A DNA stretch of 64,000 nt from Phyllobacterium bourgognense (GTDB lineage: Bacteria > Pseudomonadota > Alphaproteobacteria > Rhizobiales > Rhizobiaceae), in NCBI RefSeq assembly GCF_003337575.1, contig NZ_QPJM01000003.1, positions 186,001-250,000 of the forward strand, in the 5' to 3' direction. A model generated the notes under the pieces. It was not told the DNA's origin, searched no databases, and saw only the letters and a list, made by a program, of their open reading frames with translations. Positions 1-64,000 of the stretch are shown piece after piece. Within the stretch, counting starts at the first letter, position 1; every line of letters starts with the position of its first letter. Both the position numbers and the translations under genes were made by a program.

Positions 1-1
1 C

Positions 2-472
2 AAGATCCGGCTGTTCAATGAACAGACGCGAGAGGAAATTGCGCCGGAGACTATCGATTGGAATACCGACGACGCGATGAAGCTGATGTTCCGTCAGGAT
101 CCGGGCAAGATCAACGCCATGTCCTCGACGAAGATCAACTTCCCGAATCAATATGCGGTTTACATGCATGACACGCCGCAGCAAGGTATTTTCAACAAGC
201 TTATGCGGTTTGACTCCTCGGGCTGCGTACGCGTGCAGAATGTTCGCGATCTGAACGTCTGGCTTCTCCGCGATACGCCGGGCTGGGATCGCCAGACGAT
301 GGAAGCGACGATCAAAACTGGCGTCAATACGCCGATCGCAGTCACCAATCCGGTGCCTCTGCATTTTGTCTATGTCAGTGCTTGGTCAACTGGCGATGGC
401 GTGGTGCACCTGCGCGATGATATATATGAGATGGATGGACAAGCCGCACTGTCGATCGGAACGAACACCTGA
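2..472 (+). CDS. L,D-transpeptidase (YkuD/YcbB type), C-terminal part
   Basis: The reading frame is open from the first bases of the window, so only the C-terminal ~156 residues are present. It shows the YkuD catalytic signature: an HDTP box followed about 20 residues later by SSGCVRV, which carries the catalytic cysteine and arginine. Enzymes of this family form 3-3 cross-links in peptidoglycan in the periplasm. The segment after the Cys box (LNVWLL...) matches the C-terminal extension of the long YcbB-like transpeptidases. It is followed by a strong terminator and then glyA, so it ends its own transcription unit. Family assignment is secure; the exact subfamily cannot be judged without the N-terminus. 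Confidence 0.88.
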
Positions 473-487
473 TCGGAGCAGCACATG

Positions 488-527
488 CCTAACAAAAAGA
501 CCGCCTTCGGGCGGTCTTTTTGTTAGG
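488..527. terminator. Rho-independent terminator after the L,D-transpeptidase
   Basis: A long perfect hairpin with a TTCG tetraloop (GACCGCC/GGCGGTC), flanked by an A-run on the left and a T-run on the right, so it could work in both directions. It lies 15 bases after the transpeptidase stop and separates it from glyA. Confidence 0.92.
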
Positions 528-641
528 GCGGTTTCGGGCTATTGCTTTTCGCGTACCGGCCATTGGCCTTGCGTATTTAAGTATGATAATGCGCCGCAAT
601 TACCTATGAATTCCCCACCGTCAAATGAGGGTCCTGTCACC

Positions 642-1934
642 ATGTCGAATGCAGATACATTTTTCAACGCATCGCTCGAAGAAATTGATCCGGAGATTTT
701 CAGCTCCATCCGCAAGGAACTTGGCCGTCAGCGCCACGAGATCGAGCTGATCGCATCGGAAAACATCGTGTCGCGCGCGGTGCTCGAAGCACAGGGCTCG
801 ATCATGACCAACAAGTATGCCGAGGGTTACCCGGGCAAGCGTTATTATGGCGGCTGCCAGTTTGTTGACATTGCGGAAGAATTGGCGATCGAGCGTGCCA
901 AGCAGCTGTTTGGCTGCGAATTTGCCAATGTCCAGCCAAATTCCGGCAGCCAGATGAACCAGGCGGTATTCCTGGCCCTTTTGCAGCCGGGCGATACGTT
1001 CATGGGTCTTGATCTCAATTCAGGTGGTCACCTTACCCACGGCTCGCCTGTCAACATGTCCGGCAAATGGTTCAAGGTCGTGTCCTACGGCGTACGTCAG
1101 GACGATCACCTCCTCGATATGGATGCAATCGAGAGGCAAGCGCACGAGACCAGGCCAAAATTGATTCTCGCCGGTGGCACCGCCTATTCGCGCATCTGGG
1201 ATTGGAAGCGTTTCCGCGAAATCGCAGATAGCGTCGGCGCTTATCTCATGGTCGACATGGCGCACATCGCTGGTCTCGTTGCTGCTGGCGTGCATCCGTC
1301 TCCCGTCCCGCATGCACATGTCGTCACTACGACGACACACAAATCGTTGCGCGGTCCACGCGGTGGCATGATCCTCAGCAATGACCCGGAGATCGCCAAG
1401 AAGATGAACTCGGCTGTGTTCCCCGGGCTCCAGGGTGGCCCGCTCATGCATGTGATCGCTGCGAAGGCCGTTGCATTCGGCGAAGCGTTGAAGCCGGAAT
1501 TCAGGACCTATGCCCAGAGTGTCGCCGCCAATGCGAAAACGCTGGCGGAGACGCTGAAAAAGAACGGCCTCGATATCGTCTCCGGCGGCACCGACAATCA
1601 TTTGATGCTGGTCGATTTGCGGCCGAAGAATGCAACCGGCAAACGTGCCGAAGCGGCACTCGGACGTGCCAATATTACCTGCAACAAAAACGGCATTCCC
1701 TTCGATCCGGAAAAGCCTTTCGTTACGTCCGGCGTTCGCCTCGGCACACCGGCCGGAACGACACGTGGTTTCGGTGCAGCAGAATTCACCGAAATCGGCA
1801 ATCTCATTTCGGAAGTACTGGACGGCCTGAAGGTGGCCAATTCCGATGAGGGGAATGCGGCTGTTGAAAAAGCGGTTCAGCAGAAGGTCGTTACGCTGAC
1901 GGACCGCTTCCCGCTCTATCCATATCTTGGATGA
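642..1934 (+). CDS. glyA: Serine hydroxymethyltransferase
   Basis: 430 residues. It converts serine and tetrahydrofolate to glycine and 5,10-methylene-tetrahydrofolate in the cytosol. The N-terminal [10 protein letters not shown] block, the [13 protein letters not shown] block and the PLP-binding lysine in [14 protein letters not shown] are all present, and the length is normal for the family. The frame is open back to 366, but conservation begins near [20 protein letters not shown], and a GAGGG sits about 11 bases before the ATG at 642. An in-frame ATG at 606 is the main alternative. It heads the conserved glyA-nrdR-rib-nusB block; the 145-base gap to nrdR suggests nrdR may have its own promoter. 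Confidence 0.97.
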
Positions 1935-2079
1935 TACGGGTGACAATCTCCCCAGATAGTGGGGAGATTGGTCTACTACGTCTATTGGTTGACAGTTCGT
2001 ATCGCAGGAACGCTTTAATCTCGCTGCGAAAGACACTATCTTTGCAGCGATTTTAGAATCGCGTTCAGAGAGTTCATCG

Positions 2080-2562
2080 ATGCGTTGTCCCTATTGCCAG
2101 TCCGAAGATACTCAGGTGAAAGATTCCCGCCCAGCGGAAGATGGCGCTGTAATCAGGCGCCGGCGCGTCTGTCCCGATTGCGGCGGCCGCTTCACAACCT
2201 TCGAACGCGTGCAATTGCGTGACCTTTCCGTCGTCAAGAAAAGCGGCCGCAAGGTTGCCTTCGATCGCGACAAGCTGATGCGTTCGGTCGAAATCGCGTT
2301 GCGTAAGCGGCAGGTCGATCCCGAGCGAGTGGAACGTGCCGTATCCGGTATTGTTCGCCAGCTGGAAAGCTCGGGCGAGCCGGAGGTCAGCTCCGATGAA
2401 ATTGGCCGGCTGGTAATGGACGCGCTGAAGGGCATCGACGATATTGCCTATATCCGCTTTGCTTCGGTTTATCGCAATTTCCGCGAGGCCAAGGACTTTC
2501 ACGATGTCATCGATGAGATCACGGCCGGTGACATAGCAGCCGAGCCTGTCAAGGACGAATGA
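2080..2562 (+). CDS. nrdR: Transcriptional repressor NrdR
   Basis: 160 residues, the usual length. The N-terminus is a four-cysteine zinc ribbon (CPYC at 3-6 and CPDC near 31-34), followed by an ATP-cone domain (about 49-139) that senses ATP/dATP. NrdR represses ribonucleotide reductase genes by binding NrdR boxes. It starts the nrdR-ribD-ribE run, with ribD only 9 bases downstream, so the genes are probably co-transcribed. This neighbourhood with glyA and the riboflavin genes is standard in Hyphomicrobiales. Confidence 0.97.
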
Positions 2563-2571
2563 GCGAGAGCA

Positions 2572-3669
2572 ATGGCAGCTTCCTTGCTTGATCGCCGCTA
2601 CATGGCAGCGGCCATTCGCTTGTCACGCACCCATCAAGGGCTGACTGGAACGAATCCCTCCGTCGCGACACTGATCGTCAAGGATGGCGTGATCGTCGGA
2701 CGCGGCGTTACCGCCATAGGCGGACGTCCGCATGCGGAAACACAGGCTCTGCTTGAAGCTGGCGAGAAAGCCCGCGGCGCCACAGCCTATGTGACATTGG
2801 AACCTTGCGCCCATCACGGCAGGACGCCGCCTTGCGCCAATGCGCTGGCGACGGCCGGCGTGATCCGCGTAGTCTCGGCTGCAAGCGATCCCGACGAACG
2901 TGTGGCTGGTAAGGGCTATGCGATCCTGCGCGCTGCGGGTATCGAAGTTGAGGAAAATGTACTCCGGGCAGAAGCCGCTGATTACCTCGCCGGTTACCTG
3001 ATTCGATCTTCCAAAAAACGCCCTGAAGTGACTCTAAAGATTGCGCTTTCTAGCGACGGATTCATCGGCAACAAGGGGCATGGGCAGGTTGCGATCACCG
3101 GTCCGGTATCTCGCGCGCAGGTTCACCTCATGCGGGCCGAGTCCGATGCGATCCTTGTCGGTATCGGAACGGTTCTTGCCGACGATCCGCTCTTGACGTG
3201 TCGCCTGCCGGGCCTGGAGTCCCGCTCGCCTATCCGCATCGTGCTCGATAGCCGGCTTCGTTTACCGCTTGATAGCTCACTGCTCAGAACTGCCGGTAGT
3301 GTTCCAGTCTGGATCGCCGCCAATGCAGAGGCCGATCCAGTCAAACGTCAGGCATTGGAAGCCCGCGGCTGCCGCATTCTCGCGACCGAAACCGATTGCG
3401 GCGCGACCGCACTGCCGGAATTGCTGGATGATCTTGCAGCACAGGGCGTTGCAACGTTGATGGTCGAAGGTGGTGCGACCGTCGCAAGCTCGTTCCTGCA
3501 GGAAGATCTGGTGGATCGCCTGGCGGTGTTCGAAGGTCCTGCTGCAATTGGCGATGACGGTGGGGTTGTAGTGCCTGAACTGCGCTCCCATATCGCTCGT
3601 GGTTTCAACCTGTCACATGAATATCGCTTTGGTGAAGATCGCTACAGCGAGTTTGTCAGAGCTATTTAA
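2572..3669 (+). CDS. ribD: Bifunctional riboflavin biosynthesis deaminase/reductase
   Basis: 365 residues with two domains. The N-terminal deaminase (about 1-145) has the zinc motif HAETQALL and PCAHHGRTPPC. The C-terminal reductase (about 150-365) has the expected glycine-rich VEGGATVASSFL segment. RibD deaminates the pyrimidine product of GTP cyclohydrolase II and then reduces its ribose side chain, steps 2 and 3 of riboflavin synthesis. It follows nrdR by 9 bases and precedes ribE by 10, so these form one operon. Nothing is missing or truncated. Confidence 0.96.
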   Translation: MAASLLDRRYMAAAIRLSRTHQGLTGTNPSVATLIVKDGVIVGRGVTAIGGRPHAETQALLEAGEKARGATAYVTLEPCAHHGRTPPCANALATAGVIRVVSAASDPDERVAGKGYAILRAAGIEVEENVLRAEAADYLAGYLIRSSKKRPEVTLKIALSSDGFIGNKGHGQVAITGPVSRAQVHLMRAESDAILVGIGTVLADDPLLTCRLPGLESRSPIRIVLDSRLRLPLDSSLLRTAGSVPVWIAANAEADPVKRQALEARGCRILATETDCGATALPELLDDLAAQGVATLMVEGGATVASSFLQEDLVDRLAVFEGPAAIGDDGGVVVPELRSHIARGFNLSHEYRFGEDRYSEFVRAI

Positions 3670-3679
3670 GGAATCACGG

Positions 3680-4294
3680 ATGTTTACGGGAATTGTAACG
3701 GATATTGGCAGAATAGGTCAGGTTAAGCCGCTTAATGAAGGCGTGCTGCTGCGTATCGAGACCAATTACGACCCGGAAACGATCGAGATCGGTGCATCCA
3801 TTTCATGCTCCGGCGTTTGCCTCACCGTAACGACCCTTCCCGAAAGAGGCTCCAATGCGCGCTGGTTTGAGGCCGAGGCCTGGGAAGAAGCGCTGCGACT
3901 TACCACCATATCCGGCTGGAAGACAGGAACGCGCATCAATCTCGAGCGTTCGTTGAAACTCGGTGACGAGATGGGCGGCCATCTTGTCTCCGGCCATATC
4001 GACGCGATGGCGGAAATCATCAAGCGTGATGACGAGGGCGATGCCGTTCGTTTTACACTGCGCGTACCCGGGCAACTTGCACGGTTCATCGCACAGAAGG
4101 GTTCCGTCGCGCTTGACGGTACGTCGCTCACGGTCAACGGTGTCAATGGCAACGAGTTCGATGTTCTACTCATTCGTCATTCGCTGGACGTGACCACCTG
4201 GGGCGATCGCAAGGTTGGCGACTACGTCAATATCGAGATAGATCAGATGGCGCGATACGCTGCACGGCTTGCAGAATATCCGAAATCAGCCTAG
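3680..4294 (+). CDS. ribE: Riboflavin synthase, alpha subunit
   Basis: 204 residues, made of two tandem lumazine-binding barrels. The family's invariant MFTGIVTDIG start fixes the ATG at 3680, even though the frame is open back to 3599 inside ribD. Conserved SCSGVCLTV and the second-repeat DGTSLTVN are visible. The enzyme dismutates two 6,7-dimethyl-8-ribityllumazine molecules to riboflavin. It is the last gene of the nrdR-ribD-ribE run; a palindromic repeat element separates it from ribH. The gene is also called ribC in some nomenclatures. Confidence 0.96.
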   Translation: MFTGIVTDIGRIGQVKPLNEGVLLRIETNYDPETIEIGASISCSGVCLTVTTLPERGSNARWFEAEAWEEALRLTTISGWKTGTRINLERSLKLGDEMGGHLVSGHIDAMAEIIKRDDEGDAVRFTLRVPGQLARFIAQKGSVALDGTSLTVNGVNGNEFDVLLIRHSLDVTTWGDRKVGDYVNIEIDQMARYAARLAEYPKSA

Positions 4295-4325
4295 GACCTG
4301 AACCAACAACTAAAGAGACCTTTTG

Positions 4326-4445
4326 AAATTCACCTTGATAGGTTAGCTGATGCGTTTTTTGGGGTCGCCAAAAGGCGGTGAACTTTTGGGTTCATGAGCA
4401 CCGGCAGCGCAGACAATCGCTTCAGATGACCATCGGGGTGGATTT
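4326..4445. repeat. Palindromic intergenic repeat, GAGCACCGG family, copy 1
   Basis: About 120 bases between ribE and ribH. Its ends are inverted: AAATTCACCTTGAT...GATGCG on the left against CGCTTCAG...GGGGTGGATTT on the right. The interior carries TGAGCACCGG and GCGCAGA. Related modules occur at 15579-15727 and 36941-37046. This resembles the mosaic intergenic elements (RIME-like) of rhizobia; the family assignment is an inference. It sits where a leader for ribH could form, but no FMN-riboswitch core is visible. Confidence 0.7.
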
Positions 4446-4463
4446 ATTCCCTTCGGAGCTATC

Positions 4464-4925
4464 ATGTCGAAAAAAAAGGCGCATGCGCCACATCTGTTGA
4501 TCGTGGAAGCGCGATTCTATGAAGATTTGTCGGATGCCTTGCTGAATGGTGCAAAATTGGCCCTCGATGAAGCCAATGCTACCTATGATGTCGTTACCGT
4601 ACCTGGCGCACTGGAGGTGCCAGCCGTTATTTCCTTTGCGCTTGATGGTGCGGAAGATGGCGGGACCGAGTATGATGGTTATGTGGCGCTCGGCACGGTT
4701 ATCCGCGGCGAGACTTACCATTTCGATATCGTCGCCAATGAATCATGCCGCGCGCTGATGGACCTTGCTGTCGAGGAAAGCATCGCCATCGGCAATGGCA
4801 TCCTGACTGTCGAGAATGAAGAGCAGGCATGGGTGCGCGCACGGCGTGAAGACAAGGACAAAGGTGGCTTTGCGGCACGCGCTGCATTGACCATGATTGC
4901 CCTCAAGGACAAGCTCGGAGCCTGA
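4464..4925 (+). CDS. ribH: 6,7-dimethyl-8-ribityllumazine synthase
   Basis: 153 residues. It condenses the RibD-pathway pyrimidine with dihydroxybutanone phosphate to give lumazine, the substrate of RibE. Conserved elements are [11 protein letters not shown] (substrate site), [12 protein letters not shown] (catalytic His region) and [16 protein letters not shown] lies 8 bases before the ATG. nusB starts 3 bases after its stop, so the two are co-transcribed. Many Hyphomicrobiales also carry a second ribH elsewhere; this context corresponds to the riboflavin-operon copy. Confidence 0.96.
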
Positions 4926-4928
4926 TCG

Positions 4929-5435
4929 ATGCCTTCTTCAAAAGACGAGCAAAGCCCCCTCGTAAAGACCGCGAATAAACGCGGCGTTGCTCGGCTGGCT
5001 GCAGTTCAGGCCCTCTACCAGATGGACGTAGCGGGTACAGGCGTGCTTGAGGTCGTGGCTGAATACGAGGAACACCGTCTCGGCAAGGAAGTCGATGGCA
5101 AGCAGTATCTTGATGCCGACCCGCAATGGTTTCGCGCCATTGTTTCAGGCGTCGTTGCCGATCAGACTACGTTGGACCCAATGATCCGTCAGGCTCTGAC
5201 CGAAGACTGGCCGCTGTCACGTCTTGATTCGACGCTGCGTGCGATCTTGCGAGCCGGCATCTGGGAACTGAAGAACAAGGCTGATGTCCCAACGGCTGTC
5301 ATCGTGTCGGAATATGTCGACATCGCCAAGGCGTTTTATTCGGAAGAAGAACCCAAGCTGGTCAATGCTGTTCTGGATCGGCTTGCTTTTGAACTTCGCG
5401 GTGAGAGCAAAGGTGTTAAAGGCCCGCGCCGCTAA
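4929..5435 (+). CDS. nusB: Transcription antitermination factor NusB
   Basis: 168 residues. NusB binds boxA RNA with NusE (S10) and promotes antitermination of rRNA transcription. The N-terminal [16 protein letters not shown] and the C-terminal [25 protein letters not shown] blocks are typical of the family. It lies immediately downstream of ribH, the classical ribH-nusB arrangement. Its stop codon (5433-5435) overlaps the end of a small open frame on the opposite strand (5432-5551). Confidence 0.96.
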
Positions 5436-5551
5436 TGGCGGTCGCGCGGATTTTCCTTAGCGTTCCTGTCGATTATATAGAGACCAACAAGCCCAAAGAT
5501 CAGAGCCGAGATAGGCATCGCAAGAAGCCAAAGCGTTTGAAACGTGGTCAT
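5432..5551 (-). CDS. Small single-span membrane protein (39 aa), hypothetical
   Basis: 39 residues: [16 protein letters not shown], a hydrophobic span of about 20 residues, then a charged tail ending [12 protein letters not shown]. The ATG at 5549-5551 overlaps the stop of the upstream gene on the same strand in an ATGA arrangement, a hallmark of translational coupling. Its stop overlaps the nusB stop on the other strand. I do not recognise the family. Support is the coupling plus a clean transmembrane/charged-tail layout; size alone would not be convincing. Confidence 0.55.
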
Positions 5552-5799
5552 GATCTCATCCTTTTAAGGACAACGCTCGCGATATAATGTAGGGCGAAAG
5601 CACCCAGAATACAGATGGTGCTGGTAAACAGCAACAGCGGCCGCGGACTTGTCGAGCCATTGAAACTTGAAATCAACGGGGCCAAACCTCCCACTGCAAA
5701 AACGGCTACTCCCAGCCCGTTCAAAAATGTTGCAAACAATTTGATACGTTCGTTGTAAATAACCTCCACAGGCAGACCTTTATCGCTATCCGCCTCCAT
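5548..5799 (-). CDS. Two-span small membrane protein, hypothetical
   Basis: 83 residues with two hydrophobic helices (about 22-42 and 52-72) separated by a short polar loop, and a basic C-terminus (VLKRMRS). No family is recognised. It is the first gene of an apparent two-gene unit with the 39-residue membrane protein, joined by an ATGA overlap. The divergent upstream region (5800-6000) is shared with hppA. A possible role as an inner-membrane accessory pair is only inference. Confidence 0.6.
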   Translation of the reverse strand: MEADSDKGLPVEVIYNERIKLFATFLNGLGVAVFAVGGLAPLISSFNGSTSPRPLLLFTSTICILGAFALHYIASVVLKRMRS

Positions 5800-6000
5800 T
5801 TATGCCGTTCGACTCCCGTTCCGCTAGCCCTACTTTCGTCTTGCGTTTCGCTAAGATGCGAAAGACCTTGACGTTTTCACATTTGCTTCGCTACTCCTTA
5901 CACATACGGTCGCGTTTCCGCCGGCCTGGCGGATTTCTTTGTGTGCCGTACCGAACGTGACCCGGGGAGGGGTTTTCCGGTCAAAATCTGAGGGAGTGGC

Positions 6001-8154
6001 ATGACAATACTGTTTTTGGTCATTGCCTGCGGTCTGCTGTCTATTGTCTACGCGTTTCTAGCCACCAAATCGGTGCTCGCGGCGGACCAGGGCAATGCGC
6101 GCATGCAAGAAATCGCCGGTGCAATTCGTGAAGGCGCACAGGCATATCTCACACGACAGTACACCACGATCGCCATCGTCGGCGTCGTCGTTTTCCTTGC
6201 AGTCTGGTTTCTCCTGACGGGGACGGCTGCTATCGGCTTTCTGATCGGCGCAGTGCTTTCAGGGCTTGCCGGTTTCATTGGCATGCACGTTTCTGTCCGT
6301 GCCAATGTTCGCACCGCACAGGCCGCATCTCGCAGTCTTGCCGCGGGGCTTGAAATCGCTTTCAAATCGGGCGCCATCACCGGCATGCTGGTCGCAGGTC
6401 TCGCCTTGCTCGGCGTCTCCGTCTACTACTGGATATTGACCGGACCAATGGGTCATGGGCCCGCCGATCGAACGGTGATCGACGCACTTGTCTCACTTGG
6501 TTTTGGCGCCTCCCTCATTTCCATTTTTGCGCGTCTCGGCGGTGGTATCTTTACCAAGGGTGCTGACGTCGGCGGTGATCTCGTTGGCAAGGTCGAGGCT
6601 GGTATCCCTGAAGACGATCCCCGCAACCCTGCGACGATCGCCGATAATGTCGGCGACAACGTTGGTGATTGTGCCGGCATGGCAGCTGATCTGTTCGAGA
6701 CTTATGCGGTGACTATTGTCGCCACCATGGTTCTCGGTGCCATCTTTTTTGCCGCAACGCCCGTCCTCAGTGCGGTCATGCTCTACCCCTTGGCCATCTG
6801 CGGCGCCTGCATCGTCACCTCTATCGCCGGGACGTTTTTCGTCAAGCTTGGAGCTAATAACTCCATCATGGGTGCTCTTTACAAGGGGCTGATCGTGACG
6901 GGGCTTCTGTCGATCCTCGGCCTTGCGGCGGCAACTTCCGCAACCGTTGGCTGGGGTGAGGTCGGCACGGTCGCCGGCATGTCCATTACCGGAACCAACC
7001 TGTTCATTTGCGGTCTGATCGGGCTTGTTGTGACCGGTTTGATCGTGGTGATCACCGAATACTATACCGGTACCAACAAGCGCCCGGTGAATTCGATTGC
7101 GCAGGCCTCAGTCACAGGGCACGGCACGAATGTTATCCAGGGCCTTGCCGTCTCGCTTGAATCGACTGCGCTGCCGGCACTAGTTATCGTTGGCGGTATC
7201 ATTTCGACCTATCAGCTTGCTGGGCTTTTTGGCACGGGTATCGCCGTTACTGCCATGCTCGGTATTGCCGGTATGATCGTCGCGCTCGACGCATTCGGAC
7301 CGGTTACCGATAACGCCGGTGGCATCGCGGAAATGGCTGGGCTCGACCCTGAGGTTCGCAAATCTACCGATGCGCTCGATGCGGTTGGCAATACAACGAA
7401 AGCTGTAACCAAGGGATATGCGATTGGCTCCGCCGGTCTTGGTGCACTGGTCTTGTTCGCCGCCTATTCCAATGACCTGCAGTTCTTCATTGCGGAAGCC
7501 AACAAGGAAGGCGCGACCGCTTTCTCCTACTTCAAAGGAATCGGTACGGTCTCGTTCGAGCTGTCCAACCCCTACGTGGTTGCTGGTCTCATCTTCGGTG
7601 GCCTGATTCCTTATCTCTTCGGCGGTATTGCGATGACGGCGGTTGGCCGTGCTGCAGGCTCCGTCGTCGAGGAGGTGCGCCGCCAGTTCCGAGAAAAGCC
7701 GGGCATCATGCAGGGCACCGAACGGCCGGACTATGCGAGGGCAGTAGACATTCTCACCCGCGCTGCGATCAAGGAAATGGTTGTACCGTCACTCCTGCCT
7801 GTACTGGCACCGCTTGTCGTCTATTTCGGCGTGCTGCTGATTTCAGGCTCCAAGGCTTCTGCATTCGCGGCTCTCGGTGCTTCGCTCCTCGGCGTTATCA
7901 TCAACGGCATATTCGTCGCCATCTCGATGACGTCAGGCGGCGGCGCTTGGGACAACGCAAAGAAATCCTTCGAAGACGGCTTCGTTGACAAGGATGGAAA
8001 GCGCCATATGAAGGGATCGGAAGCGCACAAGGCGTCGGTAACGGGCGATACCGTTGGCGATCCTTACAAGGATACGGCGGGCCCCGCTGTCAATCCGGCG
8101 ATCAAGATCACAAACATCGTTGCATTGCTGCTTTTGGCCGTGCTTGCACACTGA
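6001..8154 (+). CDS. hppA: K+-independent H+-translocating membrane pyrophosphatase
   Basis: 717 residues, about 16 membrane spans. It couples pyrophosphate hydrolysis to proton pumping across the inner membrane. The catalytic signature [18 protein letters not shown] is followed by [19 protein letters not shown], and a second Asp cluster occurs near the C-terminus ([17 protein letters not shown]). The segment GNTTKA has Lys at about position 467; in this family Lys here marks K+-independent enzymes and Ala K+-dependent ones. A GGGAG lies just before the ATG. It is monocistronic with a strong terminator. A CTTGAC at 5868-5873 is a candidate -35 box. Confidence 0.96.
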
Positions 8155-8169
8155 TTGCTCTGGCCCAAC

Positions 8170-8206
8170 AAAAAACCCGCGGAACATGTTTCGCGGGTTT
8201 TTTATT
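8170..8206. terminator. Terminator between hppA and bamE
   Basis: Perfect stem AAACCCGCG/CGCGGGTTT followed by a T-run (+) and preceded by an A-run (so T-run on -). It sits between two convergent genes and probably serves both. Confidence 0.92.
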
Positions 8207-8207
8207 T

Positions 8208-8741
8208 TTACTGGTTCGGAGCGCCTCCGGTGGGCGTCCCACCGGCGGAGGGTATTGACGGGGTTTTGCCGACGCCTTGCAGCAACTGCCCAAGGAACGA
8301 AAGATCCCTGCCGCCGGTCGGCGTGGTGCGGGAAATGAAGTCGAAGACCTTGCCATCCTGCAATCCATAATTGGAAATGCTGGCAACTTTGCTGTCCTTG
8401 TCGAAATAAACCGCGAGGATGCGACGTTCCTTGACCCTGGGCTGCATGAAGGCGACGCTGCGATGAGCCTTCTGCGATATATAATAAAAGACTTCGTTGT
8501 CGAATGTCGCGGTGGTCGACGGGCTGCCAAGCGACAGGATCACTTGCTCGCGGCTGGAACCCACAGGAACGAACTCCAGCGCCTTGTCGTCAATGACATA
8601 GCCCTGTGTCAGTGTCTCCGATGGATTGAGGTTGGCGGTATTGCAGCCAGCGAGCCCCGTAGCCAATAAAAAGGTCCCGGCGAGAAGGTATTCCCTTGAA
8701 CAACCGGTCTTGAAAATCCGCTGCAGCAACGACATCTCCAT
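8208..8741 (-). CDS. bamE: Outer membrane protein assembly factor BamE (SmpA/OmlA lipoprotein)
   Basis: 177 residues. The N-terminal lipoprotein signal ends in LAGC (Cys near position 33), followed by a BamE domain: VPVGSSREQVILSLGSPS and the FYYIS...RRILAVYFD core. BamE is a small lipoprotein of the Bam complex that inserts beta-barrel proteins into the outer membrane. The proline/glycine-rich tail (GGTPTGGAP) is common in alphaproteobacterial versions. A start two codons later is equally possible. It is divergent from the bc1 chaperone gene at 8844, as in related genomes. Confidence 0.9.
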   Translation of the reverse strand: MEMSLLQRIFKTGCSREYLLAGTFLLATGLAGCNTANLNPSETLTQGYVIDDKALEFVPVGSSREQVILSLGSPSTTATFDNEVFYYISQKAHRSVAFMQPRVKERRILAVYFDKDSKVASISNYGLQDGKVFDFISRTTPTGGRDLSFLGQLLQGVGKTPSIPSAGGTPTGGAPNQ

Positions 8742-8843
8742 TTCAATCTGGGCGCAAGTCTTTCGCTGCCCGCAGAACTTCGGTAAACCACCTTGAAGTC
8801 CGATGCAACACGCGACTCGTGACTCAAGTTGAGGCCTAACTAC

Positions 8844-9401
8844 ATGATTCTCAGTCTATTCAGCCGCAAGGCCAAAGCAAATGAGGCGATTACCATTGCC
8901 CTCTACGATGCGATCGTGGCAGCGGCGCGGCAGCCATACTTTTATTCTGATCTGGAAGTACCGGATTCGCCCCTTGGTCGGTATGAAATGCTGTCCCTGC
9001 ATGTTTATCTGTTTGTCAGGCGTATCAAGGGCAGAAGCCCGGCGCTGAAGGCGATCGGCCAGGAAGTGACCGATGAATTTTTCAGGGATGTCGATCATTC
9101 TTTGCGCGAGCTCGGTATAGGGGATTCGGGTGTGCCCAAGCGCATGAAGAAACTGGCGCGGATGTTTTACGGCCGTATCGAATCCTATGACAAGGCGCTG
9201 GAAAGCAATGATCACCCGGCATTGATTGCCGCGCTTGCGCGTAATATTCGGCCCGACAGTGATAATTGGCCAGGCGCGGCTGCGCTGGCAGATTACGTAG
9301 CGCGTGTGGTTCGGTTGCTGGAGAACCAGCCCGACGAAATACTCGCAAGTGGAAAAGTGATATTTCCTGATGCAGGCTCTCTTGAAACACCGCAGAATTG
9401 A
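8844..9401 (+). CDS. Ubiquinol-cytochrome c chaperone family protein (CBP3/UQCC1-like)
   Basis: 185 residues from the ATG at 8844 (MILSLFSRK); the frame is open 15 bases upstream to a TTG, which I judge less likely. The family block with YEMLSLHVYLFVRRIKG, LGIGDSGVPKRMKKLARMFYGR and the C-terminal NWPGAAALADYVAR matches the ubiquinol-cytochrome c chaperone family, which assists assembly of cytochrome b of complex III. The DUF177 gene follows 15 bases later and the pair leads into plsX-fabH, a conserved alphaproteobacterial order. Confidence 0.88.
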   Translation: MILSLFSRKAKANEAITIALYDAIVAAARQPYFYSDLEVPDSPLGRYEMLSLHVYLFVRRIKGRSPALKAIGQEVTDEFFRDVDHSLRELGIGDSGVPKRMKKLARMFYGRIESYDKALESNDHPALIAALARNIRPDSDNWPGAAALADYVARVVRLLENQPDEILASGKVIFPDAGSLETPQN

Positions 9402-9416
9402 AAGGGGGAAAGCAAT

Positions 9417-9986
9417 ATGACAACGAGAAAAACCGACGGAGCTCTAAGCTTCCCTGTTTTCGTCAACCGTCTGCCGCAGAAGGGTGTCACAATAAAGATT
9501 GACGCCGACGAACGTGAGCGCGAAGCACTGCGCGACTTTCACGAGTTGGAGGATGTCAAATCGTTCAAGGCCGATGTGCAGATCATGCCATGGAAAAAGG
9601 ACGGCATTCGCGTTCGGGGGACAGTCAAGGCAGAGATCGTCCAGTCATGTATCGTGACGCTGGAACCGATCGATGCGACCGTCAACGCGGAGATCGATAC
9701 GCTATTCGTGCCGGAAAGTTCCCGGCTTGCCCGTTTGCCGCTCGACGAGAATGGCGAACTTATCATCGACGCCGAGGGCCCCGATGCACCGGAGACGTTT
9801 TCCGGCGACCGGCTCGACGCTGGCGCTATCGCCGAGGAGTTTTTTGAGCTTGCGATCGATCCCTATCCGCGTAAACCCGGAATCGGGGATGCACCACCTG
9901 TCGTGGCGAGTTTTGGCGAAGCGGACGAAACCGAAAAACCTGCCAATCCGTTCGCTGGTCTGAAGGATTGGAAACAGAAGACTTGA
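9417..9986 (+). CDS. DUF177/YceD family protein
   Basis: 189 residues. The DUF177 (YceD) domain spans about 15-170, with LEPI, IDTLFVP and the C-terminal [16 protein letters not shown] motif. The family is implicated in large-subunit/23S rRNA maturation in other organisms and usually adjoins rpmF or plsX. In alphaproteobacteria it lies before plsX, as here. One unusual point is the long acidic insert before the IAEEF block ([17 protein letters not shown]-like). Function is inferred from the family only. Confidence 0.88.
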
Positions 9987-10062
9987 TTGGTGCCATGTCC
10001 TCGGCATAAGTAATGCCGCCCGGATAGGCGCATCCGTACTGAACAGGACAGGACAATCCAGA

Positions 10063-11148
10063 GTGATCAGAATTTCCATTGATGCCATGGGCGGTGATTT
10101 CGGTCCATCGATCGTCATTCCCGGCATGGCAACGGCGCTGGAGCGCCATCCTGATATCAGGTTCGTGATTTTTGGACGGGAAGAAGAAGTCCAGCCGCAT
10201 CTGGCAAAACATCAGGCATTGTCCAACGCCTCGACCTTCCACCATTGCGATGTCGCTGTGCGCATGGACGAGAAGCCGAGTCAGGCTTTGCGCAACGGCC
10301 GCTGGAAATCGTCCATGTGGCGTTCGATCGAGGCTGTAAAGACGGGCGAGGCGGATGTCTGCGTTTCCGCCGGCAATACCGGCGCGCTCATGGCGATGTC
10401 GAAGTTCTGCCTGCGGACGATGGCAAATGTCGAGCGGCCCGCCATCGCTGGCATATGGCCGACCTTGCGCGGTGAAAGCATTGTACTCGACATAGGCGCG
10501 ACGATCGGCGCCGACGCGCAGCAACTTGTTGACTACGCTGTGATGGGAGCCGCCATGGCGCGCTCACTTTTTGACATCGAGCGTCCCACGATTGGCCTCC
10601 TGAATGTCGGCGTGGAAGAGATCAAGGGGCAGGATGACGTCAAGGACGCGGCGCGTATCCTGCGCGAAATTCCGTTGCCCAGCCTCGAATATTACGGCTT
10701 CGTCGAGGGTGACGACATCGGCAAGGGCACGGTGGATGTCGTTGTGACTGAAGGGTTCACCGGGAATATCGCGCTCAAGGCAGCGGAGGGCACGGCCAAG
10801 CAATATGCGCAATATCTGCGCGAGGCCATGAACCGCACGCTGATGGCAAAGATTGGCTATATTTTCGCCAGGGGGGCGTTCAACCGACTGCGTGAGAAGC
10901 TCGACCCGCGCAAGACCAATGGCGGCGTATTCCTTGGCCTTAATGGTGTCGTCATCAAGAGCCATGGTGGCACCGACGCGCTGGGCTTTGCCTCCGCTAT
11001 CGATGTTGGTTATGACATGGCTCACAACAAGCTTCTCGACAAGATCGCTGCGGATCTCACGCATTTTCACAAGGGTCCGGTCGGCGTCGCTTTCAAAGAC
11101 GAAGCCGGCAACGACACAGAAGCCGAAATACAACAGGAAGTTAAATGA
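10063..11148 (+). CDS. plsX: Phosphate acyltransferase PlsX
   Basis: 361 residues. It makes acyl-phosphate from acyl-ACP, the first step of the PlsX/PlsY route to phosphatidic acid, peripherally at the membrane. The N-terminal [12 protein letters not shown] and the central [14 protein letters not shown] motifs are diagnostic. The start is GTG at 10063, supported by the family's I/V-x-I-D-A-M-G-G start. fabH begins inside its stop region (ATGA overlap at 11145), so the two are translationally coupled. Upstream, DUF177 ends 76 bases before. Confidence 0.97.
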
Positions 11149-12116
11149 TCAGATCAGTTGTTAAAGGTATAGGGGCGGCCAAGCCGGCACGCCTGGTCAA
11201 GAATGCTGATCTGGAAGGCATTGTCGAGACGAGCGACGAATGGATCATACAGCGCACGGGTATCCGCCAGCGTTACATCGCCGGCGAGGGCGAGACGACT
11301 GCTTCGCTCGGCGAGACAGCGGCTCGAGCCGCGCTGGACAATGCCGGCCTCACGCCGGACGATATCGATCTCATCATCCTCGCTACTTCGACGCCGGACA
11401 ATACATTTCCAGCGTCTGCGGTCGATATTCAGGCACGTCTTGGCATGACGCACGGCTTTGCCTTCGACATGCAGGCGGTGTGCTCCGGCTTCGTCTATGC
11501 GATGACCACAGCTGATCTTTATATTCGCGGAGGCATGGCCAAACGCGTTCTGGTTATCGGATCGGAGACGTTTTCCCGTATCCTCGACTGGAAAGACCGC
11601 ACGACATGCGTTTTGTTCGGGGACGGTGCGGGAGCTGTCGTTCTTGAAGCGGGTGAGGGCCGTGGCCTGACATCCGATCGCGGCGTCCTCACCGCCAACC
11701 TGCGTTCCGATGGGTCACACAAACAGAAATTATATGTCGATGGTGGACCATCCACGACGCAGACGGTTGGGCATCTGCGCATGGAGGGCCGGGAGGTGTT
11801 CAAGCATGCCGTCGGCATGGTTACCGACGTCATCGAAGCGGCGTTTTCCGAGGCAGGAATTACCGCTGCGGACATTGATTGGTTCGTCCCGCACCAGGCC
11901 AACAAGCGCATCATCGACGCCACCGCGAAGAAGCTCGATCTTCCTGCCGGGAAGGTCGTCATAACTGTCGACCAACACGGAAATACATCAGCCGCTTCAG
12001 TACCCTTAGCTCTTGCGGCGGCTGTCGCCGACGGCCGGATCAAGCAAGGCGATCTCGTCCTTCTCGAAGCCATGGGTGGGGGGTTTACGTGGGGTGCAGT
12101 TCTGCTACGGTGGTAG
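11145..12116 (+). CDS. fabH: 3-oxoacyl-[acyl-carrier-protein] synthase III
   Basis: 323 residues. It condenses acetyl-CoA with malonyl-ACP to begin fatty acid synthesis. The catalytic triad is visible: Cys in [10 protein letters not shown] (about residue 112), His in PHQANKRI and Asn in HGNTSAAS. The N-terminal [14 protein letters not shown] block is typical. Its ATG overlaps the plsX stop. ihfA follows after 122 bases, containing an AT-richer stretch that could hold its promoter. Length is normal. Confidence 0.97.
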
Positions 12117-12238
12117 CAGGCAGGTTAAGCATTGAATTAGTTCACGAACTTTCTCAACGTGCTTGCCCGATCCGGTTTCATTCTGTAACTTCCGCTGTCA
12201 CCTGGTAGTTTTGCAACAAACGAGAGCTTTGAGATCGT

Positions 12239-12559
12239 ATGGGGGGTAAGACCATTACGCGCGCTGATCTGGCTGAAGCGGTCTATCGCAAGGTAGGGCT
12301 TTCACGCACAGAATCAGCTTCGCTTGTCGAGACAATTCTCGACGAAGTGTGTGACGCAATTGTTCGTGGCGAGACCGTCAAATTGTCGTCTTTCGCCACG
12401 TTCCAGGTAAGAGATAAAAACGAACGTATCGGCCGCAATCCCAAGACGGGTGAAGAGGTGCCAATCCTGCCGCGCCGGGTCATGACGTTCAAGGCGTCGA
12501 ACGTGCTGAAGCAGCGAATTTTGCGCTCGCACCAGACGCGCAAGAAGAAAACAGCCTGA
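12239..12559 (+). CDS. ihfA: Integration host factor, alpha subunit
   Basis: 106 residues of the HU/IHF DNA-bending family. [18 protein letters not shown] and the beta-arm block [19 protein letters not shown], with the intercalating Pro region, assign it to the alpha subunit. The plsX-fabH-ihfA-merR order is conserved in Hyphomicrobiales. The basic C-terminus (QTRKKKTA) is slightly extended. It acts with IhfB as an architectural factor in transcription, replication and site-specific recombination. Confidence 0.96.
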
Positions 12560-12693
12560 ACATAGCCGAATTTGCGTTCTGCACGCTCCGGATGCAAGAT
12601 TGCTGTGGTGTAGTTTAGCGCCGCGCTTGAAAAATGGTCGATAAACCGCTGAAATAGAGGTCGAATCAGAATTTCTCCTGAGAGGGTGAAATC

Positions 12694-13251
12694 ATGGACA
12701 AGAGTCCCGACGCATTTAGAACCATCAGCGAAGTTGCAGAAGATCTCGATTTGCCCCAGCACGTCCTGCGTTTCTGGGAAACACGCTTCACGCATATCAA
12801 ACCGATGAAACGTGGCGGCGGGCGCCGATATTACCGCCCGCTCGACGTGGATCTCCTGAAGGGGATCCGCCATCTGCTTTACGATCAAGGCTATACGATC
12901 AAGGGCGTGCAGCGGCTTCTCCGGGAAAACGGCACGCAGTTCATCATAGCGCTCGGCAGCGGCGACACCGCAGCCGCCGAAGCCATTAGCCAGCAAAAGC
13001 AGGCCTCGGCCCGTCAGGAAGAGGCGCTTGCCGCCGAGCAGGACCGCGTCGACGCCGACGAGGAAGCCGCCGTCATGGGAACGTCGAAATCCGCGCCCCA
13101 CGGCAGGCGTCTCTTTGGCCTGATCAAGGGTGATGACGAAGGCCCGGTCGCCGCCGATGGCAAACGGCTCTCCAAAGACAATCGTGCGCTTCTTCAGGAA
13201 ACGCTGTTTGATCTGCTCGAATGCAAGCGTCTGCTTGATCAGGTCCGCTGA
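12694..13251 (+). CDS. MerR-family transcriptional regulator
   Basis: 185 residues. The N-terminal winged-helix (about 8-75) contains the MerR hallmark FWETRF and [18 protein letters not shown]. The C-terminal half is acidic/alanine-rich with [18 protein letters not shown], probably helical, and lacks a recognisable metal or ligand site. It is the MerR gene that regularly follows ihfA in rhizobia and Brucella; its target is not known to me. It ends just before the terminator of a convergent small RNA on the minus strand. Confidence 0.92.
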
Positions 13252-13262
13252 ATTCATATAGT

Positions 13263-13351
13263 CCTAAAAAAAGCCCAGCTTCTACCGGAGCAGAAGCTGG
13301 GACTCGGGGTTGGCTGTGGGGTTGCAGCCTAGCTGGTTGGGGGACCAGTTT
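13263..13351 (-). ncRNA. Candidate stress-induced small RNA with C-rich loops
   Basis: On the minus strand an EcfG-type promoter (13358-13382) is followed by about 90 bases that fold into three consecutive hairpins. Hairpin 1 has stem CTGGT/ACCAG with loop CCCCCA (13333-13348). Hairpin 2 has stem GGCTG/CAGCC with loop CAACCCCA (13313-13329). Hairpin 3 is a GC-rich terminator stem CCCAGCTTCT/AGAAGCTGGG followed by seven T. No open frame is present. Exposed C-runs could pair with Shine-Dalgarno sequences, as in other EcfG/SigT-controlled sRNAs such as GsrN of Caulobacter. The 5' end is placed about 7 bases after the -10 and is approximate. Confidence 0.78.
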
Positions 13352-13357
13352 TGTAGA

Positions 13358-13382
13358 AACGCGGGTGTGTCGCAAAGGTTCC
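13358..13382 (-). promoter_or_regulatory. EcfG (general stress sigma factor) promoter of the sRNA
   Basis: On the minus strand GGAAC, 16 bases, CGTT: an exact match to the alphaproteobacterial EcfG/RpoE-type promoter (GGAAC-N16-CGTT). It lies about 7 bases before the three-hairpin RNA. Confidence 0.82.
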
Positions 13383-13420
13383 GCAAAAAATAAACTTTTT
13401 TCTACCGGCATGCCGATATT

Positions 13421-13735
13421 CTAGCGGGCCAGCATGCCGATGATAACGCCAAGGCCGGCGATGATCATCAGCGTCGAAACCGAATTTTGCGTTGGTGTAT
13501 TGGCAATTCTCTGAGCCCGATGACCCAGAGCACTGGCAGCGCGCGCTCCACGCTCTCTGATTTCATCGAAAGTCGAGCTTTCGTCATCATCCGACAGGTC
13601 TTCGAGGAATTCGATACCGCGGTCGGACAGGGTTTTGGTGATCGCCGCCAGATCGCGCCGCAAATCAGCGATCTCACTGCGCAGTCTTTCCTTGTCCGTC
13701 TCGCCGCCCTGCATGGCTTCGGTCATGTCGTCCAT
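13421..13735 (-). CDS. DUF883-type (ElaB/YqjD-like) membrane-anchored stress protein
   Basis: 104 residues: an N-terminal charged helix (KERLRSEIADLRRDLAAITKTLSDRG), an acidic linker (LSDDDESSTFDE) and one C-terminal transmembrane helix (TLMIIAGLGVIIGMLAR). This layout is that of DUF883 proteins, C-tail-anchored inner-membrane proteins linked in enterobacteria to ribosome binding in stationary phase. It follows the paralogous gene at 13753 by 17 bases and is likely co-transcribed from the EcfG-type promoter at 14034-14058. Specific function is not known. Confidence 0.8.
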   Translation of the reverse strand: MDDMTEAMQGGETDKERLRSEIADLRRDLAAITKTLSDRGIEFLEDLSDDDESSTFDEIRERGARAASALGHRAQRIANTPTQNSVSTLMIIAGLGVIIGMLAR

Positions 13736-13752
13736 GGTAAGTCATCCTTGTA

Positions 13753-14004
13753 TCAACGGCGCGAAAAAAGCCCGAGCAGCAATGCGGCTGCGGCAACGAT
13801 GGCGATCGTTGTAACGGGATTCTCCTTGGCGGTATCGGCGGCATAGCGTGCTTGCTTCGAGGCCACACGTTTCATCTCTTCGAATCGCTCCGAACCCAGG
13901 TCGGAAAGACTGGCCGAAAGTTTCGAAATCTCCTTGCGCAAGGCAGCAATCTGCGCTTCGACGTCGCCCTGGAAATCATCTGCATTTCTGGAAAACATTG
14001 CCAT
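13753..14004 (-). CDS. DUF883-type (ElaB/YqjD-like) membrane-anchored stress protein
   Basis: 83 residues: charged coiled helix (DVEAQIAALRKEISKLSASLSDLG), then ENPVTTIAIVAAAALLLGLFSRR, a single C-terminal membrane anchor with the typical RR end. The ATG at 14004 has AGGAG 6 bases upstream, which decides this start over longer in-frame options that run into the repeat element. The EcfG-type promoter at 14034-14058 gives a leader of about 25 bases. It shares the SLSDLGxERFEE/TLSDRGIEFLED region with its downstream neighbour, suggesting tandem duplication. Confidence 0.82.
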   Translation of the reverse strand: MAMFSRNADDFQGDVEAQIAALRKEISKLSASLSDLGSERFEEMKRVASKQARYAADTAKENPVTTIAIVAAAALLLGLFSRR

Positions 14005-14033
14005 TTTGAAGCTCCTGTTCATCACAGGCCTAT

Positions 14034-14058
14034 AACGGGTCGCCGGCGCTAATGTTCC
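14034..14058 (-). promoter_or_regulatory. EcfG promoter of the DUF883 gene pair
   Basis: On the minus strand GGAAC, 16 bases, CGTT, an exact consensus match, 30 bases before the ATG at 14004. The repeat element at 14067-14423 abuts its upstream side. Confidence 0.82.
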
Positions 14059-14066
14059 GCAAGTTG

Positions 14067-14423
14067 CTAGAGCAAATTTTGTCTTTAGAGCCAGTTCTGT
14101 TTCGCGGATGGCGAGACAACCCACACGGAAGGTGGCGAGGCCGATGTCTATCCATCGGACGACGCCACCTGACAAAGTGGTTGGCCGCCAGCCGGAAACC
14201 CAGCCGTTGGTTTGCGTTCGCAACCAACAAACCGTTAAACCCGCTGATCGAATTATCCGCGTTTCGCAGAAACGCGGTTCGATCAGTGGGCCGGGTGAAT
14301 TTGGTTCAAATCCTTCGGGTTTCGGCTTCGTCCGATGGGAAGGCATCGGCCTCGCCAAACCCCTCGACCTTGTCCCGAATTCTCTCCGGCAGAACGACTC
14401 TAAATAGTCAAAACTTGCTCTAG
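14067..14423. mobile_element. MITE-like element with CTAG target duplications, copy 1
   Basis: 357 bases bounded by CTAG on both sides with inverted ends AGCAAATTTTG / CAAAACTTGCT. Its interior is closely similar to 38514-38789 (shared CAGTTCTGTTTC, GGATGGCGAGACAA, GGTGGCGAGGCCGATGT, CTCTCCGGCAGAACGACTCT). It has no coding capacity. It carries about 85 extra bases (about 14202-14287) that are absent from copy 2. The right-hand CTAG supplies the TAG stop of the minus-strand gene at 14420. YTAR target duplications are known for IS5-group elements; the parent is not in the window. Confidence 0.85.
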
Positions 14424-15166
14424 ACAGCGGCGGAATTGCTTCGTGCGCTGCCTTCCCAAAGCGGCAACCCTATTGATTTTGCTACTTCGGGGTCCGCCGT
14501 ATAAACCGGATATCCCTTACGCAGCAGCGTCAACAATATTTCGCTGTCCATCTCGACATGAAGCCGGGACAAATTTTCCTGGTTATAGACATGTCCGGTC
14601 GATTGCGGGTTGATACCGCTGATGATGACGGCTGTGGCGCCGTTCAATAGCGCGAAGAGTACCGCGATCACCCCGTTCGAGCATTTGGAGATCGCGTCCA
14701 GTTCGAGCACCTTCAGCCCGCAGATTCTTTCCACCAGCGCAATCCGCTCATAGCGATTGACGATCTGAACCCTGTCATACTGATAGTCAAACGCTTTGAG
14801 GTGCTCGTTCAGGCTCGCCAGTCCCTTGCGCCACAACAGCACGTAGAGCATGCCCGTGCGCTCACCTTTGAGGACGCGACGAACTTCGACCGCGTTCGTG
14901 TTCGTGCCATCGAGTTGCCTGTACTGCATAAGCGTAACGTCGGGCACTGCAATACCCCATTTCCGGGTCACTGCCTGAGAACCATTGATGGTGATCACAC
15001 GAAACGTTTCGTCAAAATCGATGGGCTTGTGTGAAACCGGAGCCGAGCCAACAACCACGACTGGTCCGGCGAAGGGAACCGGCAGCACTGGAGGCTTTGG
15101 GCGGCGCAGTATGTATTTGAGTCTCCGGAACAGGAGCAGCTTGGTTTCCGCAAACGAAGCGGTCAT
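14420..15166 (-). CDS. Hypothetical protein with a Rossmann-like, sialyltransferase/MAF-like fold signature
   Basis: 248 residues. After a basic N-terminus there is a nucleotide-binding-like strand-loop (VVVVGSAPVSHKP), then ITINGSQAVTRKWGI and, near the C-terminus, NGVIAVLFALLNGATAVIIS-type and GINPQSTGHVY segments. This pattern resembles the CMP-sugar-using sialyltransferase and motility-accessory-factor families, which share the (V)VGxGPS start. A glycan-transfer role is therefore possible but unproven. Its TAG stop lies inside the CTAG end of the MITE-like element. It follows the 15195 gene by 28 bases, suggesting a two-gene unit. Confidence 0.6.
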   Translation of the reverse strand: MTASFAETKLLLFRRLKYILRRPKPPVLPVPFAGPVVVVGSAPVSHKPIDFDETFRVITINGSQAVTRKWGIAVPDVTLMQYRQLDGTNTNAVEVRRVLKGERTGMLYVLLWRKGLASLNEHLKAFDYQYDRVQIVNRYERIALVERICGLKVLELDAISKCSNGVIAVLFALLNGATAVIISGINPQSTGHVYNQENLSRLHVEMDSEILLTLLRKGYPVYTADPEVAKSIGLPLWEGSARSNSAAV

Positions 15167-15194
15167 TCGGTAGTTCTCCAGTCTGAATTCAGTC

Positions 15195-15548
15195 CTACAA
15201 CGCCCGAATACGGACCGTGTATTGGCCTACTTTCGGTGATGTTCCGAAAATCTGCAGTTCTTCATCTTCAAACCGGAAAACGGATGACGCAAGTCTGAAT
15301 TCCGTATGCACGTTGACAGGATTCAACTCACCCTTCTCGGTAAAGCGCACCACTGAAACTTCGTCGTCGCGAAAGCTGATATGGACGCGTGTGCGCTCGT
15401 CGACGGTCCTGTCGCTGCTGAACAGGATGTCGGCGTCAAACCGGCACCTGCCGCCCCGATCTCTGTTGATGCCAGAGGAGTCCACGAAGTTCGCCAAGGC
15501 CTCGAGATTGGCATCCTGATCAATATGGTCTGTTTCCGGCCGTTCCAT
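15195..15548 (-). CDS. Hypothetical protein (117 aa)
   Basis: 117 residues, no signal peptide or membrane span. The central part (VHISFRDDEVSVVRFTEKGEL) and the C-terminus (GTSPKVGQYTVRIRAL) look like a small beta-rich domain. GAGG lies 9 bases before the ATG. It is the first gene of a likely pair with the 248-residue protein downstream. I do not recognise the family. Confidence 0.6.
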   Translation of the reverse strand: MERPETDHIDQDANLEALANFVDSSGINRDRGGRCRFDADILFSSDRTVDERTRVHISFRDDEVSVVRFTEKGELNPVNVHTEFRLASSVFRFEDEELQIFGTSPKVGQYTVRIRAL

Positions 15549-15578
15549 TGTATTTCCTCAGAGGCCGGAGCCAAATAT

Positions 15579-15727
15579 CTTAGAGCCCTAACGAAAGTTC
15601 GTCAGGAGGTGGCGAAAATGGTGGTTTTCGAGCACCGAAGCGCATCGTACGTTTGGTACGTGAGCATCGGAGCGCAGAAAAATGCCATTTGCAGCCGTTC
15701 ATGGCAAATTTTCGTTCAGGCTCTTAG
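15579..15727. repeat. MITE-like palindromic element with CTTAG ends (GAGCACCGG family, copy 2)
   Basis: 149 bases bounded on both sides by CTTAG, with inverted ends AGCCCTAACGAAA / TTTCGTTCAGGCT. The middle contains TTTTCGAGCACCGAAGCGCA, a GTACGT/GGTACG hairpin and GAGCATCGGAGCGCAG, related to 4326-4445 and 36941-37046. The right CTTAG contains, on the minus strand, the TAA stop of the autotransporter gene. Confidence 0.72.
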
Positions 15728-18700
15728 AACTTGAACGAAAGGTCGGCCTTAAATCCATTGTCCTGCGCCTTGCTGCCAAACTGGCCATTATAAGCCAGGC
15801 CAAGCGTCGCGCTATGCGTGATCTTGAGATCAAGACCGGCCTCGACTACGAAGGCGTCCTGGTCGATTGGCACGCCTGATATGGTGAAAGCGTCGCTTCC
15901 AGTGAAGGCGAGGCGGGATTGCGGCGTTACGTCATCGAATGCATGACGCCAGCCCAGCATGCCGCGGGCCGTCGCCGACATGCTTCCCATCGTGAAATCT
16001 GTGGACGCCCGCAGACCCAGTGTGGTGAAAGTCGTGTCGGTCGTTTCGCTCGACGCGGACAGTGCCGCTGCGCCACCGGATTCGGAGAAGGAGTCGCTCC
16101 GGAAGTTCACGTAGGAGAGATTGGCGAAAGGTTCGAATGCGACGCGGCTGGTATCGATGCGGTAGCCAAGTTCACCGAAGACCTGGGCTGTCCCGGCGTC
16201 GTAGTCGGCGCTGAGATCCTCGGAAAAGCCCGGGAACACTACCGAGCGATCGGTATCGATATTGCTCCACGTATAGGCTGCACCGGCACGGAAGCCGAGA
16301 TTACCCCACTGTGTGCCGCCATAGATGCCGAGATGATAATTGTCACTGTCTCCCGACGACGAACGATCATCGACATCGAACGATGTGCGGCTATATCCGG
16401 CAAGCATACCGAGACGCCAGTTTTCCCAGACAAGTGCGTCGGCTCCAACGACAAAACCGCCAGTCGTACGATCAAGGGATGCAGCATTGCCATCGCTGTC
16501 GGTCGAACCCCAGTTGCCGAAGCCTGTTCCCCATACGCCGAATTTGTCGGTTGTTGCAGGAGCGAGTTCCGGGCCGCCTTCGCCATAGGCCATGATCGGC
16601 AGAGCAGGGGTAGCCACACCGCCAAAGGAACTGCGAACCCTGTTGATCGCAGCATCGCGGATGAAACGGCTGTCCTCGATCAAAGCTGTCTTCGCCGAAG
16701 CGTAAATTTCGCCCGACAAGGAATCGAATGCTTCGCGCGCCGTGGCGGCATCCAGCACGAGAAGGCTGTTATAGAGCGCCAAAGAACTGCCGCTTTGAAC
16801 CAGAGTATCGAGAGCGCCAGCGGTTGCCAGCTGGTTGCGGGTCTGCGCGGCGGTCACGAACACCGGCGGCGGACCAGGCGGGTTAGGCGGATTGGGCGTT
16901 GTTGCGACTGCAATGGTAAGATCCACGGCGTTGGCGGTGTTGGCAATCGTCGCGCTCAAAAATGCGGAGTTGCTCAGTACGCTCGGATCGAATGCTCCGC
17001 TGACGCCGCCCTGTGCCGTCAGGATCCTGTAGACCTGCCCGGTCTGGTAGCTGGTCTGCGGATCAAGTGCCGTGACCGATACAGAACCGCCCTGCAAGGT
17101 TGCAACGCCGGAAGCTGCGATCATATCGGACGCACCCGAGCCGGCAAGTTCGACACTGTAGATCGAACCGGCAGCAAGGGTGATATCGCCGGCGACGTTC
17201 AGCGTACCGATCGAGTTGCCCGGAGCAATTGTAGCACCGGAGGCCACAACTGTATTGCCGACCGTCCCGATACCGCCGAGCGTCGCACCGCTCATCACGT
17301 CGACAGCGCCGATTGTGCCGTTGACGGAAAGCGTTCCCTGGTTGACCGTTGTGCCGCCTGTATAAGTATTGATACCGGAAAGCGTCAGGGTTCCGGTACC
17401 GGTCTTGGTCAGCGATGCACCGGTGCCGCCATTGGTGCCGCCGTCCTGGATCACACCGGAATATGTGGTCGACAGATTGTTCGAGCCGACGGTGAAATCA
17501 ATCGCACCGAGCCGCAACTCACCGCTGCCCTCGACGGAGCCGGCGGTATTTGTAGCAGCGACGCTGCGCGAAAAGTCAACGAAACCGGTGCCGATTGTTA
17601 CCAGTTGTGCGCTGCCGCCGCTGCTGTTGGCTTCGAAGAAGGTGCCGCCCCCGACATTGTTTTCAATCCTGGCGCTTCCGGCGCTACTACTAGCGAAGAA
17701 CTGTGTTCGGCCATCACTTATGTTGATGATCGTGGCGCTGCCCGCCGTGCTGGTGTTGTCGAATATCGTTGTCGAATTCTGGACGGCCGGTAGAGTAGAG
17801 GAGCCGCTGTTGGTAATCGTGGCTGTCCCGGCAGACGTGCCTGCGCCGTCGAACCGAATTTGGCTGCCATCCGCATTGGAAATTATGGCCGCGCCCGCCG
17901 TGCTGTTATCAAGAAATTGAATCAACCCGGTAAAGGAGGTGAGGCTGATCTGAGCATTGCCGCCGGTCGCATTCTGCTGGAATATGATCGTTGCTGTTCC
18001 GCTTAGCTCAGCATCCCCCGCCGTGCTGTTATCCTGAAACCGGACATCGCCGCCGGGCAGCGAAAACGTCGCATTCCCTGCCGTGCTGGTGTCACGGAAC
18101 AACGTGACGCTTGGCTGGTTGGCGCTGATATCGTTGAGAATCTGGGCGCTGCCGGCGGTGCTGTTATTCTGAAAAGTGGTTCCGCCACCCTGGCTGTTTC
18201 TTATAATGGCATTGCCGGCCGTCCCACCATTGAAAACTGTGTTGCCCGTGGCGTGGTTGGTAATATTCAGCGATTGGGCATTGAAGCCGTTGGTCAACTG
18301 CAGTTCGGCAGAGGCACCCCCGAACGCATTCCCGACGTTCACAAGACCTGTTCCGAGTGTACCAGTTCCCCTTGCTTCAACTATTCCAGACAAGACGGTC
18401 GTCCCGCCACTATAGGTATTGTTGCCCAGAAGAAAGAGAGTAGAGGTGCCATTCTGCGTTACGCCGCCAATACCAGTAATATTTGCGGATATCCCCAGGC
18501 CGCCCGCCGAGTTGTTCGTCAAACCTGCAGCAGCGAGAAAGTTTACGGTGCCGTTTTCCATTGAGTAGGTGGTGCCGCCGTTGACTACCCAGCCGTTGGG
18601 CGAATAAGTGGCTCCCCCAAGATTTACTATTGACTGGGCTGCGCCGGTATTATCAAACGTGGCGGTCTCTCCGGCGGCGTCTGGTACGTTACCAGGCGTC

Positions 18701-18852
18701 CAGTTTGTCGCGGTACCGTAATCCGGCCCCGCTCCATTCCACGTCTGCGCCTTTGCTTCGTCGAAAATCGAGAGGGAGACCGTGGCAGCCATGCCGAGAA
18801 CCGAAACCACGGTCAGCGCAGTCGATGCGCGCAAAGCTTTGCGTAGAGTCAT
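15724..18852 (-). CDS. Autotransporter (type Va) with beta-helical passenger
   Basis: 1042 residues. An N-terminal export signal ends near DEAKAQ (about 30-36). The passenger contains autotransporter-associated beta-strand repeats (TLTLSGINTYTGGTTVNQGTL near 490; a similar block near 135) and, between about 190 and 440, roughly ten 20-25-residue repeats built around STAG.A.I and F.DNSTAG, predicted rungs of a right-handed beta-helix. A proline hinge (PNPPNPPGPPP) precedes the C-terminal beta-barrel (about 775-1042), which ends in the outer-membrane signature LSFKF. Such proteins are surface adhesins or enzymes. No protease or lipase motif is seen, so adhesin is the better guess. The stop codon is contributed by a repeat-element border. 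Confidence 0.93.
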   Translation of the reverse strand: MTLRKALRASTALTVVSVLGMAATVSLSIFDEAKAQTWNGAGPDYGTATNWTPGNVPDAAGETATFDNTGAAQSIVNLGGATYSPNGWVVNGGTTYSMENGTVNFLAAAGLTNNSAGGLGISANITGIGGVTQNGTSTLFLLGNNTYSGGTTVLSGIVEARGTGTLGTGLVNVGNAFGGASAELQLTNGFNAQSLNITNHATGNTVFNGGTAGNAIIRNSQGGGTTFQNNSTAGSAQILNDISANQPSVTLFRDTSTAGNATFSLPGGDVRFQDNSTAGDAELSGTATIIFQQNATGGNAQISLTSFTGLIQFLDNSTAGAAIISNADGSQIRFDGAGTSAGTATITNSGSSTLPAVQNSTTIFDNTSTAGSATIINISDGRTQFFASSSAGSARIENNVGGGTFFEANSSGGSAQLVTIGTGFVDFSRSVAATNTAGSVEGSGELRLGAIDFTVGSNNLSTTYSGVIQDGGTNGGTGASLTKTGTGTLTLSGINTYTGGTTVNQGTLSVNGTIGAVDVMSGATLGGIGTVGNTVVASGATIAPGNSIGTLNVAGDITLAAGSIYSVELAGSGASDMIAASGVATLQGGSVSVTALDPQTSYQTGQVYRILTAQGGVSGAFDPSVLSNSAFLSATIANTANAVDLTIAVATTPNPPNPPGPPPVFVTAAQTRNQLATAGALDTLVQSGSSLALYNSLLVLDAATAREAFDSLSGEIYASAKTALIEDSRFIRDAAINRVRSSFGGVATPALPIMAYGEGGPELAPATTDKFGVWGTGFGNWGSTDSDGNAASLDRTTGGFVVGADALVWENWRLGMLAGYSRTSFDVDDRSSSGDSDNYHLGIYGGTQWGNLGFRAGAAYTWSNIDTDRSVVFPGFSEDLSADYDAGTAQVFGELGYRIDTSRVAFEPFANLSYVNFRSDSFSESGGAAALSASSETTDTTFTTLGLRASTDFTMGSMSATARGMLGWRHAFDDVTPQSRLAFTGSDAFTISGVPIDQDAFVVEAGLDLKITHSATLGLAYNGQFGSKAQDNGFKADLSFKF

Positions 18853-19258
18853 GCCGATACCTATCCCACCTTTTCTTCGGACGCAGCTGTCAAGGATCCC
18901 CCCTCTGCCGGTGCCGGTTTTAGAAAATGCATAAAACGGTCATTAGTCGTTCGAGTCAAAGCTCTACTATAAATCTAAAGGTTTAGTTTTCGAATACAAT
19001 CGGAGCGAGCATTCATCTTTGGGGAAAGGTGTTGCGGAATTGTTACTTAATGGTGCAGGCAGAGATGCGCTGCAATCGTAGCGCGACCAAAACTCGCTAC
19101 GTCATACGCTCATGGGCCGCCGCTTGCGTGTGTCGTCGAGCGCTGCGGCATTCAGCATAAGGATCGAAACATTGAAAATGCGCGTTTAGAATTTGGCGGC
19201 ACCTTCGAATGCGGATATTAAACTAAGTTGCGAACCCCATCATTTGGCAAGCAAAACC
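18853..19258. other. Intergenic region between autotransporter and acetyltransferase
   Basis: About 400 bases, AT-rich around 18930-19010, which would suit the promoter region of the autotransporter gene on the minus strand. No RNA gene, repeat copy or convincing small gene is seen. The open frame running into the acetyltransferase from 19193 is not preferred as a start. Confidence 0.5.
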
Positions 19259-19780
19259 ATGATTGAAACAGACCGTCTGCTCCTGCGTCCGCTCGTCATC
19301 GGCGATTTTGAAACCTACAAGAGCGTGTGGGTGAACAAGCCGGTGACGGACGGTTCTCCCGGTCACCCGCAACTGAGCGAGGAAGATATCTGGTATCGGT
19401 TGCTGCGCTGGATCGGACACTGGGCAACGTTTGACTTCGGCCCGTTTGCCGTTGTCGACCGCATATCTGGCGCGGTGATCGGCGAGGTGGGGCTGGCACA
19501 TTTTCATCGAGGTCACGGCGCCTTTTACGATGGTTTTCCAGAGGCCATGTGGAGGGTGGAATATTCGCGGAACGGCCGGGGTATAGCAACCGAGGCGATG
19601 CAAGCCGTATTTGTCTGGTTCGACTCGAGGAGAATTTCAAACCGGACCGTTTGTATGATCGATACCTGGAACGATACCTCGAAAAGCGTCGCCGCACGTC
19701 TGGGCTTCAAAATGTTCAAAGCCACGACATATCGCGGCAACCCTGTGGAATTATTCGAGAGGGTGTCCGATCCCGACTGA
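19259..19780 (+). CDS. GNAT N-acetyltransferase (RimJ/RimL-like)
   Basis: 173 residues from the ATG at 19259 (MIETDRLLLRPL), the normal start of RimJ/RimL-type GNAT proteins. The frame is open to 19193, but that stretch is not family-like. The acetyl-CoA binding region is EYSRNGRGIATEAMQAV (variant of the Q/RxxGxG/A motif), followed by NDTSKSVAARLGFKMF. These enzymes acetylate protein N-termini or small amines; the substrate cannot be told. The gene stands alone, convergent with the FMN reductase gene. Confidence 0.85.
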   Translation: MIETDRLLLRPLVIGDFETYKSVWVNKPVTDGSPGHPQLSEEDIWYRLLRWIGHWATFDFGPFAVVDRISGAVIGEVGLAHFHRGHGAFYDGFPEAMWRVEYSRNGRGIATEAMQAVFVWFDSRRISNRTVCMIDTWNDTSKSVAARLGFKMFKATTYRGNPVELFERVSDPD

Positions 19781-19852
19781 CCGGCCGGTTGAAACAGATC
19801 CGGGAGCAACTGCACCTCCAGGATGTTGCGTAGGCCGGCAATGGTCTCTGGA

Positions 19853-19867
19853 CAAAACTTGCTCTAG
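19853..19867. repeat. Solitary end of the CTAG MITE-like element
   Basis: CAAAACTTGCT followed by CTAG, identical to the right end of copy 1 (14409-14423). No matching left end is found within 300 bases upstream, so this is a truncated copy or remnant. Its CTAG provides the TAG stop of the FMN reductase gene on the minus strand. Confidence 0.7.
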
Positions 19868-20436
19868 GCATCTTTCGGCAGCACTGAGCGAACCCTTGCG
19901 ATGAAGACATGGAAGTCCCGCATGTAAGCGCGGAGGAAATCGGCGGTTTTGTCGTTCGTGACCTCGCCGTCATCGGTGATCAGCCCCGGTGTAAACTGGA
20001 TGTAGGCTTCCGGGGCATTCATCTGGGGAGAGTTGCAGAAACTAAGCACGCTGCGCAAATTCTGCTGGGCGACTGCTGTGCCTATCGCGCCCGGCGACGT
20101 GCCGATCACCGCTGACGGCTTGCGTGTGAACGAGTTGGTACCGTAGGGGCGGCTCGCCCAGTCGATTGCGTTTTTCAGCCCGCCGGGTATCGATCGATTG
20201 TATTCAGGCGTGATGAACAGCACGGCGTCGACGGCCGCGATTGCCGCCTTGAATGCCTTGCCAGCCGGAGGGTAGTCGGCGTCATAGTCGTAGCTGTAGA
20301 GCGGCAGGTCCTTGAAGGATATCTCCGACATTTCAAGTTCCGGCGGGGCGAACCGTACCAACGCCTTGGCGAGTTTGCGATTGATCGAGCCCTTGGCGAG
20401 ACTGCCGATGAAATAGCCTACTTTGTGCGTGGTCAT
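19864..20436 (-). CDS. NADPH-dependent FMN reductase
   Basis: 190 residues from MTTHKVGYFIGSL; the preceding GGAG decides this ATG over the longer open frame. Flavodoxin-like fold: GSLAKGSINRKLAKAL (FMN phosphate loop), FITPEYNRSIPGGLKNAIDW (family signature) and GTSPGAIGTA. These cytosolic enzymes reduce FMN, quinones or azo dyes with NADPH. A nitroreductase gene lies 75 bases upstream on the same strand, so the two may form a flavin-dependent reductase unit. Its stop is part of a mobile-repeat end. Confidence 0.9.
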   Translation of the reverse strand: MTTHKVGYFIGSLAKGSINRKLAKALVRFAPPELEMSEISFKDLPLYSYDYDADYPPAGKAFKAAIAAVDAVLFITPEYNRSIPGGLKNAIDWASRPYGTNSFTRKPSAVIGTSPGAIGTAVAQQNLRSVLSFCNSPQMNAPEAYIQFTPGLITDDGEVTNDKTADFLRAYMRDFHVFIARVRSVLPKDA

Positions 20437-20511
20437 GGCGTTCTCCAATATCTCGCATGATAGAGGACTTATCATACGCAGGAATCATAGAAGGGGTCTC
20501 TTGTCCAGTAA

Positions 20512-21177
20512 CTAACCGCCGATGAAAGTGACCGTCTCGGCGAGCGGGGCGCGGCCTGTACGGGGAGAACTTACCGCGGGGTCCTCGTATCCGATCGACA
20601 TGCCGCAGAAGAGGATGAGCCCCTCCGGGGGTGACAGGACCTCCGCGACCGTCTCGCGAACCTGCGACCACGCCATTTGCGTGCAACTGTGCAGTCCTTC
20701 GGCGCGGAGCAGCAGCATGATGGTCTGCAGATACATGCCGACATCGGCCCATTGGGGCCGGCCCAGGTCACAGTCGATGTAGCAGAACAGGGCGGCGGGC
20801 GCACCGAAACAGTTCCAGTTGGCGATGGCTGCCCGCTGGCGCGCCTCCCAGTCCTCGCGCGCAATGCCGAGCGCGCTGTAGCGCTCCTTGCCGAAGGCGG
20901 ATCGGCGCTCCGCGTACGGAGACTTCAGTTCGGACGGGTACATCTTGTACTGCCGCTTGTCCCAGGGGTCGCCGTGGGCCACGCGCTCGACGGCGTTCGT
21001 CTTGAGTTCGGCCAGCGGCGCGCCCGTTAGCACGTAGGTGTTCCACGGCTGGATGTTCGATCCGGACGGCGCCCAAGCGGCGGCGGACAGCACGCGCTCA
21101 AGCACCTCTCTCGACACAGGCTCATCGGTGAATCCGCGCACCGCCCGTCGGCTTGTGACTGCTTCATATACGTCCAT
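20512..21177 (-). CDS. Nitroreductase family protein
   Basis: 221 residues from MDVYEAVTSRRAVRGF, with GAGG 6 bases before this ATG; upstream in-frame starts lack a good site. The FMN-binding SRR..RxF motif, the AAAWAPSGSNIQPW block and the C-terminal FCGMSIGYEDP block identify the family. Enzymes of this type reduce nitro-compounds, quinones or enones with NAD(P)H. It is GC-rich relative to its upstream neighbourhood and adjacent to an FMN reductase gene, possibly as part of a xenobiotic-response unit. No regulator is adjacent. Confidence 0.92.
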   Translation of the reverse strand: MDVYEAVTSRRAVRGFTDEPVSREVLERVLSAAAWAPSGSNIQPWNTYVLTGAPLAELKTNAVERVAHGDPWDKRQYKMYPSELKSPYAERRSAFGKERYSALGIAREDWEARQRAAIANWNCFGAPAALFCYIDCDLGRPQWADVGMYLQTIMLLLRAEGLHSCTQMAWSQVRETVAEVLSPPEGLILFCGMSIGYEDPAVSSPRTGRAPLAETVTFIGG

Positions 21178-21963
21178 GATCGCCTCCATACCGCCCGCCA
21201 TTCGTTTCGATCTGCCGGGGTATGAGATACTGTCCATGCTCATGGCCGTCTCCTCCTGACTGTTCCGTTTCTGATGTGGTTCATTATCTCCATTCGCAAT
21301 GGAGACGTAATCACACCGTGGTCTAGGAGACGTATATCCAACGTATAGAGGGATCGATGCGTCCGAGGGGCATGTGGGCGAGGGTCAAGGCCAATAGTCT
21401 CACCGCATAACAAGTTAAAAATAAAGTGGAAATCCCGTAAACTCGTGTAAATTGCTCGCGCTGGTTGTGATGGCATGCCAAATTCTACAACCCGCCATCT
21501 GGGGAGGATTGGGGGCGATGTGCCTTCTCTTCTCCCTCTTTGTTTCGAGCGGAGGGGAAGTGTGATTGGACCCATGGGCGAGGGTGGGCGACACTACCGC
21601 TGCTGCCTGAACTCAACTACCCCAATGCCCATTGGCAGCAATAGGCCGGAGCCGACGAAGCATTTCCACAGTCCCCTGTGAAGCACTGCTTTGGCGCTTC
21701 GGCCATTTTTTTGATGGCTCTCCGGGCGATTGCCCGAATTTCGCGTATACCCCTTTCGGTGGTTGGCCATGAAGCCATTTATACGGCACACCAAATCGGG
21801 TGTAACTTGACCCCGCTGACCGCTGTTAGCACCCCGGTCTTGGGACAAATGTTTCCTCCCGCTAAAGCGGCCAGTTGGAGAGAGAGGAGCAGAGACAGCC
21901 GCGTGGGGGCTCGTATGTCTTGCTCTCCTCCTTCTTCCGCACCCTGATGAGGGCCGGCGATGT
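21178..21963. other. Gene-poor region, no confident gene
   Basis: About 790 bases with no open frame I can support on either strand. The 5' part (21240-21330) would contain the nitroreductase promoter. Short frames on both strands between 21475 and 21950 overlap each other and have no family resemblance or consistent ribosome site; one minus-strand frame (about 52 residues, cysteine-containing) is conceivable but unsupported. The stretch may be decayed accessory DNA. Confidence 0.5.
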
Positions 21964-22299
21964 TCAGTTTATTTTACGGCTCCAGCCCAAACTGCCCCCT
22001 AGGCGTAACATACGCCATAACACTGTCGTGTCGTTTGCCTTGGGGTGTTCAAGCCGCTTCAGGAGCATCTCCAGCTTGCGGATTTCGCACATTTCATCTG
22101 CAATTAATGACCTGCTGAAAGCGACTTCATCCCCGGTAGTCGTTATCGATCCGGTTCGCAATTCAAACAGTCTCCATTGTGCTTTCTCGACATTATTATG
22201 ATGTAAATTGATCAGCGTCTTGTAGGACGCAATCTTCTCCTCGTGATTGGGCAACGTTCTGTCCCTCCGTTCCTCCAGCCAAACCATAGCATGTTTCAT
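21964..22299 (-). CDS. Hypothetical protein (111 aa), helical
   Basis: 111 residues from MKHAMVWLEERRDRT; a GTG 30 bases upstream is an alternative start. It is largely helical and charged (KIASYKTLINLHHNNVEKAQ, SLIADEMCEIRKLEMLLKRL) with no signal peptide or membrane span. The family is not recognised. It lies in the accessory stretch before tRNA-Pro and reads in the same direction as the two small genes upstream of it. Confidence 0.5.
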   Translation of the reverse strand: MKHAMVWLEERRDRTLPNHEEKIASYKTLINLHHNNVEKAQWRLFELRTGSITTTGDEVAFSRSLIADEMCEIRKLEMLLKRLEHPKANDTTVLWRMLRLGGSLGWSRKIN

Positions 22300-22442
22300 C
22301 TGGACTTCCGACCGGCAGGGAATAATCACTATGGGCGAAAAACGGGGCAGATTGTCTTTTGTTCGCCCTTTTTGCGTGGAGCTGAGGGGAAAGCAAAATC
22401 GAGATTAGGCCTAGGTCGGGGGCGTCGGGGCTAGTGTATCGA

Positions 22443-22565
22443 TTATTTCGATTTCTTTGGTGCCGGTTTCGCTTTCTTGTCCTTTTCGACGACCACTTCC
22501 TTGGGGCGCTTCTTGGCCTCTTCTTTCTTGACGTATTTTCCAGTTCCTGCGTCTCGGGTTGACAT
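22443..22565 (-). CDS. Lysine-rich small protein (40 aa), hypothetical
   Basis: 40 residues beginning MSTRDAGTGKYVKKEEA and ending KPAPKKSK; about a third Lys/Arg. A strong AGAGGAG lies 9 bases before the ATG. It follows the coiled-coil/zinc-ribbon gene (22585-23007) by 19 bases on the same strand, so they are probably co-transcribed. Small MSTRDAGTGKYV-type proteins recur in bacterial genomes without known function; a nucleic-acid or ribosome association would fit the charge but is speculation. Confidence 0.62.
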   Translation of the reverse strand: MSTRDAGTGKYVKKEEAKKRPKEVVVEKDKKAKPAPKKSK

Positions 22566-22584
22566 GTTAGTTCTCCTCTCTGCG

Positions 22585-23007
22585 TTACACTTTGGTAAAG
22601 GCTCGTGCCATTCCATAGTTGGATTTGCATTTGGGGCACTTGAACGGATGCCCAGCAGCGGAAACATCGTTGACTAACTTGTAAGTTGAACCAGTTTCAA
22701 TGCAGACTGTGCAATAGGGATCGCCAACGGGCTTTCCGTCTCTCTGGTCGTAAAACATCCCATCGAAATTGATCAGATTTTCGGCCCGAAATTTCAATGC
22801 TGCCTTTGCTTCTGCAATCGCCTTGTCCTTTTCACGCACGATTTCCACAGCATCAATGAGCCCCATCTTGGCATCCGCCAGCGCACTGGAAATTTCTGCG
22901 ATCTTGAGTTTGAGCTCTGCTTTGTCGGCCTGAACATCAATCGCATTTAATTCTCTCACAAAGCCGAGTGCTGTCGTTACGGCTGAGATGGTTGCAGGGA
23001 TATCCAT
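22585..23007 (-). CDS. Coiled-coil/zinc-ribbon protein, hypothetical
   Basis: 140 residues. The N-terminal half (about 5-75) is a long amphipathic helix (ADKAELKLKIAEISSALADA). The C-terminal half carries two CxxC pairs, CTVC near residue 99 and CPKC near 124, as in a zinc ribbon. The layout mirrors that of 23465-23959: coiled coil, an (N/D)F.G..F/Y strand, then zinc ribbon. Family function is unknown to me. It is divergent from the 23173-23959 pair, sharing the ~165-base intergenic region. Confidence 0.65.
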   Translation of the reverse strand: MDIPATISAVTTALGFVRELNAIDVQADKAELKLKIAEISSALADAKMGLIDAVEIVREKDKAIAEAKAALKFRAENLINFDGMFYDQRDGKPVGDPYCTVCIETGSTYKLVNDVSAAGHPFKCPKCKSNYGMARAFTKV

Positions 23008-23172
23008 TTGGTGCGGTTCCTCGCCGGTTTATCTAACGATCAATATATCAAAACCCTGCGGTCACGTGTCGGACGATTGCAACTATGCACAAAATACAAC
23101 TTCCGGCTGATTACGTGGACTTCTATCGGGTCAGCGGATAACAATCAGGCCGAGGGAACGAACGGGGATTTC

Positions 23173-23454
23173 ATGGAAGACTATAGCAGTTGGACAGACG
23201 AGCGGGTATTCGGCTCTGCTGGTGAGCAACCGGGCTCGCAGGCCTCATATGTGCCGGATATCGAAATCAAGCGCCGGTTGTATATCCTTCAGAGGGAGGT
23301 GCTAGACGCTCAGCTTGCGGCGGTCGCGGCTCAGGAAACGGCGACAGCCGAGATGAAGAAGCAGTCCAACCAGATGTACTGGTCCACTATAGGCGTCTTT
23401 CTGACGGCGCTAATCACGCTCGTGATCGCTATAGTACAACAGATGAATAGTTAG
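23173..23454 (+). CDS. Small membrane-anchored protein with coiled coil, hypothetical
   Basis: 93 residues from the ATG at 23173. A polar N-terminus is followed by a short coiled coil (EIKRRLYILQREVLDAQLAA...ATAEMKKQ) and one C-terminal transmembrane helix (YWSTIGVFLTALITLVIAIV). The topology resembles small phage-type or toxin-like anchored proteins, but no family is recognised. The following gene starts 10 bases after its stop, so they are co-transcribed. Confidence 0.6.
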   Translation: MEDYSSWTDERVFGSAGEQPGSQASYVPDIEIKRRLYILQREVLDAQLAAVAAQETATAEMKKQSNQMYWSTIGVFLTALITLVIAIVQQMNS

Positions 23455-23464
23455 GGGACGGGAA

Positions 23465-23959
23465 ATGGTTGTAGGTATGGGTGAGGCTTTTGGGGCGCTG
23501 AAAGTTGCCTTTGATATGGCGAATGGCCTTGTGAATATAAACAACAAAGTCGCCCTGAACAGCGCCGTTATTGAACTACAGGGTAAGATAATGGAGGCAC
23601 AGCAAGCGACGCAGACCGGGGGCGACCGACAACGGCAACTAGAAGATACGATCTCCGAGTTGAAACGTGAACTTGCCGCCTATGAAAACTGGGATGAAAT
23701 CGCATCCAACTATGTGCTCACGGACTTTGGCGGTCAGACCTTTGCATACAAACTGAAAGAAGATGCAACCACCGGAGAGGTACAGCATCGAGCCTGTCCC
23801 AATTGTTTTGGTCAGCGCAAAAAATCGATCCTGCAATTTAGTATGCGTGACACGCGTCAACGGGATCACTATAGGTGTCATCTGTGTCGCGCCGAGTTTG
23901 AATTTGGTGTGACACAAACACCACATCGCCCTTCAGTAAGCCGAAGCAGCGATTTTTGA
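23465..23959 (+). CDS. Coiled-coil/zinc-ribbon protein, hypothetical
   Basis: 164 residues. Residues about 1-80 form a coiled coil (ELQGKIMEAQQATQ...QLEDTISELKRELAAYE); then comes a short beta segment (YVLTDFGGQTFAYKL) and a zinc-ribbon-like module with CPNC near 113 and CHLC near 138. It looks like a diverged relative of the divergent gene 22585-23007. Such proteins occur in accessory regions and prophages, but their role is not established. It shares a transcription unit with the membrane-anchored 93-residue protein. Confidence 0.65.
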   Translation: MVVGMGEAFGALKVAFDMANGLVNINNKVALNSAVIELQGKIMEAQQATQTGGDRQRQLEDTISELKRELAAYENWDEIASNYVLTDFGGQTFAYKLKEDATTGEVQHRACPNCFGQRKKSILQFSMRDTRQRDHYRCHLCRAEFEFGVTQTPHRPSVSRSSDF

Positions 23960-24327
23960 TTTCTGCGGTCATGCCACCAAATCCGACCTCTGGGCGCTTC
24001 GGCATGCCCGCGGTGGATATCCTTGGTGAAATAAGTAGGGGTAAAGTCGGGCTTGTTGACAAGAACGGGGTACACTTACTCCGTAAAGAACGGACTTTGG
24101 ATACCATACCTCCAAGTGCCCTTGGCAGATTTCTTGTCCGTACTTCCGTTGCGGCCCTTGCCTCCGGTAGCGCCATAGGGTAATTGCTCGCCTGTCGATT
24201 TGAGGTTTCCCCCAGAAGCTTCGCAAACAATTGGCGTGACTATTGTCCTCAGCGTTACCCCGGCAGAAACAAGCCGAATATTCTGAGGATTGAATGCCCC
24301 GCTAAGTCATTGATTTAGCAAAATTAT
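23960..24327. other. Region before tRNA-Pro with a start-less minus-strand frame
   Basis: About 370 bases. On the minus strand 24076-24306 is open for 76 codons and reads like protein (TPIVCEASGGNLKSTGEQ, then GGKGRNGSTDKKSAKG), but has no ATG or GTG near its beginning and is flanked by a stop. It may be a gene remnant. Nothing else is identified apart from the presumed promoter of the tRNA. Confidence 0.4.
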
Positions 24328-24404
<77 letters not shown>

Positions 24405-24405
24405 A

Positions 24406-24500
24406 TATAGCCGCGATATCGGCTATACGCCTGCTCCGGGAGCAGACGACAGTAATTCCAGCAAAAGCGGGAACCGGTTTTGCGTCCGGAATTGCGTAAT
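24406..24500. repeat. Tandem hairpins and a GCAAAA...CCGGTTTTGCG palindromic repeat after tRNA-Pro
   Basis: Two hairpins follow the tRNA: TATAGCCG/CGGCTATA (24406-24427) and CTGCTCC/GGAGCAG (24431-24445). Then comes GCAAAAGCGGGAACCGGTTTTGCG with a following TCCGGAATTGCGT, a palindromic sequence that recurs between genes in rhizobial genomes. The first hairpins may end tRNA transcription, but no T-run follows. Confidence 0.55.
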
Positions 24501-24528
24501 ATTCAGCATCCAGTTTGATGTTCTTCGA

Positions 24529-24849
24529 TCAATCGTGCTTCGAGGCGAGTTCCGCGGCCACTTCCAGCACCTGATCTTCCCTGATGCCGACCGTAAAGTC
24601 CTCGATATCGTCGATCGTCTCGCCGTCAGGAATCCGGATGGGGTTGTGCGTGCCGACCAGCACAGTCTTTATCCGCCGCGGCAGCGCCGGGAGCAAAAAC
24701 CTTTTGACGCATTCGATCAGAACGGCCCGCTTGTCCGGCGCAAGTTTTCCGAGTTTTTCCCGCAAGAGATGACCGAACATATTGCCGTCTGCGAAGCCGA
24801 ACGGGCTCGCGAGGTCAAAAGCATGCAACCTGTATTCGATCCGGGTCAT
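24529..24849 (-). CDS. Hypothetical protein (106 aa)
   Basis: 106 residues from MTRIEYRLHAFDL, preceded by GAGGAA. No signal peptide or membrane span. It has a basic middle (LLPALPRRIKTVLVG) and an acidic C-terminal half (GETIDDIEDFTVGIREDQVLEVAAEL). The family is not recognised. It stands alone between tRNA-Pro and the MscS gene, convergent to the tRNA. Confidence 0.55.
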   Translation of the reverse strand: MTRIEYRLHAFDLASPFGFADGNMFGHLLREKLGKLAPDKRAVLIECVKRFLLPALPRRIKTVLVGTHNPIRIPDGETIDDIEDFTVGIREDQVLEVAAELASKHD

Positions 24850-25055
24850 GACGGTTCCTCGTGTTGGCACATCTTATATGTAAACCCATCCGGTTGGCAG
24901 CAATAGGGCGGGCTGGCCGGGACACCACATATTTTGGCGGAACTGGTAAATAGAGCCGCCACCATTATTCCGGCGCACGCAATGCTGTACTATTCGTGAG
25001 ACAGGCCATTATTTTGCGTTCATAATATACCAAAACGTCTGTCCGGGGCAAACGC

Positions 25056-27221
25056 ATGAGTACTATAGTTCTTCAAGCCATGACCGCCAAAATGCGCATC
25101 GTGTTCGCATTGAGCTGTGTTGTTTTCCTGAGCCTTGCCGGTGTTGCGCAGGCGCAGACTGCGGCGACCGAACCGCCACCCAAAAAAGTCGAAGAGCTTC
25201 TGAAGCTGCTGGATGATCCCGAAATCAAAGCATGGATCGCCGCCAAGGGTGCACCGCCTGCGGCGGCGGAAGAGGAGGCTTCCGTTGCGGGATCGGCAAG
25301 CGACTTCATGCAATGGTCGAACGCCATTCGGGCGCACCTGCGCGGCATCGTACAGGCCATTCCGGCAGTTCCTGGCGAGTTTGCGGGGGCACGCTCAACG
25401 ATCATGACCGAAATCAACGGCCGACGTCCGGGAGCGATCCTGGTGCTCTTTGCTGCGTTTGCTGCACTCGGCTTCGGGGCCGAATTTGTCTTTCGGCGTA
25501 TTCTCGGCCGGGCGCGCCGGAAAATGGCGGTGCCGGCCGCAACTGAGGCAGATACGCCCAAACGGCATCATGTAATTGGCCGATCGATTTTTGCCGCTAT
25601 GGCACCGCTGGTGGTCTTTGCTTTGGCCAGTATCGGTGCCTTCCACGCCTTTACGTGGCCGCCGCTGTTGGCCATGCTTGTCCTGCCCATGCTAGTCGCC
25701 CTGATCGCCTGGCGCGTGATCATACGATTGGCCGCCATTGTGCTTGCAACCGACCGCAAGCAAGCAGACGGCGGCGAGATCGTGGCGCGTCTCATTCCGA
25801 TGGATGATGTGCAGGCCGCGTTCTGGTATCGCCGTGTTGCCTGGTTCACGGGCATCTTCTTCACAGGTTGGGCGGTGGCCGGAGTGATGACCGCGCTCAA
25901 TTTTACCCCCAACGTCAGGAGCCTGATCGTTTACACACTCGGCCTTGGACTTTTGGCCGTGGCGCTGGAAACCGTCTGGAACCGGCCGGAGGCCCCCGTT
26001 GCATCCAGGGCCTACCGCGCCAAGGAGTGGCTGCTCACACTCTATCTATGCGTACTTTGGTTGTTATGGGTTGCCGGCATGAGCCTGGCTTTCTGGATTG
26101 GCGTCTATGCCATCATCCTGCCTCCTATCTTGAAGACGACCAGCACAATCGTAAAGTCGTTCTTCGCCGGTCCTGATGATGCGTCAAAAGCCAGGAATCC
26201 GGTCCTTGAAGTCCTCCTGGAGCGGGGAGCAAGGGTGATCATCATCATACTTGCCGTCGCCTGGCTCGGCGCAGTCATTCGTTTTCGCGCAAGCGGATTG
26301 ATGGAGGACGAGGCCGCGAGCCGCATCGTTCGCGGCGTGTTGGGCGGCGTGGTGATCCTGCTCGCCGCAGATCTGATCTGGCATATGCTTAAAGGCCTCA
26401 TCAATCAGCGCATTGAACGCGCCCGCATCGAGGGCGGCGACGAGGCTGCACTGGCCCGCAGCGGGCGGATGATGACCTTGCTGCCGATTCTGCGCAATTT
26501 TCTTGCCGTGCTCATCGCTGCGGTTGCCGTGATGATGGTCCTGTCCGGTCTTGGCGTGGCAATCGGTCCGTTGATCGCGGGTGCGGGCATTTTCGGCGTC
26601 GCCATCGGCTTCGGCTCTCAGGCCCTGGTCAGGGACATCATCAGCGGCGTGTTTTATATGACCGACGACGCGTTTCGGGTGGGAGAATATATCCAGAGTG
26701 GCAGCTACAAGGGCACAGTCGAATCCTTCAGTATCCGCTCCGTCAAATTGCGGCACCATCGCGGTCCGATCTTCACCGTGCCGTTCGGCACGTTGGGTGC
26801 CGTGCAGAACATGAGCCGCGACTGGGTCATCGACAAATTCCTTATTTCAGTCAGCTACGACACGGATATCGCCAAGGTCAAAAAGCTGGTGAAAGCGGTC
26901 GGCGCGGAACTGTTGCAGGATCCGGAATTCGGCCCGCAGATCATCGAGACCGTCAAGATGAAGGGCGTCGAGGCTTTCGGCGACTATGGTATCAATCTGA
27001 GCTTCGCCATGATGACAAAACCGGGGCATCAATCCACGATCCGGCGCCGCGCCTATGCCATGATCAGGGAAGCGTTCGGAGCCAATGGCATCGGCTTTGC
27101 GTCACCAACGGTGCAAGTTGCCGGTAATGAGGATCATACGGCAAATGTCGCGGCGGCAGCCACAAACGACGCGATAGCACGCAAAAAGGCTGCCGAAGCC
27201 GCAAAGCTGCAGGAGAATTGA
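25056..27221 (+). CDS. Large mechanosensitive channel, MscS family
   Basis: 721 residues, much longer than E. coli MscS (about 286). An export signal ends near GVAQAQ, followed by a periplasmic helical domain (about 35-110), around ten membrane helices, then the conserved MscS pore and beta domain: GIFGVAIGFGSQALVRDIIS, followed by FRVGEYIQSGSYKGTVESF and the FTVPFGTLG block. Large MscS-like proteins (MscK/YbdG/YbiO types) release solutes on hypo-osmotic shock; this one is closest in layout to the YbiO group. It is monogenic. The C-terminus is alanine/lysine-rich. Confidence 0.92.
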   Translation: MSTIVLQAMTAKMRIVFALSCVVFLSLAGVAQAQTAATEPPPKKVEELLKLLDDPEIKAWIAAKGAPPAAAEEEASVAGSASDFMQWSNAIRAHLRGIVQAIPAVPGEFAGARSTIMTEINGRRPGAILVLFAAFAALGFGAEFVFRRILGRARRKMAVPAATEADTPKRHHVIGRSIFAAMAPLVVFALASIGAFHAFTWPPLLAMLVLPMLVALIAWRVIIRLAAIVLATDRKQADGGEIVARLIPMDDVQAAFWYRRVAWFTGIFFTGWAVAGVMTALNFTPNVRSLIVYTLGLGLLAVALETVWNRPEAPVASRAYRAKEWLLTLYLCVLWLLWVAGMSLAFWIGVYAIILPPILKTTSTIVKSFFAGPDDASKARNPVLEVLLERGARVIIIILAVAWLGAVIRFRASGLMEDEAASRIVRGVLGGVVILLAADLIWHMLKGLINQRIERARIEGGDEAALARSGRMMTLLPILRNFLAVLIAAVAVMMVLSGLGVAIGPLIAGAGIFGVAIGFGSQALVRDIISGVFYMTDDAFRVGEYIQSGSYKGTVESFSIRSVKLRHHRGPIFTVPFGTLGAVQNMSRDWVIDKFLISVSYDTDIAKVKKLVKAVGAELLQDPEFGPQIIETVKMKGVEAFGDYGINLSFAMMTKPGHQSTIRRRAYAMIREAFGANGIGFASPTVQVAGNEDHTANVAAAATNDAIARKKAAEAAKLQEN

Positions 27222-27223
27222 GT

Positions 27224-27415
27224 TCAGAGCTGGGTCTTCGCGCGGCTCTTGCGCCGTATGAGAACTGCCTTTACCGCAAACCCCGCCATGGATTGCATAT
27301 CCCGATTGCCGATGATGAAAGCGGCGCGTACGAAACGGGCCAGCGTGTTGATTTCGTCGTCTGACAAGTCTTGGCCATTCAGCTGCCGGACGGCCGAATC
27401 AAGGGAGCGCTGCAT
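27224..27415 (-). CDS. Hypothetical small protein (63 aa)
   Basis: 63 residues from MQRSLDSAVRQLNGQ; a GTG at 27476-27478 would add 21 residues. It is helical (DDEINTLARFVRAAFIIGNRD) with a basic end (LIRRKSRAKTQL). No family is recognised. It converges on the MscS gene with 2 bases between their stops. Moderate support: it is a clean frame in a place where no other gene fits. Confidence 0.5.
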   Translation of the reverse strand: MQRSLDSAVRQLNGQDLSDDEINTLARFVRAAFIIGNRDMQSMAGFAVKAVLIRRKSRAKTQL

Positions 27416-27699
27416 GAGCTGGGCATCAGCGTTCGAATAGTTGTTACTGTTGCTTCTAAACAATACCAATTGGTACACCCATCATGCTTTGGTCAACTAT
27501 CGAGAGTTGGCAAACGACCTCATGCACGGCTCTTCATGTATGGTCACGTATTAATCTTGATACGAGCTACATCAATAAGTTGTGATAAAAGTGTTACACA
27601 ATTTTTGGTTATATTATGTACTCCAGCATACAATTTGTATTGCAATAAATCAAACAAGGTCATGCGCTTAGTTTGAGAAAACAAGAAAGTACGCATGAA

Positions 27700-28941
27700 T
27701 CACCCGGTGTTCCTCTGATAGCGGGCCTCCAATGCAGCACAGCCCCAGATGATTCCGATGAGCAGCCAGAAATGCCGCCAATGGTCGGTGTCGATGATAT
27801 TGCCGATGGCTACATGCGCTACATAAACCAGATAGGCGCAGAGCAGAAAGGGTTGCCAGGGACGCTCGCGAAACAGGATGCGCAGTCCGAGACCCAGCGT
27901 CAGCATGGTGAGCGTCAGATAGCTGATAAATCCGATCCAGCCGTAGTCCAGCGCCGCTTTCAGCCAGATATTATGCGTGTCCTCGCCGAAGATCGGTCCG
28001 AACTCCAGCGGACCTATACCGAGCGGATGATCGATCGACATGAGCATCCCGTACCAGTGACGCGCAAAGCGTCCGAATTGCGCATCGTCATAATCTTGCA
28101 CCAGCTGCGCTCGCGCGGTGAAAAGGTCGGCAACGCTCGGGATTTGCAGCGCGACCACGACAGCGAGCAGGACAAACACGACAGCAAGGCCCGCAAGCAG
28201 AATGATCCGCGTCCGGAACAGCGGATTGGGGTTTCTGATGAACAGAAGCAGGGCCAGGCCGGCAATGATCAGTGCGGCCATTCCCCAGGCCGCACGCGAG
28301 AAAGACAGGAAGATGCCAAGCGTCAGGATAAGGATCGGGATCAGGCGCAACGGCAACGCTCGAAGGTCGCCCACCAGCACGCCATGCACCAGCCAGGCAA
28401 GTGGCAGCATGAGAAAAGGACCGAAAACATTCGGGTCCTGGAAAGCACCCATCGCGCGGCCATAGCGCGTGAATAGTTCTGCTCCGGGAAAGGCATCGAA
28501 ATAACCGAGGATACCGAGCAGCGATGTGCCGATCGCAGCGATGATATAGGCCTTGAAGATGACACGCAGGACGCGATGGTCGGCGTCGATGATCGCTGCG
28601 AAGAAAACCGCCGTGAAACCGAGGAAAAGCGAAACGGCGATGTACATCGGAGCCGCTTTGAGGTCGGGCATTTGCGCCAGGGAGACAAGGCCGCCGAGAT
28701 TGAAAACCACCAGAATCGCGAGGAGGGCGGCGACCGTGCGCGACAATCTCAGGCCGAACAGGGCCCAGATGGCGATGAGACCTGCCATGTAGAGCTCGTA
28801 TGGCGCTGGTTCATCGATGACGAAGCCGCTGAGGAACACCCCGAAGCCCACGGCAAAAGTCGAAATCAATCTGATCAGAGCGCGGTTTTTTGCGGCGTGA
28901 TCGACGCTGGTCCGCCGGTTCTGATCAATTGCCGCGCTCAA
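27700..28941 (-). CDS. O-antigen ligase/polymerase (Wzy/RfaL-like) membrane protein
   Basis: 413 residues with about 11-12 membrane helices and a large loop containing RHWYGMLMSIDHPLGIGPLEFG...DTHNIWLKAALDYGWIG, the Wzy_C signature of O-antigen ligases and polymerases. It probably polymerises or ligates the repeat unit made by the neighbouring transferases. Translation starts with TTG at 28939-28941, overlapping the TGA of the upstream priming transferase gene, so the two are translationally coupled. It is the last gene of a four-gene minus-strand unit. Ligase and polymerase cannot be separated on sequence alone. Confidence 0.88.
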   Translation of the reverse strand: MSAAIDQNRRTSVDHAAKNRALIRLISTFAVGFGVFLSGFVIDEPAPYELYMAGLIAIWALFGLRLSRTVAALLAILVVFNLGGLVSLAQMPDLKAAPMYIAVSLFLGFTAVFFAAIIDADHRVLRVIFKAYIIAAIGTSLLGILGYFDAFPGAELFTRYGRAMGAFQDPNVFGPFLMLPLAWLVHGVLVGDLRALPLRLIPILILTLGIFLSFSRAAWGMAALIIAGLALLLFIRNPNPLFRTRIILLAGLAVVFVLLAVVVALQIPSVADLFTARAQLVQDYDDAQFGRFARHWYGMLMSIDHPLGIGPLEFGPIFGEDTHNIWLKAALDYGWIGFISYLTLTMLTLGLGLRILFRERPWQPFLLCAYLVYVAHVAIGNIIDTDHWRHFWLLIGIIWGCAALEARYQRNTG

Positions 28942-30479
28942 TAGGCATTATCCGTGTTGAGAAGTCGCACGGGAGTAAGGAACAGGATTTTCAGGTCAAA
29001 CCACAACGACCAGTTCTCGATGTAGTAAAGATCGAATTCCGTGCGCATCTTGATCTTGTCGTCCGTGTCGACTTCGCCGCGCCAGCCATTGATCTGTGCC
29101 CATCCCGTCACGCCGGGCTTGACCCGATGCCGTGCGAAATAGCCGTCGACAACCTCGTTATAGAGCAGATTGCGCGTATGCGCGGCGATGGCGTGTGGCC
29201 GGGGGCCGACGAGTGACAGCGTTCCCATCAATGAATTGAAGAACTGCGGAAGTTCGTCGATCGAAGTCTTGCGAATGAAGCGGCCGACGCGGGTCACGCG
29301 AGGGTCGTTCTTGACCACAGCGTTGCGCGCCGTGGGATCGCACATCTCGGTGAACATCGAGCGGAACTTCCAGACTTCGATGACCTCGTTGTTGAAGCCA
29401 TGCCGGAGTTGCTTGAAGATCACCGGCCCCTTGCTTTCAAGCTTGATGGCAATGGCAGTTGCCAGAATGACCGGACTGAAGACGATCAGGCCGAAGACGC
29501 TGAAGAAGATGTCGAAGGCGCGCTTGGCCACCGAATCCCAGTCGTTGATCGGCTTGTCGAACAGGTCGATCATGGCGACGGACCCGATATAGGAATAGGC
29601 GCGTGGGCGGAACTGCAGATGGTTGTTGTGCGCCGACAGGCGTATATCGACGGGCAGAACCCAGAGCTTCTTCAAAAGCGACAGTACCCGCGCTTCCGCG
29701 GTGATGGGCAGGGAGACGATCAGCATATCGATCTGGGCGATGCGCGCGAACTCGATCAATTCGGAAATATTACCGAGCTTCGGATAACCGGCGACGATCG
29801 GCGGTGACCGCTTGGCATCGCGATCGTCAAAAACGCCGCAAATGCGAATGTCGTTATAGGGCTGTTGCTCGATCGACCGGATAAGGTCTTCCGCCGGTTT
29901 GCCTCCGCCAACGATAACCGCGCGCCGTTCCATCTTGCCGTTGCGGGCCCAGCGCCGGATCAGGCGCGACATGACTATGCGGAATACCAGGAAAAGGATC
30001 AGTCCCGATCCGTACCAGGTGCCGAACCACACACGCGAATAGTCTTCCGAGGTCTTGAGGAAAAACGCCGCCAGCGACATCATCGCGAAAGCGCCGGACC
30101 AGACGAGAATGAGTTTTCCGAACTTGCTGAAGGGGTCGCGCATGACGGCAAGCTGGTAGCTGTCGGTGAGCTCCAGGAGCATGATCGTGACCACTGCCGT
30201 GGCGAGGATCGCAAGCGAGTACTGCAGGAACGTGTAGGCCGACGGGCCGACGTAAATGATGAAGACAGCAATGCCCGCCAGCACGATGATCAAAAACTCG
30301 ATGATCCGCATGATGCCGCTGATCATCACCGGCGAATTGGTGTCCTTGGCATATTGCGAGGCGATCTGATACGCGACCGGGCTCAGCACCGGCTTCTTGC
30401 CGGAGGTTCGCGGCGTGTCGGGCGTAAGGTTGCGAACAACCTCGCGCGAAAGCTTCGATTCCGCTTTTCTGTCTGTCAT
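28938..30479 (-). CDS. Undecaprenyl-phosphate sugar phosphotransferase (priming transferase)
   Basis: 513 residues of the WcaJ/ExoY type. Four to five N-terminal membrane helices (about 50-165) are followed by a CoA-binding-like domain (about 175-310) and the C-terminal bacterial sugar transferase domain with KRAFDIFFSVFGLIVFSPV, WKFRSMFTE, IDELPQFFNSLMGTLSLVGPRP and GVTGWAQINGWRGE. It transfers sugar-1-phosphate to the lipid carrier to begin exopolysaccharide repeat units at the inner membrane. It lies between the glycosyltransferase and polymerase genes. Confidence 0.95.
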   Translation of the reverse strand: MTDRKAESKLSREVVRNLTPDTPRTSGKKPVLSPVAYQIASQYAKDTNSPVMISGIMRIIEFLIIVLAGIAVFIIYVGPSAYTFLQYSLAILATAVVTIMLLELTDSYQLAVMRDPFSKFGKLILVWSGAFAMMSLAAFFLKTSEDYSRVWFGTWYGSGLILFLVFRIVMSRLIRRWARNGKMERRAVIVGGGKPAEDLIRSIEQQPYNDIRICGVFDDRDAKRSPPIVAGYPKLGNISELIEFARIAQIDMLIVSLPITAEARVLSLLKKLWVLPVDIRLSAHNNHLQFRPRAYSYIGSVAMIDLFDKPINDWDSVAKRAFDIFFSVFGLIVFSPVILATAIAIKLESKGPVIFKQLRHGFNNEVIEVWKFRSMFTEMCDPTARNAVVKNDPRVTRVGRFIRKTSIDELPQFFNSLMGTLSLVGPRPHAIAAHTRNLLYNEVVDGYFARHRVKPGVTGWAQINGWRGEVDTDDKIKMRTEFDLYYIENWSLWFDLKILFLTPVRLLNTDNAY

Positions 30480-30543
30480 GATTCACCTGAAAGCCCGAAT
30501 TGCCCGTCAATAGCACATATGCGCTAAGAAAGGCTTAGAGAAT

Positions 30544-31665
30544 CTAACGGTCCAGTGCAGCGAAATACTCGGTTTCCAGCCGCGTAGCCATTGCCTCGAC
30601 CCCGAACTTTTGCCTGAGCGCTTCGATACCCGGAAGCGTCTGCCTGTAGGCTGCGATATCGCCGATGACATAGGTCATTTTGCTAGCCAGATCATTGGCG
30701 TCCGGCTGCACCAGGGCAGGGGAATCATCGCCGAGGATTTCCGGAATGCCACCGACGCGACTGGCAATGACCGGCATCCCGGCGGCGAGAGCCTCGATCA
30801 CGATATAGGGCAGGGCCTCGGCGCGTGAAGGGATCACCACCACCTTGGCCAGCCTGAATGCTTCATGCGCCTTCATCGGCATGAGAAAACTGATATTTGC
30901 AACCGCTTGCTTGACGAGGCTGGCTCGATCCTTGCCGTCGCCAACCATCACTGCTGTCAGGTTCTGGCCGCTTTGACTGTTCGCTTTCGCAAGGGCGTCG
31001 ATAAAGATATCGGGTCCCTTCAAGACGCGCATCTCGCCGATAAATAGAAAATCGGCGGCGTCGTGCAATGTCACGATCGGTTCGAATTCACTGTCTGCCA
31101 GGCCGTTATAGATCAGCGCGAACCCGCACCGCGGTTCACCGACTTTCTTCGTATAAACGTTCTGTTCGAATGCGGAGACGAAAATGATCCTGTCGGTCAT
31201 CTTCTCCATGGCGCGTTCGACCCGGAAAATCACACGGCCCTGCAGGCTGTTGGGATCGTAGTGTAGACTGCCGCCATGCGGAGAATAAAACCGGGCAACG
31301 CGCGAACCGGATACCCGCAGCCATGAGCCGAAGAGCCGCGCATAGGTGCCGCCCTTGGCGCCGTGCCCATGCAGGACATCCGGCTGCAATTTCTTGATGA
31401 TTCTGTATGTCCGTAGTGCGGCCATCGCATCGCCCGGACCGATCTGGCGCTGCATGGCAATGCGTTTGAGGCCGAGCTCAAGCCTGTCGTTCAGCCCTGC
31501 AAGCAATGCTTCTTCGAAGTCACCGCCTGTCGATGCGTCGCAGATCACGCCGACCTTGTGACCGGCTTTGACTTGCGCTTCGATGAGATCGCGCACGTGG
31601 CGGAATATTCCGCCAACAGGCGCACGAAAACAGTGAACGATGCGAAGAGATGGTTTTTCGCCCAT
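30544..31665 (-). CDS. Glycosyltransferase, family 4/1 type
   Basis: 373 residues, GT-B fold. The N-terminus has HCFRAPVGGIFRHVRDL (acceptor domain glycine loop). The C-terminal donor half has FIGEMRVLKGPDIFIDA and the EX7E-like region VIPSRAEALPYIVIEALAAGMPVIAS. It adds a sugar to the lipid-linked intermediate in the cytosol. It follows the wza-like gene by 8 bases and precedes the priming transferase by 64, within the same transcription unit. Donor and linkage cannot be predicted. Confidence 0.93.
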   Translation of the reverse strand: MGEKPSLRIVHCFRAPVGGIFRHVRDLIEAQVKAGHKVGVICDASTGGDFEEALLAGLNDRLELGLKRIAMQRQIGPGDAMAALRTYRIIKKLQPDVLHGHGAKGGTYARLFGSWLRVSGSRVARFYSPHGGSLHYDPNSLQGRVIFRVERAMEKMTDRIIFVSAFEQNVYTKKVGEPRCGFALIYNGLADSEFEPIVTLHDAADFLFIGEMRVLKGPDIFIDALAKANSQSGQNLTAVMVGDGKDRASLVKQAVANISFLMPMKAHEAFRLAKVVVIPSRAEALPYIVIEALAAGMPVIASRVGGIPEILGDDSPALVQPDANDLASKMTYVIGDIAAYRQTLPGIEALRQKFGVEAMATRLETEYFAALDR

Positions 31666-31673
31666 TCCGGTGA

Positions 31674-32240
31674 TCAGAAAAATCGCTCGCGCACATAGAT
31701 TGTGTCGCCGGGCAGCACCTGATCGGAAATGGTAACGCGGCCGGTCAGGCTTTCGCCGTTGAACTGGCGCGTGATATCGACGTCGTTCTGTTGGGCGCGC
31801 GGGGTAAAGCCGCCGGCCGCGGCAATGGCTTTTTGTGCGGTCATTCCCGGAACGTAGGAATATTGCCCGGCCGCACCGACTTCACCCATGATGAAGACGG
31901 GACGGTAGCGATCAATCTCGACTGCGACGTCCGGATCGCGCAGATAACCCTTGCGCAGCTTGGCGGCGACTTCCTTTTCGATCTGCTGGATGGTCTTGCC
32001 ACGGGCAGGGACGCTGCCAATCAGCGGGATCGAGATATATCCGGCCTGGTCGACGCTATAGGTGTTGGTAATGCCTTCCTGCTCAAACACAGTCAGCCGA
32101 ATGCGGTCGCCCGCATCCAGCATGTAAGGCTTGTTGATGGCTTCGTTGAACGCTGCCGGGGCCGGGCGGTAACTGGCGCAACCGCCCAGCGTCACGGAAA
32201 CAACGCCGATGGCCACCAGAAAGATCTGCTTGCTGAACAC
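31674..32240 (-). CDS. Polysaccharide export lipoprotein (Wza-like)
   Basis: 188 residues. The lipoprotein signal ends VTLGGC (Cys about 20). The Poly_export domain has YMLDAGDRIRLTVFEQEGIT and YSVDQAGYISIPLIGSVPARG, followed by a SLBB-type segment (FIMGEVGAAGQYSYVPGMT). It is shorter than E. coli Wza (379 residues) and lacks the C-terminal membrane helix, as is usual for rhizobial export proteins. It is the first gene of the minus-strand unit; a ~200-base divergent region separates it from the Wzz/Wzc-like gene. Confidence 0.93.
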   Translation of the reverse strand: MFSKQIFLVAIGVVSVTLGGCASYRPAPAAFNEAINKPYMLDAGDRIRLTVFEQEGITNTYSVDQAGYISIPLIGSVPARGKTIQQIEKEVAAKLRKGYLRDPDVAVEIDRYRPVFIMGEVGAAGQYSYVPGMTAQKAIAAAGGFTPRAQQNDVDITRQFNGESLTGRVTISDQVLPGDTIYVRERFF

Positions 32241-32439
32241 GTCACGAACCCTAACAAACGTTGCGGAGAAGTTTTCTCGATTCTGTGCGGCGATTATCAG
32301 TTCATTAGGGTTAATGGCTGGTAAAGTTTAGCGGCGACAGGCAGGTTTACTGCACCCTGTGGTTGAATACTGAAGCTTCTTAACTCGCTGGTTACCATGC
32401 ATCTTTACTATTATGCTATTCGTATTGGAGTGTTCTGGA

Positions 32440-34638
32440 ATGCCCGCGAGCTCTGTCGGAAACGATGTGGACATTGATATAGGCGCGTTGTTTGCCAGCC
32501 TTTGGCGCAACAAGCTGCGAATACTCGTCGGCTCGCTGTTTTTGACGGCCCTGGCATTCCTGCTCATGTCTTTGGTCTCGCCAAAATATCGCGCCGAGAC
32601 CCGCATCCTCATCGAAACGGGGGAATCGGTTTTCACCCGTCCGGCAAACCAGCAGGCGGACGACCGGCCGGTGCTGGATCCGGAGGGTATCAAGAGCCAG
32701 GTCGAACTCATAGGTTCGTCCGACCTCTTAAAACGCGTTATCGTCAAGCTCGACCTCGCGAAGAACCCCGAACTTTCTGCTGGTGCTGAACCCTCGGCGC
32801 TGTCGCGTCTGTTTGGCGCTATTGGTATCGGCACCAACCCGGATGAAGAGACGCGCGACGATTACATCCTTCAGTCCGTACGCGATCGCTTGCTGGTTTA
32901 TAATGTTGCGGCTTCACGCGTCATTGTCATTCAGTTCTCCTCCAAGGATCCGGCGCTTGCCGCCTCGGTCGCCAACGCTATCGCCGACGAATATGTCGCT
33001 ACGCAGCAATCGGCGAAGTCCCGGGCAAACACTGATGCAGCAGGCTGGCTGCAGCCGGAGATCGCCGATCTCAGCCAACGCGTCAAGGATGCCGAGGCGA
33101 AGGTAGCGGCGTACCGCAGTTCCTCGGACCTCCTGATCGGCCAGAACAATGCTGTTCTCGCCACCCAGCAGCTTTCGGAGCTCTCCACGGAACTGTCGCG
33201 CGTACGGGCAAACAGGGCTGCAAGCGAGGCAAGCGCCCAGAGTGTCCGCGCTGCGCTGGCGAAGGGTGCGCCTGTCGAAACGCTGCCCGCTGTCATGGCA
33301 TCGCCTCTGATCCAGCGCCTACGCGAGCGTCAGGTACAGCTCAACAACGATATCGCCGATCTTTCTGCATCCCTGCTTAGCGGCCATCCTCGCATCCGGG
33401 CACTGCGTTCGCAGCTCGCAGATCTTAACAACCAGATCCGCCTTGAGGCGCGCAAGGTTCTTGGAAGCCTTGAGGCCGAAGCTGAAACGGCACGTTTACG
33501 CGAGAGCCAATTGACAAGCTCGCTCAATGAGTTGAAGGAGCAATCTGCAAAAGCAGGCGAGGAAGAGGTAGAATTGCGCGCCCTGGAGCGTGAGGCAACC
33601 GCCCAGCGGCAATTGCTCGAATCGTACCTGACCCGATACCGCGAGGCGTCGTCCCGCACGGATCGCGGCTATCTGCCAGCAGATGCGCGTATCTTCTCCC
33701 GCGCCGACAGGCCGATCGAGCCGTATTTCCCGAAGAAAATCCCGATGACGATTGCCGCATTTGTTGCGTCGCTGCTGCTCCTCAGCATCATCACTTTGCT
33801 GCGGGCTCTGTTCAGTGGGCAGGCGCTTCGTCCGGCCAATCCACAGCCAGCCATCGCGGAAGACATAACACCCCCGGTGGCCGTTCGCGGTATCCCTGAA
33901 ACGGCTTCACCTGTTGTCGAACCTGCTACGCCCGTGGATATCCCCGAAGAGCCAGCGTTCGCCGAAACGAAAGAGCAGCCGGCGGAATTGGACACACCCG
34001 CCGCGGGGGCCCCGGCAGGAGCGCCGGCAATTCCCACCGGTCATTCGGGCATTGCCAATGTCGCGACGCGTTTGATGGCGAGCGGTGCAGCGCGCGCCGT
34101 GGTGGTCTCACCCGAAGGCGACGAAGCCTCGGCCTTGACCATCCTGCTCGTGCGCGAACTTGCCGACCGGGGCGTGCGGGTCATCCTCGTCGACATGACC
34201 GGGTCGGGGGAAATCGGCCGTTCCATGCTGGACGACAAGAACCTTCCTGGCATCACCAATCTTCTGGTTTCAGAAAAGCACTTCAGCGATGTCATCCACC
34301 CGGATCACTATTCGCAGGCCGAGATCATCCCGCTTGGCAACCACGATCCGTCAAAGGCCATGCAGTCCGTCGGGCGTTTGCCAATGATCCTCAATGCCTT
34401 GCAGTCGGCCTATGATCTTGTCGTTGTCGATGCGGGTCCGGCGACTGTTGTGGAGCTGAAGCATTTGCTGGCCGACGGAACGGAACTCATTCTCGGCGTT
34501 GTCGATCCTGACGACCCCGACGTAGCCGCTACAGCCAAGGCTGTTTATGACGCGAAGCTGCTTGAGCCCGAATTGCTGACACCCTTCGAAAAAGAGCATC
34601 TGCGTCTCGATTCTGGCCGGATTGTACGTTCGGCTTAA
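32440..34638 (+). CDS. Exopolysaccharide chain-length/transport protein, Wzz-Wzc-like with degenerate kinase domain
   Basis: 732 residues from the ATG at 32440 (GGAG upstream). An N-terminal Wzz domain (helix about 25-45), long periplasmic coiled coils (about 195-425; SLEAEAETARLRESQLTSSL) and a second helix (about 445-465) match the polysaccharide copolymerase family. After a proline-rich linker, the C-terminal domain resembles the BY-kinase/ParA fold (VILVDMTGSGEIG; DLVVVDAGPATVVE). However, the P-loop position reads VSPEGDEASALTI instead of a GxxxxGK(S/T) Walker A, and there is no tyrosine-rich tail. It probably acts structurally with the Wza-like exporter, not as an active kinase. Confidence 0.9.
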   Translation: MPASSVGNDVDIDIGALFASLWRNKLRILVGSLFLTALAFLLMSLVSPKYRAETRILIETGESVFTRPANQQADDRPVLDPEGIKSQVELIGSSDLLKRVIVKLDLAKNPELSAGAEPSALSRLFGAIGIGTNPDEETRDDYILQSVRDRLLVYNVAASRVIVIQFSSKDPALAASVANAIADEYVATQQSAKSRANTDAAGWLQPEIADLSQRVKDAEAKVAAYRSSSDLLIGQNNAVLATQQLSELSTELSRVRANRAASEASAQSVRAALAKGAPVETLPAVMASPLIQRLRERQVQLNNDIADLSASLLSGHPRIRALRSQLADLNNQIRLEARKVLGSLEAEAETARLRESQLTSSLNELKEQSAKAGEEEVELRALEREATAQRQLLESYLTRYREASSRTDRGYLPADARIFSRADRPIEPYFPKKIPMTIAAFVASLLLLSIITLLRALFSGQALRPANPQPAIAEDITPPVAVRGIPETASPVVEPATPVDIPEEPAFAETKEQPAELDTPAAGAPAGAPAIPTGHSGIANVATRLMASGAARAVVVSPEGDEASALTILLVRELADRGVRVILVDMTGSGEIGRSMLDDKNLPGITNLLVSEKHFSDVIHPDHYSQAEIIPLGNHDPSKAMQSVGRLPMILNALQSAYDLVVVDAGPATVVELKHLLADGTELILGVVDPDDPDVAATAKAVYDAKLLEPELLTPFEKEHLRLDSGRIVRSA

Positions 34639-35762
34639 CGTTTGCCGAACAGACGCGAACGGGCCTTTTTCACCGCGGCCCAGACGGTTTCGTTTTTCTT
34701 GATGCGGCGCACCAGCTTGCCGCGCGCATCGAGGTATCCTGCGAACATTCGCCCCTTCGCCGTAAGGCTGACATCGGTGTCGTAGCTCGGCACTTCGATA
34801 TCGGACCAGCTGCGTTTATACGGTTCGTCGCCAATGCCAAAACTGTAGACGGCAAGGTCGGTCTTGCAACTGTCCTGGATGTCTTCGAAAAACAGGAACT
34901 CGCCGGGGCTGGCGCTCACCAGTTCATCCTCTGTGATGCCGATGAAATCGATGAACGTTTGTTTTCTGGCATAGGACTTGCCGAGAACCGCGCGATACTG
35001 CCCACCCGCTTCAAGCGCTTTGAGTTGAAAGCGTGGCATTGCCGATTGAACCTCGTGGGCGAACAGCTGCTGGAAGAATTCCATGGTTCCCGCCGGTTCA
35101 TAGGTGTTCTTGATACCAGCCTTGGCGAGCCGCGCTGCCTTGCACTCGAAATAGTTGTTCAGCATCGCGGTGGTCTCGACGGGAGTCGTTGCCGTCACGA
35201 TGCGATATCCGCCTGCCTCCTCGAACCGCCGCGTGTTCTGACGATGCTTCTTCTTCTTGCGTTTGGCATTGTGCCGACCGACCACCGTTTCGAAATCCCG
35301 GTCCAACGTGATACCCAGGCTGATATTGGCATTCTCGCGGCTTTGCAGCTGCATCAACGGATTGGCCTTGCCGTCAAGCTCACCCAACTGCCGTACAAGC
35401 GAGACAACATCGATATCCGGCCGGACCTTGTGCAATGTTTGGAACAGAGTAGTGAGATCGGCCGCCGTAATTTGAGCATCAGCCGCCAGCGCCGGGAAGT
35501 TGCAATTGGCATGCGGCCCTCCTGGAAACGCGGCAATCCGGACCGGACCTCTTTTCACAATCTCCAACGGCAAAAGGAAAACCGGCCTTTCCGCTTCAAA
35601 AAGCGCCGCGACAAGACAGTCTGCGTTGACGCATGACTGCCAGAATGAAAACCAGTTGGCGGTTTGTGCTGGACCCGCAAGAAAATCTTCGCCCAGTTCA
35701 TTCCACAATGCTTTGGCTTCAAGCGGTGCAATTATTTTTGCTTGTCGTGAAGTGATGGACAT
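34635..35762 (-). CDS. GNAT-fold acyltransferase, CelD/BcsL family
   Basis: 375 residues from MSITSRQAKIIAPLE; a TTG 51 bases upstream is the longer alternative. The protein has two FemAB/GNAT-like halves: WFSFWQSCVNADCLVAALFE and RPVFLLPLEI in the first, and a basic RHNAKRKKKKHRQNTRRFEE helix before the C-terminal acetyltransferase core (FFQQLFAHEV). This Acetyltransf_6 group occurs in cellulose and exopolysaccharide loci, where it probably acylates the polymer or its precursors. Its stop overlaps the stop of the convergent Wzz/Wzc-like gene by four bases. Confidence 0.8.
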   Translation of the reverse strand: MSITSRQAKIIAPLEAKALWNELGEDFLAGPAQTANWFSFWQSCVNADCLVAALFEAERPVFLLPLEIVKRGPVRIAAFPGGPHANCNFPALAADAQITAADLTTLFQTLHKVRPDIDVVSLVRQLGELDGKANPLMQLQSRENANISLGITLDRDFETVVGRHNAKRKKKKHRQNTRRFEEAGGYRIVTATTPVETTAMLNNYFECKAARLAKAGIKNTYEPAGTMEFFQQLFAHEVQSAMPRFQLKALEAGGQYRAVLGKSYARKQTFIDFIGITEDELVSASPGEFLFFEDIQDSCKTDLAVYSFGIGDEPYKRSWSDIEVPSYDTDVSLTAKGRMFAGYLDARGKLVRRIKKNETVWAAVKKARSRLFGKR

Positions 35763-35844
35763 TCTTGCGTTCCATTGGAGGAGATGCGAAAGGCGGCGAG
35801 GTTTGTTGATCAACCATATATAAACGTTTAAGTCGCAAGAGTTG

Positions 35845-36945
35845 ATGAACAGAATCCCTTCGATATCTCAAATAACGCGAATTGGTGAAGGAATGGTCCA
35901 CGCGGCCGACTTGATACGAAAAGCCGTGATGAGACTGGCTTGGCATAGCGGCTTTGCCTCAAGCACACGCGACCGCTTTGGCGGGCTCGGTTCCATCATC
36001 ATGCTGCACCGGGTGCGTCCGGATTGTATCAGTCCGCTCGGCGTCACCCGTTCACTGGCGATCACGCCCGTCTTTCTCGATCAAATCATCACGTCGCTGA
36101 AGTCCGAGGGCACGGAAATCGTCTCCATGGATGAGATGGCCGAGCGCGTTAAAGCTGGATCGCCTGGCAAACGGCGCTTTGTCGCCATTACGCTCGACGA
36201 TGGTTACAACGACAACATCAATCACGCCTATCCGGTTTTCCAGAAGCACAATGCGCCATTCACAGTCTATGCCGCGCCTGGTCTGATTGAGGGCGCTGCA
36301 GTTCTATGGTGGGAAATCGCCGAAAAACTCATCGCCAAGGCAGATCATATAAAGATCCCTGGCGGACCGGAATGGCGTTGCGGGACTCTGTTTCAAAAAC
36401 GCGCAACGTTTCATTCCTTGATGCGCTATTTTTCGTTCACGCTGACCGAGCTGGAGCAATTGCCGGTCCTCCGTGAAATGTGCGCCCAGGAGGGGATGAT
36501 GTGCGGCGTGCCCGCCGATCAGGACGTGATGAACTGGAAGGAAATGCGCCAGATCGCCAGCGATCCGCTATGCACGATCGGCGCGCATACGGTTCATCAC
36601 TACAACCTTAAGAAATTGACTCCGGATATGGTCGCGCAGGAAATGCGCCTGTCCGCCGATATGCTGGAAGCAGAACTCGGCAAGCGGCCAGCTCATTTCG
36701 CCTATCCCTACGGCTCTTCAAAAGCTGCGGGACGACGCGAAGCCGGGATAGCCGCGGCAGAAGGTTTTGTCTCCGCCGTCACGACAAGGCACGGCACCAT
36801 CCACGCCGAACACCGGGCCAATATGTGGGCGCTGCCACGCATCTCCATCAACGGCCGCTTCCAGAAACTGGTCTATGCCAGGACGATGATGAGCGGCGTG
36901 ACGACGCCGATCGCCAATGCGGGAAGGCGAGTGGTTCAGGCTTAA
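35845..36945 (+). CDS. Polysaccharide deacetylase family protein
   Basis: 366 residues. The NodB homology domain begins with MLHRVRP and contains AITLDDGYNDNINHAYP (metal-binding Asp pair), IGAHTVHHYNLKKL (His-x3-His) and HFAYPYGSSKAAG (catalytic RxxY/F-P-Y-G region). These carbohydrate esterase family 4 enzymes remove N- or O-acetyl groups from polysaccharides. Placed divergently from the acyltransferase gene and next to the export genes, it probably modifies the same polymer. No signal peptide is evident, so it may act in the cytosol or be anchored via the N-terminus. Confidence 0.9.
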   Translation: MNRIPSISQITRIGEGMVHAADLIRKAVMRLAWHSGFASSTRDRFGGLGSIIMLHRVRPDCISPLGVTRSLAITPVFLDQIITSLKSEGTEIVSMDEMAERVKAGSPGKRRFVAITLDDGYNDNINHAYPVFQKHNAPFTVYAAPGLIEGAAVLWWEIAEKLIAKADHIKIPGGPEWRCGTLFQKRATFHSLMRYFSFTLTELEQLPVLREMCAQEGMMCGVPADQDVMNWKEMRQIASDPLCTIGAHTVHHYNLKKLTPDMVAQEMRLSADMLEAELGKRPAHFAYPYGSSKAAGRREAGIAAAEGFVSAVTTRHGTIHAEHRANMWALPRISINGRFQKLVYARTMMSGVTTPIANAGRRVVQA

Positions 36946-37046
36946 AAGGGCTGGTGCGGCTTTCGAGAACCGGAGCGCAGTGGACATTCTAGTCCATGAG
37001 CACCGGAAACGCAGAAAGTCGCATCAGACGTCCATCAGGGTGAATT
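36941..37046. repeat. Palindromic intergenic repeat, GAGCACCGG family, copy 3
   Basis: Contains GAGAACCGGAGCGCA, a hairpin TGGAC/GTCCA, TGAGCACCGGAAACGCAG and then CGCATCAGACGTCCATCAGGG. The latter is the same module that ends copy 1 (4326-4445). Its left side abuts the deacetylase stop and its right side runs into the 3' end of the DUF2842 gene. Confidence 0.7.
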
Positions 37047-37253
37047 CTTCTTAGGCGCCTTTTCCATCCAGCTGATGATAAACATCGCCGGTACGACCCA
37101 AAGGAATCCTGTCCCGAAGAAATAAAGCAGATGAACCCACGGGCCGGAATTGCCGAGCAGAGCGACGGCAAAGATCGTTGCTACAACTGCATAGACGCAG
37201 ACGAGCGCCACGAGCAGAAATGTTCCGATGAGCTTCTTCAGCCTGACAGGCAT
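37035..37253 (-). CDS. DUF2842 family small membrane protein
   Basis: 72 residues from MPVRLKKLIGTFLL; an ATG 12 bases upstream is also possible. There are two hydrophobic helices (about 5-30 and 40-60) around SGPWVHLLYFFGTGFLWVVPAMFII, the DUF2842 signature, and a lysine-rich end. It is an inner-membrane protein of unknown function found next to ctaA/COX15 in rhizobia, as here. Its last codons overlap the edge of the palindromic repeat, which supplies the end of the gene. Confidence 0.85.
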   Translation of the reverse strand: MPVRLKKLIGTFLLVALVCVYAVVATIFAVALLGNSGPWVHLLYFFGTGFLWVVPAMFIISWMEKAPKKNSP

Positions 37254-37419
37254 CGTGCGATCCATTCTCCAGTTTCGGGCCATCCTCTACGCGTTAAACC
37301 CATCGAGGCAAAGCAAAAAAGGTCGGCTCGAGGTATAAACGCGACGGCGTGTCGCGTGAACCGCGCTTGTCATGCAACCGCTTATGCTGCACCTATCGGC
37401 GCAATAAGGAGCGTCTTGC

Positions 37420-38517
37420 ATGGCTGCCAACACACTATCCCAGGGCATGGTCGTCTCGGTTCAGGACCGCGAAGCGCGAAACCGCAAATATATCCGCATC
37501 TGGCTTTATCTGGTGCTGATCGTTCTGGCGACCATCGTCCTTGTCGGCGGTGCAACACGCATGACCGGCTCCGGCCTTTCCATCACCGAATGGAAGCCTG
37601 TCCATGGCATCATACCGCCGTTCGGCCATGATCAATGGATGGAGGAATTCGATAAATACCGGCAGATTCCGCAATATCAGCAGCTGAACAAGGGCATGAG
37701 CCTGGCGGAGTTCCAGCAAATCTTCTGGTGGGAATGGGCGCATCGCTTTCTCGCGCGCGGCGTCGGCTTTCTCGTCGCCGTACCGCTCGCCTTCTTCTGG
37801 CTCACCGGCAGGCTGGAGCGCCGGTTGAAGCCGCGCATGATCTTCATTCTGGCGCTTGGCGCTCTGCAAGGCGCCGTCGGCTGGTGGATGGTCGCCTCGG
37901 GGCTTGTCGACCGTGTCGACGTCAGCCAGTACCGGCTCGCCACGCATCTCACGCTTGCCTGCATCATCTTCGCGGCCGTCATGTATGTGGCGCGCGGCCT
38001 TGCCGTCTACTCCGAAGCGCCGGCCAATCGCCAGATTCAGCGCTTCGCCGGCTGGTTCGTGCTCTTTGTCTTCATCCAGATTTATCTCGGAGCGTTGGTC
38101 GCTGGCCTTGATGCTGGGCTTTCCTACAATACCTGGCCGCTAATGGACGGGGCAGTCATTCCCGGCGATCTCTTCCCGATCCAGCCGATCTGGCACAATC
38201 TCTTCGAAAGCCCGAAGACAGTGCAATTCGTCCATCGCTGCTTTGCTTATTTCGTGTTGATCGTGGCTATCTGGCAGGCTGTATCGACAGTCCGGCAAGC
38301 CCCCGGCACCACCCATGCGCGCCGCGCCGTGCTTCTTGTCGTTCTGGTAACCCTGCAAGCGGCGATCGGCATCACGACGCTTTTGATGCAGGTGCCGATC
38401 GGCCTCGGGCTGCTGCATCAGTTCTTCGCCATTGTCATTCTCGGGTTTTCCGTCGCCCATTGGCGCGGCACCAAGGGCGCTTATCCGCGTGAGACAGAAG
38501 TCGTCGCTGGGCGCTAG
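37420..38517 (+). CDS. ctaA: Heme A synthase (COX15/CtaA type 2)
   Basis: 365 residues, eight membrane helices. It oxidises the C8 methyl of heme O to give heme A for cytochrome aa3 oxidases. Conserved histidines are visible in [27 protein letters not shown] and LLHQFFA, along with [19 protein letters not shown] at the first periplasmic loop. The start is supported by the hydrophobic onset and family length. The TAG stop (38515-38517) lies inside the CTAG left border of MITE copy 2. Confidence 0.95.
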
Positions 38518-38789
38518 AGCAAGTTTTGTTTATTCAGAGCCAGTTCTGTTTCACGGATGGCGAGACAATCCACGCGGAAGGTGGCGAGGCCGATGTGTGT
38601 GCATCGGACGAAGCCGCCTGACAAAGTGGATGTCCGCCAGCCGGAAACCCGGAGGGCCTGGTGAATTTGGTCCAAATCCTTCGGGTTTCGGCGTCGCCCG
38701 ATGGAAGGACATCGGCCTCGCAAAACCCCTCGACCTTGAACCAAATTCTCTCCGGCAGAACGACTCTGAATAGACAGAATTTGCTCTAG
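38514..38789. mobile_element. MITE-like element with CTAG target duplications, copy 2
   Basis: 276 bases bounded by CTAG on both sides, with inverted ends AGCAAGTTTTG / CAGAATTTGCT. Its sequence is closely similar to 14067-14423 but lacks the ~85-base internal block. There is no open frame. The left CTAG contains the stop of ctaA and the right CTAG the stop of the convergent PIN toxin gene, so the element fills the whole space between the two stops. Confidence 0.88.
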
Positions 38790-39175
38790 GTATCGCGTGC
38801 CCAAAGCTGGGGCACTTCCTTGTAGGTGTGAATTACACTGTCGGCGTGGACCAATATCAAACCGTCAGATTGCGCTTGAGTTATCAGCATCCGGTCGAAG
38901 GGGTCTGGATGTGACCATGCGAGTTGTCCCGCAAGTTCTGCATGATGCGGCGATATGGAGAGCGGCAAAAAGCCATTTCGCTCGATGGCTGCATGGGGCG
39001 AGCCGGAAAATCGTAACTTGCCCTTGGCGCTTTTGATGGCAATTTCCCAGATCGACGCTGCGCTGATGTAGATCTGGTTGTCAGGATTGGCAATTGCGTC
39101 GCGGGTTACAGAGCCGAGTCTATCGGCGCCCTCATCCCACCAGAGAAGAACATGTGTGTCGAGCAGCAGCTGCAT
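38786..39175 (-). CDS. PIN-domain toxin (VapC-like) of a type II toxin-antitoxin pair
   Basis: 129 residues. PIN ribonuclease fold: LLLDTHVLLWW (first Asp), ISAASIWEIAIKSAKGKL (Glu), HPDPFDRMLITQA (Asp pair) and a final acidic HADSVI. This matches the COG3744-type PIN proteins that pair with Phd/YefM antitoxins. Its ATG overlaps the antitoxin stop region by one base. It probably cleaves RNA when the antitoxin is lost. The TAG stop is provided by MITE copy 2. Confidence 0.92.
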   Translation of the reverse strand: MQLLLDTHVLLWWDEGADRLGSVTRDAIANPDNQIYISAASIWEIAIKSAKGKLRFSGSPHAAIERNGFLPLSISPHHAELAGQLAWSHPDPFDRMLITQAQSDGLILVHADSVIHTYKEVPQLWARDT

Positions 39176-39414
39176 TACAATGTGTCATCGTTGAACAGTG
39201 CTGCGATCTCCGGATCTAACGCGTCGAAGTCTTCGGCAATATAGGAGATCCCGAGCGCATGAGCAGGCTTGCGCGGCTCCTGCTGTTTCGGCAAAGGGCC
39301 GAGTTTTGCGAGCGGGATACCATTCTTGGCAATGATGACCTCTTCGCCAGACGCCGCGCGATCCACCAAACTTGAAAGGTTCGTCTTCGCATCATAGAGG
39401 TTGATCTGGTCCAC
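39175..39414 (-). CDS. Phd/YefM-family antitoxin
   Basis: 79 residues from a GTG at 39412-39414, preceded by GGAGAAG; a longer frame upstream runs through the operator and is rejected. VDQINLYDAKTNLSSLVDRAASGEEVIIAKNG is the Phd/YefM DNA-binding fold, and the acidic C-terminus (DFDALDPEIAALFNDD) is the toxin-neutralising tail. It is transcribed first and is followed directly by the PIN toxin gene. Autoregulation through the inverted repeat at 39426-39479 is likely. Confidence 0.92.
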   Translation of the reverse strand: MDQINLYDAKTNLSSLVDRAASGEEVIIAKNGIPLAKLGPLPKQQEPRKPAHALGISYIAEDFDALDPEIAALFNDDTL

Positions 39415-39425
39415 AGTTCTTCTCC

Positions 39426-39479
39426 TTGACCAAGTAGACCAAAGGTACCATGGGCACATCATTTGGTCAACTTGGTCAA
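39426..39479. promoter_or_regulatory. Toxin-antitoxin operator: 18-bp near-perfect inverted repeat
   Basis: Half-sites TTGACCAAGTAGACCAAA (39426-39443) and TTTGGTCAACTTGGTCAA (39462-39479) are inverted copies with one mismatch. Each half contains two TTGGTC units. The repeat lies immediately upstream of the antitoxin start, where Phd/YefM proteins normally bind. Confidence 0.75.
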
Positions 39480-39485
39480 TACGGC

Positions 39486-40337
39486 TCAAACTGTTTGGAA
39501 CACACATCGGATTGCCTCTGCCACGCCAAGGCTGCGCTTCGACTCGTCGAAATTGCCGTCCTCGTCATGCCATGAGGCCGAGAGGCAGGCATGGGTCATG
39601 CCAAAGCCCAGAATGGTTTTTATATCGCGGTTGAAAGCTTGCGAGAACGTCTGCGCCATGGTTGCAATGCGACGCTCGCTTATCCGCAGATCATCGCGAT
39701 CCAGCGGGTTGTAGAACATGTTGGCAGTGTCAAACATCGGATCGCCGATCAGGCCCTTGGGATCGATCACCAGCCAGCCGCGTTTCCCGTGCAGTACGTT
39801 CTCGTGGTGCAGATCGCTATGCAGCGGCTGGACGTTTTGTTGATTGTTCAGGAGCATGTCTGCAACGGCCGCCGCTTCGACGAACTGGCTGTTCACCCCA
39901 CGTGTCCGGCCTGCCTCAGCCTTCTTGAACAGGCTGGCGAAATGCGTCCGCAACGGTATGAGTCCCGGGGGGAAGGGTCGGTTTTGCAGTTTCGACTGCA
40001 TGAGGCGCAGGAACACATTGACAAAGGTCTGCGTCGCGTCGTCGTCACCGTGTTCGTTGAGATGATCAAGCAGGGTGCGCGCGCCGGCATATTCAAGCAG
40101 GAGGTTATTACCCCGCTGCGCCAGCAAACGAATACAGCTGTTGCCGTCGTGCCAGTCCAGATAGCGCGTGCCACCCAACTCTTCCCGCACACCGAGCGGT
40201 GTCAGATGTTTGATGATTGCGGGCTCGCCATCTTCCAGCCGCACCTTGACGATCCGGCTGGTGGGGGTCTCGGCGACGAGTTCGGGGGAGGAGACTTTCC
40301 ACTCCGGTGGGAAAGTCTCCGCTATTACGTCAAGCAT
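39486..40337 (-). CDS. APH(6)/hydroxyurea-phosphotransferase-like kinase
   Basis: 283 residues from the ATG at 40337, within the last codons of argC (8-base overlap). It belongs to the APH_6_hur family: [15 protein letters not shown], the catalytic loop [11 protein letters not shown] and [20 protein letters not shown] are diagnostic. Members phosphorylate streptomycin or hydroxyurea. As a chromosomal gene coupled to argC, a housekeeping or intrinsic-resistance role is more likely than acquired resistance. The substrate is not predictable from sequence. Confidence 0.88.
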
Positions 40338-41265
40338 TTCCCAACATGAGATCGAGATTCTGCACTGCAGCCCCCGACGCACCCTTGCCGAGATTGTCGA
40401 GGAGGGCGACCAGATTGACCTGGCCGCTGCCTTCAGTACCGAACACATAGAGCTTCATGATGTCCGTATCGCGCAGCTCTTCCGGATCGAGGCGGGGCAA
40501 CATGACGCTTTCGGCCAGCGGCACCACCTGCACGATGTTCTGACCCTCATAATGCGCGGTCAACGCTGCGTGGATATCCGCCATTGAGGCATTACCGTTG
40601 AGATCGTCTGTAAACAGCGGCACCTGCACGATCATACCCTGCGCAAAACGCCCGACGCTAGGCGAAAAGATAGGTTTGCGATCCAGATGCCCATGCACCT
40701 GCAACTCCGGCACATGCTTGTGTTTCAGTGGCATTGCATAGAGGAAATGGTTCGCCGCAATATGATCGGGCGCGTCCGGATTTTCCATCTGCGCAATCAT
40801 CTGTTTGCCACCGCCGGTATAGCCGGAGACTGCATTGACCGTGACCGGATAATCGCCTGGCAGGATACCCGCATCGCGCAAGGGGCGAACCAGTGAAATA
40901 GCGCCGGTCGGGTAACAGCCGGGATTGGCGACGAGCCGGGCATCGGCAATCTTCTGGCGCTGGTCGCGATCAAGCTCGGCGAAGCCGTAAGCCCAGTCCG
41001 GATGCACGCGGTGCGCGGTCGAGGTGTCGATAATCTTCGTCGAGTTGTGCCCTTCGAGAATCGATACCGCTTCCTTCGACGCATCGTCGGGCAGGCAGAG
41101 GATGGCGACATCCGTTTCTTTGAGAAAGTCCGCGCGCATATCCTTGTTGCGCCGCTCGGCTTCCGGAATCGAAAGAACCTCGAGATCGTCGCGGCCCGCA
41201 AGCCGGGTGCGGATCTGCAGGCCGGTGGTGCCGTGTTCGCCGTCGATGAAGATTTTCGGTTTCAT
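40330..41265 (-). CDS. argC: N-acetyl-gamma-glutamyl-phosphate reductase, short (type 2) form
   Basis: 311 residues, the short alphaproteobacterial/plant-type ArgC. It reduces N-acetylglutamyl phosphate to the semialdehyde with NADPH in arginine synthesis. [13 protein letters not shown] is the nucleotide-binding start, [12 protein letters not shown] contains the active-site Cys, and YTGGGKQMI follows. rpsI/rplM and speB lie upstream on the same strand, an order seen in related genomes. The kinase gene downstream overlaps its stop, so the two are translationally coupled. Confidence 0.95.
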
Positions 41266-41332
41266 GGGAATGCCCTTGGAAGCTTTGAATTCAGGAGCTT
41301 AGCTCAGTTTTTTCTATTGGCCTTGGCTGCTA

Positions 41333-41474
41333 TGCGTGGTTCGACAAGCTCACCATGAGGGAGAACGGTGGGTTGCAAGATAACCACCAATCTCCCAAAT
41401 GAGGGTGATACCGTTGCAAGGTAGTTCCCTGCAGTCAACCAACCTCCCTCATGGTGAGCTTGTCGAACCACGCA
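41333..41474. repeat. Inverted GTGGTTCGACAAGCTCACC repeat, copy 1
   Basis: 29-base arms TGCGTGGTTCGACAAGCTCA... (41333-41361) and its exact inverse (41446-41474) enclose about 85 bases. This is a REP-like palindrome recurring in alphaproteobacterial genomes. It sits between argC and agmatinase, just downstream of the agmatinase stop. Confidence 0.85.
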
Positions 41475-41494
41475 CAGCAGCATTGCCAGGATCA

Positions 41495-42451
41495 TCATAG
41501 TTTTTGGTTGGCCTTTTTCTCTGCCAGTATACCCAGATAATACATCGCGATTGTGGCACCTGCGATCGCCGTCACGTCCGCATGGTCATAGGCGGGCGCA
41601 ACCTCAACGACGTCGGCGCCGACAATGTTCAGTTCCGTCAGATGCCGCAGCACCGAGAGTATCTTTGCGGAGGAGGGCCCGCCGGCGACCGGTGTTCCGG
41701 TCCCCGGCGCGAAGGCCGGATCGAGACAATCGATGTCGAAGGTCAGATACACCTTCCTGCCCGCTGTCCGGGCAATGATCTGTTTCGCAATGTCCGCTGC
41801 GGACATTTCCTCAACCTCGTAGCCATAAACGATCTTCAGACCGCAATCGTCGGGAGCGTGGGTGCGGATGCCGACCTGGATCGAATGAGCAGGATCGATG
41901 ACGCCATCGCGGGCTGCACGGCCGACGAACGATCCATGGTCGATGCGCTTGTTGTCATCGTACCAGGTGTCCTGATGCGCATCGAACTGCACCAGCGCTA
42001 CGGGACCATGCTTTGCCGCATGCGCCTTGAGAATCGGCCACGTCACGAAATGGTCGCCGCCGAGCGAAAGCAGGAACGCGCCGGATTTGATGATCTTTGC
42101 AGCTTCCCGCTCGATCGTCGCCGGGGTTTTCTGGTGATTGCCGTAGTCAAGCAGGCAATCGCCGTAGTCGATCACCGCCAAATCGGCGAACAGGTCGCGC
42201 TGGAACGGATATTGCGGATCGTTGTCGAAGATCGCCGACGCCCGCCGTATCGCCTGCGGGCCAAACCGCGCGCCTGGACGGTTGGAAACGGCAGCGTCGA
42301 ACGGAATGCCCCAAACCACAGCTTCTGCACCGTTCAGATTCTTCGTATAGCGGCGGCGCATGAAGGAGAGGGCGCCCGCATGGGTTGGATCAGTCGCCGC
42401 GCTGGTCAGATTGCGCGCTGTAAAGGCGTGATCGATGGACTTCGATGGCAT
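41495..42451 (-). CDS. speB: Agmatinase (ureohydrolase)
   Basis: 318 residues. It hydrolyses agmatine to putrescine and urea. The manganese-binding motifs of the arginase/agmatinase family are visible: LSLGGDHFVTWP, QFDAHQDTWY and TFDIDCLDPAFAPGTGTPV. The N-terminus GIPFDAAVSNRPGARFGP is typical of agmatinases; the related guanidinobutyrase and proclavaminate hydrolase cannot be fully excluded. It is flanked on both sides by copies of the same palindromic repeat. Confidence 0.88.
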   Translation of the reverse strand: MPSKSIDHAFTARNLTSAATDPTHAGALSFMRRRYTKNLNGAEAVVWGIPFDAAVSNRPGARFGPQAIRRASAIFDNDPQYPFQRDLFADLAVIDYGDCLLDYGNHQKTPATIEREAAKIIKSGAFLLSLGGDHFVTWPILKAHAAKHGPVALVQFDAHQDTWYDDNKRIDHGSFVGRAARDGVIDPAHSIQVGIRTHAPDDCGLKIVYGYEVEEMSAADIAKQIIARTAGRKVYLTFDIDCLDPAFAPGTGTPVAGGPSSAKILSVLRHLTELNIVGADVVEVAPAYDHADVTAIAGATIAMYYLGILAEKKANQKL

Positions 42452-42488
42452 TGGATTTCTGCTCCGGGGATTCCTGCATCTTCAGCTG

Positions 42489-42611
42489 TGCGTGGTTCGA
42501 CAAGCTCACCATGAGGGAGCTCATTGATTGCAGGGAGCCAAGAGATGCAACGTTGGCGACTATCGTTGCAATCAGCCCAACTCCCTCATGGTGAGCTTGT
42601 CGAACCACGCA
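42489..42611. repeat. Inverted GTGGTTCGACAAGCTCACC repeat, copy 2
   Basis: The same 29-base arms as copy 1 (42489-42517 and the inverse at 42583-42611), enclosing about 65 bases of different sequence. It is located just upstream of agmatinase and downstream of rpsI. Confidence 0.85.
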
Positions 42612-42645
42612 CGGCGGCGAAGCTACCGTAAACTTGCATCGGCGC

Positions 42646-42680
42646 AACAAAAAAGCGGACCCGAAGGCCCGCTTTTTGTT
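42646..42680 (-). terminator. Terminator of the rplM-rpsI operon
   Basis: GC stem AAAAAGCGGGCC/GGTCCGCTTTTT with a TTCG loop and flanking T-run on the minus strand, 20 bases after the rpsI stop. Confidence 0.9.
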
Positions 42681-42700
42681 CGTGTCCATATAAAGCGATA

Positions 42701-43180
42701 TTAGCGCTTCGAGAACTGGAACGAGCGACGGGCTTTCGCCTTGCCGTACTTCTTGCGTTCGACGACGCGGCTGTCGCGTGTCAGGAAGCCGCCCTTTTTC
42801 AGAACGCCGCGCAGTGCAGGTTCGAAATAGGTGAGGGCCTTGGAGATGCCGTGACGAACGGCACCAGCCTGACCGGACAGACCACCACCGGCAACGGTAG
42901 CGATAACGTCGTACTGGCCGGCGCGGTTGGCAGCAACGATCGGCTGCTGCAGGATCATCTGCAGAACCGGACGGGCGAAATACTTGCCGTATTCCTTTTC
43001 GTTGATGACGATCTTGCCGGAACCTGGCTTGATCCAGACGCGGGCGACCGCATCCTTGCGCTTGCCGGTTGCGTAAGCACGGCCCTTGGCATCGAGCTTC
43101 TGGACATGAACCGGTGCAGCGGCCTGCGTCGGGGCGACTGCAGAAGTACCGAGTTCTGCGAGCGAGTTGAGCTCAGCCAT
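42701..43180 (-). CDS. rpsI: 30S ribosomal protein S9
   Basis: 159 residues. [27 protein letters not shown] and the C-terminal basic end [17 protein letters not shown] are invariant for S9, whose C-terminal tail contacts P-site tRNA. The ~30-residue N-terminal extension ([15 protein letters not shown]) is usual in alphaproteobacteria. It lies 2 bases downstream of rplM, forming the standard operon with a strong terminator behind. Confidence 0.98.
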
Positions 43181-43182
43181 TC

Positions 43183-43647
43183 TTATGCGCTCCTTTTGTT
43201 CTTGGAATTCAGCGCGCCAACGTCGAGGACTTCAGGTGCCTGAGCTTCATGTGGGTGGTTGGAACCGGCGTAAACGCGCAGGTTCTTCATCTGGCGACGG
43301 CCGAGCGGGCCACGGGGAACCATGCGCTCGACAGCCTTCTCAACGACGCGTTCCGGAAAACGGCCTTCGAGCAGCTGACGGGCAGTGCGTTCCTTGATGC
43401 CGCCGGGATGGCCGGTGTGCCAGTAATAAACCTTGTCGGTAAACTTCTTACCGGTGAGCGCAACCTTGTCGGCGTTGATGATGATGACATTGTCGCCATC
43501 GTCCACGTGCGGGGTGAAGGTTGCTTTGTGCTTGCCGCGCAGGATGTTGGCGACGATGGAAGCAAGACGGCCGACGACGAGACCTTCGGCGTCGATCAGG
43601 ATCCACTTTTTCGTCACATCTGCCGGCTTCTGTGTGAAGGTAGCCAT
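43183..43647 (-). CDS. rplM: 50S ribosomal protein L13
   Basis: 154 residues from the ATG at 43647 ([15 protein letters not shown]) with AAGGA upstream. The in-frame extension to 43668 is rejected because it lacks conservation. [28 protein letters not shown] and [12 protein letters not shown] are hallmark L13 segments. L13 is an early assembly protein of the large subunit. In some bacteria it represses its own mRNA leader; the 5' region here holds short palindromes but nothing I can name. Confidence 0.98.
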
Positions 43648-44165
43648 TGTGTTCGTCCTTGAGATCATCCTTCATAAAAGAAGGCTTTTCTTGTTGCTTG
43701 GGTTATGCGGAAGCTTGAATTCCCGCATAACAATGAAAAACGGCGGGAAACCCCACCGCAGTCGAGGGTTTCAATAAAGGGGCCAGGCGCTCGCGTCAAG
43801 TGACCATTTTCACCACGCATTATAAATAATATAGCAAATACAAACGCTTATTGAAAAGGTATTATATTACCACACCTTTTTGATAGTGTTCTGCGACGGA
43901 ATCGGCTTGGTCAGCCCATGCAGAACCCCGATCGATCACACGCCCGCCGGATAAACCATTCTAACGATATCTGTTCGAAAACGTTGCCGCGGCCCATCCT
44001 CGGCATCCACTCCGGTTATTGGACGCTCCTTCAGCCTGAATGGCAAGACCTATACCGTGGTATGGCTCGCCCTATGCCTCGACCCCAATTTACCACGAAC
44101 TCGCCTCAACGTAGCTTCGTCGACGCCGTGTGTAAGGCGGCGGTCAGCAAACACAGGAGGCAAAC
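43648..44165. other. Divergent intergenic region between rplM and the MBL-fold gene
   Basis: About 520 bases. 43800-43900 is strongly AT-rich and holds an imperfect palindrome GGTATTATATTACC inside AAAAGGT...ACCTTTT, a plausible promoter or operator. The stretch 43918-44160 is open in one frame for 83 codons but has no family resemblance, so I call no gene there. AGGAGG directly precedes the MBL-fold start. Confidence 0.5.
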
Positions 44166-45083
44166 ATGAACCTGCAACAAACTTCACACCCCGCAAGATC
44201 GGCCCCAGACGAGCTGGTTCCGTCGCGCTACGCGTTGAAGATCGGCGAGATTGACGTAATGGTGGTCAGCGACGGGGTACTACCGTTACCGGGCAAGATG
44301 CTGGGCCACAACGCCGATGCCGCCGAACGGGCGGCCTGGCTGGATTATAATTTCCTGCCGACGGACACGCTTGATTGGGGGCTGAACGTGGTCGTGGTGC
44401 GTAGCGGCGGCAAGACCATCCTCATCGATGCCGGGCTGGGGGAGGACCCGAAATTGAACTTGCCGCGGGCCGGGCAGTTGGCCCATCGGCTGGAGGCCGC
44501 TGGCATCGATCTTGCGTCGGTGACCGACGTGGTGCTTACCCATATGCATATGGACCACATTGGCATGCTGCTCGTCGACGGGGTGAAGGAGCAGCTGCGT
44601 CCTGACCTGAAAATCCACGTGGCCGCCGCCGAGGTCGAGTTCTGGACACATCCCGATTTCTCTCATGTGTCCATGCCGCAGGGGTTCCCGGACGCACTTC
44701 GGGCGGCCGCCAAGCGGTTCGCGGAAGAGTACCGCAGTAATCTGCAGACGTTCGAGGAAGAGTACGAGGTTGCGCCGGGGGTGGTAGTCACCCGCACCGG
44801 CGGCCATACACCCGGGCACAGCGTGGTGCGCCTCGCGTCCGGCGGCGACCGGCTGATGTTCGCCGGCGACGCCGTGTTCGCGGTCGGGTTCGAGCATCCC
44901 GACTGGTTCAACGGCTTCGAACATGACCCCGAGGAGGCTGCCCGCGTTCGCGTCCGTCTTTTGAAGGAGCTGTCGGCGAACGGCGAGCTCCTGGTGGCCA
45001 CTCACCTGCCATTCCCATCGGTCGGCCATGTGGCGGTTGAAGGCGACGCCTTTCGGTGGGTGCCGATCTTCTGGGACTACTGA
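44166..45083 (+). CDS. Metallo-beta-lactamase-fold hydrolase
   Basis: 305 residues. Zinc ligands: LTHMHMDHIGM (HxHxDH), GGHTPGHS (His), MFAGDAVF (Asp) and ATHLPFPSVGHV (His). The layout, with an N-terminal strand before the domain and no export signal, is that of the AttM/AiiA-like and AhlD-like MBL hydrolases. Quorum-quenching lactonase is a possibility but not proven. It has a very strong ribosome site (AGGAGG) and stands alone. GC content appears higher than in the flanking intergenic DNA. Confidence 0.88.
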   Translation: MNLQQTSHPARSAPDELVPSRYALKIGEIDVMVVSDGVLPLPGKMLGHNADAAERAAWLDYNFLPTDTLDWGLNVVVVRSGGKTILIDAGLGEDPKLNLPRAGQLAHRLEAAGIDLASVTDVVLTHMHMDHIGMLLVDGVKEQLRPDLKIHVAAAEVEFWTHPDFSHVSMPQGFPDALRAAAKRFAEEYRSNLQTFEEEYEVAPGVVVTRTGGHTPGHSVVRLASGGDRLMFAGDAVFAVGFEHPDWFNGFEHDPEEAARVRVRLLKELSANGELLVATHLPFPSVGHVAVEGDAFRWVPIFWDY

Positions 45084-45191
45084 CCGCTTGTTGGGTTAGG
45101 CCTCACCAGGGCGCGACCTCATAACGTTAACGAGTTCACGCCCTGGTCCCACTTTGGACCAGGCTTCGCAGACGCAAAACCTTCGCAGACG

Positions 45192-46193
45192 TCACTTCAC
45201 AGCGACGACAACCTTCCCCTTCGCACGACCCGTTTCGACGTACTCCAGCGCTTCATTGGTCTTCTCGAACGGGAAGACCCGATCCATCACCGGTCGAAGG
45301 GCACCTGCCTCGATCAGTGAGGTGATCTGACCAAGCTGCGCGCCGTTGGCTGTCATGAAGAGGAACGAATAGCTGACGCCCCGGCGTTTCGATTTTCTCC
45401 TGATACCGAAACTCAGCAGCCGCATGATCAGTCGAAGCGGCCAGCCGAAACCGTTCTCCTTTGCGAAATCCGGGTCCGGCGGACCGGAAATCGAGATCAG
45501 CTTCCCGCCCGGCTTCAACACGCCAAGGGATTTCTTCAGCGTATCCGGGCCGAGGCTGTTCAGTACGACGTCGTAATCCTGCAGGATTTCCTCGAAGTTC
45601 TCTTTCTTGTAGTCGATCACGACATCTGCGCCGAGATTCTTGACGAGATCGATATTTACCGTGCTTGTGGTCGTCGCCACATATGCCCCGAGATATTTGG
45701 CGAGCTGGATCGCGATCGTGCCCACGCCGCCCGAGCCCGCATGGATCAGGACCTTATGCCCCTTCTGCAAATTGGCCCGCTCGACAAGAACCTGCCAAGC
45801 TGTCAGCGCGACAAGCGGAATGGACGCGGCCTCTTCCATGGTCAGGTTGTTCGGCTTCATCGCCACATCTGCCTCGTCCATGGCGATATATTCGGCAAAT
45901 GTCCCGATGCGATCCTGCGCCGGGCGTGCATAGACCTCGTCACCGGGCTTGAACCGCCGGACATTGGCGCCGACCCGGACGACGACGCCCGCGACATCAT
46001 TGCCGAGGATCAGCGGAAGGCGGTATGGCAGGATGAGCTTGAACTCTCCATCTCTGATCTTGGTGTCCAGAACATTCACACTGGCGGCGTGAATCTCCAC
46101 CATCACGTCATTGTCCCGCAGCTCCGGCTCCGGACTTTCCGTGAAACGCAGTGTCCCGCCTTTCACATAGCGATCGATCAGGAAGGATTTCAT
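45192..46193 (-). CDS. NAD(P)-dependent alcohol dehydrogenase/quinone oxidoreductase (MDR family)
   Basis: 333 residues from MKSFLIDRYVKGGTLRF; a 21-codon upstream extension reaches into the SDR gene and is less likely. It is a medium-chain reductase: GNDVAGVVVRVGANVRRFKPGDEVYA, and the NADPH site HAGSGGVGTIAIQLAKYLGA. No catalytic zinc Cys/His set is seen, so it is of the zinc-independent quinone oxidoreductase type (RTN4IP1-like). It follows the SDR gene by 60 bases, and both lie divergent to an HxlR regulator that probably controls them. Confidence 0.88.
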   Translation of the reverse strand: MKSFLIDRYVKGGTLRFTESPEPELRDNDVMVEIHAASVNVLDTKIRDGEFKLILPYRLPLILGNDVAGVVVRVGANVRRFKPGDEVYARPAQDRIGTFAEYIAMDEADVAMKPNNLTMEEAASIPLVALTAWQVLVERANLQKGHKVLIHAGSGGVGTIAIQLAKYLGAYVATTTSTVNIDLVKNLGADVVIDYKKENFEEILQDYDVVLNSLGPDTLKKSLGVLKPGGKLISISGPPDPDFAKENGFGWPLRLIMRLLSFGIRRKSKRRGVSYSFLFMTANGAQLGQITSLIEAGALRPVMDRVFPFEKTNEALEYVETGRAKGKVVVAVK

Positions 46194-46252
46194 AGGAACT
46201 AACTTTCGTCTCGAAATAAGCGGGCGAAGCCGAATAGCGACGCTGTCCGCAC

Positions 46253-47068
46253 TCACGCAGGAAGCCGGCTGAATTTCCGCAAGTTCTTGTCTACGAAAGA
46301 CTCCGGCAGGAAGCGGCGTATAAACCGGACTTGCGCCGCTGCTTTGCCTGCAGTGTAGCGTCTTTTGGGCGATATCGCATTGGCGGCCCTTACCACCGCT
46401 GCGGCGACCACCTCGGGCGCGTCACCCTTTTCGATGACGTCGCGCATCTGCTGCTCCGCGTAGGCGCGAATGGTCTCATAGACGGGAAGCGGCTGGTCCG
46501 GTCGGGTGATGTTCTCTTCGAAGGATGTGCGGGTCGCACCTGGCTCGACAAGCACAACGCGGATGCCCTGGGTTCGGACTTCGTGGTCGAGAGATTCCGA
46601 ATAGCCCTCGATAGCGTGTTTGGTCGATGCGTAGAGGGCATTGTAAGGAGCGGGAATGAGCCCGAGTATCGAACTCAGGTTGATAATTCGCCCCTTCTGC
46701 TGGCGTCGCATCACGGGCAGGACTGCATTCGTCATTCGCAGGACGCCGAACACGTTCACGTCGAACACAGCTTTCGCCTGAGCTGCCGAAGACTCTTCAG
46801 CGCCGCCGAGCAGCCCGATCCCGGCATTGTTGACCAGTAGATCGATATGCCCGGTGCGGCTTAAAACGTCATCGACCACCGCCTGTACCGATGCGTCATC
46901 GGTTACATCGCAGATCAGCATCGTGATCCCCTCCGGGGTATCGGACATCGGTTTCCGGCTTGTGCCGAATACGCGATAGCCATCGCGCCGCAGCGCTTTT
47001 GCCGTTACCAGCCCGATGCCGGAGGAAGCGCCCGTTATGAGGGCGATGCGGGGGTGTGTCTTGCTCAT
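46253..47068 (-). CDS. Short-chain dehydrogenase/reductase
   Basis: 271 residues. The classical SDR motifs are present: TGASSGIGLVTA (cofactor glycine loop), LLVNNAGIGLLG (NNAG), the catalytic Ser in NLSSILG and the YASTK motif (YNALYASTKHAIEGYSES). Specificity is unknown. It is the first gene of the unit with the quinone oxidoreductase and diverges from the HxlR gene across about 90 bases. Confidence 0.92.
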   Translation of the reverse strand: MSKTHPRIALITGASSGIGLVTAKALRRDGYRVFGTSRKPMSDTPEGITMLICDVTDDASVQAVVDDVLSRTGHIDLLVNNAGIGLLGGAEESSAAQAKAVFDVNVFGVLRMTNAVLPVMRRQQKGRIINLSSILGLIPAPYNALYASTKHAIEGYSESLDHEVRTQGIRVVLVEPGATRTSFEENITRPDQPLPVYETIRAYAEQQMRDVIEKGDAPEVVAAAVVRAANAISPKRRYTAGKAAAQVRFIRRFLPESFVDKNLRKFSRLPA

Positions 47069-47157
47069 TGCCTTTTTCTTTCATTTTGTCGTGGAACATC
47101 TATGCATAATCAGTTACTATGAATTTAGTAGTAAGTCACTATCAAAAAGATATCGAC

Positions 47158-47589
47158 ATGAAAAATCTTTCAGACCAGCCATGCCTGATCGCCCGGAGCC
47201 TCGCGCTTGTGGGGGATGCATGGAGTATGCTGATCATGCGGGATGCCCATGCGGGCCTCACTCGCTTTGATGAATTCCGCAAGAGCCTCAAGATCGCGCC
47301 GACGATGCTGACGGCGCGACTTTCAGCTCTGACTGAGGACGGACTACTGGAAAAACGCCGCTATTCCGATCGTCCGCCACGGGACGAATATGTGCTGACG
47401 GAAGCCGGCCGCGACTTTCTGCCGGTCCTGTTTGCGATTGGCGCGTGGGGACGCAAGCATCGTGGCGGGGGCGAGGTGACCCGGTTCTTCGACGCCGAGA
47501 CCGGAACGGAGATCGATCCGGTCACCATCGACCGCGGGACCGGCGCTCCGGTCGGAACGCGTGCCATTCGCATCGCCGCAGCCGAGTAG
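47158..47589 (+). CDS. HxlR-family transcriptional regulator
   Basis: 143 residues from the ATG at 47158; an ATG at 47119 is in frame but lies in the presumed operator. The winged helix is typical: CLIARSLALVGDAWSMLIMRDAHAG, FDEFRKSLKIAPTMLTARLSALTEDGLL and RDEYVLTEAGRDFLPVL. HxlR/YodB-type proteins often sense electrophiles or quinones through an N-terminal Cys. Here a Cys is present in SDQPCLIAR at the right place. That fits control of the adjacent oxidoreductase genes. Confidence 0.92.
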   Translation: MKNLSDQPCLIARSLALVGDAWSMLIMRDAHAGLTRFDEFRKSLKIAPTMLTARLSALTEDGLLEKRRYSDRPPRDEYVLTEAGRDFLPVLFAIGAWGRKHRGGGEVTRFFDAETGTEIDPVTIDRGTGAPVGTRAIRIAAAE

Positions 47590-47704
47590 CCAGTTCATGT
47601 TAAAAAATGTGCAATTTGGCGCGGTGATTAAACTTTAGACGAATTGTCAATCCGCAGCGGGCTGCAGAGATTGGGAGCATTATCCCAAAAGGAATTTGCG
47701 CCCG

Positions 47705-50497
47705 ATGAATTTCAGATATTTATTGCTTGTCCCGGTCATTGCTCTTGCCGCCTGCGATAGTTCCGACTCGTCTGCACCGCCGGTGCAGACGTCCGACAGC
47801 ACATTTGCCGATGCTGCCAATGCGCAGCTTGCCGCGCTTGGCGACAAGGTTGCCAGCCTCAACGCAAAGCTTGCCGAATCCGATGCGAAGTTCGACCAGC
47901 TCAACGGCCGGATCGGCTCCACCGATGCCGGGATTGGTGCGGTCACGGCCCAAATCGATGCGCTCGCCGCGCAGGTCAAAGGCCTTGGCGATAGCGCAAA
48001 CTCCGCAAGTGCAACGATCCTGCGCCTCTCCGGCGATGGCGCAGGAAACCCCGGCGAGATCGCCAGGGCCACGGATGGCCTTGCCAGATTGATCGGCGAA
48101 AAGGCGGACCCTGCAACGATTACCGGGGCGGAAAAGCGGCTCGATGATCTCAAAAAAGAGCTTCAGAACGCGACGACGGTTCTCGGCAATGCGCAGGGCC
48201 GGCTAGCGGCGCTGACGGGCGAGGGTACGGCCGACGAGCCGGGGATCGCCAAGCTCACCAGACTTCTGGCGGCGCTCGATTCAACGGACGATTCCGGCGC
48301 GATCCAGAAGGCCGGAATCAAACTCACCGGGCTGACGGAGGATGCCAGCAAGATCGCCGGAATCCTGGACGATGCAGAGCGGCGACTGGCAAAGTTGAAG
48401 GGTGACGGCACTGACAAGAACCCCGGCGAGATCGCCGCAACGCAAGCCAGACTGAAAACCCTCGAGGAGAGCATCGCAACCGCCAAAGCCGAGCTGGCGG
48501 CACTGGAAGGCGACGGCACGCAGGCCGGCAAGATCGCCAAGGCCAGGGATGAAATCGCCGGGCTGACCAAGGCGATAAACGGTTTGACCGAGACGCTTCG
48601 GCTGCAAACCGCGCGGGCCAAGGGGCTGGATCTGAAGGCGCAGGAGAAATTTGCCGAAGCAGCGCTTGCGTTCAAGGAGGCGGGAATGGCTCCGGACGCT
48701 GCAGATATGTTCAAGGCGGCCGGCATGCGCGAGGAGGCAGCAGATATGTACAGCCGCGCCGGCATGGACGAGGAAGCGTATACGCTTTATGCGCCGGCAG
48801 ATTATGTGCTGCAGGACAAGACAAAATATGACGACGGCAAGTCCGCATCACTTGATCCGAAAGATGTCGATGAGAGGCCCGCAGTCAAGCGGCACAAGAT
48901 GACGCTCGATGGCAAGACCTTCTGGTTTACCGCCAGTACCGGTCATCTGATCGCCTATGCGCCGAAGGACAACACGGATGCGCAGGCGTCGATTTTCTAT
49001 ACTGCCTATACGCGCGACGATCTGCCGCGTGAAAACCGCCCCGTTACTTTCGTCTTCAACGGCGGGCCGGGCTCGTCCTCGATCTGGCTGCATATGGCGG
49101 CCTGGGGGCCACAACGCATTGAGATGAACAGCCCTGCCGTCGCTCCCGATGCTGCCGAGAAGCAGCCGGAGAACCTGCCGCTGACCGACAACGCGGAATC
49201 GCTGCTCGACGAAACCGACCTGGTCTTTATCGATCCGCCCGGAACTGGCTATTCGCAGGCCATTGCACCCCATGTGAACAAGGATTTCTGGGGTGTGCAG
49301 GTGGATGCGGATGTCCTGTTTCAATACATCAAACACTATGTCAATTTGAACCAGCGCCAATCGTCGCCCAAATATCTTTATGGCGAATCCTATGGCGGTG
49401 GCATTCGCGCACCAATCCTGTCCAGAATGATGGTAGAAGCGGGTACAGGGGCTTATGATCCGGACCCATTCGGCAAAAAGACCATTGCCTTGAGCGGTTC
49501 GGTCTTTCACTCGCCTGTGTTTGATTATGGCACAATGTGCGAACAGTACGCCGGCCCCGCATGCTGGACGTTGTTTCCAACCTATGCCATGACGCACAAA
49601 GCCTATGCCGCAGCAGATACGGGCACGAAGCTGGATATTGCTCCACCCTACCTCGATAACTTGCGAGAATTCACCCTCGAGAAACATCTTCCCGTAGTTC
49701 GGCGGTTCATGCTGCCGTTGCTGGTTCCGTCTCTTAAAGCGTCCTGGGATAGCTACGCTGAAAGTAGCGAAGGTCGCGCCCATTTTGAAAGTGCTGAGGC
49801 TTATACCGGAGTTGCAGCAGCCGCATGGAAACGCTTGATGATAATGCCCTTCTCAATTGTACCGGCCAGGTTTTTCGAAAGCACTGACTACTACGGATCG
49901 TTCATGGGATCGTTCAAGCCAGGCTACAGGCTCAATATCTACGACAGCCGGATGCATGTGAAGGGTGGCGAAGAATGGGATTTCGACACGTACAAGCCCT
50001 ATGATTTTAATTTTTACGAACACAAGGCATTTCACAACGTCTTTACACGCTATCTGACCGAATATCTCAATTATACCAACGGATCCTATTACCAGCAGCT
50101 CCGGCTTGATGCTGATGGCATCAACGGCCAGTGGATATGGAAAAGTGGCACGAAGGAGGAGCGTACCACTACTACCACCTTACCCGATATTGCTACTGCG
50201 CTGGCGGCCGACCCTTCCGTCAAGTATCTGGCCGTGCATGGCTATTACGATACGGTCACGCCTTTTTACGCCACTGAATGGAACCTTGTGAAAAGCAGAT
50301 TGAAAGATCGCATTCCGGTCAAGAATTACCATGGCGGGCATATGATCTATTATTCCGACGATGCGCGCGTTGCCTTGAAAACGGATGTCGCCGATTTCTA
50401 CAAGGCGCCGCCCGTTGCCATCGCACCGCCGGTTCGTGCAACTGGTGCACCAGCGACCCCACCCGCTGCGGCTGTACCCGCACTGACACTTCACTAG
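47705..50497 (+). CDS. Lipoprotein with coiled-coil domain fused to serine carboxypeptidase (S10) domain
   Basis: 930 residues from the ATG at 47705 (AAGGA upstream). The lipobox is ALAAC (Cys about 16). Residues ~35-310 are a long coiled coil built from repeated ~35-50-residue units (GDGT.PGEIA/GEGTADEPGIAKLTRLLAAL-like). Residues ~315-360 carry three degenerate ~14-residue repeats (AGMAPDAADMF, AGMREEAADMY, AGMDEEAYTLY). From ~385 to ~890 is a complete S10 peptidase: VFNGGPGSSSIW, LVFIDPPGTGYSQ, catalytic Ser in YGESYGGG (~561), Asp in GYYDTVTP (~847) and His in YHGGHMIYY. Such proteases cleave C-terminal residues at acid pH. It would be anchored in the cell envelope. An EF-hand protein gene follows 10 bases later. 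Confidence 0.9.
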   Translation: MNFRYLLLVPVIALAACDSSDSSAPPVQTSDSTFADAANAQLAALGDKVASLNAKLAESDAKFDQLNGRIGSTDAGIGAVTAQIDALAAQVKGLGDSANSASATILRLSGDGAGNPGEIARATDGLARLIGEKADPATITGAEKRLDDLKKELQNATTVLGNAQGRLAALTGEGTADEPGIAKLTRLLAALDSTDDSGAIQKAGIKLTGLTEDASKIAGILDDAERRLAKLKGDGTDKNPGEIAATQARLKTLEESIATAKAELAALEGDGTQAGKIAKARDEIAGLTKAINGLTETLRLQTARAKGLDLKAQEKFAEAALAFKEAGMAPDAADMFKAAGMREEAADMYSRAGMDEEAYTLYAPADYVLQDKTKYDDGKSASLDPKDVDERPAVKRHKMTLDGKTFWFTASTGHLIAYAPKDNTDAQASIFYTAYTRDDLPRENRPVTFVFNGGPGSSSIWLHMAAWGPQRIEMNSPAVAPDAAEKQPENLPLTDNAESLLDETDLVFIDPPGTGYSQAIAPHVNKDFWGVQVDADVLFQYIKHYVNLNQRQSSPKYLYGESYGGGIRAPILSRMMVEAGTGAYDPDPFGKKTIALSGSVFHSPVFDYGTMCEQYAGPACWTLFPTYAMTHKAYAAADTGTKLDIAPPYLDNLREFTLEKHLPVVRRFMLPLLVPSLKASWDSYAESSEGRAHFESAEAYTGVAAAAWKRLMIMPFSIVPARFFESTDYYGSFMGSFKPGYRLNIYDSRMHVKGGEEWDFDTYKPYDFNFYEHKAFHNVFTRYLTEYLNYTNGSYYQQLRLDADGINGQWIWKSGTKEERTTTTTLPDIATALAADPSVKYLAVHGYYDTVTPFYATEWNLVKSRLKDRIPVKNYHGGHMIYYSDDARVALKTDVADFYKAPPVAIAPPVRATGAPATPPAAAVPALTLH

Positions 50498-50507
50498 GAT
50501 TACACCG

Positions 50508-50927
50508 ATGAAAAATCTTTCAATAGTTGTCGCTCTTCTGGCTCTCGGCTCGGCCCCCGCGATGGCCATGCCCCTCAGCGAAAGCGCTCTGCATCCTGGA
50601 TGGGCCTCCATCGTCGATATTGCCGATGGCTTCTTTGTGCCACCCGCCGATCCAGACGCGCCTCCCTTGAGCGAGGAAAGTGTCCAGTCGGCGGTCGATC
50701 AAAAATTACAGAAGAAGTTCAATGAGGCGGCGCGCGGAACAAATAGTTTGACTGTTCAAGGCGCCAGCGATGCCAGTTGGGGTGTCATCGCCGATCACTT
50801 CGCCGAGATCGACGGCAATCATGACGGCTATGCCAGTTTCGATGAAATCCAGACCTTCTTCGATGGCCGTTCGCCTCTGCCTGCCGCCAGAGCAAGGGCT
50901 GCGGCAAAGGTGCAGGTCGTGGAGTAG
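50508..50927 (+). CDS. Periplasmic EF-hand protein
   Basis: 139 residues. Signal peptide of about 20 residues (LLALGSAPAMA). One canonical EF-hand loop, DGNHDGYASFDE (positions 1, 3, 5, 12 = D, N, D, E), lies near residue 102, within FAEIDGNHDGYASFDEIQTFF. The rest is helical and unassigned. It lies 10 bases downstream of the S10 lipoprotein gene, so the two are almost certainly co-transcribed. A calcium-dependent partner or regulator of that peptidase is an attractive but untested idea. Confidence 0.82.
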   Translation: MKNLSIVVALLALGSAPAMAMPLSESALHPGWASIVDIADGFFVPPADPDAPPLSEESVQSAVDQKLQKKFNEAARGTNSLTVQGASDASWGVIADHFAEIDGNHDGYASFDEIQTFFDGRSPLPAARARAAAKVQVVE

Positions 50928-50981
50928 ACAGCCAGGCAGGCGGGAGTCGGGTGAAGACAAACTTGTTTGGTGAAGAGTAGC

Positions 50982-51419
50982 TTATTGCGAAGGCGCGTGC
51001 GGCGGGATCGAATAGGTTGCCGTTGCATGCGCTACGAGTTCGCTTGTTGAACCGCTGGTCATGGAAATCTCGACAACGGCCAGACGCTTGCCGAGTTTGA
51101 GAATCGTTGCTTTGGCATCGACAGGTCCCGATTCCGGTTTGCGCAGGAAATTGATATTGAGGTTTGTTGTCACGGCGAGGGCCACCGGACCGATCTGCGC
51201 GAGGATCGCGACATAGGCGGCGATATCGGCCAGCGCGAACAATGTTGGCCCGGAGACCGTCCCGCCCGGCCGCAAATGCCGGTCTGACGGATCGAGCCGC
51301 ATCGACACATAACCGTCGCCGGCGTCAGTCACCGTGAAGGCCATTCCTTCCGCGTTAACCTGTGGAAATTCGCGTTCCAGAAAGGAAGTCAACGCCTCAA
51401 CGTCCATCGCTATAGCCAT
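50982..51419 (-). CDS. PaaI-family thioesterase (hotdog fold)
   Basis: 145 residues. Hotdog-fold motif LRPGGTVSGPTLFALADIAAYVAILAQIG followed by TTNLNINFLRKPE and a C-terminal strand pair (RLAVVEISMTS). The variant 'GGTVSGPTLFALAD' replaces the usual HGG start, as in the phenylacetate-type subfamily. It probably hydrolyses an aromatic or medium-chain acyl-CoA. A start four codons later (MDVEALTSF) is possible. It is convergent to the EF-hand gene. Confidence 0.85.
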   Translation of the reverse strand: MAIAMDVEALTSFLEREFPQVNAEGMAFTVTDAGDGYVSMRLDPSDRHLRPGGTVSGPTLFALADIAAYVAILAQIGPVALAVTTNLNINFLRKPESGPVDAKATILKLGKRLAVVEISMTSGSTSELVAHATATYSIPPHAPSQ

Positions 51420-51507
51420 AATCCATCCCTTGCTGTTTTTTCTTTACACTTAAATGTTAAATTCGCCGCTCCTATTTCTGCATCGTCTTTTCAAGACGGA
51501 GGACGTT

Positions 51508-52056
51508 ATGAAACCGCCTGGACTGGTCGCAGCATGCTGCGTTTTCGCACTTGCCTATGCGGGAACTATCGCGACACAGACGACACCAACCCCGATACAA
51601 GCTGTTCAGACGTTCAGTCTGCCGGAGCAGCCGGTGTCTCTGACTGAGGATACGATCAAACGTTTCCTTTTTGGTTTTGCGCCGGTGGCTGCGACAGTAC
51701 GCGAAGTGGACGGCAGGGGGGAGGCCGCCGAGCGAACGGTGGTTCTCGATGTGAAAGCTGCAGAATATGGTTTTGCCAGCTTCTCGGATTGGGTGAATAC
51801 GACCAATACGATCATGGTGACCTATCATTGGGCGACCAACCCCGATCCCCGCGCCGAAGTGGACAAAGCGATCGCCGCAATTCCTTCCATGCCAAATCTT
51901 TCCGATCAGGAAAAGGCCGATATGATCGCGGGATTGAAAGCCGGGCTTGCCAAGGTTGAGAATGCAAAACCCACGCCCGAGAACATGGCGATTGTCCAGA
52001 AGCATTTGCGCACGCTGAAACCATTCTATGAACTTTGGGCGGCGCCGCCCGGATAA
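51508..52056 (+). CDS. Secreted hypothetical protein (182 aa)
   Basis: 182 residues from the ATG at 51508, with GGAGG 7 bases upstream. Signal peptide LVAACCVFALAYAGTIA. The mature part is helical (FLFGFAPVAATVREVDGRG; LSDQEKADMIAGLKAGLAKVEN) and ends KPFYELWAAPPG. It resembles periplasmic proteins of unknown function in rhizobia, but I cannot name the family. The CoA-binding protein gene follows 24 bases later. Confidence 0.7.
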   Translation: MKPPGLVAACCVFALAYAGTIATQTTPTPIQAVQTFSLPEQPVSLTEDTIKRFLFGFAPVAATVREVDGRGEAAERTVVLDVKAAEYGFASFSDWVNTTNTIMVTYHWATNPDPRAEVDKAIAAIPSMPNLSDQEKADMIAGLKAGLAKVENAKPTPENMAIVQKHLRTLKPFYELWAAPPG

Positions 52057-52080
52057 ACGCAGAACAGGACATGTGTGCCG

Positions 52081-52515
52081 ATGCAGGAACACTACTATTC
52101 CGACGACTATATTCGCGAGATTCTGTCTTCGGTCAAAACCATAGCCTTGACCGGTGCTTCGCCCAATGAAACACGGCCGAGTTTTTCTGTGATGAGATTT
52201 CTTCTCGGCCAGGGATATCACGTCATACCCGTCAATCCGGGGCAGGCGCGAAAGACCATTCTCGGCCAACAGGTCTATGCGCGGCTCGCCGACATTCCTG
52301 AGCCGATCGACATGGTGGATGTCTTCCGCAACTCTCTTGCCGTTCCGGGTGTGGTCGATGAGGTGCTGGCACTCGAACCGCTGCCGCGGGTGATCTGGAC
52401 TCAACTCGGTGTTTGGGACGAGGCTGCAGCGCGCAAGGCGGAAGCAGCCGGAATCCAGGTCGTCATGAACAGGTGCCCGGCCATCGAAATTCCCCGGCTT
52501 GGCATGCGCGTCTAG
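52081..52515 (+). CDS. CoA-binding protein (YccU-like)
   Basis: 144 residues from the ATG at 52081; a GTG two codons earlier is the alternative. It is a Rossmann CoA-binding domain of the CoA_binding_2 family: TIALTGASPNETRPSFSVMRFLLGQGYHVIPVNPG, EPIDMVDVFRN and the C-terminal VVMNRCPAIEIPRL motif. Cytosolic; the partner reaction is unknown. Members often neighbour metY in alphaproteobacteria, as here (265 bases upstream of it). Confidence 0.9.
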   Translation: MQEHYYSDDYIREILSSVKTIALTGASPNETRPSFSVMRFLLGQGYHVIPVNPGQARKTILGQQVYARLADIPEPIDMVDVFRNSLAVPGVVDEVLALEPLPRVIWTQLGVWDEAAARKAEAAGIQVVMNRCPAIEIPRLGMRV

Positions 52516-52779
52516 GACGGGATTTTCCCGCCGGCGCAGATTCATTTTCGTCGGGCACTAAGAATGAAATGCCTGGGTGCCGTTCCGGTATAAGAGTTGC
52601 ACGATTATCGGCGATTCTGATGCAAGAAGTGTCGATTCCTATGCACGAAACCCCGAAACTGGCACAAGAATCTCAATCGCCAGCTGTAATTGGATTGTCC
52701 TTGGTTGCGAAAATGCGCTCTTGGCCCCAGCATCACAATCCCATAGCCTTGCAGGAAGGCTGGCAACAGGAGCACAAAC

Positions 52780-54066
52780 ATGGCGCATCGGGCCCCCGGA
52801 ATCGAAACATTGGCGGTCCACGCCGGCGCCAGACCTGACCCTGAAACGGGCGCGCGGGTGACGCCGATCTATCAAACGACGGCGTTCGTCTTCGATGACG
52901 CGGAGCATGCGGCGTCCCTGTTTGGCCTGAAGGCTTTCGGCAATATCTACAGCCGAATCACCAATCCTACCAATGCGGTACTCGAAGAACGTGTCGCAGC
53001 ACTTGAAGGCGGAACAGCCGCACTGGCGGTTGCATCCGGTCACGCGGCACAATTTCTGATATTCCACACATTGATGCAGCCCGGGGATAACTTTGTCGCG
53101 TCGAACAAGCTTTACGGCGGGTCCATCAATCAATTTGGCCAGTCGTTCAAGTCCTTCGACTGGCATGTGCGCTGGGCAGACGGGACTGATCCCGCAGCAT
53201 TCGAGGCACAGATCGATAGCCGGACCCGCGCTATCTTTATCGAGAGCATCGCCAACCCCGGCGGCATCATTACCGACATCGAAGCTATCGCAAAAATCGC
53301 CCATCGGCATGGCCTTCCATTGATCGTCGACAACACGCTGGCGTCACCATATCTGATACGTCCGATCGACTATGGTGCTGATATTATTGTACATTCTGCA
53401 ACGAAGTTTCTCGGCGGTCATGGCAATTCCATGGGTGGGATCATTGTCGATTGCGGTACTTTCGACTGGTCGAAATCTGGAAACTACCCGCTGCTGTCGC
53501 AGCCGCGTCCCGAATATAATGGGGTGGTCTTGCACGACACCTTTGGCAATTTCGCCTTTGCCATCGCCTGCCGCGTGCTAGGTCTGCGTGATCTTGGTCC
53601 AGCGCTTTCGCCGTTCAATGCCTTCCAGCTTCTGACCGGCATCGAAACCTTGCCGCTGCGCATGCAGCGCCATTGCGACAACGCGCTTGAAGTTGCCAAG
53701 TGGTTGAAACAAAATGATAATGTGGGTTGGATCAGCTATGCGGGATTGGTAGATGATCCCTATAACGAGCTGCAGCAGAAGTACTCGCCGAGGGGTGCGG
53801 GCTCAGTTTTTACCTTCGGTTTGAAGGGTGGCTACGACGCCGGCGTCAAGCTCGTCGAGCATCTGGAGCTCTTTTCGCATCTCGCCAATATCGGCGATAC
53901 GCGATCGCTTGTGATTCACCCGGCTTCGACGACGCACCGACAACTTAGCGACGATCAGAAGATCGCGGCTGGCGCTGGTCCAGACGTGGTGCGGCTTTCG
54001 ATCGGCATCGAGAATGTTGCGGACATCATCGCCGATCTTGAACAAGCGCTGGCAAAGGCTGGGTAA
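52780..54066 (+). CDS. metY: O-acetylhomoserine sulfhydrylase (aminocarboxypropyltransferase)
   Basis: 428 residues. A PLP enzyme that makes homocysteine from O-acetylhomoserine and sulfide. TLAVHAGARPDPETGARVTPIYQTTAFVF at the start, YSRITNPTNAVLEERVAALEGG and the PLP lysine in HSATKFLGGHGN define the Met17/MetY group. A good AGGAG precedes the ATG. I looked for the SAM-II riboswitch often found before met genes in this order and did not see its conserved core in 52516-52779. Confidence 0.95.
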   Translation: MAHRAPGIETLAVHAGARPDPETGARVTPIYQTTAFVFDDAEHAASLFGLKAFGNIYSRITNPTNAVLEERVAALEGGTAALAVASGHAAQFLIFHTLMQPGDNFVASNKLYGGSINQFGQSFKSFDWHVRWADGTDPAAFEAQIDSRTRAIFIESIANPGGIITDIEAIAKIAHRHGLPLIVDNTLASPYLIRPIDYGADIIVHSATKFLGGHGNSMGGIIVDCGTFDWSKSGNYPLLSQPRPEYNGVVLHDTFGNFAFAIACRVLGLRDLGPALSPFNAFQLLTGIETLPLRMQRHCDNALEVAKWLKQNDNVGWISYAGLVDDPYNELQQKYSPRGAGSVFTFGLKGGYDAGVKLVEHLELFSHLANIGDTRSLVIHPASTTHRQLSDDQKIAAGAGPDVVRLSIGIENVADIIADLEQALAKAG

Positions 54067-54070
54067 CTCC

Positions 54071-54415
54071 ATGAAAAGCTTTGTTAAAATAGATTTCAGC
54101 GATATCGATCCCGAGCATGGCGCGCCGAATCCAGAGCGCGTCATTTCTGGCGATCCACAGTTCCGCACCTGGAATTGCGAGGAGGCGGAAGGCCATATCT
54201 ATGCGGGGATATGGGAGGCGACACCCGGCAAATGGCGCATCGCCTATGATGAATGGGAGTTCTGCCACATCCTTTCTGGGCGCTCCATCATCACGGAAGA
54301 GGGCGGCGACGAACGGCAGGTCGAGGCGGGCGACAGTTTCGTGCTGCGTCCCGGTTTCCGCGGAACTTGGGAAGTGCTCGAGACGACGCGCAAAGAATAT
54401 GTGATCAGGTTATAA
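54071..54415 (+). CDS. Cupin-domain protein (DUF861 type)
   Basis: 114 residues from the ATG at 54071; an earlier in-frame start lies inside metY. Single cupin barrel: VISGDPQFRTWN, GIWEATPGKWRIAYDEWEFCHILSG (motif 1, His in CHI) and GDSFVLRPGFRGTWEVLE (motif 2). This is the Cupin_3/(S)-ureidoglycine aminohydrolase-like group. It begins 4 bases after metY and is probably co-transcribed. Function is not assigned. Confidence 0.85.
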   Translation: MKSFVKIDFSDIDPEHGAPNPERVISGDPQFRTWNCEEAEGHIYAGIWEATPGKWRIAYDEWEFCHILSGRSIITEEGGDERQVEAGDSFVLRPGFRGTWEVLETTRKEYVIRL

Positions 54416-54423
54416 GCTAAGTG

Positions 54424-54762
54424 TCAGCTTTCGCTCGTGGACGTGAATAAAAGCGCCAACGGTCGTCCAGCAATCGCCCCTCCCATACTATCGGATAGTG
54501 GCAGAGGAACGACTTTGTCCAACGCCTCTATAACTGACGCAACAAAAACTCTTTTCTTGAAATCGTTGCCAGATAATTTCGAATAGGTCGCCACAGGTTT
54601 TCCAATCAAAGTTCCATCGCGACGCAATGAAAATCGTAATGTTATGGACATCCCGTTGCTGCCTGACGGTGGTTGCCAACAGGCGTAAAGTGCGGACCAC
54701 ATTTCGTCCAGGGAATTGATTGCTTGCCGGTTACCACACGTGGGGGTCTGGGGCGCTAGCAT
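54424..54762 (-). CDS. TonB/TolA C-terminal-like domain protein, hypothetical
   Basis: 112 residues. The segment LDEMWSALYACWQPPSG...MSITLRFSLRRDGTLIGKP, followed by FVASVIEALDKVVPLPLS, resembles the small TonB_C/TolA-C-like domain in rhizobial envelope proteins. No export signal is visible at the start, and an in-frame stop lies just upstream, so this may be a truncated form. Isolated, convergent with the cupin gene. Confidence 0.55.
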   Translation of the reverse strand: MLAPQTPTCGNRQAINSLDEMWSALYACWQPPSGSNGMSITLRFSLRRDGTLIGKPVATYSKLSGNDFKKRVFVASVIEALDKVVPLPLSDSMGGAIAGRPLALLFTSTSES

Positions 54763-55012
54763 TCGTTAATGAGCTACTTAGCGTTATATAGACTAAAGCT
54801 AACCAACCAAACTTTCTGCAGTTGAAAATGAACAAAATACGCCTCCGAAACATATGGCTAAAAACGCCACGCTACGTCTGGACGTTGGGTCAGGCAAGGT
54901 TCATGTGTGGAACATCTTGCGAAACCGGGTGGCGACGCCCTATGTATCGGTTAGTCTTCCACGAATCTGGGGTGGTTAAGCCCCTTATTCTCCAAAACGC
55001 TGAGGCCCACCG

Positions 55013-55642
55013 ATGAGAGACCCTATCGAAACAGCTATGAATCTCGTGCCAATGGTCGTCGAACAGACCAATCGGGGCGAGCGGGCCTATGATATATTTT
55101 CGCGCCTGCTGAAAGAACGCATCATCTTCATAACCGGACCGATCGAGGACGGCATGGCGACGCTTGTCTGCGCGCAGCTGCTTTTCCTTGAATCGGAGAA
55201 TCCGAAAAAAGAAATCAACATGTATATTAACTCGCCGGGCGGTGTCGTCACCTCCGGCATGGCAATCTACGACACCATGCAGTTCATCCGCCCAGCCGTG
55301 TCAACGCTGTGTTTCGGCCAAGCTGCATCCATGGGGTCGCTGCTGCTGACCGCTGGCGAGAAGGACATGCGTTTCGTTCTTCCCAATGCTCGCATCATGC
55401 TGCATCAGCCATCAGGTGGCTTCCAGGGACAGGCGTCAGATATCGAGCGTCATGCCCAGGATATCATCAAGTTGAAGCGCCGCCTGAACGAGATTTACGT
55501 CAAGCATACCGGCCGCGACTACGAGTCGATTGAACGTACCCTCGATCGCGATCATTTCATGACTGCGCAGGAATCACTCGAGTTCGGCCTGATCGACAAG
55601 GTGCTAGAATCGCGCGCTGTGCTCGAAGGCGATGCTAAGTAA
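55013..55642 (+). CDS. clpP: ATP-dependent Clp protease, proteolytic subunit
   Basis: 209 residues. Catalytic Ser in [11 protein letters not shown], His in [11 protein letters not shown] and Asp in the C-terminal FGLIDKV region. The N-terminus [31 protein letters not shown] is typical. It forms the double heptamer degraded-protein chamber that works with ClpX and ClpA. clpX follows after 210 bases. The leader (54763-55012) contains CTTGCGAAA and CTATGTAT spaced about 15 bases, a weak candidate for a heat-shock sigma factor site. Confidence 0.97.
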
Positions 55643-55654
55643 CCGGCTAAATCG

Positions 55655-55695
55655 CGCATCAGGGTCGAAAATGAAGTTTTTTTGACCCCGATGCG
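55655..55695. repeat. Inverted repeat after clpP
   Basis: CGCATCAGGGTCGAAAA and its inverse TTTTTTGACCCCGATGCG form a long hairpin just downstream of the clpP stop. The CGCATCAG module recurs in the palindromic repeats at 4326-4445 and 36941-37046. No T-tail, so an attenuator or repeat is more likely than a classic terminator. Confidence 0.6.
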
Positions 55696-55852
55696 GACTT
55701 TCTGCCACATATGCGGCTTGCATAGAGCGGAGCAGACGTTACGTTAAGCCATTGGTGAGTTAGAGACGCCTATTCTACGAATGACTATTCACTTCCACCT
55801 GGAGGAAGTGGCGGACCCGGGAGAGCGGGACCGATACTGAAAGGAAACTGCA

Positions 55853-57127
55853 ATGAGCAAAGTCAGCAACGGCGGCGGCGATTCCAAGAATACGCTATAT
55901 TGCTCGTTTTGCGGGAAGAGCCAGCATGAAGTTCGCAAGCTGATTGCGGGCCCGACTGTTTTCATCTGCGATGAATGTGTCGAATTGTGCATGGACATCA
56001 TCCGCGAGGAAAATAAATCCTCGATGGTGAAATCCCGTGAAGGCGTCCCGACGCCGCAGGAAATCATGGCTGTTCTCGATGATTATGTCATCGGGCAGAA
56101 CCATGCCAAGCGTGTTCTCTCTGTCGCGGTCCATAACCACTACAAGCGGTTGGCCCACGCATCGAAAAACAATGAAGTCGAACTGGCGAAGTCCAACATT
56201 CTTCTCGTTGGGCCTACCGGTTGCGGCAAGACCTATCTGGCGCAATCCCTTGCCCGTATTATCGACGTGCCGTTTACGATGGCAGACGCGACGACGCTGA
56301 CGGAAGCCGGTTATGTCGGCGAGGATGTCGAGAACATCATTTTGAAGCTGTTGCAGTCGGCAGACTACAACGTCGAGCGGGCGCAGCGCGGCATCGTCTA
56401 TATCGATGAAGTCGACAAGATCAGCCGCAAGTCGGACAACCCGTCCATCACGCGTGATGTGTCGGGTGAGGGCGTCCAGCAAGCGTTGTTGAAGATCATG
56501 GAAGGCACCGTCGCTTCGGTACCGCCGCAGGGTGGTCGCAAGCATCCCCAGCAGGAATTCCTGCAGGTGGACACGACGAACATCCTGTTCATCTGTGGTG
56601 GCGCTTTCGCCGGTCTCGACAAGATCATCTCGGCTCGTGGTGAAAAGACCTCCATTGGCTTCAGCGCTGCGGTAAAGGCACCGGACGATCGTCGTGTTGG
56701 CGCGATCTTCCGCGAACTTGAGCCAGAAGATCTGCTGAAGTTCGGTCTTATCCCCGAATTCGTTGGTCGTCTGCCCGTTATCGCGACACTCGAGGATCTC
56801 GATGAGGTCGCGCTGGTGCAGATTCTGTCCGAACCGAAGAACGCTCTGGTTAAGCAGTATCAGCGCCTGTTCGACATGGAAAACGTCGAGTTGACGTTCC
56901 ATGAGGATGCGCTGAAGGCCATTGCCAAGCGGGCAATTGCTCGAAAGACCGGTGCGCGGGGATTGCGATCGATCATGGAGAAGATCCTTCTCGACACGAT
57001 GTATGAATTGCCAACACTTGATGGCGTCCAAGAGGTAGTGATCTCCGGTGACGTCGTGGAAGGCAGCTCGAGGCCTCTATATATTTATGCAGAGCGTAAG
57101 GAAGAAAAAGGCAATGTTTCCGCGTAA
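55853..57127 (+). CDS. clpX: ATP-dependent Clp protease, ATP-binding subunit ClpX
   Basis: 424 residues. The N-terminal zinc-binding domain has CSFCGKS and CDEC. Walker A is GPTGCGKT, Walker [11 protein letters not shown]; the pore loop GYVGEDVE and the ClpP-docking IGF loop ([10 protein letters not shown]) are present. Hexameric unfoldase that feeds substrates such as CtrA-type regulators to ClpP in alphaproteobacteria. AAAGGA precedes the ATG. A weak GC hairpin with a T-run follows. Confidence 0.98.
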
Positions 57128-57461
57128 AGCATCGGAAATAGAGCACTGTAACGGCAAGGCTCCCCGTCTCGCGGAGCTTTTCTGTTTTGTATTAGGGTCG
57201 AAATCTGTGCATGGCATTGCAAGCGATTGCACTCGGACTGTCGTGAGCGCAGGATAGATTACGATTCTGTGAATGAGCTTGGAGCATGGGTGCTTGAAAC
57301 AAGCGGGCCTCCACTCCAAGTAAGTGTTAAGCTGCATAACTGGTAGTACGCCGCTCAATGCATGCGCCGCCAAAGTGGATCTCGATTTTGGATTTGGCCA
57401 TGCAGCTTAAAGGGTACCCGGACGTGGCGATCTGGCCGATTGGCCTGAGAAAGGACATAAA
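57128..57461. other. Intergenic region clpX-lon with weak terminator
   Basis: About 330 bases. A hairpin GGCTCC/GGAGC with following T-rich stretch (57156-57189) probably ends clpX transcription. CTTGAAAC at about 57293 could be the -35 of a heat-shock-type lon promoter, but no good -10 is found at the usual distance. No gene is seen. Confidence 0.5.
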
Positions 57462-59882
57462 ATGACGGTTGCAAGCAAGAAGACACCGGTGGGTGGCGAG
57501 AGCGGGCTTTATGCCGTTCTGCCGTTGCGCGATATTGTTGTCTTCCCCCACATGATCGTTCCACTCTTCGTTGGCCGTGAAAAATCCATTCGCGCGCTTG
57601 AGGAAGTTATGGGCGTCGACAAGCAAATCCTGCTTGCCACACAGAAGAACGCTGCGGACGACGATCCGCAGGCTGACGCGATCTATACGGTCGGCACTAT
57701 TGCCAACGTCCTGCAATTGCTGAAATTGCCAGACGGTACGGTCAAGGTATTGGTTGAAGGTATCGCCCGCGCTGAGATCACCAGTTTCAGCGAACGCGAG
57801 GATTATCACGAAGCCTCTGCCGTGACGCTTACAGAACCGGAAGAAGATCCGGTCGAGATCGAGGCACTAGCCCGTTCAGTGGTGTCGGATTTTGAAAACT
57901 ACGTAAAACTGAACAAGAAGATTTCGCCCGAAGTTGTTGGCGCCGCCGGACAGATCGAGGACTATTCGAAGCTGGCCGATACAGTCGCGTCGCATCTTGC
58001 GATCAAGATTCCTGAAAAGCAGGATATGTTGTCGATCCTTTCCGTGCGTGCGCGGTTGGAGAAGGCCATGTCCTTCATGGAGTCGGAGATCTCCGTTCTT
58101 CAGGTGGAGAAGCGTATCCGCTCGCGCGTCAAGCGCCAGATGGAGAAGACGCAGCGCGAATATTATCTGAACGAGCAGATGAAGGCGATCCAGAAGGAAC
58201 TTGGCGATGGCGAAGATGGCCGCGACGAGTCCGCCGAACTGGAAGACCGCATCAAGAAGACGAAGCTATCGAAGGAAGCACGCGAAAAGGCCAATGCGGA
58301 GCTGAAGAAGCTGCGTCAGATGAGCCCGATGTCCGCCGAGGCGACTGTCGTTCGTAACTATCTCGACTGGCTGCTGTCCATTCCGTGGGGCAAAAAGTCG
58401 AAGATCAAGAACGATCTGAACCTCGCTGACGAAGTCCTGGATACCGAGCATTATGGCTTGGACAAGGTCAAGGACCGCATTGTCGAATATTTGGCGGTGC
58501 AGGCTCGTTCGACCAAGATCAAAGGCCCTATCCTCTGCCTCGTCGGTCCTCCCGGCGTCGGCAAGACTTCGCTCGCCCGTTCGATCGCCAAGGCTACCGG
58601 CCGCGAATATATTCGCATGTCGCTTGGCGGTGTTCGTGACGAGGCCGAGATCCGTGGTCACCGCCGTACCTATATCGGTTCGATGCCCGGCAAGGTCATC
58701 CAGTCGATGAAGAAGGCGAAGAAGTCAAATCCGCTCTTCCTGCTTGATGAGATCGACAAGATGGGCCAGGACTTCCGCGGCGATCCGTCATCAGCGCTGC
58801 TGGAGGTGCTCGATCCGGAACAGAATTCCACGTTCATGGATCACTATCTTGAGGTCGAGTATGACCTTTCGAATGTGATGTTCGTGACGACAGCCAATAC
58901 GCTGAATATCCCAAGTCCCTTGATGGACCGCATGGAGATCATCCGTATTGCCGGTTACACGGAAGATGAGAAGCTGGAAATCGCCAAGCGGCACCTGCTG
59001 CCAAAGGCCATCCGCGATCATGCATTGCAGCCGAAGGAGTTCTCTGTCTCCGAAGACGCGATCCGCGCCATCATTCGCAACTATACGCGAGAGGCCGGTG
59101 TTCGTAACCTCGAGCGTGAATTGATGAAGCTGGCTCGCAAGGCCGTCACTGAAATCATGAAAACTCAGAAGAAGTCGGTGAAGGTCACGGATGCAAACAT
59201 CGATGAATATCTCGGGGTTGAGAAGTTCCGATTTGGACAGATCGATGGCGAAGACCAGGTTGGCGTGGTTACAGGCCTTGCCTGGACCGAAGTGGGCGGC
59301 GAGTTGCTGACCATTGAAGGCGTCATGATGCCCGGTAAGGGTCGCATGACGGTAACAGGCAATCTGCGCGACGTTATGAAGGAATCGATCTCGGCAGCGG
59401 CATCCTATGTCCGCTCGCGTGCCATCGATTTCGGCGTCGAGCCGCCACTGTTCGATCGTCGCGACATCCACGTGCACGTGCCGGAAGGTGCGACGCCCAA
59501 GGATGGTCCATCGGCCGGCGTTGCGATGGTCACAGCCATCGTCTCGATACTGACGGGCATTCCAGTCCGCAAGGATATCGCCATGACCGGCGAGATCACG
59601 CTGCGGGGCAGGGTGTTGCCCATCGGTGGTCTGAAGGAGAAGCTGCTCGCTGCGCTGCGCGGTGGCATCAAGACGGTTCTGATCCCGGAAGAAAACGCCA
59701 AGGACCTGGTGGAGATTCCGGACAATGTGAAGAACGGCCTTGAGATCATTCCAGTCAGCCACGCCAATGAAGTGCTCAAGCACGCACTGGTGCGCCAGCC
59801 GGAGCCAATCGAATGGACTGAACCGGCCCACGTGCCATCTTCGGTCGTCGAGGATGAAGCGGGCACTCAGATCGCTCATTAA
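57462..59882 (+). CDS. lon: ATP-dependent Lon protease
   Basis: 806 residues. LON substrate-binding domain (LPLRDIVVFPHMIVPLFVGR near the start), coiled region (REYYLNEQMKAIQKELG), AAA+ domain with Walker A GPPGVGKTSL and Walker B PLFLLDEIDKM, then the protease domain with catalytic Ser in DGPSAGVAMV and Lys in GGLKEKLLAALRGG. Degrades misfolded and regulatory proteins in the cytosol. AAAGGA precedes the ATG. Complete, normal length. Usually hupB follows in this order; here phage DNA begins within 150 bases. Confidence 0.98.
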   Translation: MTVASKKTPVGGESGLYAVLPLRDIVVFPHMIVPLFVGREKSIRALEEVMGVDKQILLATQKNAADDDPQADAIYTVGTIANVLQLLKLPDGTVKVLVEGIARAEITSFSEREDYHEASAVTLTEPEEDPVEIEALARSVVSDFENYVKLNKKISPEVVGAAGQIEDYSKLADTVASHLAIKIPEKQDMLSILSVRARLEKAMSFMESEISVLQVEKRIRSRVKRQMEKTQREYYLNEQMKAIQKELGDGEDGRDESAELEDRIKKTKLSKEAREKANAELKKLRQMSPMSAEATVVRNYLDWLLSIPWGKKSKIKNDLNLADEVLDTEHYGLDKVKDRIVEYLAVQARSTKIKGPILCLVGPPGVGKTSLARSIAKATGREYIRMSLGGVRDEAEIRGHRRTYIGSMPGKVIQSMKKAKKSNPLFLLDEIDKMGQDFRGDPSSALLEVLDPEQNSTFMDHYLEVEYDLSNVMFVTTANTLNIPSPLMDRMEIIRIAGYTEDEKLEIAKRHLLPKAIRDHALQPKEFSVSEDAIRAIIRNYTREAGVRNLERELMKLARKAVTEIMKTQKKSVKVTDANIDEYLGVEKFRFGQIDGEDQVGVVTGLAWTEVGGELLTIEGVMMPGKGRMTVTGNLRDVMKESISAAASYVRSRAIDFGVEPPLFDRRDIHVHVPEGATPKDGPSAGVAMVTAIVSILTGIPVRKDIAMTGEITLRGRVLPIGGLKEKLLAALRGGIKTVLIPEENAKDLVEIPDNVKNGLEIIPVSHANEVLKHALVRQPEPIEWTEPAHVPSSVVEDEAGTQIAH

Positions 59883-59896
59883 ACAGCGTTGAAGGA

Positions 59897-59932
59897 AAAG
59901 GCCGGGCAAGAAATTGCCCGGCCTTTTTTATT
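59897..59932 (+). terminator. Rho-independent terminator after lon
   Basis: Perfect stem AAAGGCCGGGCAA/TTGCCCGGCCTTT followed by a T-run, 15 bases after the lon stop. Confidence 0.94.
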
Positions 59933-60023
59933 CGTACCAGTGCGCTGATGATGCGCCTGCGCGGCACATGCTTATGGTGGCGAGCCTGCGCGTCGGATAT
60001 CAAAATGTATATTGATGAGGAAA

Positions 60024-60047
60024 TGGTGGGCGATGAGAGACTCGAAC
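60024..60047 (-). other. tRNA 3'-end fragment, probable left attachment site (attL) of the phage element
   Basis: Read on the minus strand, 24 bases match the last part of a tRNA: G-TTCGAGT T-loop, CTCTC half-stem, acceptor half ATCGCCC, A, CCA. The matching acceptor GGGCGAT is typical of tRNA-Val in this order. No T-stem 5' half or anticodon arm follows, so it is a fragment, as left when a phage integrates into a tRNA 3' end. The intact tRNA is expected, on the minus strand, at the right end of the element outside the window. Confidence 0.7.
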
Positions 60048-60113
60048 AGAATTTTAAGAAAAATCGAATGTGATATTCGCTCTAGGTTATTGATATTGCT
60101 TTGAATCTCTCAT

Positions 60114-60169
60114 CGGAAACTGCTACACAACGCTGCTACACAGACATGCTACACATGGAGCAGTTTCCG
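60114..60169. repeat. Three 13-bp-period TGCTACACA repeats inside an 11-bp inverted repeat, before the integrase
   Basis: TGCTACACA occurs at 60121, 60134 and 60147, a period of exactly 13 bases. The block is enclosed by CGGAAACTGCT (60114-60124) and AGCAGTTTCCG (60159-60169). It ends one base before the integrase ATG. Likely binding sites for the integrase, an excisionase or an autorepressor. Confidence 0.75.
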
Positions 60170-60170
60170 A

Positions 60171-61775
60171 ATGGCTATTACCGGCAACATTTCCCGCCGA
60201 AAAGGCACCGTAAATTATCAGGCAAGGTTGCGTGTTCCCGCCGATTTGCTGGACGTGGTGAAGCGTTCGGAGCTGACCAAATCACTTGGCACTAGCGACT
60301 ACCGGGAGGCCAAGAAAAAAGCCCGCGCGGTAATCGACGCATGGGAACGCGAGTTTGACGATCTTCGCGAGCGCCGCACCTTTACGGAAACAGACATGCG
60401 GGCAGCGGTGAGCGAACACTACCGGCGCGAGTTGGAGCGCGATCATGATGAACGAATGCGCCGACCAAGCGCCGAACAGATCGAGGCAGCAAAGCGAGCG
60501 ATGATAGAGGATGCACAGCGAACAGGACTCGATATTAATGATCCGTTCGCGGTCATGGACGCCTCGCTTGATTTCATGGCGTTGAAGGACCGCGCCAAAA
60601 TCGATGCACACAATCGAGGCGTGAGAGCGGATGTGCTTCAGCAACATCTGTCAACCGGCGAAACGGCGCTCATACAGTATGCAGCTGACGAGTTTATTGC
60701 GCGCCACAAGTTGATCATCGAAAAGGACAGTTCGGCCTACAAAGAACTGTGTCACCGGCTGCTTAGAGGCGAAATCGAATTCTTGAAGCGGACCTTCGAA
60801 CGCGACAGGGGAGATTACTCTGGCGCTCCCGCAGACCCTATCCTTTCCGATACCAACCTTGCGCCCCTCGACAACACGAGCTTTGAGGCCATTATCAAAG
60901 AGCAGGAGCGGCTATCGGAGAACGGGCTAGGGGGAGGCAGGAAGTCACCCCGGACATTCACCAAATATCGGACGCAAGTGGAAGGATTCGCCAAGTGGCG
61001 CGGAAGCAGTCGCGCTGCGACAGTTACGAAAGAGGAAGTCGAGCAATGGCGCGATCATCTGCTTAAAACCGATCAGCGTAAGACCGTCCGGGACAAGGTG
61101 GCAACCGTCAGGGCAGTTCTCAATTGGGGATTGAAGCAGTCGAACGGCAAGCTGTTTCCAAAGGGATTCCCGTTGGAGCACCTAGACCTCCCCATTGCTG
61201 AAGCCACGGATAGCGCCGGTAAGACCTATACGCTTACTCAAGCACAGAAGGTTCTCAAAGCCGCGCGCGCGCAAACCTTGCCACATTTCCGCTGGCTTCC
61301 TTGGCTTGCGGCATATTCCGGCGCGCGTATAGGCGAGCTTATCCAGCTTGAGAAGCGCGATATTTTCAACATTGGTGATGATTGGTTTTTTCAGATTCGG
61401 GTCGGTGGGGATCGCACGACAAAGACCATGAAGGGCAGGAAGGTTCCGATACATCCGGCCATTATCGAGGAAGGGTTCCTGTTGTTCGTGAACGCCGCAC
61501 CGCAAGGCCGATTGTTCACCCATGTCCGCGTTGAACAGAACACCCGCGACTGGATACGCGAGAAGGTGATGACCGGTAGGAAGGAAAACAATCCCGCACC
61601 TAATCATGGCTTCCGGCACCTGTTCGAAGACTTGCGCTTCGGCAAGCTTAGCCAAGAGGCAGCTTATTACATCACCGGTCGCTCTATGTCTGGCTCCGGC
61701 GCCCTCTATGGCAAATCCGATACGATGTTGCCTGCATTGGCAGAAGAAATGCGGAAATTTCCCGTAATTCTGTAA
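60171..61775 (+). CDS. Tyrosine recombinase/phage integrase
   Basis: 534 residues, longer than lambda Int. The N-terminus (about 1-60) has an arm/DUF6538-like domain (YQARLRVPADLLDVVKRSELTKSLGT). A SAM-like core-binding domain spans about 240-345, and the catalytic domain about 350-534: Arg in YSGARIGEL (~386), Lys in MKGRKVPIHP (~421), HGFRH (~479-483) and the nucleophile Tyr at about 513 (GALYGKS). The usual second His position is not obvious (ITGRSMSGSG). It is adjacent to the tRNA-fragment att site, and its start codon directly follows the triple repeat, so it may be autoregulated. Confidence 0.93.
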   Translation: MAITGNISRRKGTVNYQARLRVPADLLDVVKRSELTKSLGTSDYREAKKKARAVIDAWEREFDDLRERRTFTETDMRAAVSEHYRRELERDHDERMRRPSAEQIEAAKRAMIEDAQRTGLDINDPFAVMDASLDFMALKDRAKIDAHNRGVRADVLQQHLSTGETALIQYAADEFIARHKLIIEKDSSAYKELCHRLLRGEIEFLKRTFERDRGDYSGAPADPILSDTNLAPLDNTSFEAIIKEQERLSENGLGGGRKSPRTFTKYRTQVEGFAKWRGSSRAATVTKEEVEQWRDHLLKTDQRKTVRDKVATVRAVLNWGLKQSNGKLFPKGFPLEHLDLPIAEATDSAGKTYTLTQAQKVLKAARAQTLPHFRWLPWLAAYSGARIGELIQLEKRDIFNIGDDWFFQIRVGGDRTTKTMKGRKVPIHPAIIEEGFLLFVNAAPQGRLFTHVRVEQNTRDWIREKVMTGRKENNPAPNHGFRHLFEDLRFGKLSQEAAYYITGRSMSGSGALYGKSDTMLPALAEEMRKFPVIL

Positions 61776-61873
61776 ACTCATTAATATTTTCTAGGTATTT
61801 TTACCTATTAGTATTTGCATATAGTCCTTACACATGAGACAATATTCTTACGTTGTGAGCGTAGGAATGTTTT

Positions 61874-63097
61874 GTGCCAGTATCGCGTATAAGTGAGTTC
61901 TTCGGCTTCGGTTCGAAATCTGCCCCATTAGAGCAAAAGTCCGTCACGTTGACGGACCCTGCCGCATTTGAGCTTTTTGGTATTGCGCCAACGCGCGCCG
62001 GTTTTGCCGTTGGACCAGAAAGTGCCATGCGTGTCCCTGCCGTTGCTTGTGCAGTTGGCTTGATTGCTGCGACAGTCGGCACGCTTCCTCCAAAAATCTA
62101 TCAACACGAAACCAAGGAATCGGCGCGCAATCATCCGGCGTATCGGCTCATTCACGATGAGGCGAACGAATGGACCAGCGCAAGCCAACTGCGAACTGAC
62201 CTCACCGTTGACGCCCTATTGCGGGATAATGGCTATGCGAAGGTTGTCCGGTATTCCGATGGCCGTCCTTTCGAACTTCACCGGCTAGACCCATCGAAAG
62301 TCACGCTGAAGCATGATGATGCAACCGGCGAACCGGTCTATATCGTGCAGGAAGGTCGTAAGCACGCTTCCTATCCCTATACTGAGATTCTCCATATCCA
62401 GCCCTTCGGCGGCAAATCGCCAATCAAGCTTGGACGTGACGCCATTTCCTTGAGTATGGCCTTCGAAGCCCATATTGCCAGCCTGTTTGCGAACGGCGGC
62501 AGACCTTCCGGCATCATCAAATCCGAAAAAACCCTAGGCGACGAAGCAAAGAAGAAAGTCGCGGCAAGCTGGTTCAAGTCCCACGGTGGCACCAATAGCG
62601 GCGGCACCGCGATCCTTGACGAAGGGATGGATTATCAGCAGCTTTCTATGACGCTGACCGATGCGCAGTTTGCTGAAAACCGTCTTGAACAGGTCCGTGA
62701 GATTGCACGCCATTTCCGCGTCCCACCAACAATGCTCTTCGAGCTCACGCGCGGCACTTGGTCAAACACCGAAGAGATGGCACGCCAATTCTACACCATC
62801 ACCCTGAAGCCATGGCTGAGTGCATGGGCGTGGGCCTACAGCCGCGTCTTGCTCACACCCGAAGAGCGCGAGTCCCTCTATGTTGAATTCGTCACCGACG
62901 ATCTTCTGACCACGAATGCTGCAACGCGCGCGGCTTCATACGGGCAATATCGCAGCATGGGAGCCATGACGGCGAACGAGGTTCGCAGTGGTTTGAACCT
63001 CCCACCGCATAAAGACGGTGAAAGCCTTCAAAATCCATACACCACAACCGCCGTTACACCGGCGAAGAGCGAGGAAGTATCCGCAGATGACGCATAA
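61874..63097 (+). CDS. Phage portal protein, HK97 family
   Basis: 407 residues from a GTG at 61874 with AGGA upstream. PF04860-type portal: RVPAVACAVGLIAATVGTLPPKIYQ near the start, then LIHDEANEWTSASQLRTDL, YGIVQEG-like substrate strands, PSGIIKSEKTL and the wing/stem segment FRVPPTMLFELTRGTWSNTEEMARQFY. It forms the dodecameric ring through which DNA enters the capsid. It follows the integrase by 98 bases with no terminase gene between. It overlaps the next gene by 11 bases. Confidence 0.93.
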   Translation: MPVSRISEFFGFGSKSAPLEQKSVTLTDPAAFELFGIAPTRAGFAVGPESAMRVPAVACAVGLIAATVGTLPPKIYQHETKESARNHPAYRLIHDEANEWTSASQLRTDLTVDALLRDNGYAKVVRYSDGRPFELHRLDPSKVTLKHDDATGEPVYIVQEGRKHASYPYTEILHIQPFGGKSPIKLGRDAISLSMAFEAHIASLFANGGRPSGIIKSEKTLGDEAKKKVAASWFKSHGGTNSGGTAILDEGMDYQQLSMTLTDAQFAENRLEQVREIARHFRVPPTMLFELTRGTWSNTEEMARQFYTITLKPWLSAWAWAYSRVLLTPEERESLYVEFVTDDLLTTNAATRAASYGQYRSMGAMTANEVRSGLNLPPHKDGESLQNPYTTTAVTPAKSEEVSADDA

Positions 63098-63467
63098 GGC
63101 GTTCTTTGGCGACAAAGCGCGCACGTTTGCACTCACGCCGGAATTGATCATCGAACTTGAGCGCAAGACCGGCACCGGCATTGCAGCTTTTGTCGCCCGC
63201 TTCATGCGCGTTCCGATGGCGTTTCACTTCAACGATATCGTTGAAACAATTCGGCTGGGACTTATCGGCGGCGGCACCTCTCCGGAGGAAGCGCAAAGCC
63301 TAGTCAATGCTTACGTCACGCCGCGTCCTATCGCAGAAACACTTTCCCTCGCTATCGCTATTCTTGAGGCCGCTTGGTTCGGACCAGCGGCACCAACTGT
63401 CATAGCCCAGGACGATATTGGACATGCCGCCGCAATCGATGATGCGCTCAATCAGGTGGCACCATAA
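63087..63467 (+). CDS. GTA-gp10-like phage tail assembly chaperone protein
   Basis: 126 residues from the ATG at 63087, inside the last codons of the portal gene. The sequence FALTPELIIELERKTGTGIAAFVARF...DIVETIRLGLIGGGTSPEEAQSLVNAY fits the Phage_TAC_11/GTA_gp10 pattern ('gene transfer agent family protein'). Such proteins are associated with tail assembly, so its place between portal and protease is unusual for lambdoid phages but seen in alphaproteobacterial elements. Its stop overlaps the protease start (TAATG). Confidence 0.75.
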   Translation: MTHKAFFGDKARTFALTPELIIELERKTGTGIAAFVARFMRVPMAFHFNDIVETIRLGLIGGGTSPEEAQSLVNAYVTPRPIAETLSLAIAILEAAWFGPAAPTVIAQDDIGHAAAIDDALNQVAP

Positions 63468-64000
63468 TGGATTTTCTCGAAACGAAAGCGGACTTCACCG
63501 TAACCGACGCTGGCGAGATCACTGGCATTGCATGGCCGTTTGGCTCGCCCGATCGTGTTGGCGACGTGATTGAAAAGGGATCGTTCACCGCTCCGGCCAA
63601 TTTGCCGATGCTCTTCGCGCACGATCAGTCACAAGTCATCGGCGTTTGGGACAGTATCACCGAAACAGCACAAGGCTTGATCGTCAAAGGTCGCCTTCTG
63701 GTCGATCAGATCGCTCGTGCCGCCGAAGTCCGCGCCATGATCAAAGCCAACGCAGCAACCGGCCTATCAATCGGTTTTGTCACCAAGCAGGCAAAAAGCC
63801 GCAAAGGCGGTGGCCGCACGATCAGCGCCCTCAATCTTCACGAAATCTCAGTTGTCGCGGTTCCGTGCCATCCGGCCGCGCAAATCACTTCAATAAAGGC
63901 CGCCGATGGCACGGCAACCGAAACCCATATGGAGCATTCTATGGACCCCGAACTTGTAAATGAAAATGAACAGACCGAAGCGAAGTCCGCTCCGGTTATC
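63467..64000 (+). CDS. HK97-family prohead protease, possibly fused to the major capsid protein (runs off the window)
   Basis: 178 residues are visible and the frame is still open at the window end. The peptidase U35 domain has ITGIAWPFGSPDRVGDVIEKGSF, the catalytic His in LPMLFAHDQSQVIG and the catalytic Ser in ATGLSIGF, followed by LHEISVVAVPCHPAAQI. It cleaves scaffolds during capsid maturation. After about residue 150 a linker begins MEHSMDPELVNENEQTEAKS in the same frame, which looks like the start of a capsid protein. So this may be a protease-capsid polyprotein; the capsid part lies outside the window. Confidence 0.9.
   Translation, partial: MDFLETKADFTVTDAGEITGIAWPFGSPDRVGDVIEKGSFTAPANLPMLFAHDQSQVIGVWDSITETAQGLIVKGRLLVDQIARAAEVRAMIKANAATGLSIGFVTKQAKSRKGGGRTISALNLHEISVVAVPCHPAAQITSIKAADGTATETHMEHSMDPELVNENEQTEAKSAPVI

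Follow-up and report, generated by a model that had tools for sequence, protein, structure and literature searches.

A predicted pair of EcfG-controlled small RNAs with C-rich loops in Phyllobacterium

Between a merR-family regulator gene and two small genes of the DUF883 kind, the genome of Phyllobacterium bourgognense has a short interval in which an EcfG-type promoter motif stands directly before a compact, terminator-ended structure. Is this interval a gene for a small RNA (sRNA) of the general stress response, and if so, with what would its product interact? We analyzed the locus within a stretch of 64,000 nucleotides (contig NZ_QPJM01000003.1, positions 186,001 to 250,000; here called the window) and compared it with other genomes. 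The features are listed in Table 1. The start of the second DUF883-like gene was set by eye at MAMFS.

Table 1. Features of the copy A locus, in coordinates of the window
Feature	Position	Strand	Basis
merR-family regulator gene, convergent neighbor	12694..13251	+	ORF and profile match
Predicted sRNA, copy A, ~85 nt	13266..13353	-	Start at ~13350-13354 inferred from promoter; end is the U run
Intrinsic terminator, 12-bp stem and U7	13266..13301	-	Terminator and fold prediction
CCCC linker, predicted unpaired, third exposed C-rich stretch	13306..13309	-	Pairing probabilities
Hairpin 2, stem GGCUG/CAGCC, loop CAACCCCA	13312..13329	-	Fold prediction
Hairpin 1, stem CUGGU/ACCAG, loop CCCCCA	13333..13348	-	Fold prediction
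EcfG-type promoter GGAAC-N16-CGTT, copy A	13358..13382	-	Motif match and conservation in 38 copies
Small gene 5' of the RNA, same strand, DUF883-like	13421..13735	-	Name from the preliminary description; no Pfam or NCBIfam match
Second DUF883-like gene	13753..14004	-	Weak DUF883_C match, 22.6 bits (Pfam cut-off 27)
EcfG-type promoter GGAAC-N16-CGTT of the DUF883-like genes	14034..14058	-	~30 nt before the gene

The minus strand from 13359 to 13266 has a predicted folding energy of -39.2 kcal/mol, compared with -21.8 for shuffled sequences (z = -5.8), and none of 200 shuffles was as stable. The preliminary description had proposed three short hairpins and a strong terminator; the terminator stands, and the fold gives two short hairpins before it instead of three. 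The two exposed C-rich loops, CCCCCA and CAACCCCA, had been both recognized and placed correctly there, and each has a predicted unpaired probability of 1.0, as does the CCCC linker. The absence of an open frame also held up. None of the start codons ATG, GTG and TTG occurs in the predicted transcript, for which reason we rejected a small peptide gene, and an overlapping frame, a mechanically called ORF of 95 codons (13411-13124, minus strand), begins 5' of the promoter.

A covariance model, R1, was built from the RNA alone with the promoter left out. Searches with R1 found the RNA in all 20 Phyllobacterium genomes. Copy A is at the merR site in 18 of the 20, and a diverged paralogue of the same layout, copy B, occurs elsewhere in every one. 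The copy B of the window's own genome (G000:C5:270829-270905; L083, ~7830-7906, plus strand) has an EcfG-type promoter, a short terminator U run (TTTTCT) and a C-rich terminator loop. Weak additional matches in G017, G009, L008 and L010 were terminator look-alikes, and with only one or two copies per genome a repeated element was rejected. Comparison of the genomes establishes a conserved predicted RNA with its promoter and a family of two genes, and conservation in 38 copies places the feature beyond chance, so that copy A is almost certainly a real sRNA gene.

The first stem is CUGGU/ACCAG in 37 of the 38 copies and CUGGC/ACCAG in the other, counting two rows that were split differently by the script and that both contain CUGGU...ACCAG. 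Its loop varies in length, but three or more consecutive C residues are present in every copy. The second stem in copy A is GGCUG/CAGCC, or GGCCG/CGGCC in three genes (the script chose another helix in three copy A rows, which also contain GGCUG...CAGCC), and in copy B it is of the type UUGGCU/AGCCAA. The terminator stem also differs between the copies. Further C-runs occur in loop 2, and copy A has one in its linker and copy B one in its terminator loop. Hairpin 1 seems, from this alignment, to be constrained in sequence beyond mere shape.

A pooled alignment of 35 distinct sequences, in which 96.1% of the pair cells were standard, had been fitted to model R2, and some of its copy A rows have hairpin 2 out of register. 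Two-sided changes occurred at 15 of 24 pairs. Shuffles gave 7.0 such pairs, with none of 500 reaching 15, and slid structures gave 1 to 6; the count of additional pair types was unremarkable (80 of 500 shuffles as high). When the copies were taken separately, on alignments that were not fitted to the structure, copy A (7 of 18 sequences) had all cells paired and two-sided changes at 5 of 24 pairs, a number reached by 1 of 500 shuffles, and copy B (11 of 20 sequences) had such changes at 1 of 24 pairs, reached by 170 of 500. The covariation is weaker on alignments not fitted to the structure, above all for copy B, and the separate results mean that most of the support for the structure comes from copy A and from the way the two copies differ.

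Our preferred reading, which we consider likely as a whole, is that copy A encodes a trans-acting sRNA of ~85 nt, one of two Phyllobacterium paralogues, that is transcribed by EcfG and uses its C-rich segments to pair with G-runs in mRNAs. We infer its transcription, its control by EcfG, the base pairing, the direction of regulation and the targets along the following lines. Under stress, PhyR would release EcfG from NepR, RNA polymerase bearing EcfG would fire the GGAAC-N16-CGTT promoter, and the RNA would end at its own terminator. Loop 1 (CCCCCA), loop 2 (CAACCCCA) and the CCCC linker would then pair with G-runs in mRNAs, the near-invariant hairpin 1 being the likeliest main contact site. 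Pairing at a ribosome-binding site of the GGGG type would block translation, and pairing upstream of such a site could activate it, as GsrN does on katG. By analogy, action through base pairing of the C-rich loops with mRNAs is in itself probable.

The preliminary description had the loops complementary to Shine-Dalgarno sequences. This is right for sites with a G-run, which are a minority, and wrong for the usual core, the motif CCUCC being found in none of the 38 copies; the RNA should therefore pair poorly with the common ribosome-binding site, and the G-run class could pair. The C-rich-motif sRNAs of Firmicutes (Rsa type) likewise have C-runs aimed at G-rich ribosome-binding sites, and differ in sigma factor, host and structure. 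We searched for targets among 201 genes shared as orthologues by three genomes (G000:C3, G012:C1 and G007:C1, 400 kb each), with start codons that were assigned by script and are in some cases wrong, e.g. for g0_106 in one genome. At positions -20 to -4, AGGA, GGAG or GAGG was conserved in 78 of these genes and GGGG in 10. TGGGG and GGGGT were conserved in two genes each, other 5-mers of the same composition in one or two; GGGGG was conserved in five of the 201, a figure that has no control of the same composition. Loop 1 reached -9 kcal/mol or lower in all three genomes at 8 of 201 start regions, compared with 0.47 on permutation (0 of 30 as high), an excess that is weak since permuting loop 1 breaks its C-run. 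There was no clear excess for loop 2 (5 compared with 3.7, 8 of 30 permutations as high) or for the linker (13 compared with 6.8, 4 of 30 as high). Two genes in the sample, among other candidates, have conserved G-runs in their start regions; by their sequences we take them to be nuoJ-like and yicC-like.

Two individual targets were set aside. A katG gene (TIGR00198) was found in only one of 19 Phyllobacterium genomes searched (G009), which rules it out as a shared target; a conserved RNA must have others. The ihfA gene is upstream of merR, ~0.7 kb from the RNA. At all 18 copy A loci it begins with AUGGGGGG, a sequence with which loop 1 could base-pair. The same start occurs in 11 of 28 ihfA loci from other genera (UGGGGG occurs in 14), so that ihfA is not a specific target.

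The invariance of stem 1, in contrast with a second stem and terminator stem that vary between the copies, would also be expected if the RNA bound a protein through hairpin 1 (CUGGU, C-rich loop, ACCAG) and did not pair with mRNAs, and the lack of a clear target signal in the k-mer and pairing-energy tests is consistent with that. The C-runs, however, recur in loop 2, in the copy A linker and in the copy B terminator loop, as expected for repeated pairing sites. We know of no protein that binds such a motif, and we regard protein binding as the unlikely explanation of the two.

The case for EcfG control of the predicted sRNA comes from the promoter. The sequence GGAACCTTTGCGACACACCCGCGTT, on the minus strand from 13382 to 13358, is an exact GGAAC-N16-CGTT match with a spacer of 16, as had been proposed. 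A single match of this kind has no significance by itself, as the motif is not rare: the window has three matches to GGAAC-N16/17-CGTT where 1.03 are expected, and 6 of 100 shuffles had at least three. (Another exact GGAAC-N16-CGTT match in the window is at 3926-3950 on the plus strand.) Because the promoter is absent from R1, its presence upstream of the copies found with that model is an independent test. Every one of the 38 copies has GGAAC ahead of hairpin 1, at a distance of 34 nt in 35, 35 nt in two and 36 nt in one. The -10 box is CATT in 20 copies, CGTT in 16, and AATT and AGTT in one each, so that C(G/A)TT accounts for 36 of 38; the two odd boxes belong to L014 and L015, loci of genomes in which the DUF883-like neighbor was not found. 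Among the 35 copies with the 34-nt distance, every -10 box has the TT, and at 15 of the 16 spacer positions the commonest base reaches at most 62%. Conserved boxes at a near-fixed spacing, with a variable spacer between them, are the pattern that a working EcfG promoter leaves. The promoter and the loops, whose conservation in relatives had been named as a check on the proposal, are both kept throughout the genus (38 copies, 20 genomes).

That the sRNA depends mainly on some other sigma factor or regulator, with the GGAAC motif secondary, is compatible with the frequency of EcfG-like motifs by chance. Conservation of both boxes at near-fixed spacing in both paralogues makes it improbable. The gene has the arrangement of EcfG-regulated sRNAs, namely an EcfG-type promoter directly 5' of a non-coding RNA that ends in a terminator. 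The window's genome encodes NepR and PhyR, the latter scoring above the cut-off of the NCBIfam PhyR family. Next to NepR it also has an ECF sigma factor, which we take as EcfG by its position. On the evidence of these sequences, the RNA is very probably controlled by EcfG.

A promoter of their own, GGAAC-N16/17-CGTT, precedes the DUF883-like genes at 15 of the 18 copy A loci. The RNA lies directly 3' of the nearer of these genes on the same strand and has an intrinsic terminator at its end, so that the hairpins might be no more than the 3' untranslated region of that operon and the promoter match incidental. Against this, GGAAC stands at a near-fixed distance in 38 of 38 copies, and copy B has different neighbors, flavin reductase and baeRF/host-attachment genes, at least one of which was present at 18 of 20 loci in the flanks fetched. 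In three of the copy A loci (L013-L015) neither a DUF883-like gene nor its promoter was found in the fetched flanks, and the sRNA is kept there with its GGAAC. This persistence argues against a 3' untranslated region, which we now consider very improbable.

The reverse arrangement also occurs. In G001 and G010 the DUF883-like gene follows merR after ~30-40 bases with no RNA between them, giving an empty copy A site. In a tree of the ihfA-merR region, G001 and G003 are sisters (support 1.000), G010 joins them with a support of 0.594, and the group is nearest to the outgroup. The copy A of G003 is diverged; if it is the same gene, copy A has been lost at least once. At three loci (L006, L008 and L010) a repeated sequence, GGTTCGACAAGCTCACCATGAGGGAG or its reverse complement, adjoins copy A.

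In the general stress response of Alphaproteobacteria, the sRNA best studied for post-transcriptional control is GsrN. The GsrN of Caulobacter crescentus depends on sigma-T (EcfG) and pairs with G-rich RNAs, the katG leader among them, through its C-rich loop (PMC5869019). GsrN has a stress-sigma promoter, a length of ~100 nt, its own terminator and, close to the 5' end, an exposed loop rich in C, and the preliminary comparison with the Phyllobacterium RNA was apt: the layout of the latter is similar, and its first C-rich loop, CCCCCA, begins ~7-11 nt from the predicted start. Unlike GsrN, the Phyllobacterium RNA has two paralogues and several C-rich segments, and activation of katG through its leader could not be its shared function with katG in 1 of 19 genomes. 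Tien et al. (2018) predicted GsrN-like RNAs near the EcfG locus in other genera and noted the C-rich loop, and gsrN BLASTn matches were confined to the Caulobacteraceae (PMC5869019). Proximity to ecfG-nepR-phyR is the published criterion for GsrN homologues in the Rhizobiaceae, C. crescentus being an exception with gsrN itself distal to the locus; copies A and B are on contigs other than that of their own PhyR/NepR locus (L131). The comparison was made with the published description of GsrN, and the best reading is that the RNA would work like GsrN by design; we claim neither homology nor membership.

Other stress sRNAs of related bacteria were likewise compared from their descriptions. ReC64 of Rhizobium etli is an 88-nt, EcfG1-dependent non-coding RNA with its start mapped at an EcfG promoter, and, unlike copies A and B, it adjoins phyR (PMC3892343). 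Bsr6 of Brucella is by its description similar in being an sRNA that requires a general-stress sigma factor, RpoE1, and has the consensus box in its promoter (PMC12772402). The cuckoo RNAs alpha-r14 and NfeR1, also from related bacteria, share three stem-loops, repeated C-rich unpaired motifs and multiple copies with our RNA, and differ in having a CCUCCUCCC motif, a sigma-70 promoter and hypervariable stems (PMC7143759, PMC10746234). That our RNA is a general anti-Shine-Dalgarno sRNA of this kind is the least probable alternative, since it has an EcfG-type promoter and a near-invariant stem 1, lacks CCUCCUCCC in its loops (CCUCC in 0 of 38 copies) and matched no Rfam alpha-r family at E values up to 10.

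The statement that this is not a recognized named RNA agrees with Rfam, in which no match to it reaches the gathering score; the sole such match in the window is a tRNA elsewhere. The best Rfam match, to BcKCsr2 (15.5 bits, E 0.29, cut-off 40), was judged to be chance. Literature on alphaproteobacterial stress sRNAs, cuckoo RNAs and Phyllobacterium sRNAs, with subscription papers covered incompletely, yielded no description of it. It looks new as a sequence family, and of a kind, the EcfG-controlled C-loop sRNA, that is already known.

The expected conservation across the Hyphomicrobiales was not borne out, the recognized homologues being confined to Phyllobacterium in searches of 297, 121 and 22 genomes. 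R1 gave five matches in 297 genomes of the family (15 candidates scored per genome), all in Phyllobacterium. R2 gave two matches from the same genus in 121 genomes (37 candidates scored per genome) and a weak one in G031 (E 0.04) with agreement chiefly at the terminator. Among the genera sampled, the 22 with the best MerR scores (150 candidates scored per genome) gave two weak R2 matches (E 0.011 and 0.96), neither with GGAAC within 80 nt upstream. With so few candidates scored per genome, a homologue that has diverged may have escaped these searches. A strict pattern scan of genome contigs listed 37 stretches, 26 in Phyllobacterium and 11 in scattered other organisms, with no Brucella record among them. 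We take the 11 as chance; the one checked with R2, L126, gave no match. In 29 loci 3' of merR in other genera, including L062 where the merR end is probably misplaced, a loose motif scan found GGAAC-type motifs in four, all ending in TC and not TT.

If our reading of the RNA as an EcfG-controlled, C-loop sRNA is true, such sRNAs would recur in the EcfG regulon with targets that are not fixed, since a promoter and C-rich loops like those of GsrN are found here in genomes with hardly any katG and away from the EcfG locus. The pair of paralogues and the two genomes with a naturally empty copy A site make the question directly testable in laboratory strains associated with plants. A more speculative idea, which we think doubtful, is that Phyllobacterium has no GsrN- or ReC64-like RNA at the EcfG locus (one genome scanned) and that the unlinked, genus-specific sRNA pair is its post-transcriptional arm, which through the near-invariant hairpin 1 and the repeated C-loops would read mRNAs with GGGG or GGGGG sites, not AGGAGG, and silence that class, with the nuoJ-like and yicC-like genes among the candidates, as a block under stress. 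When L131, the only Phyllobacterium PhyR/NepR locus scanned, was searched by script over 15 kb for terminators preceded by an EcfG-like promoter, no such sRNA was found.

Among 20 other Rhizobiaceae loci, the same script found RNAs with long C-runs in three (L151, 8767 minus; L152, 3041 plus; L153, 7714 minus). These are near the NepR locus and are possibly further GsrN-like RNAs. The L153 promoter is a looser match; the other listings, in L136, L139, L143 and L153, were coding or had no C-runs. In L131 itself, EcfG-like promoters precede small-protein genes at 6358 and 10006, both on the minus strand, and one of these proteins is short and hydrophobic and begins MLYYAVIF (frame read by eye).
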